A DNA stretch of 64,000 nucleotides, taken from an uncultured Prevotellaceae bacterium (GTDB taxonomy: Bacteria; Bacteroidota; Bacteroidia; Bacteroidales; Bacteroidaceae). The translations under genes were made by a program, and so were the position numbers. The stretch covers positions 62,001-126,000 of the forward strand of contig CAMKEM010000002.1 in assembly GCA_946411565.1 (NCBI GenBank), in the 5' to 3' direction. The first letter of the stretch is position 1. Each line of letters starts with the position of its first letter. Below the pieces are notes generated by a model, which worked only from the letters and a program-made list of their open reading frames with translations, was not told the origin of the DNA and did no database searches. Of this stretch, positions 1-64,000 are shown in pieces.

Positions 1-963
1 CGACCTGCCTTTTCGGGTAAGGGGATGTCGTCGCCTCTCCCTATCTCTTGGACTCATGATCAGTACATGGAGGGGGTGAACGAATATATTGAAATCAATC
101 CTATCATTTCTGACAACAAAAGATTGCGTGACACGATAGAATACATAATGAAAGAGAATCCAGAACTTGCCCTTCGACTATGGGGTAATGATCCCTTTGA
201 ACTGGGTAATGCCATCCGTAAGTTTGTTCTCAAGCAATATGACAATCTGAGTCCAGAGGAAGAGGAATGGGCAAAGAGCCTACCTGTCTGTCTGCCAAGC
301 GATTCGCTACATATCACAGTTGACAAGGATGCTGTGCGCAAGAGTGGCATGAAACTAATTGGTGAGATTCCAGACAGAATGGAGATAAGTCTGAAAGGCA
401 GGAGAAGTATCACAAAGAACTACGCCCTTGTGCTCGAAATGATAGCGCAGTCTAATTTCTCCCGACCTATCTATTTCACTATTGGCTCTGGTCCAGACTC
501 TTACGGCGAACTATACCACTTCTTCATTCAAGAGGGATTAGCATGGCGCGTAACTCCTTTCTATATCAAGGAGAACAAAATGGATCATGGTCTTGTGACT
601 ACTATCTGTGATACGGACAAGATGTTCAACAACATGATGGAGAAATACAAGTATGGCAATACTTCTATGCAAGGTATATATATCGACGAAACAACAGGCA
701 GAATGTGTGCCTCACATCGTCGTTGCTTCGCGAAACTTGCTGTTCAGTTGTGCATAGAGCACAAGTACGAAAAGGCATTACAAGTACTTGGACGTAGTGA
801 AAAGGAGATACCTACTTACAATCTTCCTCACTCATACGTCAGCGGTTCACTTGATATGGTCGATGCCTATCAATTATGCGGAAAGACAGAGAAAGCAACC
901 AAAATTTATCAACAATTAGAAAAGACATTTAAGGAATATCAGATATGGAGAAAAGAGAACTAA
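1..963 (+). CDS. C-terminal part of a DUF2723-type (protein O-mannosyltransferase-like) membrane protein; 5' end outside window
   Basis: Frame is open from base 1 (RPAFSGKGMSSPLPISWTHDQY...); C-terminal soluble region resembles the Bacteroidetes DUF2723 family. Confidence 0.7.
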   Translation, partial: RPAFSGKGMSSPLPISWTHDQYMEGVNEYIEINPIISDNKRLRDTIEYIMKENPELALRLWGNDPFELGNAIRKFVLKQYDNLSPEEEEWAKSLPVCLPSDSLHITVDKDAVRKSGMKLIGEIPDRMEISLKGRRSITKNYALVLEMIAQSNFSRPIYFTIGSGPDSYGELYHFFIQEGLAWRVTPFYIKENKMDHGLVTTICDTDKMFNNMMEKYKYGNTSMQGIYIDETTGRMCASHRRCFAKLAVQLCIEHKYEKALQVLGRSEKEIPTYNLPHSYVSGSLDMVDAYQLCGKTEKATKIYQQLEKTFKEYQIWRKEN

Positions 964-1193
964 AGCGAAACTCGCGAATCGTAAATCATATTTTGTATAT
1001 TGTAAATAACCCTTACATTCTAATAGTCATAGGCCTGCTGTTTATCATAGCAGGTCTGTGGCTCATGTCGGGCGAGAGTACCACGGAAACAGCCTTTAAT
1101 CCAGACATATTCAGTCCTCGAAGAATAAGGCTTGCTCCTATTGTCTGTCTCTTGGGGTTCATAATAGAAGGCGTGGCGTGTATGAAGAACTGA
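945..1193 (+). CDS. small hypothetical membrane protein (82 aa)
   Basis: ORF overlaps the end of the upstream CDS; hydrophobic segment YILIVIGLLFIIAGLWLM. Confidence 0.55.
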   Translation: MEKRELKRNSRIVNHILYIVNNPYILIVIGLLFIIAGLWLMSGESTTETAFNPDIFSPRRIRLAPIVCLLGFIIEGVACMKN

Positions 1194-1259
1194 AAGAGAA
1201 CAGTTTCTGCAGTTTTCCTTGGAAAATAAGAATAGAAATTACAAGGGGTATATCATATA

Positions 1260-2648
1260 CTATAATGATTCTTTCTTTGTAATATAGATGACGTGTTCTT
1301 CTTCATCCGTTGTGGTGGCGAAGAGATAAATGTCACCACCATCCTTGATTTTAAGGCGTTTACGAAGTTGTTCAGGAGAAAGGGGGAAGTTGCGAACAGA
1401 AATGTTCGCCCTATCAATTCCTGCAAGAGCGGACTTCAGCTCCTTCTTGTTCATAGTCGTGACACACAGGATGTTAAACACACGACCGGGGAAACCCTCA
1501 ACATCCGCACCTCCGACAAAAAGATGAGAGTTACGGGCTATCTGCCTAACACCGAAACGGCTTTCTACTTCCGAGAAACACCCGGCTTTCATAACTGAGG
1601 CATTAGGTACAAATAGTCTTTCCGCATTCCTTGATTCCGAGACAGGGGTATTAGCCTCACTCAGAGTAAAGACAAACGCCTCGTCATCATTAACACAATG
1701 CACCTCAAGAGCACTCTCGTATCTCTCAGAAAGCACAAGCAATAGTTCCTTGCACTCATTCTGGGTTGACACGATATGAACTTCCCTAACGGCATTTCCC
1801 GAACCAGAGGCGCGGTTGATATCCTCTACCGTCTGATGCCAATCGAGCATAGGGGATAGCTTTACCATCACAACAGCCGTTCTGTTAAGCAATTCCCCGA
1901 TGAAACCGAGGATATTGGGGGTACAATCGCCAATAGCATAGGTTCTGTTGCCGTTAGTATCGCGACGGGCAGGATCTATGAAAACCACGATCCCTTGTAG
2001 GTCCGTTTCTGGTCCGTTACAGGTCCGTTTCAGGTCCGTTCCCAAGATTGGGAGTTTGAGGGGGCTTTCAAGTTCCTTGCAAATGACATTCGCATGAGGC
2101 AAGCCGAGAAGCGGGAAGTTATGCCTTGCAATCTCGCATAGATGCTCCTGACGCTCTACGTAGGTAGCCTCAGTAAAGCCTTGCGCAAGGTATGAGAAAT
2201 CCACGCCAAAACCGCCAGTAATATCGATGAAATGGGCGTTTCTCGACCGATCACAGTCGAGAATAGAAGAGAGAACCCTATCGAGAACGCGCTTCTTGTA
2301 TCTTGCTGTTTGCTCGGATGAGCATTGCTCCATAGAGATATGAGGCGGAAAGACGAGGAAATTCCTTTCATCAGCATCCTCACCTTTAACCAAAGCCTTA
2401 TCAATATTCTCACCAACGGCCTTACCAACATCCTCATTCTGAACCTTGTACCTACCCTCACCCATAGCCGTATTAGCCATCTCGAACCATGAGGGAAGCT
2501 TAACCTTTGCCTTCTGTCTGCCAGCAATCTGGTCAAGGGCAAACGACAGGTCAAGTTCCTCCGCTCTCTTTGCCGAAAGTGCGAGTTTCCTTACATCATC
2601 ATTTGCGTGCTTGCAGATGAAATCGAGAGTAGATTTTGAAATGTTCAT
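1260..2648 (-). CDS. class I SAM-dependent methyltransferase with THUMP-like C-terminal domain
   Basis: 462 aa ORF; FIDITGGFGVDFSYLAQGF and VVFIDPARRD motifs. Confidence 0.75.
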   Translation of the reverse strand: MNISKSTLDFICKHANDDVRKLALSAKRAEELDLSFALDQIAGRQKAKVKLPSWFEMANTAMGEGRYKVQNEDVGKAVGENIDKALVKGEDADERNFLVFPPHISMEQCSSEQTARYKKRVLDRVLSSILDCDRSRNAHFIDITGGFGVDFSYLAQGFTEATYVERQEHLCEIARHNFPLLGLPHANVICKELESPLKLPILGTDLKRTCNGPETDLQGIVVFIDPARRDTNGNRTYAIGDCTPNILGFIGELLNRTAVVMVKLSPMLDWHQTVEDINRASGSGNAVREVHIVSTQNECKELLLVLSERYESALEVHCVNDDEAFVFTLSEANTPVSESRNAERLFVPNASVMKAGCFSEVESRFGVRQIARNSHLFVGGADVEGFPGRVFNILCVTTMNKKELKSALAGIDRANISVRNFPLSPEQLRKRLKIKDGGDIYLFATTTDEEEHVIYITKKESL

Positions 2649-2735
2649 TTCAGGATGTATTTCGGGTGAGTAAATTCTTTTCCGCTACAAAAATAATATA
2701 AATAGCCGAAAAACGAGAATTATATGCTCATATTT

Positions 2736-2766
2736 TTTGCCTATTCAAGAAAAATGAGTAACTTTG
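2736..2766 (+). promoter_or_regulatory. Bacteroidetes-type promoter of ruvB
   Basis: TTTG (2736-2739), 19 bp spacer, TAACTTTG (2759-2766). Confidence 0.75.
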
Positions 2767-2772
2767 CCCCTC

Positions 2773-3813
2773 ATGACAGAAGACTTCAACATACACGAAG
2801 AACGTGTCTCAAGTTCAGAGAAGGAGTTCGAGAAGGCACTACGCCCGCTGCAATTCGAGGATTTCAGCGGTCAGAAGAGCGTGGTGGAGAATCTGCAGGT
2901 CTTTGTGGAAGCTGCAAAGTTCCGTGGAGAGCCTCTCGACCACACCCTACTCCACGGCCCTCCTGGACTTGGAAAGACAACTCTCAGCAATATCATTGCC
3001 AACGAACTGGGCGTGGGTTTCAAGCTCACCTCTGGTCCTGTGCTCGATAAGCCGGGCGACCTTGCCGGCATACTCACCTCCCTTGAGACAAACGATGTGC
3101 TCTTCATCGACGAGATACACCGTCTATCGCCTGTGGTAGAGGAATATCTATACTCGGCAATGGAGGATTATCGCATTGACATTATGATAGATAAGGGACC
3201 GTCAGCACGTTCAATACAGATAGATCTCAATCCGTTCACGCTCATTGGTGCCACTACCCGCAGCGGACTCCTTACAGCTCCTCTGCGTGCTCGTTTCGGC
3301 ATCAATATGCACCTTGAATATTACGATCCTGATACTCTCTCACGCATCATAAAGCGCTCTGCCCGACTGCTCGGAATGCCTATTGCCGACGAGGCTGCTG
3401 ACGAGATCTCACGCCGTTCAAGAGGCACGCCTCGTATCGCAAACGGTCTTCTCCGTCGTGTGCGTGACTTTGCCCAGGTTAAAGGTAACGGCAAGATTGA
3501 CACAAAGATAGCGAAGGTAGCCCTTACCGCCCTCAACATAGATGAATACGGTCTTGACGACATCGACAACAAGATTCTCACGACTATCATCGACAAGTTC
3601 CAGGGTGGTCCTGTGGGTATCGGAACTATCGCAACGGCTATTGGCGAGGATGCAGGAACTGTAGAGGATGTATATGAGCCATACCTCATCATGGAGGGTT
3701 TCCTGAAAAGGACATCAAGAGGTCGTATGGCGACAGAACTTGCATACAACCATCTCGGCAGGGATATGTATCGCACTAACAGTAACATCATCAGTCCATC
3801 ATTCTTTGATTAA
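2773..3813 (+). CDS. ruvB: Holliday junction branch migration DNA helicase RuvB
   Basis: [22 protein letters not shown] Walker A, FIDEIHRL Walker [22 protein letters not shown] at 2773 preferred over the upstream TTG at 2764. Confidence 0.95.
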
Positions 3814-3816
3814 GGT

Positions 3817-4269
3817 ATGAAGACAGCACTTTTCACCGGCACGTTCAATCCATTCACTATCGGTCATGCTGACATAGTGGAGCGTGCGCTAAAAATATTT
3901 GATAGGATTGTGATTGGCATTGGCTACAATCCCGATAAAGGCTCATTTATGAGCGCAGAGATTGAGGAGCGTGTAGCCAAGATAAGGAAGGTGTATGAGA
4001 ATGACCCTCGCGTAGTTGTGGAGGCATACTCAGACCTTACCGTTGATCTTGCAGAAAGGCATAACGCCGTGGCTATCGTCAAGGGGGTCCGCTCAATAAA
4101 GGACTATGAGTACGAGCGCGATCAGGCAGATTTCAACAAACTGCTCAGCAACGGTTTAGATACTATCCTCTTTTACTCCCGTCCAGAGTTGGCAGCACTC
4201 TCGTCAAGCATGGTAAGGACTTTGGAGATGTTCGGGAAAGATGTGAGTCGGTTCATCCCCAAAGGGTAA
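3817..4269 (+). CDS. coaD: phosphopantetheine adenylyltransferase
   Basis: TALFTGTFNPFTIGHADIVERAL and YSRPELAALSSSMVRTL. Confidence 0.93.
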   Translation: MKTALFTGTFNPFTIGHADIVERALKIFDRIVIGIGYNPDKGSFMSAEIEERVAKIRKVYENDPRVVVEAYSDLTVDLAERHNAVAIVKGVRSIKDYEYERDQADFNKLLSNGLDTILFYSRPELAALSSSMVRTLEMFGKDVSRFIPKG

Positions 4270-4320
4270 AGAGTAAAGGGTAAAGTGTAATGTAAAATGA
4301 TTATACGCAATTACACGACA

Positions 4321-4515
4321 GGCGGGCTGAAAGCCCAAAAGCACATAGCCCAGGGCATCGCCCTGGGAAAAACAGAGGGATAGCTAACGCCCTGTAAGGG
4401 CAAAAGCTCCAATCTGATGTAATGCTTTTGCCCTTACAGGGCGAAATTACCAACCGCCATTTACCTAGGGCGATGCCCTAGGCTATGAGCTTTTGCCCCT
4501 TCGGGGCGCTATCGA
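4321..4515. repeat. composite hairpin repeat, copy 1
   Basis: Three hairpin modules: GGGCTGAAAGCCC / GGGCATCGCCC; GCCCTGTAAGGGCAAAAGC...GCTTTTGCCCTTACAGGGC; CCTAGGGCGATGCCCTAGG; plus CCCCTTCGGGG. Homologous to 17768-17968 in inverted orientation. Confidence 0.85.
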
Positions 4516-4623
4516 GCGATTGCTGATAATCATTAATGCAAATCATAAACAATAACACGTTTCGCTCTTCAAACGAAGAAACAAAACAGGTAATTCGTAA
4601 CTCGTAATTCGTAATTAGTAATT

Positions 4624-5058
4624 ATGATTAGCTATAATTCTGAAAACGTAAAGATGCCGAAGATTCGCAAGCGCGATACTTCCGCATGGATTAAGCAGGT
4701 GGCAGCTTCGTATGGCCGTAAGGTTGGCGAGGTTGGCTATTTGTTCGTGGACGACGAGAAGATTCTTGAAGTCAACAACGAGTATCTTGGGCATGACTAC
4801 TACACGGACATCATAACCTTTGACTATGACGAAGATGATGTGATCAACGGTGATCTCGTGATTAGTCTTGATACTGTGAAAAGTAATGCCGAACTCTTTG
4901 GCAAGCCCTACGAAGAGGAGCTTTTCAGAGTGATCATCCACGGAATATTGCACCTCTGCGGCATAAATGACAAAGGGCCGGGTGAGCGAGAAATCATGGA
5001 AGCAGCAGAAAATAAGGCTCTTGAAATGGCAAAAAGTGTTAATTTGTTAGCAAAATAA
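4624..5058 (+). CDS. ybeY: endoribonuclease YbeY (rRNA maturation)
   Basis: HGILHLCGINDKGPGE zinc motif and overall length. Confidence 0.92.
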   Translation: MISYNSENVKMPKIRKRDTSAWIKQVAASYGRKVGEVGYLFVDDEKILEVNNEYLGHDYYTDIITFDYDEDDVINGDLVISLDTVKSNAELFGKPYEEELFRVIIHGILHLCGINDKGPGEREIMEAAENKALEMAKSVNLLAK

Positions 5059-5103
5059 CGACTTTTTCATAATTTCCCTGTCAAAATGTTGCACAATTCA
5101 GGT

Positions 5104-5185
5104 TTATTGAGTAATTTTGCTTACAATTTGAGTCAAACAATGACATAAAATAACAAGGAGAACTATATATTACTCAATAATTGAG
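5104..5185 (+). promoter_or_regulatory. promoter and candidate autoregulatory operators of the Lrp-family gene
   Basis: TAATTTTG at 5112-5119; perfect 12-bp inverted repeat TTATTGAGTAAT (5104-5115) / ATTACTCAATAA (5169-5180); palindrome CTCAATAATTGAG (5173-5185) abuts the ATG. Confidence 0.55.
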
Positions 5186-5650
5186 ATGGAAAAGATTGAC
5201 AAACTTGATAAGAAAATCCTGAGCATTCTTGCCCTTAATGCGCGTATTCCTTTCAAGGACGTAGCAGCAGAATGCGGAGTTTCACGTGCAGCTATCCACC
5301 AGCGCGTACAGCACCTTATAGAGGATGGCGTGATAACAGGTAGCGGTTTTGATGTAAACCCAAAGTCACTTGGTTACAGCACTTGTACCTATGTCGGAAT
5401 CCGACTTGAGCGCGGTTCTATGTACAAGGATGTAGTTAAGCAGCTCCAGAACATCCCTGAGATTGTGGAGTGCCATTTCACTACTGGCCCTTACACTATG
5501 CTCGTAAAGCTCTATGTGCGTGACAACGAGCAGCTTATGCACCTTCTCAACAATCAGTTGCAATGTATCCACGGAGTTGTTTCTACAGAGACACTTATCT
5601 CTTTGGAGCAGAGCATCAAGCGTGAGATTCCAGTTCGCGCAGAAGAGTAA
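5186..5650 (+). CDS. Lrp/AsnC family transcriptional regulator
   Basis: KIDKLDKKILSILALNARIPFKDVAAECGVSRAAIHQRVQHL HTH followed by a RAM-like domain. Confidence 0.92.
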   Translation: MEKIDKLDKKILSILALNARIPFKDVAAECGVSRAAIHQRVQHLIEDGVITGSGFDVNPKSLGYSTCTYVGIRLERGSMYKDVVKQLQNIPEIVECHFTTGPYTMLVKLYVRDNEQLMHLLNNQLQCIHGVVSTETLISLEQSIKREIPVRAEE

Positions 5651-5681
5651 TCGGGGCTCTTCATCCTTATAATCACGAGGT

Positions 5682-7493
5682 ATGAACTACTCATTAGACG
5701 ATCTTTTAGTTTCTGCCTATGAAAACTTTCCAGAGGCAGAGAGCCGTCCTGTCATTGGCATAACGGCTAACTATTCAGATATTGACGCCACGGTGCGTGA
5801 CCGCTATTACAAGCAGATCATCAGCGCTGGTGGCGTTCCTGTTATTATACCACCCGTTGCCGACACAGCAATCATTTCCGACACTCTTGATAAGGTGGAT
5901 GGCATTCTACTGACTGGCGGTGGTGACTATAATCCGCTATGGTGCGGCGAAGAGCCTTCGCCAAAGCTCCATAATATAAATAGGGAACGCGATGCAGCCG
6001 AGCTTATACTCACTCGTCTGGCATACAACAAGCAACTTCCCATTTTGGGAATATGCCGAGGCATCCAGACATTGGCTATGGCTCTCGGAGGACACGTTGC
6101 GCAAGACATCAGTTCACAAGCAACTATAAAGCATTCACAGGATGCGGACAGAGAAGAAGCTACTCATTCTGTCGCTATAGAAGAAGGAAGCATTCTTTTT
6201 TCTGTTTACCACAACCAAACCGGCTCCCTCCCTACGGGGGAGGGCGGGGGGAGAGACCTTCTTTATCACGTCAACTCTTTCCATCATCAAGCTGTCGATA
6301 ATCCGGGAGCTCTCTTCCGTGCCACAGCACATTCAAAGGATGGAATCATAGAGGCCATTGAGAGCACGGAATACAAGAACGTAATGGGGGTGCAATGGCA
6401 TCCAGAATGGCTTGGCAAGGACGGACTTCCTCTGTTCAAGTGGCTTGTTGATTCTGCAAAGGAATACAAGGATGTGGGTGAATTACATTCGCGTGTCCTT
6501 ACTCTCGATACTCATTGTGACACCCCGATGTTCTTCCACGAGGGCGTTGACTTCACAAAGCGAGACAATCACATTCTCGTTGACCTTCACAAGATGACGG
6601 ATGGTCGTCAGGATGCAACTATCATGGTAGCTTATCTTCCACAGCCAAAAGAAGGACAGGAGTTCTACGAGAACATAAAGCTACCGGACAATTGTACACT
6701 TGACCGTAAGATGTCTCCGGCAACATATACCGACTATATCTTTGACCATATAGAAGAAACGGTTGCCCGAGTACCTAACTATCTTGGTATTGCCAGAACG
6801 CCTACCGAACTCTATACCAATAAGCAACTGGGCAAGAAGAGCATAATGCTCGGAATAGAGAATGGTCTTGCCATTGAGCATAGTCTTGACAAGCTAAGGC
6901 ATTTCGCTGATCGTGGAATAGTTTATATGACACTTTGCCATAACGGCGATAATGATATCTGCGACTCTGCCCGTGGTTGTAACACGCACAACGGCGTTTC
7001 TGAGTTCGGCGAACAGGTGATCAAGGAGATGAACCGCCTTGGCATCATGGTGGATATGAGTCATGCAGGCGAGAAAAGTTTCTATGATGCTCTTGAAATC
7101 AGCGAGAAGCCTATTGTCTGCTCTCATTCAAACTCCCGCATTCTCTGTGATCATCCACGCAACCTTACAGATGACCAGTTAAGAGCAATAGCAGCAAAGG
7201 GCGGTATCGTGCATACAACATTCTATCACGGTTTCTTGCAAAAGACAGGTGAGGCAGATATCCTTGACGGCATAAAGCATCTTGAACATGCCATAGAGAT
7301 CATGGGCATTGATCATGTTGGTATCGGCACAGATTTCGATGGTGATGGTGGTGTACGTGGAATGCGTGATGCGTCAGATATTCAGCAGTTCACCCGTCAG
7401 CTTCTTCGCCGTCGCTATTCAGAAAGTGACATTGCCAAGATCTGGGGCGGTAACTGGCTCCGCGTAATGTCAGAAGTTCAAAAAGCAAAATAA
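5682..7493 (+). CDS. fusion: class I glutamine amidotransferase-like / gamma-glutamyl hydrolase (C26) + membrane dipeptidase (M19)
   Basis: N-terminal GILLTGGGDYNPLW, LGICRGIQ, GVQWHPEW; C-terminal TLDTHCDTPMFF, VDMSHAGEK, HVGIGTDFDGDGGV. Confidence 0.9.
   Translation: MNYSLDDLLVSAYENFPEAESRPVIGITANYSDIDATVRDRYYKQIISAGGVPVIIPPVADTAIISDTLDKVDGILLTGGGDYNPLWCGEEPSPKLHNINRERDAAELILTRLAYNKQLPILGICRGIQTLAMALGGHVAQDISSQATIKHSQDADREEATHSVAIEEGSILFSVYHNQTGSLPTGEGGGRDLLYHVNSFHHQAVDNPGALFRATAHSKDGIIEAIESTEYKNVMGVQWHPEWLGKDGLPLFKWLVDSAKEYKDVGELHSRVLTLDTHCDTPMFFHEGVDFTKRDNHILVDLHKMTDGRQDATIMVAYLPQPKEGQEFYENIKLPDNCTLDRKMSPATYTDYIFDHIEETVARVPNYLGIARTPTELYTNKQLGKKSIMLGIENGLAIEHSLDKLRHFADRGIVYMTLCHNGDNDICDSARGCNTHNGVSEFGEQVIKEMNRLGIMVDMSHAGEKSFYDALEISEKPIVCSHSNSRILCDHPRNLTDDQLRAIAAKGGIVHTTFYHGFLQKTGEADILDGIKHLEHAIEIMGIDHVGIGTDFDGDGGVRGMRDASDIQQFTRQLLRRRYSESDIAKIWGGNWLRVMSEVQKAK
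6222..6258. repeat. GC-rich palindromic repeat inside a CDS
   Basis: GGCTCCCTCCCTACGGGGGAGGGCGGGGGGAGAGACC; near-identical to the arms at 39167-39293. Confidence 0.85.
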
Positions 7494-7503
7494 AAACTTA
7501 TAT

Positions 7504-8487
7504 ATGAAAAGTAAATACATTTTCCTCAGTTTTCTCTTAGTTGCATCGCTTTTCACTTCCTGCAAAAGCAACAAGCAAGCAACGGAAGAAGTTCTACAGC
7601 CTGTAGGTCCTGCTTTCATTGCAGATTCTGCAATGGCTTATTGTCAGGCACAATGCGACTTCGGTCCACGAACAATGAATAGTAAGGCGCATGACCTCTG
7701 CGAGGAATGGATAATAAATAAGTTCAAGGGATTTGGCTTAGAGGTAGAGACACAGAAAGCTGATCTTACAGGCTGGGATGGCACAAAGCTCCATTCTACC
7801 AATATCATAGCTCATTTCAACCCACAGGCACAGCGTCGCATTCTCATTTGCGCTCACTGGGATAGTCGTCCTTGGGCTGATAATGATCCTGACTCACTCA
7901 ACTGGCACACACCTGTACTTGCAGCAAACGATGGTGCTTCTGGTGTTGGTGTGATGCTTGAACTGGCACGTCTTCTTCAGAATGACACGACACTTGCCAT
8001 AGGCGTTGACCTTGTATGCTTTGATGCAGAGGATTACGGTACTCCACAATGGGCAGAGAATCGTGAGGACAGCGAAAGCACATGGGCTCTCGGTGCACAA
8101 TACTGGGCTGACAACCTTCCAGAGAACTACGAACCTCAGTTTGGCATTCTCCTTGATATGGTTGGCGGACAAGGTGCAAAGATCTATCAAGAACAGTTCT
8201 CGCTTAGATATGCCACATCTATCGTTGATAAGGTATGGTCTGCTGCACGTCACGCAGGCTTCAGTAGTGTGTTTGCCAATGAAGTAGGTGGAGGTGTAAC
8301 AGACGACCACGTACCGGTAAACGAGGCTGGAATTCCAACTGTTGATATCATTCCTTTCTATCCAGATTGTAACCAGAGTTCATTCGGTCCTACATGGCAT
8401 ACCGTGAACGATGATATGGAGCATCTTGACATCAACACCCTAAAGGCTGTCGGTCAGACTCTCATTCAGGTCATTTATTCTGAATAA
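7504..8487 (+). CDS. M28-family peptidase / glutaminyl-peptide cyclotransferase-like lipoprotein
   Basis: Lipobox SLFTSCKS; CAHWDSRPWADND, ANDGASGVGVMLELARLL. Confidence 0.85.
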   Translation: MKSKYIFLSFLLVASLFTSCKSNKQATEEVLQPVGPAFIADSAMAYCQAQCDFGPRTMNSKAHDLCEEWIINKFKGFGLEVETQKADLTGWDGTKLHSTNIIAHFNPQAQRRILICAHWDSRPWADNDPDSLNWHTPVLAANDGASGVGVMLELARLLQNDTTLAIGVDLVCFDAEDYGTPQWAENREDSESTWALGAQYWADNLPENYEPQFGILLDMVGGQGAKIYQEQFSLRYATSIVDKVWSAARHAGFSSVFANEVGGGVTDDHVPVNEAGIPTVDIIPFYPDCNQSSFGPTWHTVNDDMEHLDINTLKAVGQTLIQVIYSE

Positions 8488-8509
8488 TCACTAAAACCTC
8501 GATAATCTC

Positions 8510-9628
8510 ATGGAAATACTTAACGCAATAGCACTAACGATGCTGAAGCCTCAGATGTCGCCTCTTCAGTTGATGCAACTATACCAAGAGGCAGGATCTG
8601 CTACGGCTATCGTAGAGAATAGGAAGCATATCGAAAACGTCATTCCAGAGGCAACTCCTCATTTGAAGCAGATGCTCTCCGGACTTGACAACGCCCTTGT
8701 CCTCGCAGAGCAGGAACTAAAGTTCTGCGAGGCACATTCCATAAAGGCTCTGCATTTCGGCTGTGAGGACTATCCTCAACGCCTCACTCATTGTGAGGAT
8801 GCTCCGCTCGTTCTGTATTTCTGTGGAAATGGAAATCTCAACCCATCAAAGGTTATTAGCATCATAGGCACTCGTCAATGTACCGCTTATGGGCAGGACA
8901 TAATCCGCCATTTCATCGAGGATTTGAAGAAGACGAACCCAGACATTCTTGTAATCAGCGGACTTGCATACGGCGTTGACATACAAGCCCACAGGAATGC
9001 TTTGACGGTGGGAATGGATACTGTTGGAGTACTTGCCCACGGTCTTGACTCCATCTACCCAAGCATTCATCGCAACACGGCAAAAGAGATGGTAACACAC
9101 GGAGGATTGTTATCAGAATATCCTCGTGGCACACGACCAGAGAAGCGCAATTTCGTTCAGCGTAACAGAATAGTAGCAGGGATGAGTGATGCAACTATCC
9201 TTGTTGAGAGTGCAGCAAAGGGTGGTGGTCTCATCACTTGCGACATTGCCAACAGCTATTCACGCGATGTCTTTGCTTTCCCAGGAGCAGTAAATGCGCC
9301 TTATAGTGCAGGATGTAATAATCTTATCCGCAAACAAGGTGCACAACTCATAACCTCCGCAGAAGACTTCATTATAGAAATGGGCTGGGAAAACGACCAG
9401 ATTCTTGAAAAAGCAAAAAGCGAGGGAATAGAACGACAACTATTCCCCGAACTCTCACCAGACGAGACTCTTATTGTTGAAGCCCTAAAAGAAAGAGATT
9501 TGCACGTAAACGAAATCGCTATACGTACAAATCTCCCGATTGCAACGATAAATTCTGCCCTTTTCATGCTTGAGATGAACGGTGTCGTCCTATCAATGGC
9601 GGGCGGAAGCTATCATTTATTAAACTAG
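8510..9628 (+). CDS. dprA: DNA-processing protein DprA
   Basis: VISIIGTRQCTAYG, SGLAYGVDIQAHR, PRGTRPEKRNFVQRNRIVAGMSDATILVESAAKGGGLITCDIA. Confidence 0.93.
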   Translation: MEILNAIALTMLKPQMSPLQLMQLYQEAGSATAIVENRKHIENVIPEATPHLKQMLSGLDNALVLAEQELKFCEAHSIKALHFGCEDYPQRLTHCEDAPLVLYFCGNGNLNPSKVISIIGTRQCTAYGQDIIRHFIEDLKKTNPDILVISGLAYGVDIQAHRNALTVGMDTVGVLAHGLDSIYPSIHRNTAKEMVTHGGLLSEYPRGTRPEKRNFVQRNRIVAGMSDATILVESAAKGGGLITCDIANSYSRDVFAFPGAVNAPYSAGCNNLIRKQGAQLITSAEDFIIEMGWENDQILEKAKSEGIERQLFPELSPDETLIVEALKERDLHVNEIAIRTNLPIATINSALFMLEMNGVVLSMAGGSYHLLN

Positions 9629-9641
9629 TTGCATGTTTTAA

Positions 9642-9731
9642 GGTTTTTAGGTTATTGGTTTTCAGGTCGGAGAAATATTAATCTCTTAATTTCTTCTGAC
9701 CTCTAACCTTCTAACCACTAACCTCTAAACC
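9642..9731. repeat. inverted array of AACC/GGTT words, copy 1
   Basis: GGTTTTTAGGTTATTGGTTTTCAGGTCGGAGA...TCTGACCTCTAACCTTCTAACCACTAACCTCTAAACC. Confidence 0.8.
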
Positions 9732-9755
9732 ATAAAGTTGAGCTTGCAAACTTTA

Positions 9756-10811
9756 TTAATCTATGAGATGGATATAGGTCTCAATAGCATCTCTTATCTC
9801 TGAAATCCTTATGAACTCATTGGCACTATGCGAGCGTGATGACTCTCCCGGTCCAAGTTTAAAAGACTCCCAAGGCATAAGTGCCTGATCACTCAACGTA
9901 GGTGAGCCAAAAGGCTTTTTACCCATTGCCACACAACGCTTCACAAGTGGATGGTCAAGACTTATCTTTGAAGAACGAAGATGATATGAGCGTGCCTTAC
10001 AATCGCTCTTTGTATGCTCATCAATGAAACGGAACACTTCCTCATTATCATAGTTCTCATTTGTGCGGACATCAACGATCATCTTGCATTCATCAGGAAT
10101 GACATTATGCTGAGTACCGCTATTCACAACAGTTAGGTTCATAACCGTTGGACCGAGGAAATCACTCACCTTCTGATACTTATAGTTCCTTATCCAGCAC
10201 ATATCATCAAGAGCCTCATAGATAGCATTGATACCCTCTCCACGAGCAGCATGACCAGATTTTCCATGAGCAGTCATGTCAATCACCATAAGTCCTTTCT
10301 CTGCCACGGCAGGTTGCATTCCTGTTGGTTCTCCAACAATGGCAACATCTATCTTAGGCAACTTATCAATAACGCTTCTGATACCATTAATTCCACTTAC
10401 CTCTTCCTCACAAGAAGCAAGATATACAAGGTTGTAGGGCAATGGCTTCTTGCTGCTCACAAGTTCCCTAAATACCTGAAGAAGAGACACAAGTCCGCCA
10501 CCACAATCATTACTTCCAAGACCATATAAATTATCATCTTCGATAGTAGGAGCAAAAGGATCACGAGTCCATGAAGCTACAGGCTTAACGGTATCTATAT
10601 GGGCATTAAGCAAAAGCGTTGGTCGGTTCTCCGACCAATCCTCAGACTTTATCCAAAGATTATTACCAACACGAGTAGGGGTAAATCCGTAAGATTCCAT
10701 TGCTTCCTGCATGATGTCGGCAGCCTTAGCCTCATCACGACTTACACTTGGTGTTGCTATCAGTTTCTGAAGAAGCGAAACAGCTTCCTGAGTAAGTTCT
10801 TCTGTTGTCAT
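9756..10811 (-). CDS. M20 family metallo-hydrolase (ArgE/DapE-like deacylase)
   Basis: LLLNAHIDTVKPV, GLGSNDCGGGLVSLL, VAIVGEPTG, GHAARGEG; start placed at MTTEELTQEAVSLL. Confidence 0.85.
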   Translation of the reverse strand: MTTEELTQEAVSLLQKLIATPSVSRDEAKAADIMQEAMESYGFTPTRVGNNLWIKSEDWSENRPTLLLNAHIDTVKPVASWTRDPFAPTIEDDNLYGLGSNDCGGGLVSLLQVFRELVSSKKPLPYNLVYLASCEEEVSGINGIRSVIDKLPKIDVAIVGEPTGMQPAVAEKGLMVIDMTAHGKSGHAARGEGINAIYEALDDMCWIRNYKYQKVSDFLGPTVMNLTVVNSGTQHNVIPDECKMIVDVRTNENYDNEEVFRFIDEHTKSDCKARSYHLRSSKISLDHPLVKRCVAMGKKPFGSPTLSDQALMPWESFKLGPGESSRSHSANEFIRISEIRDAIETYIHLID

Positions 10812-10831
10812 AATTTCCAGTTTTGAGAGTG

Positions 10832-10839
10832 CAAACTTA
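10832..10839 (-). promoter_or_regulatory. TAnnTTTG promoter element (TAAGTTTG on the minus strand)
   Basis: CAAACTTA on + strand, ~20 bp upstream of the start at 10811. Confidence 0.55.
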
Positions 10840-10934
10840 CATAAAATTCTGCACATAATCCAAGATTTTCTCCATTTTTCCACTTCAAACACAAAAAAAC
10901 ACGATTATCATTTTCTTATTTCGACTTAATTTAG

Positions 10935-10942
10935 TATTTTTG
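10935..10942 (+). promoter_or_regulatory. TAnnTTTG promoter element (TATTTTTG)
   Basis: 32 bp upstream of the ATG at 10974. Confidence 0.5.
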
Positions 10943-10973
10943 CATTTAGTTAGAATATAAATCACACTGAATT

Positions 10974-12782
10974 ATGCTGACAAAATGCCATCTTTCTCAA
11001 CTTCCTTATGCACAGGCAAAAAAATACGGTGACAGAACCGTATTCGTTTACCGTGAATTTGGCGGTACAACGTGGAAGGAAATATCATGGAAGGGATTTG
11101 CCGAGAAGGTAAAGCGCGTGTCAAACGCTCTCCTCAATCTTGCCGTAAACGTTCAAGAGAACATCGGTGTGTTCTCCCAGAATTCCGTTCAGTACATCTT
11201 TACCGACTTTGGAGCATTCGGCATACGTGCCGTAACAATTCCTTTCTATGCAACAAGCAGCGAGGAGCAGATTCAGTATGTCATCAACGATGCCTCTATA
11301 CGCATTCTCTTCGTAGGTGAGCAGGAACAATACGACAAGGCTCGTCGTGTACAGGCTCTCTGCCCTTCTCTTGAGCGCATCATCATCTATGACCAGTCGG
11401 TTATTCGTGCCAACCACGATACAACATCCATTTATTTCTCCGACTTCCTTAAAATGGCAGACGGCTATCCTCGCCAGACGGAAGTTGAGTCTCTTTGGAA
11501 ACAGGCTAACGAGGAGGATCTTGCGAACATCCTCTACACATCAGGAACCTCTGGTGACAGCAAGGGTGTAATGCTGACTTATAGCCAGTTCCATGCAGCA
11601 ATCGAGGCAAACGACAAATGTGTGCCAGTTGGCGAGAGTGACCGCGTCATCACCTTCCTTCCTATCACCCATATCTTTGAGCGTGGATGGGATTTCCTGT
11701 CACTCTATGAAGGTGCTACGCTTATCATAAACACCAATCCTCGTGAGATTCAGCAGTCTATGCGCGAGACTCACCCAACCTGTATGTCTGCCGTTCCTCG
11801 TTTCTGGGAAAAGGTTTATGCAGGTGTTCAAGAGAAGCTTGATAAAATTTCTCCTTTCCAGAAGAAACTCCTTCTCTCTGCCCTTGAAATTGGTGCAAGC
11901 TATAACATCGGCTATCTATCAAAAGGCAAGCGACCACCAATCGCTCTTGCCCTCAAATATAAGGTTGCAAACAATACCATCCTTTCACTTGTCCGCAAGG
12001 AACTGGGTATTCTCAAACCAAATATCTTCCCAACCGCAGGTGCTACGGTTTCGCCAGAAGTAGAGGTTTTCGTCCATTCCATCGGCATTAAGATGATTGT
12101 GGGCTATGGACTTACCGAGAGTCTTGCAACCGTGTCATGTGACCATCGTGACGAGCCTTTCACTATTGGTTCTATAGGTCGTCCTATCGAGGGTATTGAC
12201 ATCAAGATTGGCGAGAACAGCGAGATTCTTCTCAAAGGTCCTACAATCACGAAGGGCTACTACAAGCGAGATAACCTCAACGCAGAGGCTTTCACCGAAG
12301 ACGGATATTTCCACACAGGTGATGCTGGATATCTGGAGAACGGCGAGCTTTACATCACAGAGCGTATCAAGGATCTCTTCAAGACATCAAACGGTAAATA
12401 TGTGGCCCCACAGGCAGTAGAGGCTAAGCTTCTCGTGGATAAGTATGTTGAGCAGATTGTGATAATAGCAGACCAGCGCAAGTTCGTTTCTGCGCTTATC
12501 GTTCCTGCCTATTCCCTTCTTGAGGAATATGCCCGTGAGCATAACATTCAATTTAATGGACGTGAGGATCTCTGCAAGAACCCAAAGATCATCAAGATGC
12601 TCACAGAGCGCATAAACACCCTTCAGCAGGGACTTGCCGGCTATGAGCAGGTTAAGCGATTCACACTTCTCACCAAACCATTTACCATGGAGTCTGGTGA
12701 GCTTACAAATACTCTCAAGAGCCGTCGCAACGTCATCTACAAGAATCACGCTGACGTGATTGAGGAAATGTACAAAGAATAG
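10974..12782 (+). CDS. long-chain fatty acid-CoA ligase (AMP-dependent synthetase)
   Basis: ILYTSGTSGDSKGVMLTY AMP-binding motif; GYGLTES; TGDAGYLENGELYITERIKDLFKTSNGKYVAP. Confidence 0.92.
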   Translation: MLTKCHLSQLPYAQAKKYGDRTVFVYREFGGTTWKEISWKGFAEKVKRVSNALLNLAVNVQENIGVFSQNSVQYIFTDFGAFGIRAVTIPFYATSSEEQIQYVINDASIRILFVGEQEQYDKARRVQALCPSLERIIIYDQSVIRANHDTTSIYFSDFLKMADGYPRQTEVESLWKQANEEDLANILYTSGTSGDSKGVMLTYSQFHAAIEANDKCVPVGESDRVITFLPITHIFERGWDFLSLYEGATLIINTNPREIQQSMRETHPTCMSAVPRFWEKVYAGVQEKLDKISPFQKKLLLSALEIGASYNIGYLSKGKRPPIALALKYKVANNTILSLVRKELGILKPNIFPTAGATVSPEVEVFVHSIGIKMIVGYGLTESLATVSCDHRDEPFTIGSIGRPIEGIDIKIGENSEILLKGPTITKGYYKRDNLNAEAFTEDGYFHTGDAGYLENGELYITERIKDLFKTSNGKYVAPQAVEAKLLVDKYVEQIVIIADQRKFVSALIVPAYSLLEEYAREHNIQFNGREDLCKNPKIIKMLTERINTLQQGLAGYEQVKRFTLLTKPFTMESGELTNTLKSRRNVIYKNHADVIEEMYKE

Positions 12783-12811
12783 ATACTGAAGTCTCGCAAA
12801 CTCAACTTCAT

Positions 12812-12897
12812 GGGTTAGAAGGTTATGAGGTTATCAGGTCAGCATCATTTATACGCATTCCGACCTAAGAACCTGAAAACCGATAAACCTTAAAACC
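12812..12897. repeat. inverted array of AACC/GGTT words, copy 2 (inverted relative to 9642-9731)
   Basis: GGGTTAGAAGGTTATGAGGTTATCAGGTCAG...CGACCTAAGAACCTGAAAACCGATAAACCTTAAAACC. Confidence 0.8.
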
Positions 12898-12929
12898 TGC
12901 AATTTGAGTTATACGAAAATTGTAAAAAT

Positions 12930-14048
12930 ATGATCACAGCAGACCAATTAAAGGATATTCAAGATCGAGCAGACGCGCTTTACCGCTATCTCGACATAGA
13001 AAAGAAGAAAGTTGAATTTGAGGAGGAAGACCTCCGCACTCAAGCTCCTGATTTCTGGGATGACCCAGAGCGTGCTCAGGAACAGATGAAACTCGTCAAG
13101 GACATCAAGAAATGGCTTGATGGCTATGAAGAGGTTCGTACAGCTACTGACGAACTCGCTCTCGCTATGGAGTTCTACCGCGATGAAATGGTGACTGAGG
13201 AAGAAGTAGATGCGGACTATAAGCGTGCTCTCACGGCTATCGAGGCTCTTGAGCTTCGCAATATGCTTCGCCAGAAAGAGGATCCTATGGCTTGTGTCCT
13301 GAAGATTAACGCAGGTGCAGGTGGTACAGAGGCACAGGACTGGGCTTCGATGCTTTGGCGTATGTATATGCGCTGGGCAGAGACCAACGGCTATAAGGTG
13401 ACTATCAGCGACTTGGAAGAGGCTGACGAGGCAGGAATCAAGTCTGTTACTATGGAGATTGAAGGCGGTGAGTATGCCTACGGATATCTGAAGAGCGAGT
13501 CAGGCGTTCATCGTCTTGTCCGCGTAAGTCCTTTCAACGCACAGGGTAAGCGTATGACAAGTTTTGCATCTGTCTTCGTATCTCCACTCATCGATGATAC
13601 TATCGAGGTATATGTAGATCCAGCCCGCGTAAGCTGGGATACCTTCCGTTCAAGTGGTGCCGGAGGTCAGAATGTCAACAAGGTTGAGACTGGTGTACGT
13701 ATCCGCTATATGTATCAAGACCCAGACACAGGCGAAGAAGAGGAAATCCTCATTGCCAACACCGAGAGCCGTAAGCAGCAACAGAACCGTGAGAACGCTA
13801 TGCGACTGCTCAAATCACAGCTCTATGACCGTGCGATGAAGAAGCGTCTTGAGGCTCAGGCAAAGATCGAGGCAGGAAAGAAGAAGATAGAATGGGGTTC
13901 CCAGATTCGTTCATACGTGTTCGACGATCGCCGAGTAAAGGATCATCGCACCAACTACCAGACAACCGATGTTGATGGTGTTATGGATGGAAAAATCGAC
14001 GGTTTCATCAAGGCATACCTGATGGAGTTCCCTGTTGTGGATGAATAA
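12930..14048 (+). CDS. prfB: peptide chain release factor 2
   Basis: RSSGAGGQNVNKVETGVRI GGQ motif; SPF anticodon-mimic motif (VSPFNAQGKR); single uninterrupted ORF. Confidence 0.95.
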   Translation: MITADQLKDIQDRADALYRYLDIEKKKVEFEEEDLRTQAPDFWDDPERAQEQMKLVKDIKKWLDGYEEVRTATDELALAMEFYRDEMVTEEEVDADYKRALTAIEALELRNMLRQKEDPMACVLKINAGAGGTEAQDWASMLWRMYMRWAETNGYKVTISDLEEADEAGIKSVTMEIEGGEYAYGYLKSESGVHRLVRVSPFNAQGKRMTSFASVFVSPLIDDTIEVYVDPARVSWDTFRSSGAGGQNVNKVETGVRIRYMYQDPDTGEEEEILIANTESRKQQQNRENAMRLLKSQLYDRAMKKRLEAQAKIEAGKKKIEWGSQIRSYVFDDRRVKDHRTNYQTTDVDGVMDGKIDGFIKAYLMEFPVVDE

Positions 14049-14055
14049 TGCTGAA

Positions 14056-14187
14056 AGTGAAAAGTGAATAGTGAAAAGTAAATAATACTTAATACAGGTG
14101 GACACCAGTATAAGTCTTTCGCTATACTTTCTGTTCGGCGATAGCAGTATTAGGTATTATTCACTATTCGTTATTCACTATTCACTT
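14056..14187. repeat. inverted array of AGTGAA words
   Basis: AGTGAAAAGTGAATAGTGAAAAGTAAATAATACTTAATAC...GTATTAGGTATTATTCACTATTCGTTATTCACTATTCACTT. Confidence 0.8.
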
Positions 14188-14225
14188 GAAAAAACTAATA
14201 ACTAAACAATAAAACTATTTTTACT

Positions 14226-14378
14226 ATGAGCAAAGAAAAGAAAATGGCAGGCAACGCAAAGCGTACAGCCTATGCATCAAAGAAAGAACAGGAAGGCAAC
14301 AAGGTAATTGGATGGATCTTCGGAATCCTCGTTGGTCTTGGAGTTATATTCGCAGTATTCAGTTGCTTTATGATGTAA
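14226..14378 (+). CDS. small membrane protein (50 aa)
   Basis: MSKEKKMAGNAKRTAYASKKEQEGNKVIGWIFGILVGLGVIFAVFSCFMM; one clear TM helix; below the ORF-track length cutoff. Confidence 0.65.
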   Translation: MSKEKKMAGNAKRTAYASKKEQEGNKVIGWIFGILVGLGVIFAVFSCFMM

Positions 14379-14385
14379 CCTTCTC

Positions 14386-14880
14386 ATGTTAGAGATAGAA
14401 AGAAAATTCCTTGTAGCAAAGGACGAGTCTTTCAAGACAATGGCTTCCTCGCACTCACATATCCAACAAGGATATATGGCTTGCCAGGGAGCCACTGTTC
14501 GAATAAGATTACGTGACGAGAAGGCATACCTCACCATCAAAGGTCCTTCCCGCAATGGTGGTATGTCAAGATATGAATTTGAGCGCGAGATTCCAAAGGA
14601 AGATGCCCTTGAACTACTTAACCTATGCCGTGGTGGAGTGGTTGATAAAACCCGCTGGCTTGTGCCATTCGGCGGACACACCTTCGAGGTTGACGAGTTT
14701 CATGGAGCAAACGAAGGCCTTCTCTTTGCAGAAGTAGAACTAAAGGACGAGAATGAGGCATACGAGCGTCCTCCTTTCCTCGGTCCAGAAGTTACAGGCA
14801 ATCGCCATTTCTATAACTCGCACCTCCTCTCTGATCCATATCCTAACTGGAAACACGAACTCCCAGAGGAGTATCAGTAA
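14386..14880 (+). CDS. CYTH domain protein (triphosphate tunnel metalloenzyme family)
   Basis: MLEIERKFLV N-terminal EIERKF signature; RIRLRDEKAYLTIKG. Confidence 0.9.
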   Translation: MLEIERKFLVAKDESFKTMASSHSHIQQGYMACQGATVRIRLRDEKAYLTIKGPSRNGGMSRYEFEREIPKEDALELLNLCRGGVVDKTRWLVPFGGHTFEVDEFHGANEGLLFAEVELKDENEAYERPPFLGPEVTGNRHFYNSHLLSDPYPNWKHELPEEYQ

Positions 14881-14908
14881 CAAGTTTGAAAGATGCGCAC
14901 CTCTGGCG

Positions 14909-15163
14909 CTTTAACTGACAATAATTACCAATCTGCGCAATCTTTTCAATCATTATTTTTTATCAAGAATTTGAGAATTAGAGATTTTTCTTTTGAATCA
15001 TTGGAGAATTTGAGAAGAATCGCTTACGCTCCTGCAAATCACACCTATTCCTAATGCTACACAAGTAGCAAAATTCTCTCTTTCGCATTAATTAAATTTT
15101 CTCTAATTCTTGATGTTTTTATGGAAAAAGATTGCGTAGATTAGTAATTATTGTCAGTTAAAA
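14909..15163. repeat. ~255 bp long inverted repeat
   Basis: CTTTAACTGACAATAATTACCAATCTGCGCAATCTTTT (14909-14946) vs AAAAAGATTGCGTAGATTAGTAATTATTGTCAGTTAAAAG (15125-15163); nested ATCAAGAATT..AATTAGAGA / TCTCTAATTCTTGAT. Confidence 0.85.
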
Positions 15164-15299
15164 GCAACTTGTTGCTTACCATTAAATCGAAACTAACTAT
15201 TATCAATTCAAACACCGCAAGGTGCGTAATAATCTTTAAATTTTCTGGTCATCGTCGGAAATTTTCTTGAAAGCCTCAGCACCACAAGGTGCGTTTGTA

Positions 15300-15425
15300 G
15301 CAAGTCCGATGTAAGTCCGTTGCAAATCCGTTGTAAGTCCCATTCAGTTCCCATTCTATATATAGGCTTTGGAACGGTTTAGAAGCGGATTAGTAGCGAA
15401 TGAGAAGCGGACCTGAAGCAAATGA
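15300..15425. repeat. head-to-head 11-bp-period repeat array
   Basis: CAAGTCCGATG/TAAGTCCGTTG/CAAATCCGTTG/TAAGTCCCATT ... GGAACGGTTTA/GAAGCGGATTA/GTAGCGAATGA/GAAGCGGACCT. Confidence 0.8.
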
Positions 15426-15438
15426 AAAATATTTTTCG

Positions 15439-15650
15439 CGAGAGTTTTTAAAGAGGGGGGTGCACTTTTGCCTATTTTAGGGGTATAACATACTGGAAGT
15501 CAAGAGATAGCAAAGCGTGCACCCCCACCCTTGAAGTGTACCCCAGAAAAGGATTTTTAGGAGGGGGTGCACTCAACGTAAATCACTGATAGTCAGCAGG
15601 CAAAGGGATAAAATTAGGCAAAAGTGCACCCCCCTATCTAAAAACTCTCG
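15439..15650. repeat. nested inverted-repeat element A (212 bp)
   Basis: Outer arms CGAGAGTTTTTAAAGAGGGGGGTGCACTTTTGCCTATTTTA / TAAAATTAGGCAAAAGTGCACCCCCCTATCTAAAAACTCTCG; inner arms GTGCACCCCC / GGGGGTGCAC; CACTGATAGTCAGC at 15584-15597. Confidence 0.9.
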
Positions 15651-15676
15651 TATAAAATTTCATTAAAGTGAGAAAA

Positions 15677-15882
15677 GTTTTGAGGCTACACCGTTACACC
15701 TTTGCAGTTTTGAGTCAATTAACACATTGAAGCTTAGACATTTATCTTGGGTGCAACAGTACCGAAACTGTTACACCTTTTGGTGCAACGGTTTTGGTAC
15801 TGTTGCACCGCATCTAATTCATTGATAATCAGCCCAAATATACACTCATAACAGCAAAGGTGCAACGGTGTAGCCTCAAAAC
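15677..15882. repeat. nested inverted-repeat element B (206 bp)
   Basis: Outer arms GTTTTGAGGCTACACCGTTACACCTTTGC / GCAAAGGTGCAACGGTGTAGCCTCAAAAC; inner 60-bp palindrome 15750-15809; CATTGATAATCAGC at 15820-15833. Confidence 0.9.
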
Positions 15883-16054
15883 CTCCAGAATTTTATATAG
15901 TTTCACCCAGAGATTGCCAAATCAAGAGGTATTACACGCAATTTAATAACGTGACCTAAATGCTTGATTAGAACTGAAATTTTGCGATTTTGCAAAGTCT
16001 ATTTTGCAGAACAAAAGAAAATACTATATTTTTACAAATTTTTACTCATTTTTA

Positions 16055-16085
16055 TTTGTGTTAAGAAAGAAAATACCTATATTTG
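16055..16085 (+). promoter_or_regulatory. Bacteroidetes-type promoter
   Basis: TTTG (16055-16058), 19 bp spacer, TATATTTG (16078-16085). Confidence 0.75.
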
Positions 16086-16089
16086 CAAA

Positions 16090-16471
16090 GTCGTAACTAT
16101 TGCAAGTGGTTAGACTCTACATAATGAAAAAGCGTCATCGATGCTTTGTCTATTGGTCATTTGAAACCTGAGAAATTTCAAAATAAGAAATCAATGACAA
16201 TGTCAGAAGTGGCTGCTACGGGTATGGTATAACTATATCTCGGGGTGTGTAGTGAGGGTTATTCATCCTCATGCACACTTTCCCCCGAAGATATGTGCAA
16301 CTATATCAGCGTGGGCAGACTTTCTACTCGTCAATTTCTTAGGGTATTCTCAGGACCTCAAATGACGGACGAGCAGAAATGGATACCCACGTTTTTCGTT
16401 ATGTGGTAAACCATAATAACTAAACCAATAAACGCCTTAATAGGGTATCAGAAAGGCAATAATGGGCTATT
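16090..16471 (+). ncRNA. candidate structured leader RNA (or degenerate small gene)
   Basis: Hairpin 16235-16294 (ATATCT..CGGGG..GTGAGG / CCTCAT..CCCCG..AGATAT); second long stem CGTGGG..TTTCTACTCGTC (16310-16332) / GACGAGCAGAAA..CCCACG (16368-16391). Confidence 0.5.
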
Positions 16472-16849
16472 ATGAGCATCGTTATTATTATCATCTGCGT
16501 TGTTGTTCTTATTTATTTGTTCAACTATCGCTCAAAGATTGACCGAGAAGAAAAGGTCGCATTGCAAACTCCAGGTACAGCAGATAAACTGCGAGATAAC
16601 TTTTCCGGATTGATAAGTATGCTGTTAGTTAATCCCTCCCATACCATTCTTATGGAAAGGAAATATGACGAATCCATACGTATTGGCAATAATAGCGGTC
16701 AAGAATTGTTTATTAGTTTTTCCGCATTGGGTGGACCACTAATAAATGTGGCATGCATTGACCACTCTCAAATACTCAAAGAATGGAAATTTGAGAGAAA
16801 ACTCAGTGACGATCAAATATTCAACGAGATAAATTACTTTTTCAAATAA
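16472..16849 (+). CDS. hypothetical membrane-anchored protein (125 aa)
   Basis: N-terminal TM segment then soluble domain; operonic spacing with the next ORF. Confidence 0.65.
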   Translation: MSIVIIIICVVVLIYLFNYRSKIDREEKVALQTPGTADKLRDNFSGLISMLLVNPSHTILMERKYDESIRIGNNSGQELFISFSALGGPLINVACIDHSQILKEWKFERKLSDDQIFNEINYFFK

Positions 16850-16854
16850 TAGCT

Positions 16855-17262
16855 ATGGGATCATTTTGGATTTTTGTCATAATCATTGTTGCTGTCATCC
16901 TTTATAGCTTTGCCAGAGACTCTTACAAGGAAAACGACCAAATTGTCAAGGAGGGCGGAATAAGGAAGAAATACAAGACTCTTATTGATAACTTCATTGA
17001 CCCAAATTCAGGAATGATTGTTACCAAGGAAACCAACACATATTGCTGTATAGCAATGCAAAATCATACAGGTCATGTTGCTTTCCACTTTCAACATACA
17101 TTTAATAAAATCAATATCACATTCGACATGAAGAATATTTTCCTTGGCGAGCATAATTTAAATTGGACTTTTCCGGAAACCATGCCGCAGGAGGATATGA
17201 TATACCAGATAGAGACTCGCACGAGACAGTATATTGACAATGTGACAAACAAATACCAATAA
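16855..17262 (+). CDS. hypothetical membrane-anchored protein (135 aa), probable paralog of the upstream ORF
   Basis: Same TM + soluble layout; 5-bp gaps to both neighbours. Confidence 0.65.
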   Translation: MGSFWIFVIIIVAVILYSFARDSYKENDQIVKEGGIRKKYKTLIDNFIDPNSGMIVTKETNTYCCIAMQNHTGHVAFHFQHTFNKINITFDMKNIFLGEHNLNWTFPETMPQEDMIYQIETRTRQYIDNVTNKYQ

Positions 17263-17267
17263 ACATT

Positions 17268-17663
17268 ATGGGATTCTTTTCTAATTTATTCGGACAAGCA
17301 AAAGAATTGACGAAATTAGGCAATGCTGTTGCTAACGTAAAAAAAATGTTGGATGCATATGAGGCAGATAATGACCCTTCCTATCTTATTGTGTCTTCGT
17401 GGATTTGCAAAGTAGGCGTGATAGATATGATAGTGAAGAATGGCTGGCAACCCAATTACGTCGTGTATGTGCCTATCAATGGCCATCATACAAAAATGTC
17501 AATAGGCGAGACACAATTGATGACTATTAATCGTTTGATGAAGAAGGTTTCCAATTATGGTGATGCAGACTTAGAAGAAAAGATAAATGACGTTCTTAAA
17601 GGTGGGCCTGCTTTTTATGAAGTCGATTCAAAGCTTCCTCAACGAATAAAGGATATGATTTAG
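17268..17663 (+). CDS. hypothetical protein (131 aa)
   Basis: ORF in operonic arrangement. Confidence 0.65.
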   Translation: MGFFSNLFGQAKELTKLGNAVANVKKMLDAYEADNDPSYLIVSSWICKVGVIDMIVKNGWQPNYVVYVPINGHHTKMSIGETQLMTINRLMKKVSNYGDADLEEKINDVLKGGPAFYEVDSKLPQRIKDMI

Positions 17664-17767
17664 CATCCCCATTTTACTTTGTTGGTGGCATGGAGTTTGC
17701 TAAGATGATATTAGATGCTGGATTAGAGGGCATAAGATTATAATGATATTGAGATTATCCGCATTTA

Positions 17768-17968
17768 CCCAATAGCGCCCCAAAGGGGCAATGAGCCAAT
17801 AGCCCATGGCGATGCCATGGGGAAAATAGAGCCATAGCCTACGCCCTGCAAGGGCAAAAGCCTTAAATTGGAACAATGCTTATGCCCCTTCAGGGCGAAT
17901 GAATCCCATTGGACATAATACCACAGGGCGATGCCCTGAGCTATGTGCTTTTGGGCTTTCAGCCCGCC
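17768..17968. repeat. composite hairpin repeat, copy 2 (inverted relative to copy 1)
   Basis: CCCAATAGCGCCCCAAAGGGGCAATG...CACAGGGCGATGCCCTGAGCTATGTGCTTTTGGGCTTTCAGCCCGCC. Confidence 0.85.
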
Positions 17969-18138
17969 TATCGGGCATATGCGGATTCATATAGCAAAAT
18001 AAAAATTCACGAAGACACAAAGACGCAGAGGATAATAATCTCCGCGTCTTTGTTTCTTTGCGTTAGAAACAAAAAAGATCTTCGGATGATAGGTAGAACT
18101 TGGAGATCATACATAAAATCGTCTTTTTCGAACAAAAA

Positions 18139-18170
18139 TTTGGACAAATCGAATATTTTTACTATCTTTG
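18139..18170 (+). promoter_or_regulatory. Bacteroidetes-type promoter of BspA-like gene
   Basis: TTTG (18139-18142), 20 bp spacer, TATCTTTG (18163-18170). Confidence 0.7.
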
Positions 18171-18247
18171 CACGGCGTTTATATAAACATAATAACTTTG
18201 TTTATTAAAATTCAACTAAATATAAATCTTTAAAACGTAAAACCGAA

Positions 18248-20641
18248 ATGAAAAAAGTATTACTAATTTTGTTAGCCGTGTTTTCATTTAACGCAGTTAA
18301 TGCGGAGATTACATGGAGTCTGTCAGATGATGGCACATTGACCATATCAGGAACAGATATGCCTTATTATTATTACAGTAGTGCTCCTTGGAACTCCCAA
18401 CGAGACAAAATCAAGAAAATCATAATAGAAAATGGAGTTACGAATATTGGAGCTGGGGCTTTCGAAGAATGTAAAAATCTCACATCAGTCACAATCCCTA
18501 ATTCCGTAACAAGTATTAATTATGATGCTTTCGACGGCTGTTCTGCTCTTACATCAATCACTATACCTAACTCTGTGACTAATATTGGAGGTGGATCTTT
18601 CGACGGTTGTTCTGGACTAACTGCAATCATAGTAGAAAAAGGAAATACAATATATGATAGCAGAGATAACTGCAATGCAATAATTGAGACAAATTCAAAC
18701 AGCTTGATTTTAGGGTGTAAGAATACCGTTATCCCTAACTCTGTGACAAATATTGAAGGTGGCGCTTTCAAAGATTGCTCTGAACTAACAACAATCATTA
18801 TACCTAATTCTGTGATGAGTATTGGAGGTGGAACTTTCTCTGGTTGCTCCAGACTAACAACAATCACTTTACCTAACTCCGTAACGAGTGTTGGAGAGTC
18901 GGTTTTCCGTGATTGTAATAATCTCACAGCAATCACTATACCTAATTCTGTAACAAATATTGGAAGTAGTGCTTTTGCAAGATGCACAAATCTTAAATCA
19001 ATCAATATCCCAGAGTCTGTGACGACTATTGGATCTGAAGCTTTCCTTGATTGCTCAGGACTAACAGCAATCACTATACCTAACTCTGTAACAGACATTG
19101 AAAGTAGGGCTTTTGAAGGATGTTCTAATCTCACAGCGATCACTATACCTGAGTCCGTAAAAAATATTGGATATGGAATTTTCTCTAATTGCTCTAATCT
19201 TACATCAATTACTGTAGAAAAAAGAAATTTCTATTATGATAGTAGGAATAATTGTAACGCAATAATAAAGACATATTCAAATACATTAATTGCAACGTGT
19301 AAGACTACCGTTATACCTAACTCTGTGACGAGTATTGAAGATGACGCTTTCAGAGCTTGCTCTGGTCTTACATCTATCACTATTCCTAACTCTGTGACAA
19401 GTATAGGATTTTATGCTTTCGTTGGTTGCTCTGATCTCAAATCAGTAACTATCCCTAATTCTGTTACATATATTGGATGGGGATCTTTTGCTAATTGCTC
19501 AAGTCTCACATCAATCACTATCCCAAACTCTGTGACGTCAATTGACCGAGAGGCCTTCTATGGATGCTCTGGTCTCACATCAATCGAGATCCCAGAGTCT
19601 GTTCTTTCTATTCAAGAAATGGCTTTTGCCAATTGCACTGGGCTTACATCAATCACCATCCCAGCTTCCGTATCGGGTTTTCATGATTATGTTTTCGCAG
19701 GTTGCACCGGTCTCAAATCTATTACTTGTGCATCAACCACCCCTCCAACTTGTCGGGATTACTGGAGTGGAGAACCTGCCTTATATTGCTTTGATTATGT
19801 AAACAAATCAATCCCTGTATATGTCCCTGCTAATAGCATCGATGAATACAAAAATGCTAATATATGGAAAGACTTTACCAATATACAAGCAATTCCTGAC
19901 ACTTATACTCTAACAGATGGTACACCATACGACAACTTTTTACAAGTTGATGGATGTGACATTTCCTATACTCGCACATTCAACAATACCTCTTGGCAGG
20001 CTCTCTATATTCCATTCTCTTTGAACTATGCCGATTGGAAGAATGATTTCGAAGTGGCTTATATCAATGGTATTCGCCAGCAGGACACAAATGATGATGG
20101 TGTTATTGATAAAACCATAATTGATGTTATAAAGATAAAGGAGGGTTCTCTTATTCCAAATACGCCTTATCTCATAAAGGCAAAGAAAAAGGGAACTAAA
20201 ACTCTTTCTGCGACAGGTGCAACTCTCTATGGGGCTAAGGTTAATAGCATAGATTGCTCTACTACACTTGCCAAATATACTTTCAAAGGCACATACAACA
20301 CAATTTCTGCTGCAACCTTGATAGACAACCAATATTATGCTATGGGTGGCGGCTCCCTCATTATGACCGATGGCACAAGTGACCTTAACCCATATCGTTG
20401 GTATATGAATATAGAGGCTCGCAGTCCGTTGTATAACGTAAGCAATACTGCAAAGACTATCGTATTTAATGTACTTGACGAAGAAGGTAATACGACTGGC
20501 ATCAATGAATCACGAATGATGAATGACGAACTACCTAACAACGAATCACCAGTTTACGATTTAAATGGTAGAAAGGTAAATGAGAAGACCTTAAAGCCAG
20601 GTATGTATATTAAGAATGGAAAGAAGTTTGTTGTAAAATAA
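18248..20641 (+). CDS. BspA-like leucine-rich repeat (LRR_5) surface protein
   Basis: Signal peptide; many ~23-aa repeats of the type LTSITIPNSVTSIGxxAFxGCSG; C-terminal VYDLNGRKVNEKTLKPGMYIKNGKKFVVK. Confidence 0.93.
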   Translation: MKKVLLILLAVFSFNAVNAEITWSLSDDGTLTISGTDMPYYYYSSAPWNSQRDKIKKIIIENGVTNIGAGAFEECKNLTSVTIPNSVTSINYDAFDGCSALTSITIPNSVTNIGGGSFDGCSGLTAIIVEKGNTIYDSRDNCNAIIETNSNSLILGCKNTVIPNSVTNIEGGAFKDCSELTTIIIPNSVMSIGGGTFSGCSRLTTITLPNSVTSVGESVFRDCNNLTAITIPNSVTNIGSSAFARCTNLKSINIPESVTTIGSEAFLDCSGLTAITIPNSVTDIESRAFEGCSNLTAITIPESVKNIGYGIFSNCSNLTSITVEKRNFYYDSRNNCNAIIKTYSNTLIATCKTTVIPNSVTSIEDDAFRACSGLTSITIPNSVTSIGFYAFVGCSDLKSVTIPNSVTYIGWGSFANCSSLTSITIPNSVTSIDREAFYGCSGLTSIEIPESVLSIQEMAFANCTGLTSITIPASVSGFHDYVFAGCTGLKSITCASTTPPTCRDYWSGEPALYCFDYVNKSIPVYVPANSIDEYKNANIWKDFTNIQAIPDTYTLTDGTPYDNFLQVDGCDISYTRTFNNTSWQALYIPFSLNYADWKNDFEVAYINGIRQQDTNDDGVIDKTIIDVIKIKEGSLIPNTPYLIKAKKKGTKTLSATGATLYGAKVNSIDCSTTLAKYTFKGTYNTISAATLIDNQYYAMGGGSLIMTDGTSDLNPYRWYMNIEARSPLYNVSNTAKTIVFNVLDEEGNTTGINESRMMNDELPNNESPVYDLNGRKVNEKTLKPGMYIKNGKKFVVK

Positions 20642-20652
20642 GCTAAAGGAAT

Positions 20653-20802
20653 ATGGGAAAGAAATATATAAAGCCAGAACTTCGTCCAAAGGAGTTAAGA
20701 AAGCATTTGCTCACGACGGAAAGCGATCTTTATGTCGGAGGCAAAGGCAGATTAGATGCCAAAGAATATTCTACGAATTTCTTCGAAGAAGATGAAGAAT
20801 AA
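20653..20802 (+). CDS. small hypothetical protein (49 aa)
   Basis: MGKKYIKPELRPKELRKHLLTTESDLYVGGKGRLDAKEYSTNFFEEDEE; 11 bp after the BspA-like gene. Confidence 0.55.
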   Translation: MGKKYIKPELRPKELRKHLLTTESDLYVGGKGRLDAKEYSTNFFEEDEE

Positions 20803-20845
20803 TACAATTTGATTCATAGATAAGTTTTCTGCATCTATGTTTTAG

Positions 20846-20878
20846 AAAGAGAGCGTCTCGCGATAGACGCTCTCTTTT
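20846..20878 (+). terminator. Rho-independent terminator
   Basis: AAAGAGAGCGTCT-CGCGAT-AGACGCTCTCTTTT. Confidence 0.8.
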
Positions 20879-21014
20879 CCATATACAAAACAGATATCCC
20901 AATGTTTTTTAATAAAAACGTAAGAAAAACATATTTGTCACCTATTATAGCCCCTTCTTTTGTTAAAATATCTAAAAATATTTCTATATAATAAGGTGTA
21001 CGCAATTTTTTGTT

Positions 21015-21022
21015 TACTTTTG
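21015..21022 (+). promoter_or_regulatory. TAnnTTTG promoter element of topA (TACTTTTG)
   Basis: 30 bp upstream of the ATG at 21052. Confidence 0.55.
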
Positions 21023-21051
21023 CGCCTCAAAAGAACAAACATAGAAATATT

Positions 21052-23373
21052 ATGCAAGAAAACTTGGTAATTGTGGAGAGCCCGGCTAAGGCTAAGACCA
21101 TTGAGAAATTCCTTGGCAAGGACTATAAAGTGATGTCCAGTTATGGACACATCCGCGATCTGAAGAAGAAGGAAATAAGCATTGATCTCGACACCCTCAT
21201 GCCGGTATATGAAATACCTGATGAGAAGAAGCGTGTTGTGAACGATCTCAAGGCTAATGCCAAGAATGCAAAGAAGGTATGGCTGGCATCCGATGAGGAC
21301 CGCGAAGGAGAGGCTATCTCATGGCACCTTTGCGAAGTACTCGGACTTGACGAGAAGAAGACAAGTCGTATCGTGTTCCATGAGATTACAAAGAATGCTA
21401 TTCTTGAAGCTATTCAGCATCCACGCCAGTTGGATATGAACCTTACCAACGCACAGCAGGCACGTCGTGTACTGGATCGCCTTGTAGGTTTCAATCTCTC
21501 ACCAGTACTTTGGCGCAAGGTTAAGCCATCCCTCTCTGCAGGTCGTGTGCAGAGTGTAGCTGTTCGTCTTATAGTAGAGCGTGAGCGCGAGATACAGGCG
21601 TTCAAGTCTGAGCCATACTTCCGCATTAATGCAATCTTTGCCGTTAAGGATGCCTCAGGCAATACAAGCGAGATACGTGCTGAGCTTGACAAGCGCTTCA
21701 CATCACACGAGGATGCCGTTGCTTTCCTTGAGAAATGTCGCAAGGCCAAGTTTACTATCAGTTCTATAAGCAAGAAGCCTCTCAAGCGCACCCCAGCACC
21801 TCCTTTCACAACCTCTACCCTTCAACAGGAGGCAGCAAGAAAGCTCGGTTTCACCGTGTCACAGACCATGATGGTTGCCCAGCATCTCTATGAAAACGGT
21901 CACATCACATACATGCGTACCGACTCTGTGAACCTCTCACAGCTCTGCATCAACACATCAAAGGAGACTGTAATCAAAATGTACGGCGAAGAATACAGCA
22001 AGCCACGCAATTACAGCACTCACACCAAGGGAGCACAGGAAGCCCACGAGGCTATCCGCCCTACATATATGGCTAACACCTCAATCGAGGGTACACTTCA
22101 GGAGCGTCGTCTCTATGAACTTATCTGGAAGCGCACAGCAGCTACACAGATGGCTGATGCCCAGATTGAGAAGACAACCGTGAACATCAGCGTTTCTGAT
22201 ACAGACGAACAGTTCATAGCAACTGGCGAGGTTGTGGTCTTTGATGGTTTCCTCAAGGTATATCGCGAGTCTGACGGTGACGATGATAACGACAAGAACA
22301 GCGAGGAGGCAGGTTCTATGCCAGCTTCAATGAAGGAAGGTGACACAATCGAGCGAGTACAGATTACATCACTTGAGCGTGCATCAATGGGTCCTATCCG
22401 CTATACTGAGGCATCACTCGTTCATAAGCTTGAAGAACTCGGCATTGGTCGTCCTTCTACATACGCCCCTACAATCTCTACCATTCAGCAGCGCGAATAC
22501 GTTCAGAAGGGCGATAAGAAAGGCGAGGAGCGCGAATATACAATTGATACCCTCAAAGGCAATAGCATCAAGGCTTCAAAGAAGACCGAAATGGTAGGCT
22601 CAGAGAAGGGCAAGCTCCTTCCTACTGATATAGGAATCGTGGTAAATGACTTCCTCATGGAGTATTTCCCTGGCATCATGGACTATAACTTCACAGCTAA
22701 TGTCGAGGAGAAATTTGATAGCATTGCCGAGGGTAAGGAGAACTGGTCAAAGATGCTCAAGGACTTCTACAAAGGCTTTGCACCAGAGGTAGAGAAGACA
22801 ATCAACTCACGTTCTGAGCACAAGGCTGGTGAGCGCGTTCTCGGTGAAGATCCTAAGAGCCACAAGCCTGTATCTGTAAAAATTGGTCGTTTCGGACCTG
22901 TTGTGCAGATTGGTAGTGCAGAAGACGAGGAGAAGCCACGCTTCGCACAACTTCCTAAGGATAAGAGTCTTGAAACAATCACTCTCGAAGAGGCACTTGA
23001 ACTTTTCCGTCTGCCTCGCACACTTGACGAGTTTGAGGGTGAGACTATCACAATCGGCGCAGGTCGTTTTGGTCCATACGTACAGCACAACCGCAAGTAC
23101 GTTTCTATCCCTAAGGACATGGATCCTCTCACCATCACCCGTGAACAGGCTATCGAACTTATTGAGAAGAGCCGCGATCAGGAGAAACAGCGTCATGTGA
23201 AGACCTTCGAGGAAGATGCAGAACTTGAGGTGATGAATGGTCGCTATGGCCCATACATCTGCTACAAGGGCAAGAACTACCGTATGCCGAAGAACATGCA
23301 CGAGCGTGCCGCTGAACTTACATACGCAGAGTGTATGGAAATCGTTGAAACGCCGGTAAAAACCAAGAAATGA
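21052..23373 (+). CDS. topA: DNA topoisomerase I
   Basis: LVIVESPAKAKTIEKFLGKDYKVMSSYGHIRDL; ITYMRTDSVNLS; C-terminal zinc-free repeats. Confidence 0.95.
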   Translation: MQENLVIVESPAKAKTIEKFLGKDYKVMSSYGHIRDLKKKEISIDLDTLMPVYEIPDEKKRVVNDLKANAKNAKKVWLASDEDREGEAISWHLCEVLGLDEKKTSRIVFHEITKNAILEAIQHPRQLDMNLTNAQQARRVLDRLVGFNLSPVLWRKVKPSLSAGRVQSVAVRLIVEREREIQAFKSEPYFRINAIFAVKDASGNTSEIRAELDKRFTSHEDAVAFLEKCRKAKFTISSISKKPLKRTPAPPFTTSTLQQEAARKLGFTVSQTMMVAQHLYENGHITYMRTDSVNLSQLCINTSKETVIKMYGEEYSKPRNYSTHTKGAQEAHEAIRPTYMANTSIEGTLQERRLYELIWKRTAATQMADAQIEKTTVNISVSDTDEQFIATGEVVVFDGFLKVYRESDGDDDNDKNSEEAGSMPASMKEGDTIERVQITSLERASMGPIRYTEASLVHKLEELGIGRPSTYAPTISTIQQREYVQKGDKKGEEREYTIDTLKGNSIKASKKTEMVGSEKGKLLPTDIGIVVNDFLMEYFPGIMDYNFTANVEEKFDSIAEGKENWSKMLKDFYKGFAPEVEKTINSRSEHKAGERVLGEDPKSHKPVSVKIGRFGPVVQIGSAEDEEKPRFAQLPKDKSLETITLEEALELFRLPRTLDEFEGETITIGAGRFGPYVQHNRKYVSIPKDMDPLTITREQAIELIEKSRDQEKQRHVKTFEEDAELEVMNGRYGPYICYKGKNYRMPKNMHERAAELTYAECMEIVETPVKTKK

Positions 23374-23900
23374 AGCGAATAATCCTTATCGGCTATATGG
23401 GAGCCGGAAAGACTACCGTTGGCAAGCAACTCGCCAAGGATCTCGGTCTCCCTTTCTACGACCTCGACTGGTATATTGAGAGTCGTATGCGCAAGAAGAT
23501 ATCAGAAATCTTCAAAGAGCGCGGTGAGGAAGGTTTCCGCATCATTGAGCGGAATATGCTTCACGAGGTGGCAGAGTTCGAAGATGTAGTCATCAGCTGT
23601 GGCGGTGGCACTCCATGCTTCTTCGATAATATGGAGTATATGAATAGTAACTCTGATGTCATCTACCTCAAGGCAACTCCAGAGGTGCTCTACGCTCATT
23701 TACAGATGGGTAGATCGGTACGCCCTCTTATTGCCAACAAGACAAAGGACGAACTCCTCGCCTTCATCAAAGAACAGCTTGCATATCGTGAGCAATTCTA
23801 TCTGAAGGCAAAGCATGTTCTGGACGTAACCCTCATGGAGAGTCCGGAGAAAATATCTATCTCTGTTGAAAAAGCAAAAGAACTAATTGAACAGAAATGA
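23370..23900 (+). CDS. aroK: shikimate kinase
   Basis: IILIGYMGAGKTTVGKQLAKDL; ATGA overlap with topA. Confidence 0.93.
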   Translation: MKRIILIGYMGAGKTTVGKQLAKDLGLPFYDLDWYIESRMRKKISEIFKERGEEGFRIIERNMLHEVAEFEDVVISCGGGTPCFFDNMEYMNSNSDVIYLKATPEVLYAHLQMGRSVRPLIANKTKDELLAFIKEQLAYREQFYLKAKHVLDVTLMESPEKISISVEKAKELIEQK

Positions 23901-25789
23901 AGAAATGGACGATAGAAGACTCTAAGGAGATCTACAACATCAAAGGTTGGGGTGTTAACTTCTTCGGTGTTAACGAGAAAGGTCATGTGTATGTTACGCC
24001 AAAGAAGAATAACGTCCAGGTGGATTTGAAGGAAGTAGTCGATGAACTGGCTGCTGCCCATATCTCCGCACCTCTGCTGCTTCGTTTCCCTGACATCCTC
24101 GATACTCGTATCCAGTCAACGGCAGCATGTTTCGAGAAGGCCACCAAGGAGTATAACTTCAAGGGTGACCACTATATCGTGTTCCCTATCAAGGTGAACC
24201 AGATGCGACCTGTCGTTGAGGAGATCATCTCGCATGGTGCAAAGTATAACATCGGACTTGAGGCTGGTTCTAAGCCAGAGCTTCATGCCGTTCTTGCGCA
24301 GCACATGGATTCTGACTCTATCGTGATCTGTAACGGTCACAAGGACCAGAACTTCATCGAGATGGCTCTGCTTGCCCAGAAGATGGGTAAGCGTCTTTTC
24401 CTCGTCATTGAGAAGCTTCCTGAGCTTCGTATCATAGCAGAAACAGCCGCAAAGCTCAACGTGCGTCCTAACCTCGGCATACGTATCAAACTTGCTTCTT
24501 CTGGTGCAGGAAAGTGGCAAGAGAGCGGTGGTGATGCCTCAAAGTTCGGTCTTAACTCATCTGAGCTTCTTCTCGCACTTGAGATGCTTGATCAGATGGG
24601 ACTTCGTGACTGTCTGAAGCTTATCCATTTCCATATCGGTTCACAGATTACCAAGATTCGTCGTATCTCAACAGCTCTTCGTGAGGCTGCCCAGTACTAT
24701 GTACAGTTGCACCAGATGGGCTTCGGTATTGAGTTCGTGGATTGTGGTGGCGGACTTGGCGTTGACTATGACGGAACACGTTCAAGTAACTCAGAGTCTT
24801 CCGTAAACTACTCTATTCAGGAGTATGTAAACGACTGTGTATATACCTTCGTTGATGCAGCCGACAAGAATGATATTCCCCACCCTACCCTTATCTCTGA
24901 GGGTGGACGTTCACTTGCAGCACATCATTCTGTTCTTATCCTTGACGTTCTTGAAAGCGTTAGTGCCCCACAGATGCCAGAGGATTTCCAGCCAGGTGAG
25001 AATGATCATCAGCTTGTTCACGATCTCACAGAGATCTGGGATAAGCTCTCTATTCGCTCCATGCTTGAGGACTGGCATGATGCAGAGGATATTCGCGAAG
25101 AGGCTCTTGATCTCTTCCGTCATGGTATCATCGACCTTAAGACTCGTGCACAGATTGAGTCTCTTTATTGGGCTATAACACATGAGGTTTCAGAACTGGC
25201 ACATCATCAGAAGCACGTTCCTGATGAGCTTCGCAGTCTTGATAAGCAGATGGCAGATAAGTATTTCTGCAACTTCTCTCTCTTCCAGAGTATGCCAGAC
25301 TCATGGGGTATTGACCAGCTCTTCCCTATCATGCCTATCCAGCGACTTGACGAACAGCCAACACGCTCGGCACAGATTCAGGATATTACCTGCGATTCTG
25401 ACGGTAAGGTGGCTACATACGTCAATGGAGGTCAGCAGACAAGCTACATACCATTGCATCCTGTGAAGCATGGCGAGCATTATTATATAGGTGTATTCCT
25501 CGTCGGAGCATATCAGGAGATTCTCGGCAATATGCACAATCTCTTCGGAGATACCAATGCCGTTCATATCTCTGTTGATGACAACGGCTATCACATTGAC
25601 AAGACTATCGATGGCGAGACCGTTGCCGATGTACTTGAATATGTTCAGTACTCACCAAAGAACCTCGTACGTCGTCTTGAGATCTGGGTAGCAAAGTCTG
25701 TTAAGGAAGGAAAGATCACGCTCGAAGAGGGTAAGGAATTTATCTCCAACTATAGAGCTGGCCTCTATGGTTACACCTATCTCGAATAA
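23897..25789 (+). CDS. speA: biosynthetic arginine decarboxylase
   Basis: FPIKVNQMRPVVEEI PLP-lysine motif; LIHFHIGSQITKIRRI; ATGA overlap with aroK. Confidence 0.95.
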   Translation: MKKWTIEDSKEIYNIKGWGVNFFGVNEKGHVYVTPKKNNVQVDLKEVVDELAAAHISAPLLLRFPDILDTRIQSTAACFEKATKEYNFKGDHYIVFPIKVNQMRPVVEEIISHGAKYNIGLEAGSKPELHAVLAQHMDSDSIVICNGHKDQNFIEMALLAQKMGKRLFLVIEKLPELRIIAETAAKLNVRPNLGIRIKLASSGAGKWQESGGDASKFGLNSSELLLALEMLDQMGLRDCLKLIHFHIGSQITKIRRISTALREAAQYYVQLHQMGFGIEFVDCGGGLGVDYDGTRSSNSESSVNYSIQEYVNDCVYTFVDAADKNDIPHPTLISEGGRSLAAHHSVLILDVLESVSAPQMPEDFQPGENDHQLVHDLTEIWDKLSIRSMLEDWHDAEDIREEALDLFRHGIIDLKTRAQIESLYWAITHEVSELAHHQKHVPDELRSLDKQMADKYFCNFSLFQSMPDSWGIDQLFPIMPIQRLDEQPTRSAQIQDITCDSDGKVATYVNGGQQTSYIPLHPVKHGEHYYIGVFLVGAYQEILGNMHNLFGDTNAVHISVDDNGYHIDKTIDGETVADVLEYVQYSPKNLVRRLEIWVAKSVKEGKITLEEGKEFISNYRAGLYGYTYLE

Positions 25790-25831
25790 CCACCGTTCCC
25801 TGCGTTTCTCCGCAAGGCTAAAACAAAGAAA

Positions 25832-26632
25832 ATGAAGAAAATAACAATAGTAAAGGTAGGAGGTGCAGTAGTTGAGGATGCTGCTCAGCTTGATGCACTT
25901 CTCGATAACTTCAGCAAGATTGAAGGTCCAAAGATTCTCGTACACGGAGGTGGTCGTCGTGCCACAAAAGTAGCAGCATCTCTTGGTATAGAGAGTGTTA
26001 TGGTAGGCGGTCGCCGCGTAACCGATGCCCAGATGCTTGAAGTTGTGACAATGGTATATGGCGGTCTTGTAAACAAGAACCTTGTAGCTAAGCTTCAGGC
26101 TAATAAGGTCAACGCTATTGGTCTCACAGGCGCAGATATGGACATTATCCGTTCACACAAGCGTCCTTTGAAGAAGATGGAAGTTGACGGCGAAGAGAAG
26201 ATGGTTGATTTCGGCTATGTAGGCGATGTGGATCGTGCAGACGGCAAGGCACTCGCAAGTCTCATACAGCAGGGCGTAGTACCTGTAATCGCTCCTCTCA
26301 CGCACGATGGCGAGGGAAATATCCTCAACACTAACGCAGACACTATGGCTTCTGAGACAGCCAAGGCTCTCGCAGCAGAAGGCTATGAGACAACGCTCAT
26401 CTATTCTTTTGAGAAGAAAGGCGTGCTCAGCAACCCTGATGACGATGATAGCGTCATCCCAACCATCAACCACGCAGATTTCGAGCGTTACAAGGCTGAC
26501 GGCACAATCTCTGGCGGTATGCTGCCTAAGATTGAGAATGCCCTTGCAGCAGTTGATGCAGGCGTTTCAAGGGTTATCATCACCCTCGCTACAGCCATTG
26601 ACGGCAATCACGGCACTATCATCAGCAAGTAA
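25832..26632 (+). CDS. argB: acetylglutamate kinase
   Basis: KVGGAVVEDA, VHGGGRRATKVAASLGI, LNTNADTMASETAKAL, GGMLPKIENAL. Confidence 0.9.
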   Translation: MKKITIVKVGGAVVEDAAQLDALLDNFSKIEGPKILVHGGGRRATKVAASLGIESVMVGGRRVTDAQMLEVVTMVYGGLVNKNLVAKLQANKVNAIGLTGADMDIIRSHKRPLKKMEVDGEEKMVDFGYVGDVDRADGKALASLIQQGVVPVIAPLTHDGEGNILNTNADTMASETAKALAAEGYETTLIYSFEKKGVLSNPDDDDSVIPTINHADFERYKADGTISGGMLPKIENALAAVDAGVSRVIITLATAIDGNHGTIISK

Positions 26633-26711
26633 AAAAGAAGAGCTTTTTCTGCGTATAGCCACCGTTTTCTGCGCTTCTCCGCAAAATCAAATGCAAAAAT
26701 AAGTTAAAAAC

Positions 26712-26739
26712 AAAGGGCAAATGTAACTTTTGCCCTTTT
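26712..26739 (+). terminator. Rho-independent terminator after argB
   Basis: AAAGGGCAAATGTAACTTTTGCCCTTTT. Confidence 0.7.
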
Positions 26740-26765
26740 ATTATAGTCTATCAATCAGAGCACAG

Positions 26766-27287
26766 ATGAAGAATATCAGTTTCAAGACCGACGTACTTCC
26801 AATGAAGGACAAGCTCTTCAGGCTTGCCTTCCGCATCACGCTCAACCAACAGGATGCTGAGGATGTTGTGCAGGAGACGCTGATAAAAATCTGGAACCGC
26901 CACGATCAATGGGACGAGATAGAATCCCTCGAAGGCTGGGCGTTGACAATAGCGCGAAACATGGCGCTTGATGTTCTTCGTAAGCAAGACATTCACCGCA
27001 CAGTATCTTTGGACGAACCACTATCCTCTAACACCCATAACCTATCACACACTACTCATACCCCGTATGAGCAGATGATGGAAAAGGAACGTATCGCAAT
27101 GGTTCGCGACTTGATGAACTCTCTACCCGAGAAACAGCGTACAGCTATGCAGCTACGTGATTTTGAGGATAAGTCGTACAAGGAAATCGCCGCTATCATG
27201 CAGATAAGCGAAGACCAAGTGAAGATAAACATCTTCCGAGCACGACAATTCATCAAGAAAAGTTATGATTCACTACAAAACAGTTAA
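26766..27287 (+). CDS. ECF-type RNA polymerase sigma factor
   Basis: QDAEDVVQETLIKIWNRHDQWDEIESLEGWALTIARNMALD; LPEKQRTAMQLRDFEDKSYKEIAAIMQISEDQVKINIFRARQFIK. Confidence 0.9.
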   Translation: MKNISFKTDVLPMKDKLFRLAFRITLNQQDAEDVVQETLIKIWNRHDQWDEIESLEGWALTIARNMALDVLRKQDIHRTVSLDEPLSSNTHNLSHTTHTPYEQMMEKERIAMVRDLMNSLPEKQRTAMQLRDFEDKSYKEIAAIMQISEDQVKINIFRARQFIKKSYDSLQNS

Positions 27288-27328
27288 GTTTGATGCGGTC
27301 TCTCCGCATTGCTAAAAACAAAGACTAT

Positions 27329-27805
27329 ATGGACTATAAATACATCGAACAACTTTTAGAGCGCTACTTCAAGTGCGAGACCTCTCTCGAAGAGGAACGT
27401 ATCTTGCGCACATTCTTCTCACAGAAGGACGTGCCGGTGACTCTGTTGCCTTATCGCGACTTGTTCATGTATGAGCAGTCTGGCATGGAAGAAGCGCACC
27501 TCAGCTCTGATTTCGACGAGCGTATGCTTGCTCTCATCGACGATGAGCCAAAGCATGTTAAGGCACGCACAATAACCATGCAAAGCCGTCTCCGCCCACT
27601 CTACAAGGCAGCCGCAGTAGTAGGTATCATCCTCTCTCTCGGACTTGCAGCACAGATGCCATACCAGCGCGAGGCACTTCAGGACGCACAGCAGTTCGCT
27701 GCTTCTCACACAAAGGATTCAATCACCATCAACACAGCCAACAGCGTAGCGATGGCAGATTCATCAAAGATTGACTCCACCAAAGCGTCCACATTAGTAA
27801 GATAA
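27329..27805 (+). CDS. hypothetical membrane protein, putative anti-sigma partner
   Basis: Directly follows the ECF sigma gene; YIEQLLERYFKCETSLEEERILRTFF plus one TM (AAVVGIILSLGLAAQ). Confidence 0.6.
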   Translation: MDYKYIEQLLERYFKCETSLEEERILRTFFSQKDVPVTLLPYRDLFMYEQSGMEEAHLSSDFDERMLALIDDEPKHVKARTITMQSRLRPLYKAAAVVGIILSLGLAAQMPYQREALQDAQQFAASHTKDSITINTANSVAMADSSKIDSTKASTLVR

Positions 27806-27890
27806 TTTCTAAGCTTTTATCAAATAATTTTCTTGTTTACTAAAACTCAGTTGCGATAGCTTGTGAAAACTAATCCAACTGATTCCAGAT

Positions 27891-27961
27891 AAGTTGAAAG
27901 TTGCAGGCTTAAACCTCGGCTTTCAACTTTCTGCTATTTTGCAAAGTATACTTTGCAAAAT
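27891..27961. repeat. hairpin plus perfect 26-bp palindrome
   Basis: AAGTTGAAAG..CTTTCAACTT (27891-27929); ATTTTGCAAAGTATACTTTGCAAAAT (27936-27961). Confidence 0.8.
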
Positions 27962-28028
27962 CAAGCAAAAAGCAAGGAAACTTATAATGATTATCAAGTT
28001 TCTACTTGTTAATATGAAAGAATTTTCT

Positions 28029-28036
28029 TATTTTTG
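28029..28036 (+). promoter_or_regulatory. TAnnTTTG promoter element (TATTTTTG)
   Basis: CTTG-like -33 20 bp upstream; precedes the small ORF at 28079. Confidence 0.55.
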
Positions 28037-28078
28037 CGAATGACTAATAACTATAATTGACTAATAAACTACTTTAAT

Positions 28079-28222
28079 ATGAAAGACGTTAACAATACCC
28101 AGCAAGCACAGGCTGAGTCAAAGCGTCTCAGCATCTGGCAAACACAACAATTAGTTCGTGATCAGGTCACGATGAACAGATGGTGCACAAATATGCGCCG
28201 CAACAATTTATTCACAAGGTAA
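28079..28222 (+). CDS. small hypothetical protein (47 aa)
   Basis: MKDVNNTQQAQAESKRLSIWQTQQLVRDQVTMNRWCTNMRRNNLFTR; own promoter; below the ORF-track cutoff. Confidence 0.55.
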   Translation: MKDVNNTQQAQAESKRLSIWQTQQLVRDQVTMNRWCTNMRRNNLFTR

Positions 28223-28313
28223 TATTGATACCTGTAATTTCTATTTCTCGTCTTTATTTCACTATCATTTTTCCTCATTTTTGAGGATAGAAAGCGAAAT
28301 AAAGGCGAAAATA

Positions 28314-28344
28314 TTTGTGCGTTTGAGAGAATTTATTAATTTTG
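28314..28344 (+). promoter_or_regulatory. Bacteroidetes-type promoter
   Basis: TTTG (28314-28317), 19 bp spacer, TAATTTTG (28337-28344); ATG at 28355. Confidence 0.7.
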
Positions 28345-28354
28345 CAGGCAAAAT

Positions 28355-28912
28355 ATGCGCTTAATAGCTAAGACGATATTGATGGTATGTTTGCTCAGTT
28401 CCCTTATTGGCTGTGGACAAAAGCAGAAGGAGGCAGTATGCGAATATGGCGTGGTACAAGTAGATTCCGTAACATGCCGCTATCGCTGCGCTATGGGTGA
28501 GGGCATTCTTCGACTGGCAACTGTAACAGACTCCACCTACCGCATTGAACACGTCAAGAAGGATAGCGTAATAGATGCATGGCAACTTGATTATCCCGTC
28601 TATCGCTTCACCTGTGGCGATGTAACAGGCGACAGCATTCCCGAGGTGCTTGTAGGCACAATAAAAGCCACACGCTATCGTCCAGAGAAAGACAAACGAT
28701 TATTCATCTTCCATCTCCACAAAGGACAGTTCATCCGACCGCTCTGGCTCGGCTCACGAGTGGGATGTCCACTAATTGATTTCAAGGTAGAGACAGATTC
28801 TATGCCAAATCTCGTACATACCTGGGAGCGCAAAGAAAATGGAGATACGATAGAAGTGCTGTATCAATTAAAAGGATTCGGACTAAAATTTATAAAGTAC
28901 CTAAAAGTATGA
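28355..28912 (+). CDS. hypothetical lipoprotein
   Basis: MRLIAKTILMVCLLSSLIGCGQKQ lipobox. Confidence 0.75.
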   Translation: MRLIAKTILMVCLLSSLIGCGQKQKEAVCEYGVVQVDSVTCRYRCAMGEGILRLATVTDSTYRIEHVKKDSVIDAWQLDYPVYRFTCGDVTGDSIPEVLVGTIKATRYRPEKDKRLFIFHLHKGQFIRPLWLGSRVGCPLIDFKVETDSMPNLVHTWERKENGDTIEVLYQLKGFGLKFIKYLKV

Positions 28913-31329
28913 AAAAAATACTTCTCTTAGCATCATCCGTATTGCTGATGATGTCCTGCACCGAGGTGCGCAAGGGTTCGCCAGAAGAGGCTATAGAAAT
29001 GATCAACGTGGAGTTCAATCCACATTCATTCCTTGTTACTGATAGTCTTCTGCCAAAGAAGATAGACCTGAACATGGATATCAGCGACATGACCATGATG
29101 GAGCTACGACTGCTCCGTCATTATCCCTATGCCCTCAAAGGTGTGTGGTTCATGGAGGAAGATATCAATATGTTCTTCAGTAAAAAGACAGACTGGTACG
29201 AGAAACTATGCTACGACTACTTAGAGAAGCATGACTATAATGCACTCCTCGACTTCAACAAGGCTGGTATTTCCAAGGAAGAAAAAGGTTTCATCATGCG
29301 AATTGATGCTCGAATCGCCGAACTGAAGAAACTCCAGATCACAGACATGGACGGTCTGAAGCTCGCCAACCCAGCCATGACGGTGAATATGTTCCAGATA
29401 GATGATGTGAACAAACCTTTCCTCAGTCATCTGGCACACCATAATTTCTCCATCATCCCAACAAAGAACGAGCAACTCTTCAACATCTACGAGCAGAATG
29501 AGTATAACAGCATGCCGAATTACATCACAACCGATGTCTTCCTTCAGGCATACCACATGTACTTCTCCTATGTGCTGAAATCCTTGGAGAAGCATTGCTT
29601 CATACCTCGCATACAAGCCCTGAACAAAGCTATGCATAAGGAGGCTATGAAGATTGCTGAAAGCACAGCGAACGCAGAACTCAAAGATCTGGCAGAGTTC
29701 AACGCTGCATACTTCTCCGTAGCCAATGAACTGCTTACAGGCGAGTCATTGGACGTGCCTGGCTCCTACGCATCAACGGTTGAGCAGGAAATCTCTAACA
29801 TCTTTGCAGAGAAAGCTGCCATGTCACCTATGATGGGGAAGGATATCAAGTTCCAGTACGACCTATTCAAACCTCGTGGTCACTATACCCGCACAGATGA
29901 GTCTAAGCGTTATTTTAGAACCATGATGTGGCTCCAAACTGCCACTTTCTGTAGCGAGCAGAAGAAGGCGGTAAAACAGGCTACAATGATGGCATACCTG
30001 CTTAACAATATTGACCGTAAAGTGGCAAAGGAGGGACTGGGCGTTTACAAGACTCTCGACTTCCTTATGGGCGAACCTGACAACGTGGCTATTATTGACG
30101 TTGCCGACTATCTCACCTCTAAAAAGATATCATCGGTCAATAAGATAACAGATGCCACAACGCTGAAGGATGTCAACACCTTACTCTCTTCTCTCTTCAA
30201 GACACGCAATCGCATAACGTCAAAGATTGGAGAGGCTAATTGCGAGAACAAAATGAACTTCATGCCACAGAGATATACGCCTGACGGTTATGTGCTTAGT
30301 CGTATGTTCGATGAAAAGCCTAATTCAAAGGTGCCTTTCCCTCGTGGTCTTCATGTCTTCTCTGCCTTTGGCGTAGAAGCAGCCGACAGGGTAAACGAGG
30401 ACTACTATCAGGATGCCGAGAACTGGAGCGGTTATACCGACGAAATGAAAACTATGAAGGCGAAGATGACAAAGTTCGCTGATTGGGACAAGTCCATGTA
30501 TAATAAGTGGATGCAATGCCTTGTACAGCTCCAAAACACGAACAAAGACTATCCAGACTACATGAAAACTGAATCATGGAGCAGGAAGAACCTCAATACG
30601 GCACTTGCCTCATGGGCAGAGCTTAAACATGATGCCATACTCTATGCCGAGCAGCCTATATGCGCAGAGTGTGGTGGTGGTGGCGAGTTCCCAGAACCTA
30701 TTCGTATGGGATATGTAGAGCCTAACCTTGTTTTCTGGCAAAAGATGAAGGAAATGCTCGTACTCACCGACAAGCTTCTTACCGACAATGGCTTTATGAC
30801 CGAGGCACTTAGAAGCCGTACCTCTACCCTCAACGACTATATGGACTTCTGCATCAAGGTGACTAAGAAAGAACTTGCAGGCAAGATGCTCAGCGAGGAA
30901 GAATATGGCGAAATCAAGTGCATGGGAAGCTCCCTTGAATGGTTCACGCTGAGTGTTATTGAACCTGATTCTGAACTTGGTAGTTGGGATGAGGTGAAGG
31001 GTGCCGATCGTTCTGTGGCTCTTGTAGCAGACGTCTTCACACGCAACATACTTGGCTGTCAGAAATGTGGTATTCTCTCTGAGGCAACGGGTAATGCTGA
31101 CATCATCTATGTCAACGTGATTATCGATGGTAAGATATTCCTGACGAGAGGCGCAACATTCAGCTATTACGAGTTTGTCAATCCTCTCGACAAGCGCTAT
31201 ACCGACGAAGAATGGCAAGAACGACTGGAGAAAGACGATGTACCAGCACGTCCACTCTGGATGCAGCCTCTCATCCTCAACCAGAAAGTAAAGCATAATG
31301 AAGAGGTGTTCTATAGTGCAGGTTGTTAA
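28909..31329 (+). CDS. DUF3160 domain-containing lipoprotein
   Basis: Lipobox LLMMSCTE; NYITTDVFLQAYHMYFSYVLKSLE and GPRGHYTR-like DUF3160 features; ATGA overlap with the upstream gene. Confidence 0.8.
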   Translation: MKKILLLASSVLLMMSCTEVRKGSPEEAIEMINVEFNPHSFLVTDSLLPKKIDLNMDISDMTMMELRLLRHYPYALKGVWFMEEDINMFFSKKTDWYEKLCYDYLEKHDYNALLDFNKAGISKEEKGFIMRIDARIAELKKLQITDMDGLKLANPAMTVNMFQIDDVNKPFLSHLAHHNFSIIPTKNEQLFNIYEQNEYNSMPNYITTDVFLQAYHMYFSYVLKSLEKHCFIPRIQALNKAMHKEAMKIAESTANAELKDLAEFNAAYFSVANELLTGESLDVPGSYASTVEQEISNIFAEKAAMSPMMGKDIKFQYDLFKPRGHYTRTDESKRYFRTMMWLQTATFCSEQKKAVKQATMMAYLLNNIDRKVAKEGLGVYKTLDFLMGEPDNVAIIDVADYLTSKKISSVNKITDATTLKDVNTLLSSLFKTRNRITSKIGEANCENKMNFMPQRYTPDGYVLSRMFDEKPNSKVPFPRGLHVFSAFGVEAADRVNEDYYQDAENWSGYTDEMKTMKAKMTKFADWDKSMYNKWMQCLVQLQNTNKDYPDYMKTESWSRKNLNTALASWAELKHDAILYAEQPICAECGGGGEFPEPIRMGYVEPNLVFWQKMKEMLVLTDKLLTDNGFMTEALRSRTSTLNDYMDFCIKVTKKELAGKMLSEEEYGEIKCMGSSLEWFTLSVIEPDSELGSWDEVKGADRSVALVADVFTRNILGCQKCGILSEATGNADIIYVNVIIDGKIFLTRGATFSYYEFVNPLDKRYTDEEWQERLEKDDVPARPLWMQPLILNQKVKHNEEVFYSAGC

Positions 31330-32302
31330 GAAGTCTGGTGTTAGGTGTTGGGTGATAGGTGTTAGCTTTTTGGTTATTTGCCTTTTTGCAAGTTGCAATC
31401 AGCCAACAACCACCACTCAACATCCCACCAACAACCAACACCTAACACCTAACACCCAATTGACAGTATTGTTCACGGGCGATGTACTTCTCGACCGTGG
31501 CATACGTCATATAGCAGAGCATAAGGGCATAGAACATCTCTTCGAAGAGGTAACACCCATATTCCGTGAAGCTGATGCAGTAGTAGTGAATCTTGAATGC
31601 CCTCTCACTGACACCATATCACCAGTAAACAAGAAGTTTATCTTCCGTGGTGATGCTCATTGGGCAAAGGACTTAAAGAAGGCTGGTATCACACACGCTG
31701 CAATGGCAAATAATCATACCAACGATCAAGGCAGACGCGGACTTCAGGCTACCGCCTATAACCTTACATCTGCTGGCATCACCCCATTAGGCTATGGTAC
31801 TAACTTCAAGGAACAGATAACACCTGTACTGATAGAAAAAGATGGTATAAGCGTGGCTCTGTTCAATGCCACCACACTAACAATAGAGAATTGGTGCAGA
31901 CTCGATGATAAGCCGGGAATTGCCCAGCCTACCGAGAAAGAATTACTCGATAAAATCACAGATTTTCACCGTAATAATCCCAACACCCATATCGTAGTGG
32001 TGCTTCATTGGGGCATAGAATTTCAACCATACCCCAGCATCCGTCAAAGAGCTCTAGCCCATAGACTGTCCGAGGCAGGAGTAGCAGCCGTCGTCGGGCA
32101 TCATCCCCACATTCTCCAGCCGATAGACACCATAGGGAAAATGCCTGTATATTACAGTATCGGCAACTTTGTCTTCGACCAGAAGAACCCGAAGGCAAGA
32201 GAATCAATGATTGCTCGCCTTACCTTCCATAGTGACGGAACAATAAAGTCAGACTCAATATCTGTGAAGATTGAGGGCGGTAGGCCTGTTATTAGAAAGT
32301 AG
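31298..32302 (+). CDS. CapA family (poly-gamma-glutamate synthesis type) lipoprotein
   Basis: FTGDVLLDRGIR, VNLECPLTD, AMANNHTNDQGRRGL, HWGIEFQPYPSIRQR, GHHPHILQPID. Confidence 0.9.
   Translation: MKRCSIVQVVKKSGVRCWVIGVSFLVICLFASCNQPTTTTQHPTNNQHLTPNTQLTVLFTGDVLLDRGIRHIAEHKGIEHLFEEVTPIFREADAVVVNLECPLTDTISPVNKKFIFRGDAHWAKDLKKAGITHAAMANNHTNDQGRRGLQATAYNLTSAGITPLGYGTNFKEQITPVLIEKDGISVALFNATTLTIENWCRLDDKPGIAQPTEKELLDKITDFHRNNPNTHIVVVLHWGIEFQPYPSIRQRALAHRLSEAGVAAVVGHHPHILQPIDTIGKMPVYYSIGNFVFDQKNPKARESMIARLTFHSDGTIKSDSISVKIEGGRPVIRK
31337..31456. repeat. inverted array of GGTGTTA/TAACACC words overlapping the capA-like signal peptide region
   Basis: GGTGTTAGGTGTTGGGTGATAGGTGTTAG (31337-31365) / CAACACCTAACACCTAACACC (31436-31456). 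Confidence 0.75.
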
Positions 32303-32321
32303 ATGGTTTTTAATCCTATGT

Positions 32322-32487
32322 AGTCTCAAGTCTCAGTCTCAGTTCAAAAAACGGAATCATGTTTTTCTCATTTTTCTTGTTATATATTATATAACTAATT
32401 AATAATAAGATATATATAATATATAAGAAGAAATAAGAAGCAAAATGGTATGTTCAATTTTTTGAACTGAGATTTGAGACTGAGACT
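32322..32487. repeat. inverted array of AGTCTC words
   Basis: AGTCTCAAGTCTCAGTCTCAGTTCAAAAAA / TTTTTTGAACTGAGATTTGAGACTGAGACT, AT-rich loop. Confidence 0.85.
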
Positions 32488-32872
32488 GTTTGTTTTATCA
32501 GCAAGTGATGATAAAAATTCTCTTAAAAGCTGAAATACAATAAAATACGATGTTTTAGCAGTAGTGCTTCCGCTATGCCCAAACCGGGTAAGAGACAGAA
32601 ATCATCAAAATTTACCTCTATAAGGTGTCGCTTGAGACTCGTAAAATCATCATTCCGATGCATTTTTCGGCATTTTCCTCTCGTTTACAAGGCAAAAAGT
32701 AATGTATTGCAAAAACCATTTCCTCGGTCTCAAAGGCAAAATCAACCACTTTTTCGGCTCATTTGGCGTAGAAACGAACCTTTTGAACAGGATTATTGAG
32801 ACTATTTGTCGCTAATTGTGTGCTCATGATGAGATTGAGATGCAGACACTATCCCTTTGTTATGCCTTCGCT

Positions 32873-33000
32873 TCAGGTCCGTTACAAGTCCGTTTCAAAA
32901 CCGTTTCAAGTCCGTTCCTAAGAATGGGAGAAAAATGGGATTTGGTAGGGATTTGCAAGGGAACTGCATAGGACTTGCATGGGGATTAAGGAAACGGATA
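32873..33000. repeat. head-to-head 11-bp-period repeat array
   Basis: CAGGTCCGTTA/CAAGTCCGTTT/CAAAACCGTTT/CAAGTCCGTTC then AAGAATGGGAG/AAAAATGGGAT/TTGGTAGGGAT/TTGCAAGGGAA/CTGCATAGGAC/TTGCATGGGGA. Confidence 0.85.
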
Positions 33001-33003
33001 TAT

Positions 33004-33516
33004 CTATTTTCGGGAAACTATGAATGGAGAGGAGTATTTAACTGTAATAGGTATGTCTATTGGTTCGACAGATTTAAGGCACAATGGGGCTATACTGATA
33101 GAATATTTAAAACGATATTTCACTTCCTGATTCTTCTCATACAAATAATCACATACTTTCCAACTGTCACACCTTGAATCTTTTATGCCATTGAGGGTAT
33201 TCGCAGGTATCTCAGCCTTATTGCATGGTAGTATTTCTGCACTATCATCAATTGGAGATTTTTCTATTTTGTATGTTTGATAAATATCTTCAAAGAAACA
33301 ATACCAACTACAATCTTTGCACATACGTTCTAAAGAAACCATTACATACAACTGCTTGTTACTGCGATTTTTGTAATGGAAAACAATTTCATCACCGACT
33401 TTATATTCTGTATTTATTGCATTAATGATTAGGCTGTCAGTTACATTCTGTGCATAGGAAACAACATTTATACAAAAAAAGGAAAAAATGAGAATGAATC
33501 GTTTAAAATTATTCAT
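33004..33516 (-). CDS. hypothetical secreted protein (170 aa)
   Basis: Signal peptide FILIFSFFCINVVSYAQ; single clean ORF. Confidence 0.65.
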   Translation of the reverse strand: MNNFKRFILIFSFFCINVVSYAQNVTDSLIINAINTEYKVGDEIVFHYKNRSNKQLYVMVSLERMCKDCSWYCFFEDIYQTYKIEKSPIDDSAEILPCNKAEIPANTLNGIKDSRCDSWKVCDYLYEKNQEVKYRFKYSISIAPLCLKSVEPIDIPITVKYSSPFIVSRK

Positions 33517-33583
33517 AACAAGATTTCAAATCTTTATAGGTTCCAACTTCAAAGACAAGTCTAAGAGGTTGGAACCTATGTAT

Positions 33584-35833
33584 TTATTTACTTTTTGCTT
33601 TCCCTTTTTCTTCTGCAAGCACGAAGTCGAGCTGTTTCTTTTCAAGATTTGCCTTTGCAACCTTGATACGGAGTTCATCTCCAAGCTGATAGGTGTGGTG
33701 GCGACGGCGACCGATGAGACAGTAGTTCTTCTCGTCGAACTCGTAGTAGTCATCGTCAAGATCCTCGATGCGTACCATACCTTCACAATGGTTCTCGTCA
33801 ATCTCGCAATATATGCCGTAACTTGTGATACCAGAGATATGGGCATCAAACTCATATCCGATGTATTGGCTCATAAACTCCACCATCTTATACTTGATAG
33901 AGTCGCGCTCAGCATTAGCTGCTATCTGCTCCATCTCACTTGAATGTTCACAAAGTTCCTCGTACTTATCCTTATTGGCAGACTTACCTCCCTGCTCATA
34001 GCGTGTGAGAAGGCGATGAACCATTGTATCAGGATAACGACGGATAGGAGAGGTGAAGTGAGTATAGTAGTCGAATGCAAGACCGAAGTGTCCGATGTTA
34101 TGAACAGAATACTTCGCCTTCATCATAGCACGAAGGGCAACGAGCTGGATGACATTAGACTCCTTCTTGCCCTCAACAGTATCCATGAGCTGATTGAGAG
34201 AACGAGCCGTAGCACCCTTTGTGCCTGTGCTCTTCATCTTATATCCGAACTTAGCAACGAATGACTTCAAGGTCTCAAGCTTCTGAGGATCTGGATCATC
34301 GTGAACACGATAAGGTAATGTCTTGGCAACTTTGCCCTTTGCCACCTTACCCACACTCTCTGCTACAGTACGATTTGCAATAAGCATGAACTCCTCAATG
34401 AGTTTGTTGGCATCCTTTGAACGCTTGAAATAGCAGCGGATAGGCTTACCAGTCTCATCGATGTCAAAACGCATCTCCTCACGATCAAACTTCACAGCAC
34501 CATTCTTGAATCTCTGCGCACGAAGGAGCTTAGCAAGGCGATCAAGGGTAAGGAGAAGATAGGCATTCTCTCCCTTCAACTCACCTTTTGCCTCTTTTTT
34601 CTCGATTTCATCGGCATCAGCCATTGGGAGTTCTGGCAACTCAACGGCAGGATTAGGGTTGAGGTTAGCGTTAAGAATCTCCTGTACCTCCTCGTAGGCA
34701 TAACGACGATTGCTTCGTATAACAGTATGAACGATACGGTAAGACTTTATCTTTGCCTCGTTGTCAAGATTGAAGATAACTGAATATGCGAGTTTGTCCT
34801 CGTCAGGGCGCAGAGAGCAGATATAGTTACAAAGTCGTTCTGGAAGCATAGGGATGGTACGATCTACGAGATAGATACTTGTAGCACGTTCCTTTGCCTC
34901 TTTGTCGATTACAGAGCCTTCCGTTACATAGTGGCTAACATCAGCGATGTGAACGCCGACCTCCCATAGTCCATTGTCGAGACGCTGAATACTAAGGGCA
35001 TCGTCAAAGTCCTTGGCATCATGAGGGTCAATAGTACAGGTGAAGACATCGCGGAAATCCTCACGACGCGCGATTTCATCGGGCGTAATCTCTGCACTAA
35101 TCTTGTCGGCTGCATCTTCCACAGCCTTTGGATATTTGTATGGAAGACCATATTGAGCAAGGATAGTATTCATCTCAGCATCGTTGTTGCCTTGCTGTCC
35201 GAGGACATCGACAACACCTGCCACGATGCTTCTGTGCTCAGCATCTGGCCATTCTATCACCTTTACAACGGCTCTATCACCATCCTTGGCATCCTTCAAC
35301 TTACGTTTTGGGATGAAGATGCTGACCGTCATTGGATCAGTTGGAACGAGATAGGTAAGTTCACGGTCAGCCTTGATTACGCCGACAAACTGATCCTTTG
35401 CTCTCTTGATAATCTCGATAACCTGTGCCTCACGGATATGCTTTGCACGTCGTGCCATCATCGAAACCTTGACACGATCGCCGTTCAAAGCCCACATAGA
35501 GTTACGCTCAGCCACGAAGATAGGCTTGTCAGAGCCGTCAGGCAAGAAAGAACACTTACCGTTAAACTTGGTGATGAACGTGCCTTCAAGTACAGAACCG
35601 CTCTCGTTGAGCTTGTATGAGTTCTCACTCGCACGAGACAGAAAGTCGTCCCATGTCATTTCTTCAAGCACGTCAATAGCAAGCATCTTCAACGGGTGAG
35701 TGTCGAGATGGCATTTGTGGAATATCTCTTTGAATGAATATGCCTTACTTGGATTCTCGCGGAAGAATTCCTCCAGCAGAGCACCCATTTGTTTCTTGTT
35801 TAGCCTTTTACCGGCTTTCTTTCCTTTGCCCAT
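33584..35833 (-). CDS. rnr: ribonuclease R
   Basis: FTCTIDPHDAKDFDDALSI RNB motif; C-terminal S1 domain; start placed at MGKGKKAGKRLNKKQ. Confidence 0.92.
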   Translation of the reverse strand: MGKGKKAGKRLNKKQMGALLEEFFRENPSKAYSFKEIFHKCHLDTHPLKMLAIDVLEEMTWDDFLSRASENSYKLNESGSVLEGTFITKFNGKCSFLPDGSDKPIFVAERNSMWALNGDRVKVSMMARRAKHIREAQVIEIIKRAKDQFVGVIKADRELTYLVPTDPMTVSIFIPKRKLKDAKDGDRAVVKVIEWPDAEHRSIVAGVVDVLGQQGNNDAEMNTILAQYGLPYKYPKAVEDAADKISAEITPDEIARREDFRDVFTCTIDPHDAKDFDDALSIQRLDNGLWEVGVHIADVSHYVTEGSVIDKEAKERATSIYLVDRTIPMLPERLCNYICSLRPDEDKLAYSVIFNLDNEAKIKSYRIVHTVIRSNRRYAYEEVQEILNANLNPNPAVELPELPMADADEIEKKEAKGELKGENAYLLLTLDRLAKLLRAQRFKNGAVKFDREEMRFDIDETGKPIRCYFKRSKDANKLIEEFMLIANRTVAESVGKVAKGKVAKTLPYRVHDDPDPQKLETLKSFVAKFGYKMKSTGTKGATARSLNQLMDTVEGKKESNVIQLVALRAMMKAKYSVHNIGHFGLAFDYYTHFTSPIRRYPDTMVHRLLTRYEQGGKSANKDKYEELCEHSSEMEQIAANAERDSIKYKMVEFMSQYIGYEFDAHISGITSYGIYCEIDENHCEGMVRIEDLDDDYYEFDEKNYCLIGRRRHHTYQLGDELRIKVAKANLEKKQLDFVLAEEKGKAKSK

Positions 35834-35848
35834 ATTATTCTTTTGTTT

Positions 35849-35979
35849 AGGAGTACAAGGAGTAGCAAGGAGTGAAAGGAGTACAAGACGATAGTAAAAA
35901 TCGACCATAGCCCATAGCAATAAAGACATTTGTCTTGTACTATTTGCACTCCTTGTACTCCTTCGTACTACTTATACTT
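35849..35979. repeat. inverted array of GGAGTACAA words in the rnr leader
   Basis: AGGAGTACAAGGAGTAGCAAGGAGTGAAAGGAGTACAAGACGA / TGTCTTGTACTATTTGCACTCCTTGTACTCCTTCGTACTACTT. Confidence 0.85.
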
Positions 35980-36107
35980 AGTTAATTATTCTGCAAACAT
36001 ACGAAATAAAATCGAGAATAGGCAATTTTTGAACGTTAATTTTTTATTAATTTGCCAATAGTGCGAATTTTGTGCTATTTTAATTGTAAAATGACAAAGA
36101 AAAATAT

Positions 36108-36191
36108 TAACTTTGTGCTCGAAAATAAAAAACGTGCATTAAACTTATAGTTGGCACATGCTATTTTCATCACGGAAAAAATTATAACATT
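36108..36191 (+). promoter_or_regulatory. promoter plus shared structured leader, copy A
   Basis: TAACTTTG (36108-36115); GAAAAT (36121-36126)/ATTTTC (36163-36168); GTGC (36134-36137)/GCAC (36154-36157). Confidence 0.55.
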
Positions 36192-37187
36192 ATGAAGATT
36201 CTAATCACAGGAGCATCGGGCTTCATTGGCAGTTTTATAGTAGAGGAGGCTTTGAGTCGCGGACTTGAGGTATGGGCTGCTGTACGTAAGAGTACCAACA
36301 GGAAATACCTGAAGGATGAGCGTATCAATTTCCTTGACCTTAACCTTGGGGATGTTGAGCAGTTGAAGACTGCCCTTGCTGATCATGCCTTCGACTATGT
36401 GGTACATGCAGCTGGTGCTACCAAGTGCATCAAGGCTGAGGATTTCTTCAAGGTGAACACCGAAGGTACTAAGAACTTCGTGAATGCTTTGAAGGCAACT
36501 AATCAGCCGATAAAAAGGTTCGTCTATCTGTCATCGCTGAGTGTCTTTGGTGCTATTCGTGAAAAGACGCCTCACACAGAGATTCTCGATACTGATACTC
36601 CACAACCTAATACGGCATACGGAAAGAGTAAGTATGAAGCAGAGAAATGGCTCTTTCAGCAGAAGGATCTTCCTCTGGTGATACTTCGTCCGACAGGTGT
36701 GTATGGTCCTCGCGAGACCGACTATTTCCTTATGGCAAAGAGCATCAAGGGACATAGTGATTTTGCCGTAGGATATGACCGTCAGGATATCACTTTCATC
36801 TATGTAAAGGATTTAGTACAGGCTGTGTTCAAGTCTATGGAACACGATGAATGCGTGGGAAAAGCGTATTTCCTGAGCGACGGTGATGTGTATGAATCAG
36901 TTACTTTCTCTGACCTTATCCAGAAGGAACTGGGCATAAAGTTCCTTATCCGCATAAAGGCTCCTATATGGGTGCTGAGGATAGTAACGGCCATAGGTGA
37001 CCGTTGTATGAAAATGACAGGAAAGATGAGTGCGCTGAATAATGACAAGTTCAATATTCTGAAACAGCGTAACTGGATGTGCGATATCACTCCTGCAAAG
37101 CGTGATTTGGACTTTAAGCCAGAGTATAATCTTGAGCGTGGTGTGAAAGAGGCTATCGCATGGTATAAGGCTAACGGTTGGTTGTAA
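36192..37187 (+). CDS. NAD-dependent epimerase/dehydratase family protein
   Basis: ILITGASGFIGSFIVEEAL Rossmann motif; YGKSKYEAEKW. Confidence 0.9.
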   Translation: MKILITGASGFIGSFIVEEALSRGLEVWAAVRKSTNRKYLKDERINFLDLNLGDVEQLKTALADHAFDYVVHAAGATKCIKAEDFFKVNTEGTKNFVNALKATNQPIKRFVYLSSLSVFGAIREKTPHTEILDTDTPQPNTAYGKSKYEAEKWLFQQKDLPLVILRPTGVYGPRETDYFLMAKSIKGHSDFAVGYDRQDITFIYVKDLVQAVFKSMEHDECVGKAYFLSDGDVYESVTFSDLIQKELGIKFLIRIKAPIWVLRIVTAIGDRCMKMTGKMSALNNDKFNILKQRNWMCDITPAKRDLDFKPEYNLERGVKEAIAWYKANGWL

Positions 37188-38168
37188 ATGGGTAAGAATA
37201 ATTTTAAATTGTCAGATTTGTTTCTGAAAAGTGGTGAGAAGAAACCGATGAAATGGCTGTTTCCTGTGGAAATAGGCATGGTTATCTATGCAATCTTCAC
37301 CTTGTTCGTCATCTTCTTCACTTCCACTTCGCTGCATAATCCAGAGGCTTTGATCTGGTGGCGCGTTAGGGTTGTCTTACTTACCGTAGCTTTATGGCTT
37401 GTTTATAGGGTATGGCCTTGTAGGGCTATGGCTTTAGCCCGTATAGTCTTACTTTTGGTTACGTTGAGCTGGTGGTATCCTGATACCTATCTGTTGAATT
37501 GTCATTTCGAGAACCTTGACCACATTTTTGCCAACTGGGATCAGAAGTTGTTCGGATTTCAGCCCGCACTTCTTTGGAGCAAGGCATATCCAAGTCATAT
37601 AGTATCAGAACTTATGGCAATGGGCTATTCGCTCTATTTCCTTATGTTCGTTTCACTTACATTCTATGTGTTCTTCAAGCGATATGAGGACTTCCAGAAG
37701 GTGTCATTCATTCTGATCACATCGTTCTTCGTATATTACGTGGTGTTTGTGCTTTTCCCTGTTGCTGGTCCTCAGTACTACTACCTCGCAGTTGGCGTTG
37801 ATGAAATAGCAAAAGGACATTTCCCAGAAGTAGGCACATACTTTGCCAATCATACAGAATGCCTTCCTATCCCTGGTTGGGAGGATGGTTTATTCCGTAA
37901 CCTTGTGCAGAAAGCCCACGAAACAGGCGAACGACCAACGGCAGCTTTCCCAAGTTCTCACGTTGGCGTTTCTACCTTGACGATGATAATTGCCCTTTGG
38001 CTAAAGGAATGGAAGTTCGTGCTTATCTGGGCTGTGCCTTGGATTTTCCTTTGCATGGGTACGGTATATCTCCTACCCCACTATGCAGTCGATGCAATCG
38101 CAGGTTTCTTCTCTGCAATCGCTGTGTTCTTCTTGCTGAAGTTTGTATGGGATAAAACGCAAGCTTAA
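37188..38168 (+). CDS. PAP2 superfamily membrane protein (inositolphosphotransferase-like)
   Basis: AAFPSSHVGVSTL and PHYAVDAIAGF PAP2 motifs; ATG directly after the stop of the epimerase gene. Confidence 0.85.
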   Translation: MGKNNFKLSDLFLKSGEKKPMKWLFPVEIGMVIYAIFTLFVIFFTSTSLHNPEALIWWRVRVVLLTVALWLVYRVWPCRAMALARIVLLLVTLSWWYPDTYLLNCHFENLDHIFANWDQKLFGFQPALLWSKAYPSHIVSELMAMGYSLYFLMFVSLTFYVFFKRYEDFQKVSFILITSFFVYYVVFVLFPVAGPQYYYLAVGVDEIAKGHFPEVGTYFANHTECLPIPGWEDGLFRNLVQKAHETGERPTAAFPSSHVGVSTLTMIIALWLKEWKFVLIWAVPWIFLCMGTVYLLPHYAVDAIAGFFSAIAVFFLLKFVWDKTQA

Positions 38169-38289
38169 AGTTAAGAGTGAAAAGTGAAGAGTGAAGAATT
38201 TAAGTTAGCAGTTATTGCAAAAGACAACATACTGTCCAAAACGGCAATACATACTTAAATTCTTCACTCTTCACTTTTCACTCTTAACT
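38169..38289. repeat. perfect 37-bp inverted repeat of AGTGAA words between convergent genes
   Basis: AGTTAAGAGTGAAAAGTGAAGAGTGAAGAATTTAAGT (38169-38205) / ACTTAAATTCTTCACTCTTCACTTTTCACTCTTAACT (38253-38289). Confidence 0.95.
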
Positions 38290-38294
38290 CTCAA

Positions 38295-38948
38295 TTACAA
38301 CTGCCCCGACTCCACTTGCCTAACTACCCTTTCCGTGAGTCTATCCACGCCGTTAGGATCATAGGCTTTCTTTAGACTTGCTCCAAGAACCCAAGCGAAG
38401 GCTTGATAGAAACTGGCACGAGTTGATCCAAAGAAAACCTGAACAAGCTCATAACTGGAGGAGTTGGTTTCACGATAGATGAGCTTGATGAGAAGTTTGC
38501 CCTGTGAGTATGTTAGCTTCTTCATTCGTGGCTTATACTCAGCCATAAGACTTTTCTCCACATACTTCATGTGTTCCTTACGAGCCTTGTCATCAGGAAG
38601 CGTCTGGAGATATTCGTATGTCTCAAGTACGGCACGGTTCACTTCCTTAGCAATAGGAAGCACTTTCTTCACGTTATAAACAAGGCGATTGTATGACTTT
38701 CGCTGGCGTTCATCCTTGAATTCTATAGGACTATAGACATACACATTGTTCATCTCGACATACTGGATGCTATCGCCGTTATCAAAGACCTTAGACACAC
38801 GAACCATCGGCACGAACGTAGGACTGTCCATGTCAACAACGCGATCCTCTGGATTGATTTTCTTCTCCTTCTGAGCAAAGGCAGAGAAAGGCAGGATGCA
38901 TAGTGTGAACGATATGATGAAGTGCGAAAATCTCATTTCGGAAGGCAA
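38295..38948 (-). CDS. DUF4294 domain-containing protein
   Basis: RLVYNVKKVLPIAKEVNRAVLETYEYLQTLPDDKARKEHMKYVEK. Confidence 0.8.
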   Translation of the reverse strand: MPSEMRFSHFIISFTLCILPFSAFAQKEKKINPEDRVVDMDSPTFVPMVRVSKVFDNGDSIQYVEMNNVYVYSPIEFKDERQRKSYNRLVYNVKKVLPIAKEVNRAVLETYEYLQTLPDDKARKEHMKYVEKSLMAEYKPRMKKLTYSQGKLLIKLIYRETNSSSYELVQVFFGSTRASFYQAFAWVLGASLKKAYDPNGVDRLTERVVRQVESGQL

Positions 38949-39038
38949 AAGTACTGATATTTTCGCTAATTCAGCACTTTTCCATTCATTATTTAATTAT
39001 TATTAGCACGCAGACAAATAAGAAAAGCCTAATAATAT

Positions 39039-39166
39039 TTTGTTTTTTAGCCGATTTGGTGTAACTTTGCACTCGGAAATTGGAAACGTGCGCCAGCCTT
39101 AAGGCTGACACGCACTATTTCCTTCGTGCGAGGATGCTTCGCACGTTGCAGTCGGAAATCAGAAAC
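39039..39166 (+). promoter_or_regulatory. promoter plus shared structured leader, copy B
   Basis: TTTG (39039-39042), 19 bp, TAACTTTG (39062-39069); hairpin 1 GGAAAT..GTGCG..AGCCTTAAGGCT..CGCAC..ATTTCC; hairpin 2 CGTGCGA/TCGCACG (39125-39145). Confidence 0.6.
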
Positions 39167-39293
39167 GGCCTCTCCCCCCGCCCTCCCCCGTAGGGAGGGA
39201 ACTGGAAGGCGAAGAGGCTAATCGATATATGTTTGCCGATCCTCCATTAGCAAATCGGCTCCCTCCTTACGGAGGAGGGCGGGGGGAGAGGCC
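39167..39293. repeat. GC-rich inverted repeat pair
   Basis: GGCCTCTCCCCCCGCCCTCCCCCGTAGGGAGG ... CCCTCCTTACGGAGGAGGGCGGGGGGAGAGGCC. Confidence 0.9.
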
Positions 39294-39307
39294 TAATAAT
39301 TTTAAAA

Positions 39308-40480
39308 ATGAATCATATTATTTCTCGCATCGCACGATGCACAGCCGTAGCAGCAATGGTAGTGGCTTTTGCCTCTTGCCAACAAAACAAGTTCCATGTG
39401 ACAGGTAACATTACCGATGCACAGGATTCTGTACTTTATTTCGAGAATATGAGTCTTGACGGTCCTGTTATCGTTGACTCTGTTAAACTCACATCTGATG
39501 GTAAATTCGACTTCTCAGGCGAGAAGCCTTCTGCTCCAGAATTCTACCGTCTTCGTATTAAGAGCAGTATCATCAACGTAAGTATCGACTCTACCGAGAC
39601 TGTAAATTTCACAGCTTCATACCCAACAATGCCGGTGAAGTATGAGGTTACAGGTTCTGAGAACTGCGAAAAGATCAAGGAACTGTCACTCTTGCAGATT
39701 AACCTTCTCAATCAGGTTATTGCTCTGAACAAGAACTACACTCTCAGCATCCAGCAGACAAACGACAGCATCAATAAGATGGTGGAGGCATACAAGGAGA
39801 ACGTGAAACTCAACTATATCTTCAAGGAGCCATACAAGGCATACGCTTACTTTGCACTCTTCCAGGCTCTCGGCAACCGTCTTATCTTCAACCCTCATGA
39901 GAGCGTAGAGGATATGCGTGTATTTGGTGCCGTTGCTACAAGTTGGGATACCTATTATCCAGAGGCTGAACGTGGCAAAAACCTCCATAACATCGCTATC
40001 GAGGGTATGAAGACACAGCGCATACTTCAGGCTAAGCAGCAGAGTGCAAGCATTGATATGTCAAAGGTTGTAGTATCTGAAATTATTGACGTTCCACTCG
40101 TTGACAACCACGGCAACCGTCGTTCACTTACAGAACTGAAGGGTAAGGTTGTACTTCTCGACTTCCACGCATTCTCTGCTCCAGGAAGCACACAGCGCAT
40201 CATGCAGCTTCGTGAGGTATATAACAAATATCATGCTCAAGGACTTGAAATCTATCAGGTTTCTGTAGATCCAGACGAGCATTTCTGGAAGACTCAGACA
40301 GCAGCCCTTCCTTGGATTAACGTTCACGATCCTAACAACTTACAGTCTGAGTATCTTGCACGATACAATGTGCAGAATATCCCTACATTCTTCCTTATCA
40401 CTCGTGGCAACGCACTTCACAAGCGCGATGCACAGATCAAGAACCTCGATGCAGAGATCAAGAGTCTTCTTGCTAAATAA
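39308..40480 (+). CDS. TlpA-family thioredoxin-like lipoprotein with DUF4369-type N-terminus
   Basis: N-terminal lipobox AFASCQQ; FHVTGNITDAQDSVLYFENM; LKGKVVLLDFHAFSAPGSTQRIMQLREVYNKYHAQGLEIYQVSVD. Confidence 0.85.
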   Translation: MNHIISRIARCTAVAAMVVAFASCQQNKFHVTGNITDAQDSVLYFENMSLDGPVIVDSVKLTSDGKFDFSGEKPSAPEFYRLRIKSSIINVSIDSTETVNFTASYPTMPVKYEVTGSENCEKIKELSLLQINLLNQVIALNKNYTLSIQQTNDSINKMVEAYKENVKLNYIFKEPYKAYAYFALFQALGNRLIFNPHESVEDMRVFGAVATSWDTYYPEAERGKNLHNIAIEGMKTQRILQAKQQSASIDMSKVVVSEIIDVPLVDNHGNRRSLTELKGKVVLLDFHAFSAPGSTQRIMQLREVYNKYHAQGLEIYQVSVDPDEHFWKTQTAALPWINVHDPNNLQSEYLARYNVQNIPTFFLITRGNALHKRDAQIKNLDAEIKSLLAK

Positions 40481-40483
40481 GAT

Positions 40484-41482
40484 TTGACAAGCACAACAGT
40501 TCCATATACTGAAGGAACCTTCGTTCCCGTACCTTGTGCGGCAACAATAGGGCATTTCGATGGGGTACATCTGGGTCACCAGCATGTACTCCGTCGTCTT
40601 TGTGAGCTTGCAAAAGAGAGAGACTTGGCTCAGTCGATGGCCATCTCGTTCGACCGCCATCCTCGTACGGTGTTTGACGAGAACTTTATCCCAAATATGC
40701 TCACCACCGTTGATGAACGAAGACTGATAATGTCGCAGGTGGGTGTGGATATATGTGCCGTACTACGCTTTGACAAAGAGATGGCCTCTATGTCGGCAGA
40801 GGAGTTTATGAAGGAGATACTTCACAAACAACTTGGAGTTCGACTTCTGCTTCTTGGCTATGACAATCGTTTTGGCCGGAAGAACAAGGACGAAGGCTTT
40901 GAAGACTATGTACGCTATGGTAAGGCTATCGGTATTGAGGTGATTGAATGCGATCCTTTCGAGATTGCCGATGGTAAGCGAGTATCATCTACATTGGTAA
41001 GGGAACTTCTTGCCGATGGTAGGGTTGACGAGGCTGCAGAATGCCTTGGTCATCGTTATAGCGTTGAGGGAACTGTTGTTGAGGGTTATCATGAAGGTAG
41101 GAAGATAGGCTTTCCTACTGCCAATCTTGATATTGCCCCGCTGAAGATAATTCCTGTTGGTGGAGTCTATGCCGTTAAGGTGAGAGTAGAAGGCGATATG
41201 CAGTTACACCACGGAATGATGAATATTGGTCATCGTCCTACATACGGCGTAAACGAACTTACTCTTGAAACGAATATTTTCCGTTTCCGTGAGAATATCT
41301 ACGGAAAGAAGATACGTGTGGAGTTCTGCAAGAAACTCAGGAACGAACGTCGTTTTGATACAATAGCAGAGCTTGCCCGACAACTATCAGAAGATGCGTT
41401 TGAGGCAAACAAATATCTCATGCACCCTGATGCCTTGCCTTTGACAAGAAGAAGGTTCTTCAGAGCAAACTCTAACATCTAA
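40484..41482 (+). CDS. ribF: bifunctional riboflavin kinase/FAD synthetase
   Basis: TIGHFDGVHLGHQHVL; GRKIGFPTANLDI; GVYAVKV; apparent TTG start. Confidence 0.92.
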   Translation: MTSTTVPYTEGTFVPVPCAATIGHFDGVHLGHQHVLRRLCELAKERDLAQSMAISFDRHPRTVFDENFIPNMLTTVDERRLIMSQVGVDICAVLRFDKEMASMSAEEFMKEILHKQLGVRLLLLGYDNRFGRKNKDEGFEDYVRYGKAIGIEVIECDPFEIADGKRVSSTLVRELLADGRVDEAAECLGHRYSVEGTVVEGYHEGRKIGFPTANLDIAPLKIIPVGGVYAVKVRVEGDMQLHHGMMNIGHRPTYGVNELTLETNIFRFRENIYGKKIRVEFCKKLRNERRFDTIAELARQLSEDAFEANKYLMHPDALPLTRRRFFRANSNI

Positions 41483-41519
41483 ACCCGAACCTCTAACCAC
41501 CAATCATTAAAACTCGCAA

Positions 41520-42326
41520 ATGAAACACGCTTTAATCTTCGTTGGATCATTCTTGGTATTTCAGGCATTATCGGCAATATTGGTTAAATTTGCTATTCTG
41601 CCTTTCTATACTGGTGCGAATTACGATACTGTCGTTCTGCATACGGTATTAAGTACCATCCTCTATTCAATAATAACACTTGTTACCTTCATAGGGTTGA
41701 AATGGTGCCCTGTTTCGGACAACTATATCAGTTCAAAGCCTATTAGCGTATTAGGGGTGGTTTCTTTGCTTTCCTTAGCTCTTATCATACCATCTACATG
41801 GACGCTTGAACTTCTTCCTGATAAATGGACGAAGGATTTACTTGCAGAGACCTTCGACAAACTGCTCAAGAGTCCAGAAGGATATATCGTGATTGGTATT
41901 GCTGCTCCATTAGTGGAAGAGGTTGTTTTTCGTGGTGCTATACTTCGTGCCCTCTTGGAATGGATGAAGAATAGTTTCGGTGAGTTCACAAATAAAAAAG
42001 CATGGATAGCAATCGCTATTTCTGCCTTGTTCTTTTCTGCGATACACATGAATCCTGCACAGATCCCTCATGCCTTCTTGGGTGGATTATTGCTCGGATG
42101 GTTGTACTATCGCACAGGAAGCATCATTCCTGGATTCATTTTCCATTGGATCAATAATTCCACGGCATTCTTGCTTGTGTGGATATTTCCTGATGTCAAA
42201 ACAGATGCAAAGCTAATTGAATATTTTGGAGGTAACGAGATGGCTCTTATCGTGTCTGTTGGCATTTCAACCATTATTGCAATTCCATGCATTATGCAGC
42301 TTAATCGTATAATGAAGAGAACGTAA
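41520..42326 (+). CDS. CPBP family intramembrane metalloprotease
   Basis: APLVEEVVFRGAILRALLEW, ALFFSAIHMN, HAFLGGLLLGWLYYRTGSIIPGFIFHWINNS. Confidence 0.9.
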   Translation: MKHALIFVGSFLVFQALSAILVKFAILPFYTGANYDTVVLHTVLSTILYSIITLVTFIGLKWCPVSDNYISSKPISVLGVVSLLSLALIIPSTWTLELLPDKWTKDLLAETFDKLLKSPEGYIVIGIAAPLVEEVVFRGAILRALLEWMKNSFGEFTNKKAWIAIAISALFFSAIHMNPAQIPHAFLGGLLLGWLYYRTGSIIPGFIFHWINNSTAFLLVWIFPDVKTDAKLIEYFGGNEMALIVSVGISTIIAIPCIMQLNRIMKRT

Positions 42327-42360
42327 CTTTCTCAATTTCATTCACATAGCCTTGATTTAC

Positions 42361-42416
42361 AATAATTTCAGCATCGAAAGATTGACATTTCTTCGGTGCT
42401 GAAATTATTTTTTTGT
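42361..42416 (+). terminator. Rho-independent terminator of the CPBP gene, abutting the next promoter
   Basis: AATAATTTCAGCATCGAAAG...CTTCGGTGCTGAAATTATTTTTTTT. Confidence 0.75.
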
Positions 42417-42560
42417 AACTTTGCACCCAGAAAATCGGAGACGGGTACCGCTTTGCAAGCGATAAGCCCTATTTTCTGAGTGCGAGGAAGTCCGATGTTG
42501 ATAATATCGGAGTATGTGTAAATCGCACGTTGCACTCGGAAATGGAATAGGGCTATTGGA
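42416..42560 (+). promoter_or_regulatory. promoter plus shared structured leader, copy C
   Basis: TAACTTTG (42416-42423); CAGAAAAT (42428-42435)/ATTTTCTG (42471-42478); GTGCGA (42480-42485)/TCGCAC (42523-42528); trailing GTTGCACTCGGAAAT. Confidence 0.6.
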
Positions 42561-42624
42561 ATAAGGAATAGGGTTTGATACTAACAACCTTTAATCTTTC
42601 ATCCACAGTATTCAATAAAAAGAT

Positions 42625-43986
42625 ATGGATAACAGCAACAACCAGAAAAGAATAGAAGTAAAACTACAGCGTCAGTTGAATAAGCTTGTATTGCCTATTC
42701 TGCTTGAAACCCTCCTCACCTTCCTTCTCGGTGGTGTGGATACTTTCATGTTGTCTCAGCATAGTGACGATGCTGTGGCTGCTGTGGGAATGGACAACCA
42801 GATTCTGCAACTTGTATTCCTTCTTTTCACTATCATTAATGCTGGTACGTCGGTGTTGTGCTCTCAGTATTTTGGCGCAAAGTTACAGGATCGCTTTATC
42901 AAGGTAAGTGGAGTGGCTCTCTTGCTCAATCTCACTATGGGCTTGATGTCAAGTTTGTTACTCTTCCTTTTTGCAGAGCCTGTACTTTTGGCTATGGGGC
43001 TTCGTCCTGAACTTATGATCTATGGAAAGCCATATCTCCAGATTGTAGGCTCTCTTGCCTTTGCACAAGCCATAACCACAACCATAAGTGCTATTCTTCG
43101 AGCAGCCAACAAGCCTATCTATCCTATGCTTGTTATTGTGGTGGTGAATATCCTTAATATCATTGGCAACTATACTCTAATCTTTGGTAAGTTCGGTATG
43201 CCTGCCCTTGGTGCAGAGGGTGCTGCTATCTCTACAAGTATCTCGCGCACGGTCTCTATGCTCATGCTTATCGTGATGCTCAACCGTAAGCTCATACCAA
43301 GCTTCCCATTGCGCTTGTTCCGTCCGTTCCCTGTTTCTGAGATGCGTAAGCTTCTGAAGATCGGACTTCCTTCTGCCGGCGAAAACATCTCTTATAATCT
43401 TCAGCAGCTAACTATCATCTATTTCATAAATATGATAGGTAATGAAGCTCTCACAGCTCGTATCTATGTCGGAAATGTGGTGATGTTCGTATATCTCTAT
43501 GCCATCTGTATAGCACAGGGAAGTTCCATTATGGTGGGGCATCTAACTGGTGTTGAGAAGACACAGGCATCTTATGTCATAGGAAAGTTTGCGTGGCATA
43601 GAGGGGCTGCTATGACTCTTACATTCTCGGTATTATGTGCATTATGCGGACCTTTCATCGCTGATTCACTCACGGATAATGAGGACATCGCAACCCTTGT
43701 ATGCTGGTGTTTCTGGGTGGATGTATTGCTTGAGGTCGGAAAATGTATCAATATATGGGCTACAAACACTCTTCGTGCAACGGGTGATATATTCTTCCCA
43801 TTCTACCTCGGAATCATCGTACAGTGGCTCGTAGGCGTTGGTTTCGGCTATCTTTTCGGTATTGTGTTCGGCTTCGGACTTATCGGCATGTGGTTCGCCT
43901 TTGTGCTTGATGAGAATATTCGTGGTGCTATCTTCGTTTCACGTTGGAATAGCTTTAAGTGGGCAAACAAGGGCTTTGTAAAGTAA
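42625..43986 (+). CDS. MATE family efflux transporter
   Basis: 12-TM architecture; LPILLETLLTFLLGGVDTFMLSQHSDDAVAAVGMDNQI. Confidence 0.92.
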   Translation: MDNSNNQKRIEVKLQRQLNKLVLPILLETLLTFLLGGVDTFMLSQHSDDAVAAVGMDNQILQLVFLLFTIINAGTSVLCSQYFGAKLQDRFIKVSGVALLLNLTMGLMSSLLLFLFAEPVLLAMGLRPELMIYGKPYLQIVGSLAFAQAITTTISAILRAANKPIYPMLVIVVVNILNIIGNYTLIFGKFGMPALGAEGAAISTSISRTVSMLMLIVMLNRKLIPSFPLRLFRPFPVSEMRKLLKIGLPSAGENISYNLQQLTIIYFINMIGNEALTARIYVGNVVMFVYLYAICIAQGSSIMVGHLTGVEKTQASYVIGKFAWHRGAAMTLTFSVLCALCGPFIADSLTDNEDIATLVCWCFWVDVLLEVGKCINIWATNTLRATGDIFFPFYLGIIVQWLVGVGFGYLFGIVFGFGLIGMWFAFVLDENIRGAIFVSRWNSFKWANKGFVK

Positions 43987-44002
43987 CCCAAACATTTTTT
44001 TC

Positions 44003-44202
44003 AAAAGTTTTTCGAAGGGGGTTACACCCACCCCCGATTTTTCGGTGTAATGCCTTGATATTCAGAGAACAAGAATGGGTGTAACCCCCTCTAAAAATCG
44101 ATATTGGTTTTAGATGGGGTTACACCCATTATAAGTTACTGATTATCAACGTCTAAAAACCGATTTTAGGCATATGGTGTAACCCCCTTCGCAAAAACTT
44201 TT
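44003..44202. repeat. nested inverted-repeat element C (200 bp)
   Basis: Outer arms AAAAGTTTTTCGAAGGGGGTTACACC / GGTGTAACCCCCTTCGCAAAAACTTTT; inner arms GGGTGTAACCCC / GGGGTTACACCC; TACTGATTATCAAC at 44137-44150. Confidence 0.9.
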
Positions 44203-44259
44203 ATTTTTTTCTTTTACCCATATTTCAACCTAACCTCTTCGCTCTCCATTCGTTCATCC

Positions 44260-44332
44260 TTCGAACCAAACTCGGTGAACCTCCGCTCTATGTTCGTTCT
44301 AGGAACGGCCCTTCACCGAGTTTGGTTCGGAA
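44260..44332. repeat. 20-bp inverted repeat
   Basis: TTCGAACCAAACTCGGTGAA / TTCACCGAGTTTGGTTCGGAA. Confidence 0.85.
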
Positions 44333-44377
44333 GCAGAAGGGACTCACAACAGACCTACAACTTATCTATAATCCTCC

Positions 44378-45154
44378 TTATGCAAGGAATGCCTTGGCAG
44401 CACCAAACTTTAGGAATAAGTCAAGGCGCACAGGGATATGCTTTACATCGTCTGTAACGAAGAAACGTACGATTTCCCTGTCTTTGCCATCATCTTTCTC
44501 TATGTATGAGAGCACAAGACAATCGTATTTTGTGCCATTATCAGCCTTCACCTTATCCTTGCCACGATAGACGAGCTTTGCCTTAGTAAGCTCAGAACCA
44601 CCTGTGATGTCAATGTTTACCACATGACCTTTTTTCCAGTTGGTTGGGTCGAAGTTACGTGCACGAAGGAAGATATTGAGCATATCAAATACGCAATGGT
44701 CGTATGTCTTCTTCTCCGATGAAACCGAGCCATCTGCGTGCAAATGACGCATAGAGACACAGCACTTGCCATTAGGATAACTATATATTGCCTCGTCAAC
44801 ATAATATCGCTTTCCTTCGTGCGACATCTTCTTGTAGTAGAGAGGTGCCATGTCACGGGAAGAATGAACGAGCAACGTATCACGCATTCTGAAGAACTTA
44901 TCCACCTTCTTTGAAGTGGTTGTCGTCAAACTACACTTAAACGATGGTATGCCGTTGTAGGTGCTATAAACCGTTGACATATTTGCCGTTCCTGCCTTTA
45001 CCCAGATGAACTTCCAGTTGAAGTAAAGGTTGTAGTTTATCTTCTCATTGCCAGAAAGGGCTGTGTTGCGGAATGTGCACTGCGCATTTGCCTGCGAACA
45101 GATGAGCATGGAGAAGAATATGAGTAGAGTTGTTATTTTCTTGTTCATAGTCAT
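44378..45154 (-). CDS. DUF3108 domain-containing secreted protein
   Basis: Signal peptide; GNEKINYNLYFNWKFIWVKAGTANM. Confidence 0.8.
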   Translation of the reverse strand: MTMNKKITTLLIFFSMLICSQANAQCTFRNTALSGNEKINYNLYFNWKFIWVKAGTANMSTVYSTYNGIPSFKCSLTTTTSKKVDKFFRMRDTLLVHSSRDMAPLYYKKMSHEGKRYYVDEAIYSYPNGKCCVSMRHLHADGSVSSEKKTYDHCVFDMLNIFLRARNFDPTNWKKGHVVNIDITGGSELTKAKLVYRGKDKVKADNGTKYDCLVLSYIEKDDGKDREIVRFFVTDDVKHIPVRLDLFLKFGAAKAFLA

Positions 45155-45264
45155 ACTATTTTTAAGTTTCTGAGGGCAAAGGTAGTGAATACGCCGTTAC
45201 AACGAGAGACTTTTTCCCTATATCAGTAAGGGAAAACCCTAAATAAAATGCCACAACAAAAAAG

Positions 45265-45975
45265 TTATTCTTCGTGAAAAGATATACTTTGTGAATAACG
45301 CTGAGTTTTAGGTATAACATCAAAACCAACGATATTATTGTTTTCCAATGCCCTAATTATTCTTTCAGAAAAGAAAACATTTGCAATTCTTGGTGATATA
45401 ATATCATTATTCTTATACTTTGAGTTTACAACCACTTTCCTCAAACAAATATCAATGGAAGCTTTTGCCCATGACTCACGACAATCTAATCTTATATTCT
45501 CCTCATTTGTCTCCTCATTCCAAAACAAACACTCAGGAAACACAATATCGGTTTCTGGAATCATAGGAACGAGAAACAGATAAAAACTATCCTCAAAATT
45601 CTTCAACTTCAATTCCTTAAATCTATATTCATTTTTGTTAATCTGAAGTGATTCTATAACCTGCTTGAATTTTGAACTAACAACACCAACAACTATTGGA
45701 TTATCATAGCAATAATCCATATAATCAACAACGTCTTTGCGTTTTAGTAATTTACCAACAACTGGTTCTGGCAAATTATCTAAAACATCGTCAATAGATT
45801 CACAATTATTTTTATACGAAAGATTTTGATCTATATATTCAGATACTTCCTTTGACGTAATTTCTATGGTATGAGGCATTTCATATCTGCCTCGCACCTT
45901 TTTGTCCAATGTGAAGTCTATTTGAAAGTATTCCATTCCTGTTTTTATTAACGTAAGTTCAATACGCTTAGTCAC
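45265..45975 (-). CDS. hypothetical protein, weakly Imm11/DUF1629-like
   Basis: Pattern VVSSKFKQVIESL...YLFLVPMIPETDIVF...FFSERIIRALENNNIVGFDV; GTG start adjacent to the upstream stop. Confidence 0.45.
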   Translation of the reverse strand: MTKRIELTLIKTGMEYFQIDFTLDKKVRGRYEMPHTIEITSKEVSEYIDQNLSYKNNCESIDDVLDNLPEPVVGKLLKRKDVVDYMDYCYDNPIVVGVVSSKFKQVIESLQINKNEYRFKELKLKNFEDSFYLFLVPMIPETDIVFPECLFWNEETNEENIRLDCRESWAKASIDICLRKVVVNSKYKNNDIISPRIANVFFSERIIRALENNNIVGFDVIPKTQRYSQSISFHEE

Positions 45976-46782
45976 TTATTCGTAACTTCCAAGAAGTTTC
46001 ATGCCTATACTTGCTGGAATTTTACGTGTATTGCCAGTAAGTGTGTTATGTCCAAGTCCGGAATGAAAGTAAGCCGGCAAATGTAGTTCCCCTCTTTCTG
46101 AAGCATCAACAACAGCTAAACCAGCAAAATACCTGCGACCTTTTATAAGACTGATAGCTTATTGAGGGGTAAAGCTCAAAGAATAATTGTCATCGCTCTT
46201 TTTTGCCTCTGCATACAACGGCTTTGCCTGTATTGGAGTTAGTTTCTTGCCTTTAATCTCATAGAGAATAACCCTAAGAACGCATTTCGTATATGTATTG
46301 CTGAGAACCTTTAATGTGATGCTTTCTACAGAGAAATCCTTATCAGCCTTGACTATCGGTCCTAACTCCTTTATTCCGTCATGATAGTTCCTGAAACAAG
46401 CATCTCCGCCAGGGATTCTCATCCCCATGCCCGACAAAGATTTCATCTTGTTCTTCTTGCTGTTTGTAATAGTAACGTCAGCAAGTTCATTAACCGCATC
46501 TTCAAGAGTAATGTCAATATTCCCAGAAACATACTTGCTTCTGGGAATTGACTTATGCTTAAAACTGATATGCGAAATATGCAGGTCGTCTGTATGCCCT
46601 TTAGGAAGAGACAACGAGAAGTTTCCCTTTGCATCAGACAACGTAAATATGCTATCCACAGACACCGTAGCATATTCCACAGGATTACCATTTACTGCCT
46701 TTATGCTGCCCTTGATAGTCTCCTGAGCATAGGAGTAGATAGACAGCATAAGGCTAAACAATAACAGTATTGTCCTTATCAT
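45976..46782 (-). pseudogene. secreted carboxypeptidase-regulatory-like domain protein interrupted by an in-frame TAA (46159-46161)
   Basis: After SLSFTPQ* the same frame continues 60 codons: AISLIKGRRYFAGLAVVDASERGELHLPAYFHSGLGHNTLTGNTRKIPASIGMKLLGSYE*. Confidence 0.7.
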
Positions 46783-46791
46783 AATAAGTGA

Positions 46792-49260
46792 TTACAGAAC
46801 CTTACCATCAACAGTATATTGTTTTCCGCCCTTCTCTATCACCAAACTGCCGTTGACTATACGCTTTGATGTACGTGGACTTGCTGTGGTACTGATAGTG
46901 TCGATACCTGTTGGGAATACATCTGCTATTGAACGAGAGGTTTCATAAACAAATGATAGTGACCTTGAGAATGCTACATTATCAACATTGATACTTCCAG
47001 CCTCAACAACAATCTGCGTATTAATCATATCAGGAATTTCTTCCATTGCCGTAGCAAGATTATTAAAATTGATTGTCATAATGCCATTAGCAAGTGTCAC
47101 GTCATTATAACCAGCCTCACCTATCAGCTGATTATTTGCATACAACTTTGCTTTCATCTCCTTATTGACAGCTACATTTGCAGTCGTTTTCAATTGGAAT
47201 ACAGTCAATTTTGCAAGATCAGCATCAACGACAGTAGATCCATTAGGAAGAACTGGCTTAACAGGTGAGTTTGGAAGGTCATCTATAATTGTGAAATATT
47301 TACCCCATTCCGATGCTTCATATACATCTTTTAATCCCTTACAAACATGAAGTGGGGTACTTTTATTATCAAATTTATATTTATAACTCTCATCTAAACT
47401 CTGTGGGATTTCAGCGAAATTTGAAATCGCAGAACCCACATAAGGCAATGCATTAGTGCCAATATTCAATACACTTGATGGTATAACCAAAGAATCTGTC
47501 CTACATGTGAACATAGCATAATCTCCAATTGTTATAACATTATTAGGAATCTTTACATCTCTGCATACACGATAGAAAAGACTATCAGAAAGTACAGTCA
47601 AATGCTCTGGTAATTCTACAGATTGAAGACGACCACAATCTGCAAAAGCACAACTTCCTAATGATGTCACACTATTAGGAATTGTTACGGACATAAGTCC
47701 AAGGCAATTTTGGAATGCACCTTTACCTATTGTCGTTACTGTATTTGGAATGGTTACAGACGTAAGTTGGGTGCAATTACGAAAAGCTTCATTTCCAATT
47801 GATGTAACTCCTCCCATGATTTCCATAGAAGTAAGTGGGCAAGACTTAAAGGCGTTGTTCCCGATTGTCTTCACATTTCCAGGAATTAACAGGGATTGAA
47901 TACCACAACCCCAAAACGCATCATCTTTAATGCTTATCACACTTTTAGGAATATCTATAGAAGTGAGCTTAGTACATCCCGAAAAAGCACCACGACCAAT
48001 GGATTCCAATCCTTCCTTGAGTGTCAAGGTCGTTAGTTTTTCACATCCCCAAGCTATATTCCTCCCCCATGTCCTTACATTACCTGAAATCTTTATTTCT
48101 TCAAGATCTCCACATTGTGAAAAAGCTCCTAATTCTATTGCTATAACATTATCAGGAATTATTATGGATTTAAGACCTTCACAATTAGAGAAAGCATAAG
48201 AGCCAATAGTTTTCACACTATTAGGAATTGAAGTGTTCGCACATCCTCTTATAAGGACATCTCCATCTTTACATATTAGAGCATTACAATTCTCGCGACT
48301 GTCATAATATTTGTTCTCTTCATCAACCTTTATAGAGGTAATTTCTCCACAATTGGCAAAAACGCCATTTCCTATTTTGGATACACCCTTAGGAATGAAA
48401 ATGGATTTAAGACTACTGCAAGCCTCAAATGCACTATTATCAATGGTTGTAACTGTGTTAGAAATATTTACATTACGAAGATTATAGCAAAAGCTAAAAG
48501 CCCATTCACCTATTTTCTTCACACCTTCTGGAATCGTTATTTCAGTAAGACCTCTGCAACAATTAAATGCAGTACGCGCTATCGAATCAACAGTATTAGG
48601 GATAATAGTTGATGCTGAACCATAAAGCAAGACATTACCTTCCTTCTGGATAATAGCATTACAGTTGTTTCTACTATCATAATAACTGTTACCTTCTTGT
48701 ACTGACAACGATTTAATACTTGGACTAAAAGAGAATAGATCACTTCCTATGGATTTTACACTTGCAGGAATAGTAACGGAAGTAAGATTTTCACAGTCTC
48801 TAAACGCACGATCCCCAATAGATGTAACGCCATTAGGGATAGTAACCTCTATTAAAGCCTTGCACATCTCAAAAGAAGAGTGACCTATAACCTTTACTGT
48901 ATTAGGTATTGTAATCTTCTTCATTCTTTGGCAATTCAAGAATGAAGAATTACCAAGATACTCAACCCCCTCTGGAACAACGACAGATGTCAGACTGCCA
49001 CAATTACTAAATGCACCATCAGCTATAGAAACAACCTTATAAGATTTACCCTCATTTTCCACTTTGTCAGGAATGACAAGATCTACAGATTTAAAATAAT
49101 TTTTATAACCAAAAGGACAACTTGATAACTCAACTGTATTTTCTGATTTTATCACATAATAAATACCATCTATCTCAAAATCTCCGTCTTGAGCATTTGC
49201 AACTACTGGACAAATCATAATAATGATTGCCAAAATAAATCTGTAATAATAATTTTTCAT
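46792..49260 (-). CDS. BspA-like leucine-rich repeat (LRR_5) surface protein
   Basis: Signal peptide; repeated CxxLTSVTIPNSVTSIGxxAFxxC units. Confidence 0.93.
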   Translation of the reverse strand: MKNYYYRFILAIIIMICPVVANAQDGDFEIDGIYYVIKSENTVELSSCPFGYKNYFKSVDLVIPDKVENEGKSYKVVSIADGAFSNCGSLTSVVVPEGVEYLGNSSFLNCQRMKKITIPNTVKVIGHSSFEMCKALIEVTIPNGVTSIGDRAFRDCENLTSVTIPASVKSIGSDLFSFSPSIKSLSVQEGNSYYDSRNNCNAIIQKEGNVLLYGSASTIIPNTVDSIARTAFNCCRGLTEITIPEGVKKIGEWAFSFCYNLRNVNISNTVTTIDNSAFEACSSLKSIFIPKGVSKIGNGVFANCGEITSIKVDEENKYYDSRENCNALICKDGDVLIRGCANTSIPNSVKTIGSYAFSNCEGLKSIIIPDNVIAIELGAFSQCGDLEEIKISGNVRTWGRNIAWGCEKLTTLTLKEGLESIGRGAFSGCTKLTSIDIPKSVISIKDDAFWGCGIQSLLIPGNVKTIGNNAFKSCPLTSMEIMGGVTSIGNEAFRNCTQLTSVTIPNTVTTIGKGAFQNCLGLMSVTIPNSVTSLGSCAFADCGRLQSVELPEHLTVLSDSLFYRVCRDVKIPNNVITIGDYAMFTCRTDSLVIPSSVLNIGTNALPYVGSAISNFAEIPQSLDESYKYKFDNKSTPLHVCKGLKDVYEASEWGKYFTIIDDLPNSPVKPVLPNGSTVVDADLAKLTVFQLKTTANVAVNKEMKAKLYANNQLIGEAGYNDVTLANGIMTINFNNLATAMEEIPDMINTQIVVEAGSINVDNVAFSRSLSFVYETSRSIADVFPTGIDTISTTASPRTSKRIVNGSLVIEKGGKQYTVDGKVL

Positions 49261-49306
49261 ACAATAAAATTGTTTAATAGTTATTTCTTAGTTAAAGGGA
49301 ATTCAC

Positions 49307-51415
49307 TTAATAGCTTTCTGGTGCTTTGATACCTTTATCACGAGCACGCTCTGCATTACGTTGCTTGATAGTCTTTTGCTTGTCAGCCTTCTGCTTGGTA
49401 ATCTCGTTAGGCTTCTGCTTGTCGAGAGGACGTGCAAGGAGATTCCATTCGCGTGTCACATCCCACTTCTCACGACAAGTAACCTTTTCGTGATAATAAT
49501 ATACCTCCTCTGGTTGTAAGTTTTCATCAAAATTGCCTGTGTCCCACTTGCCATTTCTGTTTTTATCTATGAAAGCACGAAGGTAATATTCACCAGGCTT
49601 TACATAGTAAAATTCTGCGATTCCATCGACAGTAAGAGCCTGCTTCAGCACTTTCTCACTCTTATCAAGCATCTGCACAACAATAGCAAGACTATCACCT
49701 CCAGGATAGTGAGGCTTAACAAATAGTGAACTGAAATCATCAGCAGACTTGACCTTTATACCTGCCTTGTAAGGGTTGGATTTCTTTCCGTAAATATCCG
49801 AAAAAGCGAGGGTATCAACCTCGAAACTATACTCTGCACCTTCACGCCACTCTGCTATTATCTCAAGATTGCGAGGGGTGGCATTTTCCGACTGCCTCTG
49901 GCGCAATACAAAACGATCATTATACCATTTATCGTCCTGCTTTATATAGAGATGGATAGCGGCTGTATCAATATTCAAGATAGGTGTTGGCAAATTGATG
50001 TAGATGCTCTGATCAGGTGCCATCTGCTGACTGACCTCATACTTAGGCACAAGAGGCTTTGCAGGGAAGACTGTATCAGTAACCTCCTCGCCACGCTTAC
50101 GCTTCTTGGCGAGCTTCTTCTCCCAATCCTCCATTTCCTTCTTCAACTGCTTCATACGCTTTTCGTATGGCTGCTTTGAAAGAACCTCAATGGCAGAATC
50201 CGTCTGAACTACAAGATTACCGAGAGAATCAGTAGCATCATAGGTCAAGTCAAGTCTAAGCGTATCATTATCAATCAAAGCAGGATCCATTATCCAATAG
50301 GTGATAGTATCAAGCTTTGGAGTATGTTCTACCACAAAAGCATCGGTTTCATCGAAGTTAAGACCTTTTATCTGTGGCATCATCTGGCTTGGGCCGCTAA
50401 AGAATATCTGGAACATATTAGCTTCCTTACGCTCTACTTTTAGGAAGAAACGGTCAAGCTGTTCCTTTACAAACTGTCGAAGAACGATATTATCTGGTCG
50501 GAAATGTGTGTATGGTACTTGCTTGATATCACGAATATGGATAGTATCAGACCAAATAGTATCCTGACGCATATCTGGTGCACAAGTTGGTACTATCACG
50601 TCATTATTATAGGCAAAGCCCTCAGCCGACTGAGAATACATGAAGTTACCATCCATATCATTAAGAGCCACAACACGATATGAGCCTGGGGCAATACCAC
50701 GAATAACGAAATGTCCCCGTGAATCGGTTCTTGCCACACGAATGAAAGGCTCTGTGACAAAAACAGTATCAAATTCGTTGATAGACGTACCCTTGTCAAG
50801 GCTATCCAACTGACTTTCCGTAAGGCGATAAAGACCTACAAGCGAGCCCTTGACAGGTTCAAGATTCTCAGCATTAAGTACCGTTCCTGATACTTCAAGA
50901 GTATCAATCTGATCACCTGTGGAGAAGCTATAAGTATAGTTGCCAAGTGGGTTACCCTCGTTGTTATCCAAGATAGCATCAGAGAAGTCAACGGTATATG
51001 TAGTGTTATCCTTGAGAGAATCCTTCAGTTCTACAACAATACGCTTTCCAGCAGCCATAATCTCTGGCTGCTCTGCCTGTGGAGGGGATATAACCACCTT
51101 CTCAGTAGCATTCTCAAGTTTGATATACTCATCAAAATTGATAATAACCTTGTTGCTCTTGCTGTTAAGCCCTCTATCCGAAGGAGATGCACTAACCACA
51201 CGCGGTGGAGTTTCATCAAACCAACCGCCATCGGGGTTTCCCATTCGGGCACAGGAAGTAAGAAAAAACAGGGAAAGGAAAAAGAACAGCCCCTCACCCG
51301 TCACTACGTGACACCCTCTCCCCAAGGGGCGAGGAAAAAGATAGTTTTTAACGCTATGTAGAAAACGAATATTCACAATTATCTTTTTGTTGTTATCCTT
51401 TTGGATAAATAGCAA
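49307..51415 (-). CDS. SbsA-type Ig-like (Big_5) domain lipoprotein; N-terminus uncertain
   Basis: Lipobox FLTSCARMGNPDGGWFDETPPRVVSASPSDRG; NKVIINFDEYIKLENATEKVVISPP. Confidence 0.85.
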   Translation of the reverse strand: MLFIQKDNNKKIIVNIRFLHSVKNYLFPRPLGRGCHVVTGEGLFFFLSLFFLTSCARMGNPDGGWFDETPPRVVSASPSDRGLNSKSNKVIINFDEYIKLENATEKVVISPPQAEQPEIMAAGKRIVVELKDSLKDNTTYTVDFSDAILDNNEGNPLGNYTYSFSTGDQIDTLEVSGTVLNAENLEPVKGSLVGLYRLTESQLDSLDKGTSINEFDTVFVTEPFIRVARTDSRGHFVIRGIAPGSYRVVALNDMDGNFMYSQSAEGFAYNNDVIVPTCAPDMRQDTIWSDTIHIRDIKQVPYTHFRPDNIVLRQFVKEQLDRFFLKVERKEANMFQIFFSGPSQMMPQIKGLNFDETDAFVVEHTPKLDTITYWIMDPALIDNDTLRLDLTYDATDSLGNLVVQTDSAIEVLSKQPYEKRMKQLKKEMEDWEKKLAKKRKRGEEVTDTVFPAKPLVPKYEVSQQMAPDQSIYINLPTPILNIDTAAIHLYIKQDDKWYNDRFVLRQRQSENATPRNLEIIAEWREGAEYSFEVDTLAFSDIYGKKSNPYKAGIKVKSADDFSSLFVKPHYPGGDSLAIVVQMLDKSEKVLKQALTVDGIAEFYYVKPGEYYLRAFIDKNRNGKWDTGNFDENLQPEEVYYYHEKVTCREKWDVTREWNLLARPLDKQKPNEITKQKADKQKTIKQRNAERARDKGIKAPESY
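51290..51334. repeat. CCCCTCACCC...GGGGCGAGG repeat, copy a
   Basis: CCCCTCACCCGTCACTACGTGACACCCTCTCCCCAAGGGGCGAGG. Confidence 0.9.
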
Positions 51416-51448
51416 ATAATGATTTTTATTATCTGAAATTACTAACTT

Positions 51449-51495
51449 CCCCCTCGCCCCTTGGGGAGAGGGTGCCCGAAGGGCAGGTGAGGGGC
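51449..51495. repeat. CCCCTCACCC...GGGGCGAGG repeat, copy b (inverted)
   Basis: CCCCTCGCCCCTTGGGGAGAGGGTGCCCGAAGGGCAGGTGAGGGGC; ends at the stop of the GH3 gene. Confidence 0.9.
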
Positions 51496-53003
51496 TATCT
51501 ATTCATCTCTATCAACGCCTCAACATAATCTCTTGAGTTAGAGAGTCTTGGCACTTTATTCTGACCTCCGAGCTTTCCTCGGCTCTTCATCCATTGCTCA
51601 AAGAGACCTTGACGAGCCTTTACAATCTTTAGGCATATCATATTGATGTCCTTATAACGCTTTGCCTCATAGTCGGAATTAAGTTCCTGAAGCTTAGAGT
51701 CGAGAGCATCGGCAAATTCATCCAGATCATCTGGTTCCTTAGAGAACTCTATAACCCATTGATGATGAGGAACAACGCCTTCACTTCTGAAGACAGGAGC
51801 GGCTGTATATTCCCGAACCTGAGCATTACATTTCTGACACGCGAACTTCAAGCCTTTCTCTGCATTATCCACAATAAGCTCCTCACCAAAGGCATTAATG
51901 AAATGCTTTGTACGACCAGAGATATAGAACTTGTAAGGATTCTTTGAGGTGAAGATAACGGTATCGCCTATCATATATCGCCAAAGTCCGCAACTCGTAC
52001 TTATGATCATAGCGTAGTTTTTGCCGATTTCAACGCCCTCAAGTGGCACTATGTTCGGGTTCTCCTTACCAAACTCATCCATTGGCAAGAACTCATAGAA
52101 GACATCATAATCGAGCATAAGGAGCATCGACTTATCATTAGGATCATTCTGTAAACCGAAGAATCCCTCAGAAGCATTATAAGTCTCCATATAGTGCATC
52201 TTTGGAGAAGTGATAAGTTGCTCATACTGACTACGATAAGGGGTAAAGGCAATACCTCCGTGGAAGAACACCTCAAGATTTGGCCACACCTCCTCAAGAT
52301 GTTGTTTTCCCGAAAGTTCCATTACTCGCATCAAGACAGACATCATCCACGAAGGAACACCAGAAATATTAGTCACATTCTTGTCAAGACAAAGATGGGC
52401 GATACCATCACGCTTAACCTCGAAATCAGATATCAAAGCCGTCTTCTTGTCAGGTACTCGGACAAGGTTCACGAGAGGGTTAATGTTCTCGATAAGAATA
52501 GCACTAAGGTCGCCTACGAGAGAGCCTGCAACGTTATAGTTTGGCGAATGCGAACCTCCAAGAATGAGTGAACGGCCATCAAACAAACGGCTCTTCGGAT
52601 TATTCTGGAGATACATAGCCACAGCATCGTTACCTCCCTGATAATGAATATGTTTCAATCCGTCTTCACTAACAGGAATGAACTTCGACTTATCGTTAGT
52701 AGTACCCGAAGACTTGGCATACCATTTCACCGTTCCTGGCCAAAGGACATCCTTCTCTCCATGACGCATACGGTCAATATCACCCTTGAGTTCCTCGTAG
52801 GTATTTACAGGCACATTATTGGCAAAATCCTCGTAAGATTTCGTCATATTGAAGATATGATTTCTTCCGTACTCTGTATCGCTTGCTCGACGAAGCAGAC
52901 TCTTAAGGACATCATTCTGCATCTGGGCACCCTCATTCATGTGGCGCTCAAGCTCTTTCTGCCTCTTTAGGAAGTATAGTCTTGCTATGGATGTTATGCT
53001 CAT
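51495..53003 (-). CDS. GH3 auxin-responsive promoter family protein (acyl-adenylating enzyme)
   Basis: KSSGTTNDKSKFIPVSEDGL; YNASEGFFG; YMIGDTVIF. Confidence 0.9.
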   Translation of the reverse strand: MSITSIARLYFLKRQKELERHMNEGAQMQNDVLKSLLRRASDTEYGRNHIFNMTKSYEDFANNVPVNTYEELKGDIDRMRHGEKDVLWPGTVKWYAKSSGTTNDKSKFIPVSEDGLKHIHYQGGNDAVAMYLQNNPKSRLFDGRSLILGGSHSPNYNVAGSLVGDLSAILIENINPLVNLVRVPDKKTALISDFEVKRDGIAHLCLDKNVTNISGVPSWMMSVLMRVMELSGKQHLEEVWPNLEVFFHGGIAFTPYRSQYEQLITSPKMHYMETYNASEGFFGLQNDPNDKSMLLMLDYDVFYEFLPMDEFGKENPNIVPLEGVEIGKNYAMIISTSCGLWRYMIGDTVIFTSKNPYKFYISGRTKHFINAFGEELIVDNAEKGLKFACQKCNAQVREYTAAPVFRSEGVVPHHQWVIEFSKEPDDLDEFADALDSKLQELNSDYEAKRYKDINMICLKIVKARQGLFEQWMKSRGKLGGQNKVPRLSNSRDYVEALIEMNR

Positions 53004-53263
53004 TTCTACCTTATTTGCTAATTAATCTTGCAAAATTACGAAATAACTTGCAGAAAACAAAATATCCTAACATTTTTTGACATTACCCCCACCCAATCAT
53101 CATATCTAAGCACAAAAACAAACGCGAAAATGCTAAGACGCAGAGATGAATTTTGAACACGAAAATCACGAAACAAACGAAATTTATCTTTGTGATTTCC
53201 TCTCTCCCAATCCTCCCCTGTTCCTCTTCTCTTGCTCTTTTCATCTTCTTCTTGTCCGAAGTT

Positions 53264-53350
53264 ACTCCATCGCTACTCCATCGTTACTCCATCGTTACTA
53301 CATCGAAACGATGGACTATCGATGGATTATCGATGGATTACTGATGGATT
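53264..53350. repeat. head-to-head 11-bp-period repeat array
   Basis: GTTACTCCATC/GCTACTCCATC/GTTACTCCATC/GTTACTACATC then CGATGGACTAT/CGATGGATTAT/CGATGGATTAC/TGATGGATTAT. Confidence 0.85.
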
Positions 53351-53539
53351 ATCTTATGAAAAACTGCGGTATTTCAAGGGCAAGAAAAAATTCCTTGAAA
53401 AGCACGAATTTCATGATTTGCTTTTGCCTGATGAGTATTGGTAAATAACAATTTCTGTCAGTCGAAAACAGGTTGTTGACTTTTGCATAAAAACGGAAAA
53501 TTCTTGCCCGAAAACAAAAAAAACATAAAAATCAAAAAA

Positions 53540-53585
53540 AAAGTGGAGAAAAGTGGTGGAAAGTGGGGAAAAATGTGTAATTTTG
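53540..53585 (+). promoter_or_regulatory. mraZ promoter with three MraZ-type boxes
   Basis: AAAGTGG at 53540, 53550 and 53560 (exact 10-bp period); TAATTTTG at 53578-53585. Confidence 0.7.
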
Positions 53586-53634
53586 AACGCAAATTTAATA
53601 TAAAATATACGTGCGTGTTATTATATAGCTATAA

Positions 53635-54141
53635 ATGAGATTCTTAGGCAACATAGAAGCAAAGGCAGACAGCAAGGGACGAGTGTTCCTTCCTGCTGGT
53701 TTCCGCAAGGTGCTCCAGGCATCTGGCGAGGACCAGATTGTCATGCGCAAGGATGTTTTCCAAGATTGTCTCGTGCTATATCCTGAAAGCGTATGGAATG
53801 AGCAGGTGGATATGCTTCGTTCAAAGCTCAACCGCTGGAACAAGCAGCATCAGCAGATTTATCGTCAGTTCGTGTCGGACGTGGAGCTTGTGAACCTTGA
53901 CGCAAGCGGTAGAATGCTGATTCCACGACGATATATGCAGTTGGTGGGCATAACACAGGAGGTGCGTTTCCTCGGCGTGGGCGATACCATCGAGATATGG
54001 GCTGGTGGCAAGGATAGCAAGCCGTTCATGGATGCTGAGGACTTCGGCAAGGCGTTGGAGGAGTTGATGGAGGAGGAGCCTCCCAAGCCCCTCACCCGTC
54101 CTTCGGACACCCTCTCCCTAAGGGGCGAGGGAGGAAGTTAG
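53635..54141 (+). CDS. mraZ: division/cell wall cluster transcriptional repressor MraZ
   Basis: MRFLGNIEAKADSKGRVFLPAGFRKVL; LDASGRMLIPRRYMQLVGI; upstream of rsmH. Confidence 0.93.
   Translation: MRFLGNIEAKADSKGRVFLPAGFRKVLQASGEDQIVMRKDVFQDCLVLYPESVWNEQVDMLRSKLNRWNKQHQQIYRQFVSDVELVNLDASGRMLIPRRYMQLVGITQEVRFLGVGDTIEIWAGGKDSKPFMDAEDFGKALEELMEEEPPKPLTRPSDTLSLRGEGGS
54088..54140. repeat. CCCCTCACCC...GGGGCGAGG repeat, copy c, within the mraZ 3' end
   Basis: CCCCTCACCCGTCCTTCGGACACCCTCTCCCTAAGGGGCGAGGGAGGAAGTTAG; homologous to copies a and b. Confidence 0.9.
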
Positions 54142-54231
54142 TAAGATAAACACTTAAATAACCCACAAAGGCAACTAAGTAATTAGTAATTCATAAATCG
54201 TAATCAACAAAAATTTTGTAACTAATAACAG

Positions 54232-55146
54232 ATGTATCATATACCAGTTTTGCTAAATGAGAGTATTGACGGTTTGGATATCCGTCCGGGTGGCATCTAT
54301 GTGGATGTGACCTTTGGAGGTGGTGGACATAGCCGTGAGATACTTCGCAGGCTGAATGGTACAGGACGACTCTTCAGTTTCGATCAGGATGCCGATGCTG
54401 AGCAGAATATCGGGGAGGCTCCCGATAACTTCACATTTGTGAGGAGCAATTTCAGATACCTTGACAACTGGATGAGATACTATGGCGTGGATCACATTGA
54501 CGGCTTGTTGGCTGATCTTGGAGTCTCTTCGCATCACTTTGACGATGAGACACGAGGGTTCTCCTTCCGCTTTGACGCGCCACTTGACATGAGGATGAAC
54601 AAGCGTGCAGGAATGACTGCCGCTGATATCGTGAATACCTACGAGGAAGAACGTCTAGCTGATATTTTCTATCTCTACGGAGAAATGAAGAACTCACGAA
54701 AGATAGCATCAGCATTGGTGAAATATCGTCAGCAGGAGAAGATTGAGACTACTCAGGACTTCCTTAAGGCGGTAGAGCCATTCTTTAAGCGTGAACGCGA
54801 GAAGAAGGATATGGCAAAGCTGTTTCAGGCATTACGTATTGAGGTAAACCACGAGATGGACGCTCTGCGTGAAATGCTCTATGCCGCTACGAAGTGGCTT
54901 GGGGAGGGAGGCAGATTGTCGGTTATAACATATCATAGTCTTGAGGATAGGATTGTGAAGAACATCATCAAGACTGGTAATGCAGAAGGCAAGCGCAACG
55001 AGGACTTCTTTGGAAGGGTTAGTACTCCTTACAAGGCTGTGAACAACAAGGTCATTGTGCCAAATGATGATGAGCAGAGAGAAAACTCACGTTCAAGAAG
55101 CGCAAAACTGAGGATTGCCGAAAAGATAGAAAACGAAAAGGATTAA
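54232..55146 (+). CDS. rsmH: 16S rRNA (cytosine(1402)-N(4))-methyltransferase
   Basis: YVDVTFGGGGHSREIL; LADLGVSSHHFDDETRGFSFRFDAPLDMRM. Confidence 0.95.
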   Translation: MYHIPVLLNESIDGLDIRPGGIYVDVTFGGGGHSREILRRLNGTGRLFSFDQDADAEQNIGEAPDNFTFVRSNFRYLDNWMRYYGVDHIDGLLADLGVSSHHFDDETRGFSFRFDAPLDMRMNKRAGMTAADIVNTYEEERLADIFYLYGEMKNSRKIASALVKYRQQEKIETTQDFLKAVEPFFKREREKKDMAKLFQALRIEVNHEMDALREMLYAATKWLGEGGRLSVITYHSLEDRIVKNIIKTGNAEGKRNEDFFGRVSTPYKAVNNKVIVPNDDEQRENSRSRSAKLRIAEKIENEKD

Positions 55147-55151
55147 TAAAG

Positions 55152-55727
55152 ATGCAGGACGACAAGGACATAAATATCACTATTCCACCTACGCCAGCAG
55201 AGGAATCTGCGGTGCAGGACGAGCTTGCATCTGCATCTCCCACGGATGCTCATACAAGCGAAAAGAAGTCTGATGCTTCAGTAGATGAAAAGATTGACAA
55301 TGATCTAACAGAGAACAGTCAGATTGAAGCCAATCTGCAAGACCCTACTGCCAAAACCCTTGAGGAGATAATGGAAGAGGAGGCTCATGAGTCGGAAACA
55401 CAGCCGCCTTCAAACTTCTCTCTGAGCCGCACGCTTGGAGGTGCTATTCTGGCACATGTGATCCAGAGTCAGATAAAACTGGTTCTGCTCATCACTCTCT
55501 TCCTTATTATATATATAACATGCCGTTACCAATGTCAGCAAAAGATGGTGGAGATAGACAGGCTTGAGCAACAGCTTACGTCTATAAGATATAAAGCCAC
55601 CGTTGTGACAAGTTTCCTGACGGAGAAGAGCCGAGAAAGTAACATTATGGATATGCTGGAACAGAAAGGCGACAGTACCTTGCAGATTCCAAAGGATCCA
55701 CCATATAAAATAAACATACCTGAGTAA
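55152..55727 (+). CDS. FtsL-like cell division protein
   Basis: Position between rsmH and the transpeptidase gene; one TM then a coiled-coil-like segment. Confidence 0.75.
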   Translation: MQDDKDINITIPPTPAEESAVQDELASASPTDAHTSEKKSDASVDEKIDNDLTENSQIEANLQDPTAKTLEEIMEEEAHESETQPPSNFSLSRTLGGAILAHVIQSQIKLVLLITLFLIIYITCRYQCQQKMVEIDRLEQQLTSIRYKATVVTSFLTEKSRESNIMDMLEQKGDSTLQIPKDPPYKINIPE

Positions 55728-57932
55728 ATGAAACAAAAGTTTGACAACAGCAAGTCAATGACGCGCTACACCCTCGTTGCAGTTGTGATGACCTTCATCG
55801 CCGTTGCAGTATTGGGTCGTGCGTTCTATGTCATGACAGCCGAAAGATCATACTGGCTTGCTGTAGCCGCTCAGGTAAAGAGGGATAGTGTTATCATCGA
55901 GCCAACAAGAGGTAATATCCTTAGTGCTGGTGGTCAGCAGTTGGCTTGTAACCTTCCAGAGTATCGTATCTACATGGATTTCGAGGCTATCCGCGAATCC
56001 AAGTGCGATACACTTTGGCATGATGCCCAAGGCAAACCGACAAAGGAACTGAAGGCTCTCTGCAAGGGGCTTCACAAGATATTCCCTTCACGATCAGCAG
56101 AAGATTTCCTGCAGAATCTGGAGGATGGCTATGCGTGGAAATCAGCCACAACAGGCAAGCATCACAGGGCATGGCCTGTATGGAAACAACGTATTCCATA
56201 CATGAAATATACGGAGGTAAAGAAACTGCCTATCTTCAAGCTCCGTCAAGGCTTGAGCGGCTTCTATGCTCAGAAGTTCATGGTAAGAAACCGCCCTTAT
56301 GGCCCTATGGCAGCTTCAATAGTAGGTTCCGCCTATAAGGAAACAGGTAAGGCATACGCAGGACTTGAGCTTGCATACGATACCGTACTTGCTGGTACTC
56401 CAGGTATCAAGCACAGACGTAAGGTGCTGAATAAATTCATCAATATCAGCGATACCGCTGCCGTTGACGGTGAGGATATTGTCACGACTATTGATGTTGG
56501 TATTCAGGACCTTGCAGAGCGTTCTTTGAAAAAAGAGCTTATCAAGGATAATGCCTATACAGGTGTGGCTATCGTTATGGAGGTGGCTACTGGTGATGTT
56601 AAGGCTATGGTGAACCTTGACCGCGACTCTCTCGGAAACTATTACGAGGGACGTAACCACGCTATTGCAGACTTGCTTGAGCCGGGATCTGTGTTCAAGA
56701 CGGCAAGTATTCTTACAGCCCTTGAGGATGGCTTTATTCCAGATACAGCCAACTGTAAGGTAGATACAGGCTATGGTATCTTGGAAATGCACGGAGCAAA
56801 GATGCGTGACCATAACTGGCATAACGGAGGATATGGAGTTATTAATGTATCGCGTATCCTTCAGGTGAGTTCTAATATCGGTGTCAGCGTTCTTATTGAT
56901 AAGTTCTATGGCCAGCACCCAGAGAAATTCGTTGAAGGCATTCATCGTCTCGGACTTGCAACAGACCTGAAGTTGCCATTCCCAGAATATAGCGCACCAC
57001 GAATCCGTTTCCCAAAGAAAGACAAGACAGGTCGCTACTGGTCAAACTGGAGTAAAACGGCTCTTCCTTGGATGAGTATCGGCTATGAGACTCAGGTGCC
57101 TCCAATCTCTACCCTCACCTTCTATAATGCCATAGCAAATGGCGGTAAGATGGTTAAGCCTCGTTTCGTTACCCGTGTGGAAAAAGACGGAGAGGTGGTA
57201 AGGGAATATCCAGTAGAGGTTATCAAAGAGCATATCTGTAGCAACGATGCCTTGGGTAAGATACAGGACATTCTGTTCAAGGTTGTACACGTTGGCTTGG
57301 GTAAAACCGCAGGTTCAAGGGCTTTCGATGTATCGGGTAAGACAGGAACAGCACAGAAAGCTCATAATGGTTCATACAAGAGCGGTACTGTGGATTATCT
57401 GCTTAGCTTCTGTGGCTATTTCCCTTCAGAGAAGCCAAAGTACAGTTGTATAGTATGTATTCAGAAGTCTGGTCTTCCCGCATCTGGTGGTTTGATGAGT
57501 GGTCAGGTATTCCACGATATTGCTGAGGGCATCATGGCAAAGAACATAAGATACCCAAGTAAGGCTGCAAAGGATGAACTTTCACGCTTCGTACCAGATG
57601 TTAAGAGAGGAAATATCCTTGCTGCTGACTATGTTCTCTCAAAGCTCGGTATGAAGACAACAGGCGGATGGAATGGCAGTTATGTAACAGGAAATCCAAT
57701 CTGGGGCTCAGCAAAGAGTGACGACAAGGAGGTTAAGTTCGAGAAAGCAGCGGCAACTCCTAAGAACCAGATGCCTGACGTAATAGGTATGGGTGCTCGT
57801 GATGCCGTATATATACTTGAGAGTCGCGGAATGAAGGTGACAATCAGAGGCAGAGGTCGCGTGATGCAACAGAGTCTTGCTCATGGTAAGCCTTTCAAAC
57901 GAGGACAAAGAATTGAGTTGATTTTGAATTAA
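55728..57932 (+). CDS. ftsI: division-specific transpeptidase (PBP3/FtsI-like) with C-terminal PASTA domain
   Basis: EPGSVFKTASI SxxK; SSNIGVS SxN; SGKTGTAQ KTG; C-terminal MPDVIGMGARDAVYILESRGMKV. Confidence 0.9.
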   Translation: MKQKFDNSKSMTRYTLVAVVMTFIAVAVLGRAFYVMTAERSYWLAVAAQVKRDSVIIEPTRGNILSAGGQQLACNLPEYRIYMDFEAIRESKCDTLWHDAQGKPTKELKALCKGLHKIFPSRSAEDFLQNLEDGYAWKSATTGKHHRAWPVWKQRIPYMKYTEVKKLPIFKLRQGLSGFYAQKFMVRNRPYGPMAASIVGSAYKETGKAYAGLELAYDTVLAGTPGIKHRRKVLNKFINISDTAAVDGEDIVTTIDVGIQDLAERSLKKELIKDNAYTGVAIVMEVATGDVKAMVNLDRDSLGNYYEGRNHAIADLLEPGSVFKTASILTALEDGFIPDTANCKVDTGYGILEMHGAKMRDHNWHNGGYGVINVSRILQVSSNIGVSVLIDKFYGQHPEKFVEGIHRLGLATDLKLPFPEYSAPRIRFPKKDKTGRYWSNWSKTALPWMSIGYETQVPPISTLTFYNAIANGGKMVKPRFVTRVEKDGEVVREYPVEVIKEHICSNDALGKIQDILFKVVHVGLGKTAGSRAFDVSGKTGTAQKAHNGSYKSGTVDYLLSFCGYFPSEKPKYSCIVCIQKSGLPASGGLMSGQVFHDIAEGIMAKNIRYPSKAAKDELSRFVPDVKRGNILAADYVLSKLGMKTTGGWNGSYVTGNPIWGSAKSDDKEVKFEKAAATPKNQMPDVIGMGARDAVYILESRGMKVTIRGRGRVMQQSLAHGKPFKRGQRIELILN

Positions 57933-57949
57933 ACTAAAATATAAGAAAT

Positions 57950-59404
57950 ATGAAACTGAGTGATTTGCTTAAGAATATAGTTACCATCAGCATTACAGGT
58001 GATGCTGAGTGTGACATCAAGGGAATCAACATTGATTCTCGTAAAGTGGCTAACGGTCATCTCTTCATCGCTATGCGCGGTACTCAGGTGGATGGACATA
58101 AGTTCATTCCAAAGGCTGAGGAACTTGGTGCTACCGCTATTCTCTGTGAACAACTTCCAGAGGAGAAGAAGCAGGGCGTGACATACGTTCAGGTGGCTGA
58201 TACAGAGGATATCGTTGGTCAGGTGGCTACTACATTCTATGGCAATCCAACATCTAAGTTGAAACTGGTAGGCGTAACTGGTACAAATGGTAAGACTACC
58301 ATCGCCACATTATTATATAATATGTTCCGTAAGATGGGACATAAATGTGGTTTGCTCTCAACAGTCTGCAACTATGTAGAGGGTGAGGCATATCCAACAG
58401 ACCATACAACTCCAGACCCTATCGAGCTGAATGAGTTACTCGGCAAAATGGCAGATGCAGGTTGTGAGTATGCATTTATGGAGTGTTCAAGCCACGCTAT
58501 CGCACAGAAGCGTATTGGTGGATTGACCTTCGCTGGTGGTATCTTCACCAATCTTACACGCGATCATCTTGACTATCACAAGACTATTGAGAACTATCGC
58601 GATGCTAAGAAGAAGTTCTTCGACGATATGCCAAAGGATGCCTTTGCCATCACAAATGCCGATGATAAAAACGGTATGGTAATGGTTCAGAATACCAAGG
58701 CTACCGTTAAGACATACTCTATCCGCACAATGGCAGACTTCCACGCCAAGATTATAGAGTGCCACTTCGAGGGTATGTATCTTGAGGTAAACGGCAAGGA
58801 AGTAGGCGTTCAATTTATTGGCAAGTTTAACGTCAGCAACCTCCTCGCAGTATATGGAGCAGCCGTTATGCTCGGCAAGGATCCAGAGGATGTTCTCGTA
58901 ACACTCAGCACCTTGAAGAGCGTTGCTGGACGTCTTGAGCCAATACGTTCAGAGGAAGGTGTTACTGCCCTTGTTGACTATGCTCATACTCCAGACGCAC
59001 TTGAGAATGTTCTCAACGCCATCCACGAGGTTATGGAGGGTAAGTCAGGCAAGATTATCACCGTATGTGGTGCTGGTGGAAACCGCGACAAGGGTAAGCG
59101 TCCACTCATGGCACAGGAGGCAGTAAAGCAAAGTGATCGTGTTATCATCACCTCAGATAACCCACGCTTCGAAGAACCACAGGATATCATCAACGATATG
59201 CTTGCAGGACTTAACGCGCAGCAGTTGAAATCAGTAATCAGCATCGTGGATCGTCGTGAGGCTATCAAGACAGCCGTTATGATGGCAGAGAAGGGCGATG
59301 TAATCCTCATCGCAGGTAAGGGACACGAGGACTATCAGGATGTCAAAGGTACAAAGCACCACTTCGACGACAGAGAAGAAGTGAGAAAGGCCTTCGGCGC
59401 TTAG
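57950..59404 (+). CDS. murE: UDP-N-acetylmuramoyl-tripeptide synthetase MurE
   Basis: [41 protein letters not shown]. Confidence 0.94.
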
Positions 59405-59443
59405 TGTTTAGTAAATCGTAAATGGTAAATTGTACATTATAAG

Positions 59444-60706
59444 ATGTTATATTATCTCTTTCGCTTTCTTGAGAAGTGGGACATTCCAGGTTCTGGTATG
59501 TGGAGTTACATCTCCTTCCGTGCCTTGTTGGCATTGATCCTCTCACTTATAATCTCCATCTGGTTTGGTGAGCATTTCATCAAATGGATGAAGCGTCATA
59601 ATGCAACTGAGGCTCAGCGTGATAAGAGCATTGATCCTTACGGTGTGGAGAAGAAAGGCGTGCCAACAATGGGTGGTGTCATCATTCTCATTGCCACAAT
59701 AGTGCCATGTCTCCTTTTTGGAAGACTGCGTAATATATACATGATTCTGATGCTCGTCACAACGGTATGGCTTGGAGCTATCGGTTTTGCAGATGACTAT
59801 ATAAAGATGAAGATAACGAAGGATGGTCTTCGCCCTATCTACAAACTTGTTGGTCAGGCAGCTCTCGGTCTCATCGTCGGACTTACGCTTTGGGCTAGTC
59901 CTGATGCCGTAATCCGTGAAAACGTGTCACAGCAACGTCATGGCACAGAAATTGTTGTGTATAAGAGCGAACCTGTAAAATCTACGGTTACAACTATTCC
60001 ATTCGTAAAGAACAACAACCTGAACTACTCAGGAATGTTCACTTGGCTTGGTGAATACAAGAGTGCCGCGACATGGATTTTCTTCGTTCTTCTCACTACC
60101 TTCGTGGTAATGGCTGTAAGTAACGGAAGTAATCTGAATGACGGTATGGATGGTATGTGTGCCGGTAACTCGGCTGTGATATGCGTGGCATTAGGCATAC
60201 TTGCATATGTGTCTTCGCACATCGGATATGCTTCATACTTCAACATAATGTACATACCAGAGTCACAGGAACTTGTAATATTCCTATGTGCATTTATGGG
60301 TGCTCTCATCGGTTTCCTATGGTACAATGCCTATCCTGCTCAAGTGTTTATGGGCGATACAGGTTCATTGGCAATCGGTGGTATCATCGCTGTTACGGCT
60401 ATCATCATACACAAGGAGCTGCTTATCCCTATCCTCTGCTTTGTGTTCTTCATGGAGAGCATAAGCGTGATGACGCAGGTGCAGGTTGCTAAATATGGCA
60501 ACAAGCGTAATAAGAAGCTCCGTCTGTTCAAGCGTGCGCCTATTCATGATGCATTCCGTATAAAGCCAGGACAGTTGGCTCCTGATGTAAAAGTAATGCT
60601 CAACTGGCCAAGAGGATGCTGGTTGGAGTCAAAGATAACGACTCGCTTCTGGATTGTAACAATCCTGCTTGCAGCCTTTGCAATAATAACATTGAAGATT
60701 AGATAA
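59444..60706 (+). CDS. mraY: phospho-N-acetylmuramoyl-pentapeptide-transferase
   Basis: KKGVPTMGGVIIL; GFADDYIKM; NLNDGMDGMCAG; MGDTGSLAIGG. Confidence 0.95.
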   Translation: MLYYLFRFLEKWDIPGSGMWSYISFRALLALILSLIISIWFGEHFIKWMKRHNATEAQRDKSIDPYGVEKKGVPTMGGVIILIATIVPCLLFGRLRNIYMILMLVTTVWLGAIGFADDYIKMKITKDGLRPIYKLVGQAALGLIVGLTLWASPDAVIRENVSQQRHGTEIVVYKSEPVKSTVTTIPFVKNNNLNYSGMFTWLGEYKSAATWIFFVLLTTFVVMAVSNGSNLNDGMDGMCAGNSAVICVALGILAYVSSHIGYASYFNIMYIPESQELVIFLCAFMGALIGFLWYNAYPAQVFMGDTGSLAIGGIIAVTAIIIHKELLIPILCFVFFMESISVMTQVQVAKYGNKRNKKLRLFKRAPIHDAFRIKPGQLAPDVKVMLNWPRGCWLESKITTRFWIVTILLAAFAIITLKIR

Positions 60707-60716
60707 AAAAAGAATA

Positions 60717-62036
60717 ATGAAATTAGTAATACTTGGAGCTGGAGAAAGTGGTGCAGGAACCGCTATTCTGGCACAGAAACAGGGATACGAGGTATTCGTA
60801 TCTGATATGGGACAGATTAAGGACAAGTACAAGAAGGTACTTGACGATCATAACATCCGCTGGGAGGAAGGTCAGCACACAGAGGCTGAGATTCTCTCTG
60901 CCACAGAGGTTGTAAAGAGCCCTGGTATTCCAGATACCGCTCCTATGGTTAAGAAACTCATTGAGCAAGGCACACCTATCCTCAGCGAACTTGAGTTTGC
61001 AAAGCGTTATAGCAAGGGAAAGTGCATCTGCATCACAGGAAGTAACGGTAAGACCACAACCACTTCTCTCATATACTATATTATGCAGAAGGCTGGTAAG
61101 GATGTAGGTCTTGCTGGCAATATCGGACGTTCCTTTGCCCTTCAGGTTGCACAAGAAGATCACGAGTGGTATGTTCTTGAGATTAGCTCATTCCAGCTCG
61201 ACAATATGTTTGATTTCCGTGCAGACGTGAGCGTTCTTATGAACATCACTCCTGACCACCTCGACAGATATGAGTTTGAGATGCAGAACTACACAGACTC
61301 AAAGATGCGTATCATCCAGAACCAGACAGCAAATGATACTTTCGTCTATTGGAAGCAGGATGAGCATATCGAAGAGGAACTGGCAAAGCGTGAGAACGGT
61401 TATGCACCAAAGCCAACACCTTCAAGTCAGGCTGTAAAGGCAGGTCACCCTACCCTATGCGGTTTCGTTGATACCGACTTCGAGAAATACGGTCTTGAGT
61501 TCTCTCAGATGGGACAGCACAACAAGCGTAATGCCCTTGCAGCATATCTTGCTACCAAACAGGTAGGTGTTGATGAGAACATCATCCGCGAGTGTTTGAA
61601 GGATTTCCCAGGCGTTGAGCATCGTCTGGAGCGTGTTGCTGAGAAAAATGGAGTTCTCTTCATCAACGACTCAAAGGCAACCAACGTAGATGCTTGCAAC
61701 GTGGCTCTTGAGGCTATGGATCGCCCAACAATCCTCATCGTTGGAGGTAAGGACAAGGGAAATGATTATAGCACTATCCATGAACTCGTAGCTCGTAAGT
61801 GTGCTGGTTTAGTTTATCTCGGTGCAGACAATAAGAAACTACACGAGGCATTTGATGACCTTGACATGCCAATCGCTGATACCCACAGCATGAAGGACTG
61901 TGTAGAGGCATGCGCAAAGATGGCAAAGCCGGGCGATGCCGTATTGTTGTCTCCTTGCTGTGCAAGCTTCGACCTCTTCAAGAATATGGAGGACAGAGGC
62001 GAGCAGTTCAGAGAACAGGTTAAAAATATAAATTAA
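60717..62036 (+). CDS. murD: UDP-N-acetylmuramoylalanine--D-glutamate ligase
   Basis: ITGSNGKTTTTSLIYY; VLEISSFQLD; FINDSKATNVDA. Confidence 0.94.
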   Translation: MKLVILGAGESGAGTAILAQKQGYEVFVSDMGQIKDKYKKVLDDHNIRWEEGQHTEAEILSATEVVKSPGIPDTAPMVKKLIEQGTPILSELEFAKRYSKGKCICITGSNGKTTTTSLIYYIMQKAGKDVGLAGNIGRSFALQVAQEDHEWYVLEISSFQLDNMFDFRADVSVLMNITPDHLDRYEFEMQNYTDSKMRIIQNQTANDTFVYWKQDEHIEEELAKRENGYAPKPTPSSQAVKAGHPTLCGFVDTDFEKYGLEFSQMGQHNKRNALAAYLATKQVGVDENIIRECLKDFPGVEHRLERVAEKNGVLFINDSKATNVDACNVALEAMDRPTILIVGGKDKGNDYSTIHELVARKCAGLVYLGADNKKLHEAFDDLDMPIADTHSMKDCVEACAKMAKPGDAVLLSPCCASFDLFKNMEDRGEQFREQVKNIN

Positions 62037-62112
62037 TAAATAAGAAGGAAAAAGCATTAAAAGTGCAACTACACTTTATACTTTTAACTTTCTACTTTCT
62101 ACTTTATAGACT

Positions 62113-63411
62113 TTGGATTCACTAAAGCAAATAAATAACATCTTCAAAGGCGATAAGGTGATATGGGTCGTCTTCTTCCTGCTCTGTATAGTGAGCGTGA
62201 TAGAAGTGTATTCAGCCTCATCGAGCTTGGGATATAAGTCTGGCAACTACTGGAAGGCTGCCACCTATCACTCATTCCTTCTTTTGATTGGTGTGGGTGT
62301 GATGGTGATGACACTTAATATCAAGTGTAAATTCTTCAAGCTTGCCACACCTATACTCGTACCACTTGCCTTCGTGATGCTGATTCTAGTATTTGTATGT
62401 GGAACAAAGGAGAACGATGCCGCCCGATGGCTGAAGATTGGATTTATACCGATACAGCCGTCTGAGATAGCGAAAGGTGCTATGATTCTTGCCACGGCAC
62501 AGATACTAAGCGCTATGCAAACGGCAGATGGTGCTGCTCCAAAGGCAATGAAGTATGTGCTTATAACGGGATTATTCCTTATACTCCCTATTGCTCCAGA
62601 GAACCTCTCAACAGCAGCAATGTTGTCATTGGTGGTCTTCCTTATGATGATCATAGGACGAGTACCATCTAAACAGATTGGATTGCTTGTGACAGTCTGC
62701 GTAATGCTTGTAGGACTTGGAATAGGCTCAATCCTTGCCTTTGGTAAGGCTCCAGACAATAGTCTCACAGACAAGGAAAAAATGCACCTTACAGAGGAGG
62801 TAAAAGAGAGCGAAGACGGTATTCCTGTTGCTATTAAAGCAAAGAACGAGAAGAAGCCAGAACTTACAGGCATACAAAAAATAGGCCACCGCTTCGACAC
62901 TTGGAAAGGTCGTATCATGGAGTTTACCAATAAAGAGGAAGTTCCACCAGAGAAATATGACCTCGACAAGAACGGTCAGGTAGGTCATGCAAGAATCGCG
63001 ATCGTCTCAAGTAACATAAAGGGATGTGGTCCTGGAAACTCCGTGGAGCGCGATTTCCTTTCACAGGCTTTCTCCGATTTCATCTATGCCATAGTTATTG
63101 AGGAGTTAGGTATCTTTGGAGCCACCTTTGTGGCATTCCTGTATGTGGTATTACTTTTCAGAACAGGCATCATAGCCCGAAGGTGCAAGAACCCATTTCC
63201 TGCATATCTTGCAATGGGTTTGGCACTACTGATGGTAACACAGGCTTTGTTCAATATGATGGTGGCCGTAGGACTTGTTCCTGTCACAGGACAGCCTCTA
63301 CCTCTTATCAGTAAGGGTGGTACATCAAGTATTATCAACTGCCTCTATATCGGCGTTATTCTCAGTATTAGCAGAACGGCTGCCAGAAGAGATGATGCTG
63401 TGCTGGATTAA
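62113..63411 (+). CDS. ftsW: cell division/lipid II polymerase protein FtsW
   Basis: SEDS-family TM protein; NDAARWLKIGFIPIQPSEIAKGAMI; TGQPLPLISKGGTSSI; apparent TTG start. Confidence 0.92.
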   Translation: MDSLKQINNIFKGDKVIWVVFFLLCIVSVIEVYSASSSLGYKSGNYWKAATYHSFLLLIGVGVMVMTLNIKCKFFKLATPILVPLAFVMLILVFVCGTKENDAARWLKIGFIPIQPSEIAKGAMILATAQILSAMQTADGAAPKAMKYVLITGLFLILPIAPENLSTAAMLSLVVFLMMIIGRVPSKQIGLLVTVCVMLVGLGIGSILAFGKAPDNSLTDKEKMHLTEEVKESEDGIPVAIKAKNEKKPELTGIQKIGHRFDTWKGRIMEFTNKEEVPPEKYDLDKNGQVGHARIAIVSSNIKGCGPGNSVERDFLSQAFSDFIYAIVIEELGIFGATFVAFLYVVLLFRTGIIARRCKNPFPAYLAMGLALLMVTQALFNMMVAVGLVPVTGQPLPLISKGGTSSIINCLYIGVILSISRTAARRDDAVLD

Positions 63412-63450
63412 AAGCTAATTGACAATAAAAATTGAAAATTAAAATATAAA

Positions 63451-64000
63451 ATGGACAAGGAACTTAGAGTAATAGTAAGTGGAGGTGGCACAGGCGGCCA
63501 TATCTTCCCTGCTGTGTCTATAGCCAACGCTATCAAGGCAATGCGCCCTGATGCAAAGATCCTCTTCGTCGGAGCTAACGGACGAATGGAAATGGAACGT
63601 GTTCCTGCTGCAGGTTACGAGATTAAGGGACTTCCTGTTCGCGGTCTTATCCGCCCTCTTTGGAGTCCTAAGAACATAAGTGTGATGCTCGACTTCATCA
63701 AGAGTCGCAGTATGGTGAAGAGTATCATCCGCGATTTCCGTCCACAAGTTGCTGTGGGAGTTGGCGGCTATGCATCTGCACCAACCCTTAATGCAGCATA
63801 CGCAATGGGCATTCCTTGTCTTATACAGGAACAAAACTCATACGCAGGCGTTACAAACAAGTCACTTGCCAAGAAGGCTGAGAAGATATGCGTTGCATAC
63901 GATGGTATGGAGCGTTTCTTCCCTGCTGACCGCATAATGAAGACGGGTAATCCTGTACGTCAGGCTCTTCTCGACAATACAATGAGCAAGGAAGAGGCTT
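63451..64000 (+). CDS. murG: UDP-GlcNAc transferase MurG, 3' truncated by window end
   Basis: ATG at 63451: MDKELRVIVSGGGTGGHIFPAVSIANAIK; frame open to the window end. Confidence 0.92.
   Translation, partial: MDKELRVIVSGGGTGGHIFPAVSIANAIKAMRPDAKILFVGANGRMEMERVPAAGYEIKGLPVRGLIRPLWSPKNISVMLDFIKSRSMVKSIIRDFRPQVAVGVGGYASAPTLNAAYAMGIPCLIQEQNSYAGVTNKSLAKKAEKICVAYDGMERFFPADRIMKTGNPVRQALLDNTMSKEEA

Follow-up and report, generated by a model that had tools for sequence, protein, structure and literature searches.

Bacterial MITEs such as Correia/NEMIS and ERIC are short, non-coding and mostly intergenic, with terminal inverted repeats (TIRs), a terminal TA, target duplications (TSDs) and long stem-loops (PMC2229807). 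BIMEs are made of REP sequences in alternating orientation and occur with RAYT (PMC2817692). The available description of BrickBuilt, from Porphyromonas gingivalis, is of a species-restricted, intergenic minisatellite-MITE with small TIRs, in which 23-bp units lie between a leader and a tail (PMC4596501); nothing closer to an array joined to a palindrome was found in the literature searched. The locus described here lies in a 64,000-nucleotide stretch of an uncultured Prevotellaceae genome, G000 (the window, meaning the whole stretch analysed). It is very probably a hotspot in which at least two families of mobile elements, non-coding and palindromic, have accumulated between a CYTH-domain gene and the next genes, as judged mainly from this one locus compared among five species.

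No ORF of at least 60 aa is found from the CYTH end (14880) to 16472, where three small ORFs without known identity begin to the right of the island; the gene-free gap in the window is 14881-16100. Self-inverted alignment of the island gives a best score of 86 and a next of 33, against a chance maximum of 25 over 60 dinucleotide shuffles, which bears out the initial annotation of a 1-kb non-coding island of inverted repeats. The 255-bp inverted repeat that it placed at 14909-15163 is recovered as arms 14910-14946 and 15126-15162 (37 nt, 95% complementary), and its 11-bp array at 15300-15425 is found with a start at 15297. Its adjacent inverted repeats A and B are likewise present, A with arms 15431-15478 and 15611-15658 (48 nt, 88%), B with arms 15677-15715 and 15844-15882 (39 nt, 92%) and an inner inverted repeat at 15750-15809. 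Measured against its own shuffles, each block folds strongly, with z-scores of -10.5 for E1, -8.8 for A and -15.2 for B (array in Table 1). An Rfam search of the island returned no family at its gathering score; a mir-559 match, which scores 30 bits where the cut-off is 95, is just the hairpin of B. The analysis drew on a 457-kb sample of the genome and on targeted stretches, and every block of the island has copies dispersed elsewhere in the genome.

Table 1. Features of the island and a related element elsewhere in the window
Feature	Position	Strand	Evidence
CYTH-domain gene, left border of the island	14386-14880	+	Pfam CYTH, E=4.8e-16
E1, degenerate MITE copy	14880-15200	+	Inner arms, family alignment, end-profile matches
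hp1	15195-15227	-	Alignment with the E1 right end still kept in sister G111
hp2 with upstream ATTTTCTGGTCATCGT repeat	15236-15296		~20 genome copies, several followed by a hairpin of E1 type and an outer TIR
Palindromic array, 11-bp units	15297-15425		TRF and lag-11 scan; fold z -3.6
FB element, subfamily A, core GTGYACCCC x5	15431-15658		Arms, family alignment, core count, fold
FB element, subfamily B, core GGTGYAACRGT x6	15665-15894		Arms, family alignment, core count, fold
FB element, subfamily C, core GGTGTAACCCC x4, elsewhere in window	44003-44209		Family alignment, core count

A genome search with 14881-15300 gives 126 matches, a figure that includes both strands of the same palindromes and copies of hp2. 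Aligned E1 copies have a common layout: an outer arm (TTAACGTGAGTTCGAYGAATT), hairpin a (variants include GCATCTCCGATGC and GCACCTTTGGTGC), and an inner stem (TGAACTGACAATAATTACCAATC...); beyond a spacer the stem returns, followed by hairpin b (variants include AACAGCTTGCTGTT) and a second outer arm. Inner spans cluster near 100-112, 198-214 and 253-273 bp, and whole copies measure 134-327 bp end to end. The copies are non-coding, all sampled ones are intergenic, and their neighbour genes stand in tandem, divergent and convergent arrangements. Double changes leave the pairing of both hairpins intact (18 cells, 4 pairs). Young copies bear terminal inverted repeats ACGTGAGTTCGAYGAATT...AATTCRTCGAACTSACGT, and 12 of 17 intact copies, from four species, have TSDs of 6-7 bp of the form TANN(N)TA (TAAATA, TAATTA, TATTTA, TATGTTA, TAATTTA and TATCCTA). 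Ends resembling the E1 TIR number 223 in G000 and 300 in sister species G111, against 1 each in the reversed control. The duplications at intact copies identify E1 as a MITE, and together with the TIRs, nesting, dispersal and presence/absence they show that it forms a MITE family. The window copy is an old one, with worn TIRs and outer arms and no readable TSD; its end-profile matches lie at 14880-14947 and 15120-15188, and its outer limits, set by eye against TAACGTGAGTTCGA, are approximate.

One E1 copy in G000 is 99% identical to a G111 copy over 178 bp, the match being bounded by the element, whereas the CYTH region is 88% identical between the two genomes, implying that movement was recent or across species. 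Another G111 match, a partial one, reaches 100%. A second locus holds E1 in G000 but lacks it in G111, G232 and G342, a solo hairpin b remaining in G111. A third locus (L090), where the flanks differ in G071, provides no clean E1 empty site. Of 399 genomes sampled from the genus, 7 contain E1 and 5 contain FB subfamily D, described below, in searches that scored the best candidates per genome only and may miss weak members. E1 resembles Correia/NEMIS and ERIC in being short, non-coding and intergenic, with TIRs, TA termini, TSDs and long stem-loops; unlike them, it has two covarying side hairpins inside its arms and a 6-7 bp TANN(N)TA target, lives in an unrelated host lineage and lacks a known parent. 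For the E1 family, with its ACGTGAGTTCGA ends, no autonomous parent or transposase was found, a pattern search with the ends giving no transposase-sized pair among the matches listed, in contigs that often end in such repeats. Three layers are seen at locus L088, where an E1 sits inside another inverted repeat that is itself within an older E1.

Two short hairpins noted between E1 and the array are present, hp1 with its stem-loop at 15213-15227 (CACCGCAAGGTGCGT) and hp2 at 15280-15294 (CACCACAAGGTGCGT), about 3 bp upstream of the place first given. Rather than separate blocks, they appear to be remnants of E1-type ends. Because hp1 aligns with the still complete E1 right end in G111, it is read as the remnant of a hairpin-a end from an older, oppositely oriented E1. 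hp2 is part of a further repeat (ATTTTCTGGTCATCGT...) and, judging from the copies that continue into E1-type sequence (Table 1), appears to be the end-hairpin of an E1-related element. Solo hairpins look like scars of palindrome loss.

Elements A, B and C can be aligned in one register, and D elements taken from elsewhere fall into it too. Their frame, of about 215 bp, reads AAAAGTTTTTGAGG-core-CTTTGC...inner palindrome...CTGATAATCAG...GCAAAGG-core-CCTCAAAAACTTTT, with the cores of subfamilies A, B and C as in Table 1 and GGTGTAATA in D, of which G000 has about 18 copies. Across 42 element rows, in which a few loci are listed twice, each element bears the ~9-bp core of its own subfamily alone, 4-9 times and in alternating orientation. 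Nearly all core occurrences in the 457-kb sample lie within FB elements (approximately 13/13 for A, 6/7 for B, 4/4 for C and 12/14 for D). The first and second cores, as well as the third and fourth, are 58-60 bp apart in the elements whose positions were read. Both A and B have terminal inverted repeats and are dispersed. These results show that the two belong to one dispersed FB family with one frame and exchangeable ~9-bp cores, and dispersal plus presence/absence suggests that the family is mobile. For FB too, whose ends may be of the GGTGYAA type, neither a transposase nor an autonomous parent came to light. Like BIMEs, FB elements are intergenic and carry a short word in alternating orientation; unlike BIMEs, they have a fixed 58-60 bp spacing, a common frame with swapped words and no linked RAYT. 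No report of FB core exchange was found in the literature searched, the coverage of which is incomplete, and BrickBuilt, compared by its available description, differs from FB in that no core exchange is reported there. D elements at L179, L199 and L200 adjoin another FB-like subfamily, whose core is GGTTTCACC.

The array consists of imperfect 11-bp units, TCCGTTGTAAG-like in the left arm and AAGCGGANNAG-like in the right. In the 457-kb sample there are 34 lag-11 arrays, compared with 0-7 at lags 8-10, 12 and 13; lag 14 gives 15, owing to another repeat. Most lag-11 arrays are palindromic, their unit word differing from array to array. Further examples in the window lie at 1986-2048, 32864-32984 and 53249-53362, with about 30 others in the sample. 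Of 25 D elements, 18 are accompanied by an array, always on the same side, and none of the 25 has one on the opposite side; the background frequency in intergenic stretches is 8.6% (p ~1e-14 for the D side, a value that is too small, because the 25 include orthologous loci). An array lies directly to the left of five of the six A copies, and the sixth keeps an array tail. Given this placement at both D and A, array plus FB is a recurrent composite. As far as BrickBuilt is described in the source available, the two have in common the bacterial order, an intergenic location, the joining of a tandem array with a MITE and restriction to a species or a few; here, however, 11-bp palindromic arrays adjoin a distinct palindromic element on one of its flanks. 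Membership of the island array in BrickBuilt was rejected on its unit of 11 rather than 23 bp.

The same locus was compared block by block in five species, the window species and G111, G232, G071 and G342, among which CYTH is 85-88% identical. In G111 the locus holds E1 in the opposite orientation, a hairpin, the array and A, and lacks B; nested within the stem of this E1 is another, complete copy with TSD TAATTA, and the opposite orientation may reflect an inversion or a separate insertion. In G232 a hairpin and the array come right after the CYTH stop, followed by A and then downstream sequence, again without B; the genomes are draft assemblies, some with contigs ending in repeats, and the G232 contig is split at A. 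G071 has a solo hairpin, the array and C in the place of A, B being absent here, and on another contig C followed by B. In G342 the array stands alone. Block content thus differs among all five species, which argues for an insertion and loss hotspot and against one conserved transcript with a single fold. The array is nearly constant, following CYTH in 5/5 species. The suggestion of a repeat insertion hotspot is borne out by blocks that are copied elsewhere in the genome and that come and go at the orthologous site in four sisters. The accompanying idea that the blocks were gained independently stands, with a qualification for the array and its adjacent A, which recur together and are only partly independent.

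We propose that E1 and FB would be moved in trans by transposases, for which the element ends, and perhaps the FB core too, are predicted binding sites. Insertions could accumulate here because the gap would hold nothing essential and earlier insertions would supply TA-rich targets; slippage between short repeats may remove palindromes, with solo hairpins left behind. A host function need not be invoked for the island. What had been an unexplained "junk" island becomes a readable history, with two apparently undescribed palindromic element families, one of them clearly mobile, in a small species group. A further, tentative possibility is that FB and the array together form a composite non-coding element of a new kind. 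Its fixed palindromic frame would carry an interchangeable ~9-bp recognition word at set spacing and in alternating orientation and would bear an 11-bp-phased palindromic tail, and the element would co-evolve with a DNA-binding or transposase partner that has itself diversified. The word-swapping FB family and the array that accompanies it offer a direct test of set-wise change in transposon or binding-site specificity, and also of why 11-bp palindromic arrays abound in these genomes.

FB and array might instead be a functional host element, architectural or regulatory for example, that selection maintains, and not a mobile parasite; its core would then be bound by a DNA-binding protein that has diversified. 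Several sites common to different species would fit such a role, as would the fixed side of the array at D and cores that are almost confined to FB, keep their spacing and change together at all positions. We nevertheless consider it unlikely, since E1 and D are limited to 5-7 of the 399 sampled species, presence varies at orthologous sites and the gene context shows no preference.

It is less probable still that the island is one conserved structured non-coding RNA or a CYTH 3' UTR with a single fold. The strong folding of all blocks, the double changes in hairpins a and b and the constant array after CYTH would agree with it, but blocks have been gained, lost, inverted or exchanged independently while CYTH stayed 85-88% identical, copies occupy tandem, divergent and convergent gaps, no Rfam match is present, and a terminator scan gave nothing above chance. 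A terminator or promoter role for the elements is unsupported by that scan and by the orientations of neighbouring genes.

REP/REPIN or IS200/IS605-type elements, recognised by their hairpins and moved by Y1 (RAYT) transposases, are a very improbable source of the island: the E1 inner stem is flanked by hairpins and the genome has two Y1 transposase genes, but both genes are bordered by other palindromes (GCCCTGAAAGGGC type, others) and not by E1 or FB, and E1 makes target duplications whereas Y1 elements make none. RAYT/REPIN, a first guess for the E1 hairpins, was dropped on the Y1 flanks and the TSDs, and the TSDs also rule out an IS200/IS605-derived origin of E1. A cluster of GCCCTGAAAGGGC / AGCCCAGGGCATCGCCCTGGG palindromes, the type that flanks the Y1 gene G000:C5:24691-25035, lies at 4296-4534 of the window, and these palindromes and the Y1 gene are likely a REP-RAYT pair. 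Elsewhere in the window, 38169-38289 holds a perfect 37-bp inverted repeat of AGTGAAAAGTGAAG-like units, with relatives at 14056-14187 and perhaps 62073, and 18248-20641 encodes a leucine-rich repeat protein of the BspA type, its coding sequence containing long 69-bp repeats.

Follow-up and report, generated by a model that had tools for sequence, protein, structure and literature searches.

A conserved structured leader RNA with two alternative folds, upstream of unrelated defence and surface genes in Prevotella and relatives: a candidate transcription attenuator

In the 64,000-nt stretch of uncultured Prevotellaceae DNA analysed here (the window; GCA_946411565.1, contig CAMKEM010000002.1), a heavily folded segment behind a strong promoter motif raises the question of whether it specifies a regulatory RNA or the remains of a decayed or recoded gene, and, if an RNA, how it acts on the genes behind it. 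Direct reading of the sequence confirmed the Bacteroidales-type promoter of the original prediction, TTTG-N19-TATATTTG (16055..16085; TTTG at 16055-16058 and TATATTTG at 16078-16085; this and all window features below are on the + strand), from which transcription is expected to start near 16089-16095. The two long stems that had been noticed are also present, as P3/P4 (16239-16287) and P6 (16310-16332/16368-16391), and both co-vary in an alignment of 108 copies. The frame that had suggested a gene reads as described, MTMSEVAATGMV followed by TAA at 16230-16232 and then 58 open codons up to TAA at 16407-16409. The segment folds at -123.8 kcal/mol (z = -6.0), and none of 100 shuffled versions was equally stable. 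The 600 bases 5' of the promoter hold three long imperfect inverted repeats with arms of 48, 39 and 28 nt (15431-15478/15611-15658, 15677-15715/15844-15882 and 15750-15777/15782-15809), possibly intergenic repeat elements.

The original prediction was to fall if Bacteroidales genomes held no homologues, and homologues were found: by DNA search, the element occurs at five places on different contigs of its own genome (a later model adds a weak sixth) and in 9 of 60 relatives; identity is 71-77% for the four other places in the window's own genome and 70-76% for homologues within and between genomes. It is thus multi-copy and dispersed, which had not been foreseen. Searches with R1, a covariance model built from nine copies including that of the window, detected 1-6 copies per genome in 117 of the 249 same-genus genomes searched; across Bacteroidales as a whole, 12 of 295 genomes carried the family. 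A second covariance model, applied with strict filters to 295 genomes drawn over the class, returned no copy outside Bacteroidales. Among the 80 records listed from a DNA-pattern scan of named genomes, all belonged to Bacteroidales or its parent groups, mainly rumen Prevotella, and the carriers listed include the isolate P. communis E15-14; Prevotella sp. khp7, tc2-28 and ne3005 are further cultured carriers. In total, 112 copies were collected, 108 of which entered the alignment. The whole window had no match in Rfam 15 at gathering thresholds, and for the 15.9-16.6 kb segment, searched up to E = 5, the only hit was a chance match to an enterovirus element (E = 4.9). No description of such a leader was found in the open-access papers searched; PMC8040213 lists candidate RNAs of the human microbiome in the thousands, and the family may be among them without a name. 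The leader, ~380 nt long, is apparently an undescribed RNA family of Prevotella and relatives.

A patchy, dispersed distribution with several copies per genome would also suit the RNA of a mobile or guide system (an intron, an omega/HEARO-type guide or a MITE) rather than a regulator. Against this stand the lack of an Rfam match and the neighbourhoods of the copies, which share no nuclease, transposase or reverse transcriptase; clustering and family assignment of neighbours revealed no adjacent IscB/TnpB-type nuclease. The phage and plasmid DNA collections searched yielded no copy, and viral contigs gave one partial match for one pattern and none for another, so that we regard a mobile or guide RNA as very improbable. 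The sole viral-contig match (L031:13942-13984) comprises model positions 1-44, abuts the end of an IMG/VR contig and is perhaps a provirus edge adjoining a copy.

Comparison of the 108 homologues also bore on the choice between RNA and gene, since pairing was kept among them and the reading frame was not. The length of the open tail modulo 3 was random (36, 39 and 33 copies), and its frame was open in 17 of the 108, fewer than for either of the other two frames (30 and 25); the coding tail was rejected on these counts. The 58 open codons after the TAA of the window copy are what speaks for a decayed or recoded protein gene, whereas neither frame nor length is conserved, and the probability of such a gene is close to nil.

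The conserved unit extends from the promoter-proximal end at 16088 to the last hairpin at 16457, as delimited by the alignment, covariation and the fold (z = -6). It is closed by P0, whose 5' strand (16116..16124) pairs with 16399-16407, just after the U-tract (~76% of alignment cells paired; 7 of 9 pairs changed on both sides). Within P0 lie the P1 hairpin AAAGCGTC/GATGCTTT (16129..16147; 90% of cells paired, with some compensatory changes) and P2 (16147..16200), in which 16147-16157 pair with 16190-16200 and which contains a co-varying local hairpin (16160-16166/16176-16182). The loop of P2 holds most of the 5' strand (16156..16191) of a long-range helix, ABC, that had escaped the original prediction and is the strongest of all; its 3' strand (16334..16366) occupies the entire apical loop of P6. 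Helices A, B and C pair 16156-16164 with 16358-16366, 16167-16174 with 16347-16354, and 16185-16191 with 16334-16340, respectively. Between the two strands, the P3/P4 hairpin (16239..16287; GTGTGY..GAGGG../..CCTC..GCACAC) is paired in 98.5% of cells in the P4 stem and 93.6% at its tip, with both-side changes at every P4 pair. The terminator-like stem P6 (16310..16333 with 16367..16391) is paired in 85.7% of cells in its lower and 91.3% in its upper part, has both-side changes at 15 of 20 pairs, and is followed by an intrinsic-terminator-like U-tract (16392..16396). At least four consecutive T follow P6 in 100 of 108 copies, the tract being interrupted in some; the distant copy L025 ends in GCCCACGCTTTTTTT in this region. 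The unit further reaches, beyond what had been proposed, to the P7 hairpin (16434..16457), directly before the start codon and ~15 nt upstream of ATG 16472, whose loop (16443-16449) pairs with 16382-16388 in the 3' strand of P6, a segment also complementary to the 5' strand of P6. These kissing pairs are 86-97% paired, and for each of them some copies have both partners changed. The stem of P7 aligns poorly and has weak alignment support, with pairing in 40% of cells; together with P3 and the 5' domain preceding P0, it is among the less well defined parts of the model. A rumen subfamily carries an extra branched 5' domain, CTGCCY..GGC..GATGTC..GAC..GGAGCC..RGGCGGAG, between promoter and P0, within the 120 nt 5' of P1 (L165:7612-7732 on the - strand, and similar copies), which the window copy does not obviously share.

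An unbiased pairwise covariation scan of the 108 copies ranked helices B, C and A at the top, followed by P4, P6, the pairing of the P6 3' strand with the P7 loop (16382-16388/16443-16449), and then P0. The structure combining ABC with P0 and the contact to P7 was paired in 82.6% of cells, compared with 70.0% in shuffles, with 943 doubly changed cells versus 354 and both-side changes at 55 of 61 pairs; one with P2, the local hairpin and P6 was paired in 84.0% versus 78.9%, with 416 doubly changed cells versus 148. Neither level was reached by any of 500 shuffles, and slid versions, which preserve the relatedness of the copies as the shuffles do not, fell to 33-52% paired. In an alignment-free swap test, runs of at least 7 occurred for the strands of A and B in 104 of 108 copies paired with themselves and in 48 after swapping, and for the P7 loop in 84 of 108 versus 47. 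Taken together, these results strongly support the structured regulatory RNA of the original prediction.

The two structures appear to be alternatives. Position 16162 co-varies both with 16180 in the local hairpin (0.91 paired) and with 16360 in helix A (0.99 paired), and 16384 both with 16317 in P6 (0.91 paired) and with 16447 in the P7 loop (0.96 paired); since a base has one partner at a time, this double covariation points to a switch. The geometry leads the same way, because a complete ABC (~24 bp), with its 3' strand in the P6 loop and its 5' strand in the P2 loop, should exclude a complete P6 and P2. The leader thus combines, as read from its shared strands and double covariation, what would be mutually exclusive structures, one of them terminator-like, as in an attenuation leader. 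Minimum-energy folds up to the U-tract contained ABC in 57 and P6 in 31 of the 108 copies, with energies near balance. For a growing transcript of the window copy, folded without pseudoknots, the local hairpin had a probability of 0.78 at 16340 and helix A of 1.00 at 16366. P6 of the window copy has mismatches (316/385 and 326/374, in the last three digits of the coordinates) and ABC is the preferred fold there, which might leave this copy ON most of the time.

The position of the leader fits control in cis: it lies on the sense strand between a promoter and a start codon. In 100 of 112 copies, TAnnTTTG was present 20-110 nt before the model start (scan of 90 nt upstream of each), compared with 1 of 109 and 3 of 107 controls and 6.7 expected from shuffling. 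A gene on the same strand came next in 104 of 112 copies, several of the exceptions being cut by contig ends, and in 74 of these 104 it started 120-215 nt past the model end. The motif was absent between P6 and ATG in all 74 copies with a gene directly following (3.5 expected), which suggests that the gene depends on reading through P6. A free-standing, trans-acting non-coding RNA ending at the U-tract, with the gene expressed through leakage, would match the ~300 nt transcript delimited by the promoter and the terminator-like end; however, the conserved unit continues past the U-tract to the start codon (P0 3' strand, P7), no second promoter motif precedes the gene, and the position before a gene is nearly constant, making such an RNA distinctly unlikely. 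Much the same can be said of a switch at the level of translation, in which P7 and its kissing partner would gate the start codon and the U-tract would merely be part of P0. The phylum makes little use of Shine-Dalgarno pairing. P7 lies ~15-30 nt upstream of ATG and its loop co-varies with 16382-16388, and in the window fold A-rich bases near P1, on its 5' side, offer the U-tract another pairing partner, so that conservation of the tract need not mean termination; against this, T-runs are kept in 100 of 108 copies, and unmistakable intrinsic terminators end the tandem leaders described below.

From the structure and position observed, we infer, with a probability of about 0.6 on sequence evidence, that the ~380 nt leader is cis-acting, has its own promoter and sets transcription of the downstream gene or operon by attenuation, through a switch between ABC and P6. 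As the RNA emerges, the 5' strand (16156-16191) would first fold locally into P2 and the inner hairpin. Were it to stay locked there, P6 and the U-tract would form and RNA polymerase would stop; were it free when 16334-16366 emerges, ABC would form, fill the P6 loop and block P6, allowing read-through. In the read-through transcript, P0 would close around the U-tract and the 3' strand of P6 could pair with the P7 loop by the start codon, a contact that may serve to lock the ON state or to adjust translation. This order of folding and the assignment of ABC to the ON state are proposals, and the choice might be biased by a metabolite, a protein or stalled translation.

The genes behind the leader are unrelated. 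Counted per family, with class overlap checked for part of the proteins, about 40% of the 104 first genes belong to restriction-modification or defence. C5-cytosine DNA methylases account for 18, other methylases for 12 (6 Dam-type and 6 N6/N4), Eco57I-type enzymes for 6 (one fused to a C5 domain), TdeIII restriction enzymes for 4 and ResIII-type helicase domains for 5, 3 of which resemble phospholipase-D/DISARM anti-phage helicases; UpxY antiterminators account for 5 and MBOAT acyltransferases for 3, and many others are lipoproteins, surface proteins or unknowns. About 50 C5-methylases occur in 20 genomes, 14 of them directly behind a leader copy; assuming ~2,500 genes per genome, 18 of 104 exceeds, by this estimate, the share expected of a random gene by well over a hundredfold. 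A link to one downstream gene family was ruled out, the genes differing between copies. The TdeIII-type endonuclease genes (L123, L130, L163 and L180) each stand behind a leader in different genomes, one from another Bacteroidales family. In the window, the downstream operon comprises three small genes (16472-16849, 16855-17262 and 17268-17663) with no match in Pfam or PADLOC, two of them with an N-terminal membrane segment, and is a candidate defence or surface operon; the own-genome copy L018 is also ahead of two small membrane proteins. Short G+C-rich palindromic repeats (GCCCTGAAGGGGC-like; 17775-17985) lie between this operon and a BspA-type LRR gene.

This diversity argues against a metabolite riboswitch: methylases, restriction enzymes, helicases, UpxY, MBOAT proteins, lipoproteins and unknowns share no metabolite or pathway, which would be unusual for that class, and no known aptamer family matched in Rfam. 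Another reading is a processive antitermination element in the manner of put RNA, EAR or the UpxY leaders, in which the RNA, alone or with a NusG paralogue, would modify polymerase to pass the terminators and Rho sites of long operons of foreign origin. The leader is indeed common to unrelated long accessory operons; UpxY-family genes come first behind five copies and second behind one own-genome copy, and UpxY is reported to keep transcription of capsule operons from ending early in their untranslated region (PMC7315117). Nevertheless, 99 of 104 copies lack a UpxY first gene, many downstream units are a single short gene, the alternative pairings resemble a local switch, and EAR and JUMPstart of Rfam did not match; antitermination of this kind is unlikely, if less so than the other rivals considered.

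Copies ahead of C5-methylases carry ~200 nt extra, of two types by similarity (alpha, 8 copies; beta, 10 copies). This second conserved structured RNA, seen at L168:900-1124, L184:2333-2576 and other copies, follows the first in tandem and includes a perfect intrinsic terminator; most second leaders end in stems such as CCCCTGCG-N12-CGCAGGGG-CTTTTT immediately upstream of ATG. Rfam gave no match to this RNA in the four loci scanned. Given such a terminator at the end of the second leader, the arrangement as a whole is read most naturally as attenuation. A SAM-I/IV riboswitch match (L155:7251-7396, - strand), ~5 kb from one leader and C5-methylase locus, is probably unrelated.

For the restraint that bacteria place on restriction-modification and other costly defence genes, most of the controls described are protein regulators. 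A large conserved RNA before many unrelated defence and surface genes would allow such control to be tested through one cis element, and what triggers it could be a general alarm. That one RNA switch family, spread by horizontal transfer, serves as the standard controller of phage-facing genes in Bacteroidales (restriction-modification, other defence, capsule, surface), off by default and opened by antitermination on a common cue (phage takeover; a transcription or translation stall), is a speculative extension with the odds against it, albeit a possible one. The family also adds a complex RNA, in which two helices have strands in common and a contact reaches the start codon, to a phylum from which few regulatory RNAs have been described.

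Among known systems, EAR (epsC, RF01735), JUMPstart (RF01707) and put RNA are likewise leaders of accessory operons acting on elongation, whereas the leader described here has its own terminator-like stem; they are also several times shorter, and the Rfam gathering threshold was exceeded by neither EAR nor JUMPstart. Type III toxin-antitoxin loci (ToxIN) consist of a promoter, a pseudoknotted RNA, a terminator and then a protein gene, an order also seen here, but tandem repeats and a common toxin were not seen and the downstream genes are diverse. Bacteroid-trp, Bacteroidales-1 and Bacteroides-1 (RF01692-RF01694; PMC2864571) are structured RNAs of the same order or phylum, none of which matched the window segment even at E up to 5. 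The capsule leaders of Bacteroides are reported to be UpxY-dependent (PMC7315117, citing Chatzidaki-Livanis 2009): these too are Bacteroidales leaders with premature termination, which in our case is predicted, and UpxY genes follow five copies here. Among the first genes behind 104 copies, however, upxY accounts for these five, with one further case as a second gene, and most copies stand ahead of genes for restriction-modification, defence, lipoproteins or proteins without a known family. Transcription-attenuating riboswitches and leader attenuators share the 5' leader upstream of a start codon, the terminator-like stem with its U-tract and an exclusive long-range helix. The present leader differs from them in having no known ligand, single pathway or Rfam match, and in its construction, with a switch helix that fills the whole terminator loop and an additional contact with the hairpin at the start codon.
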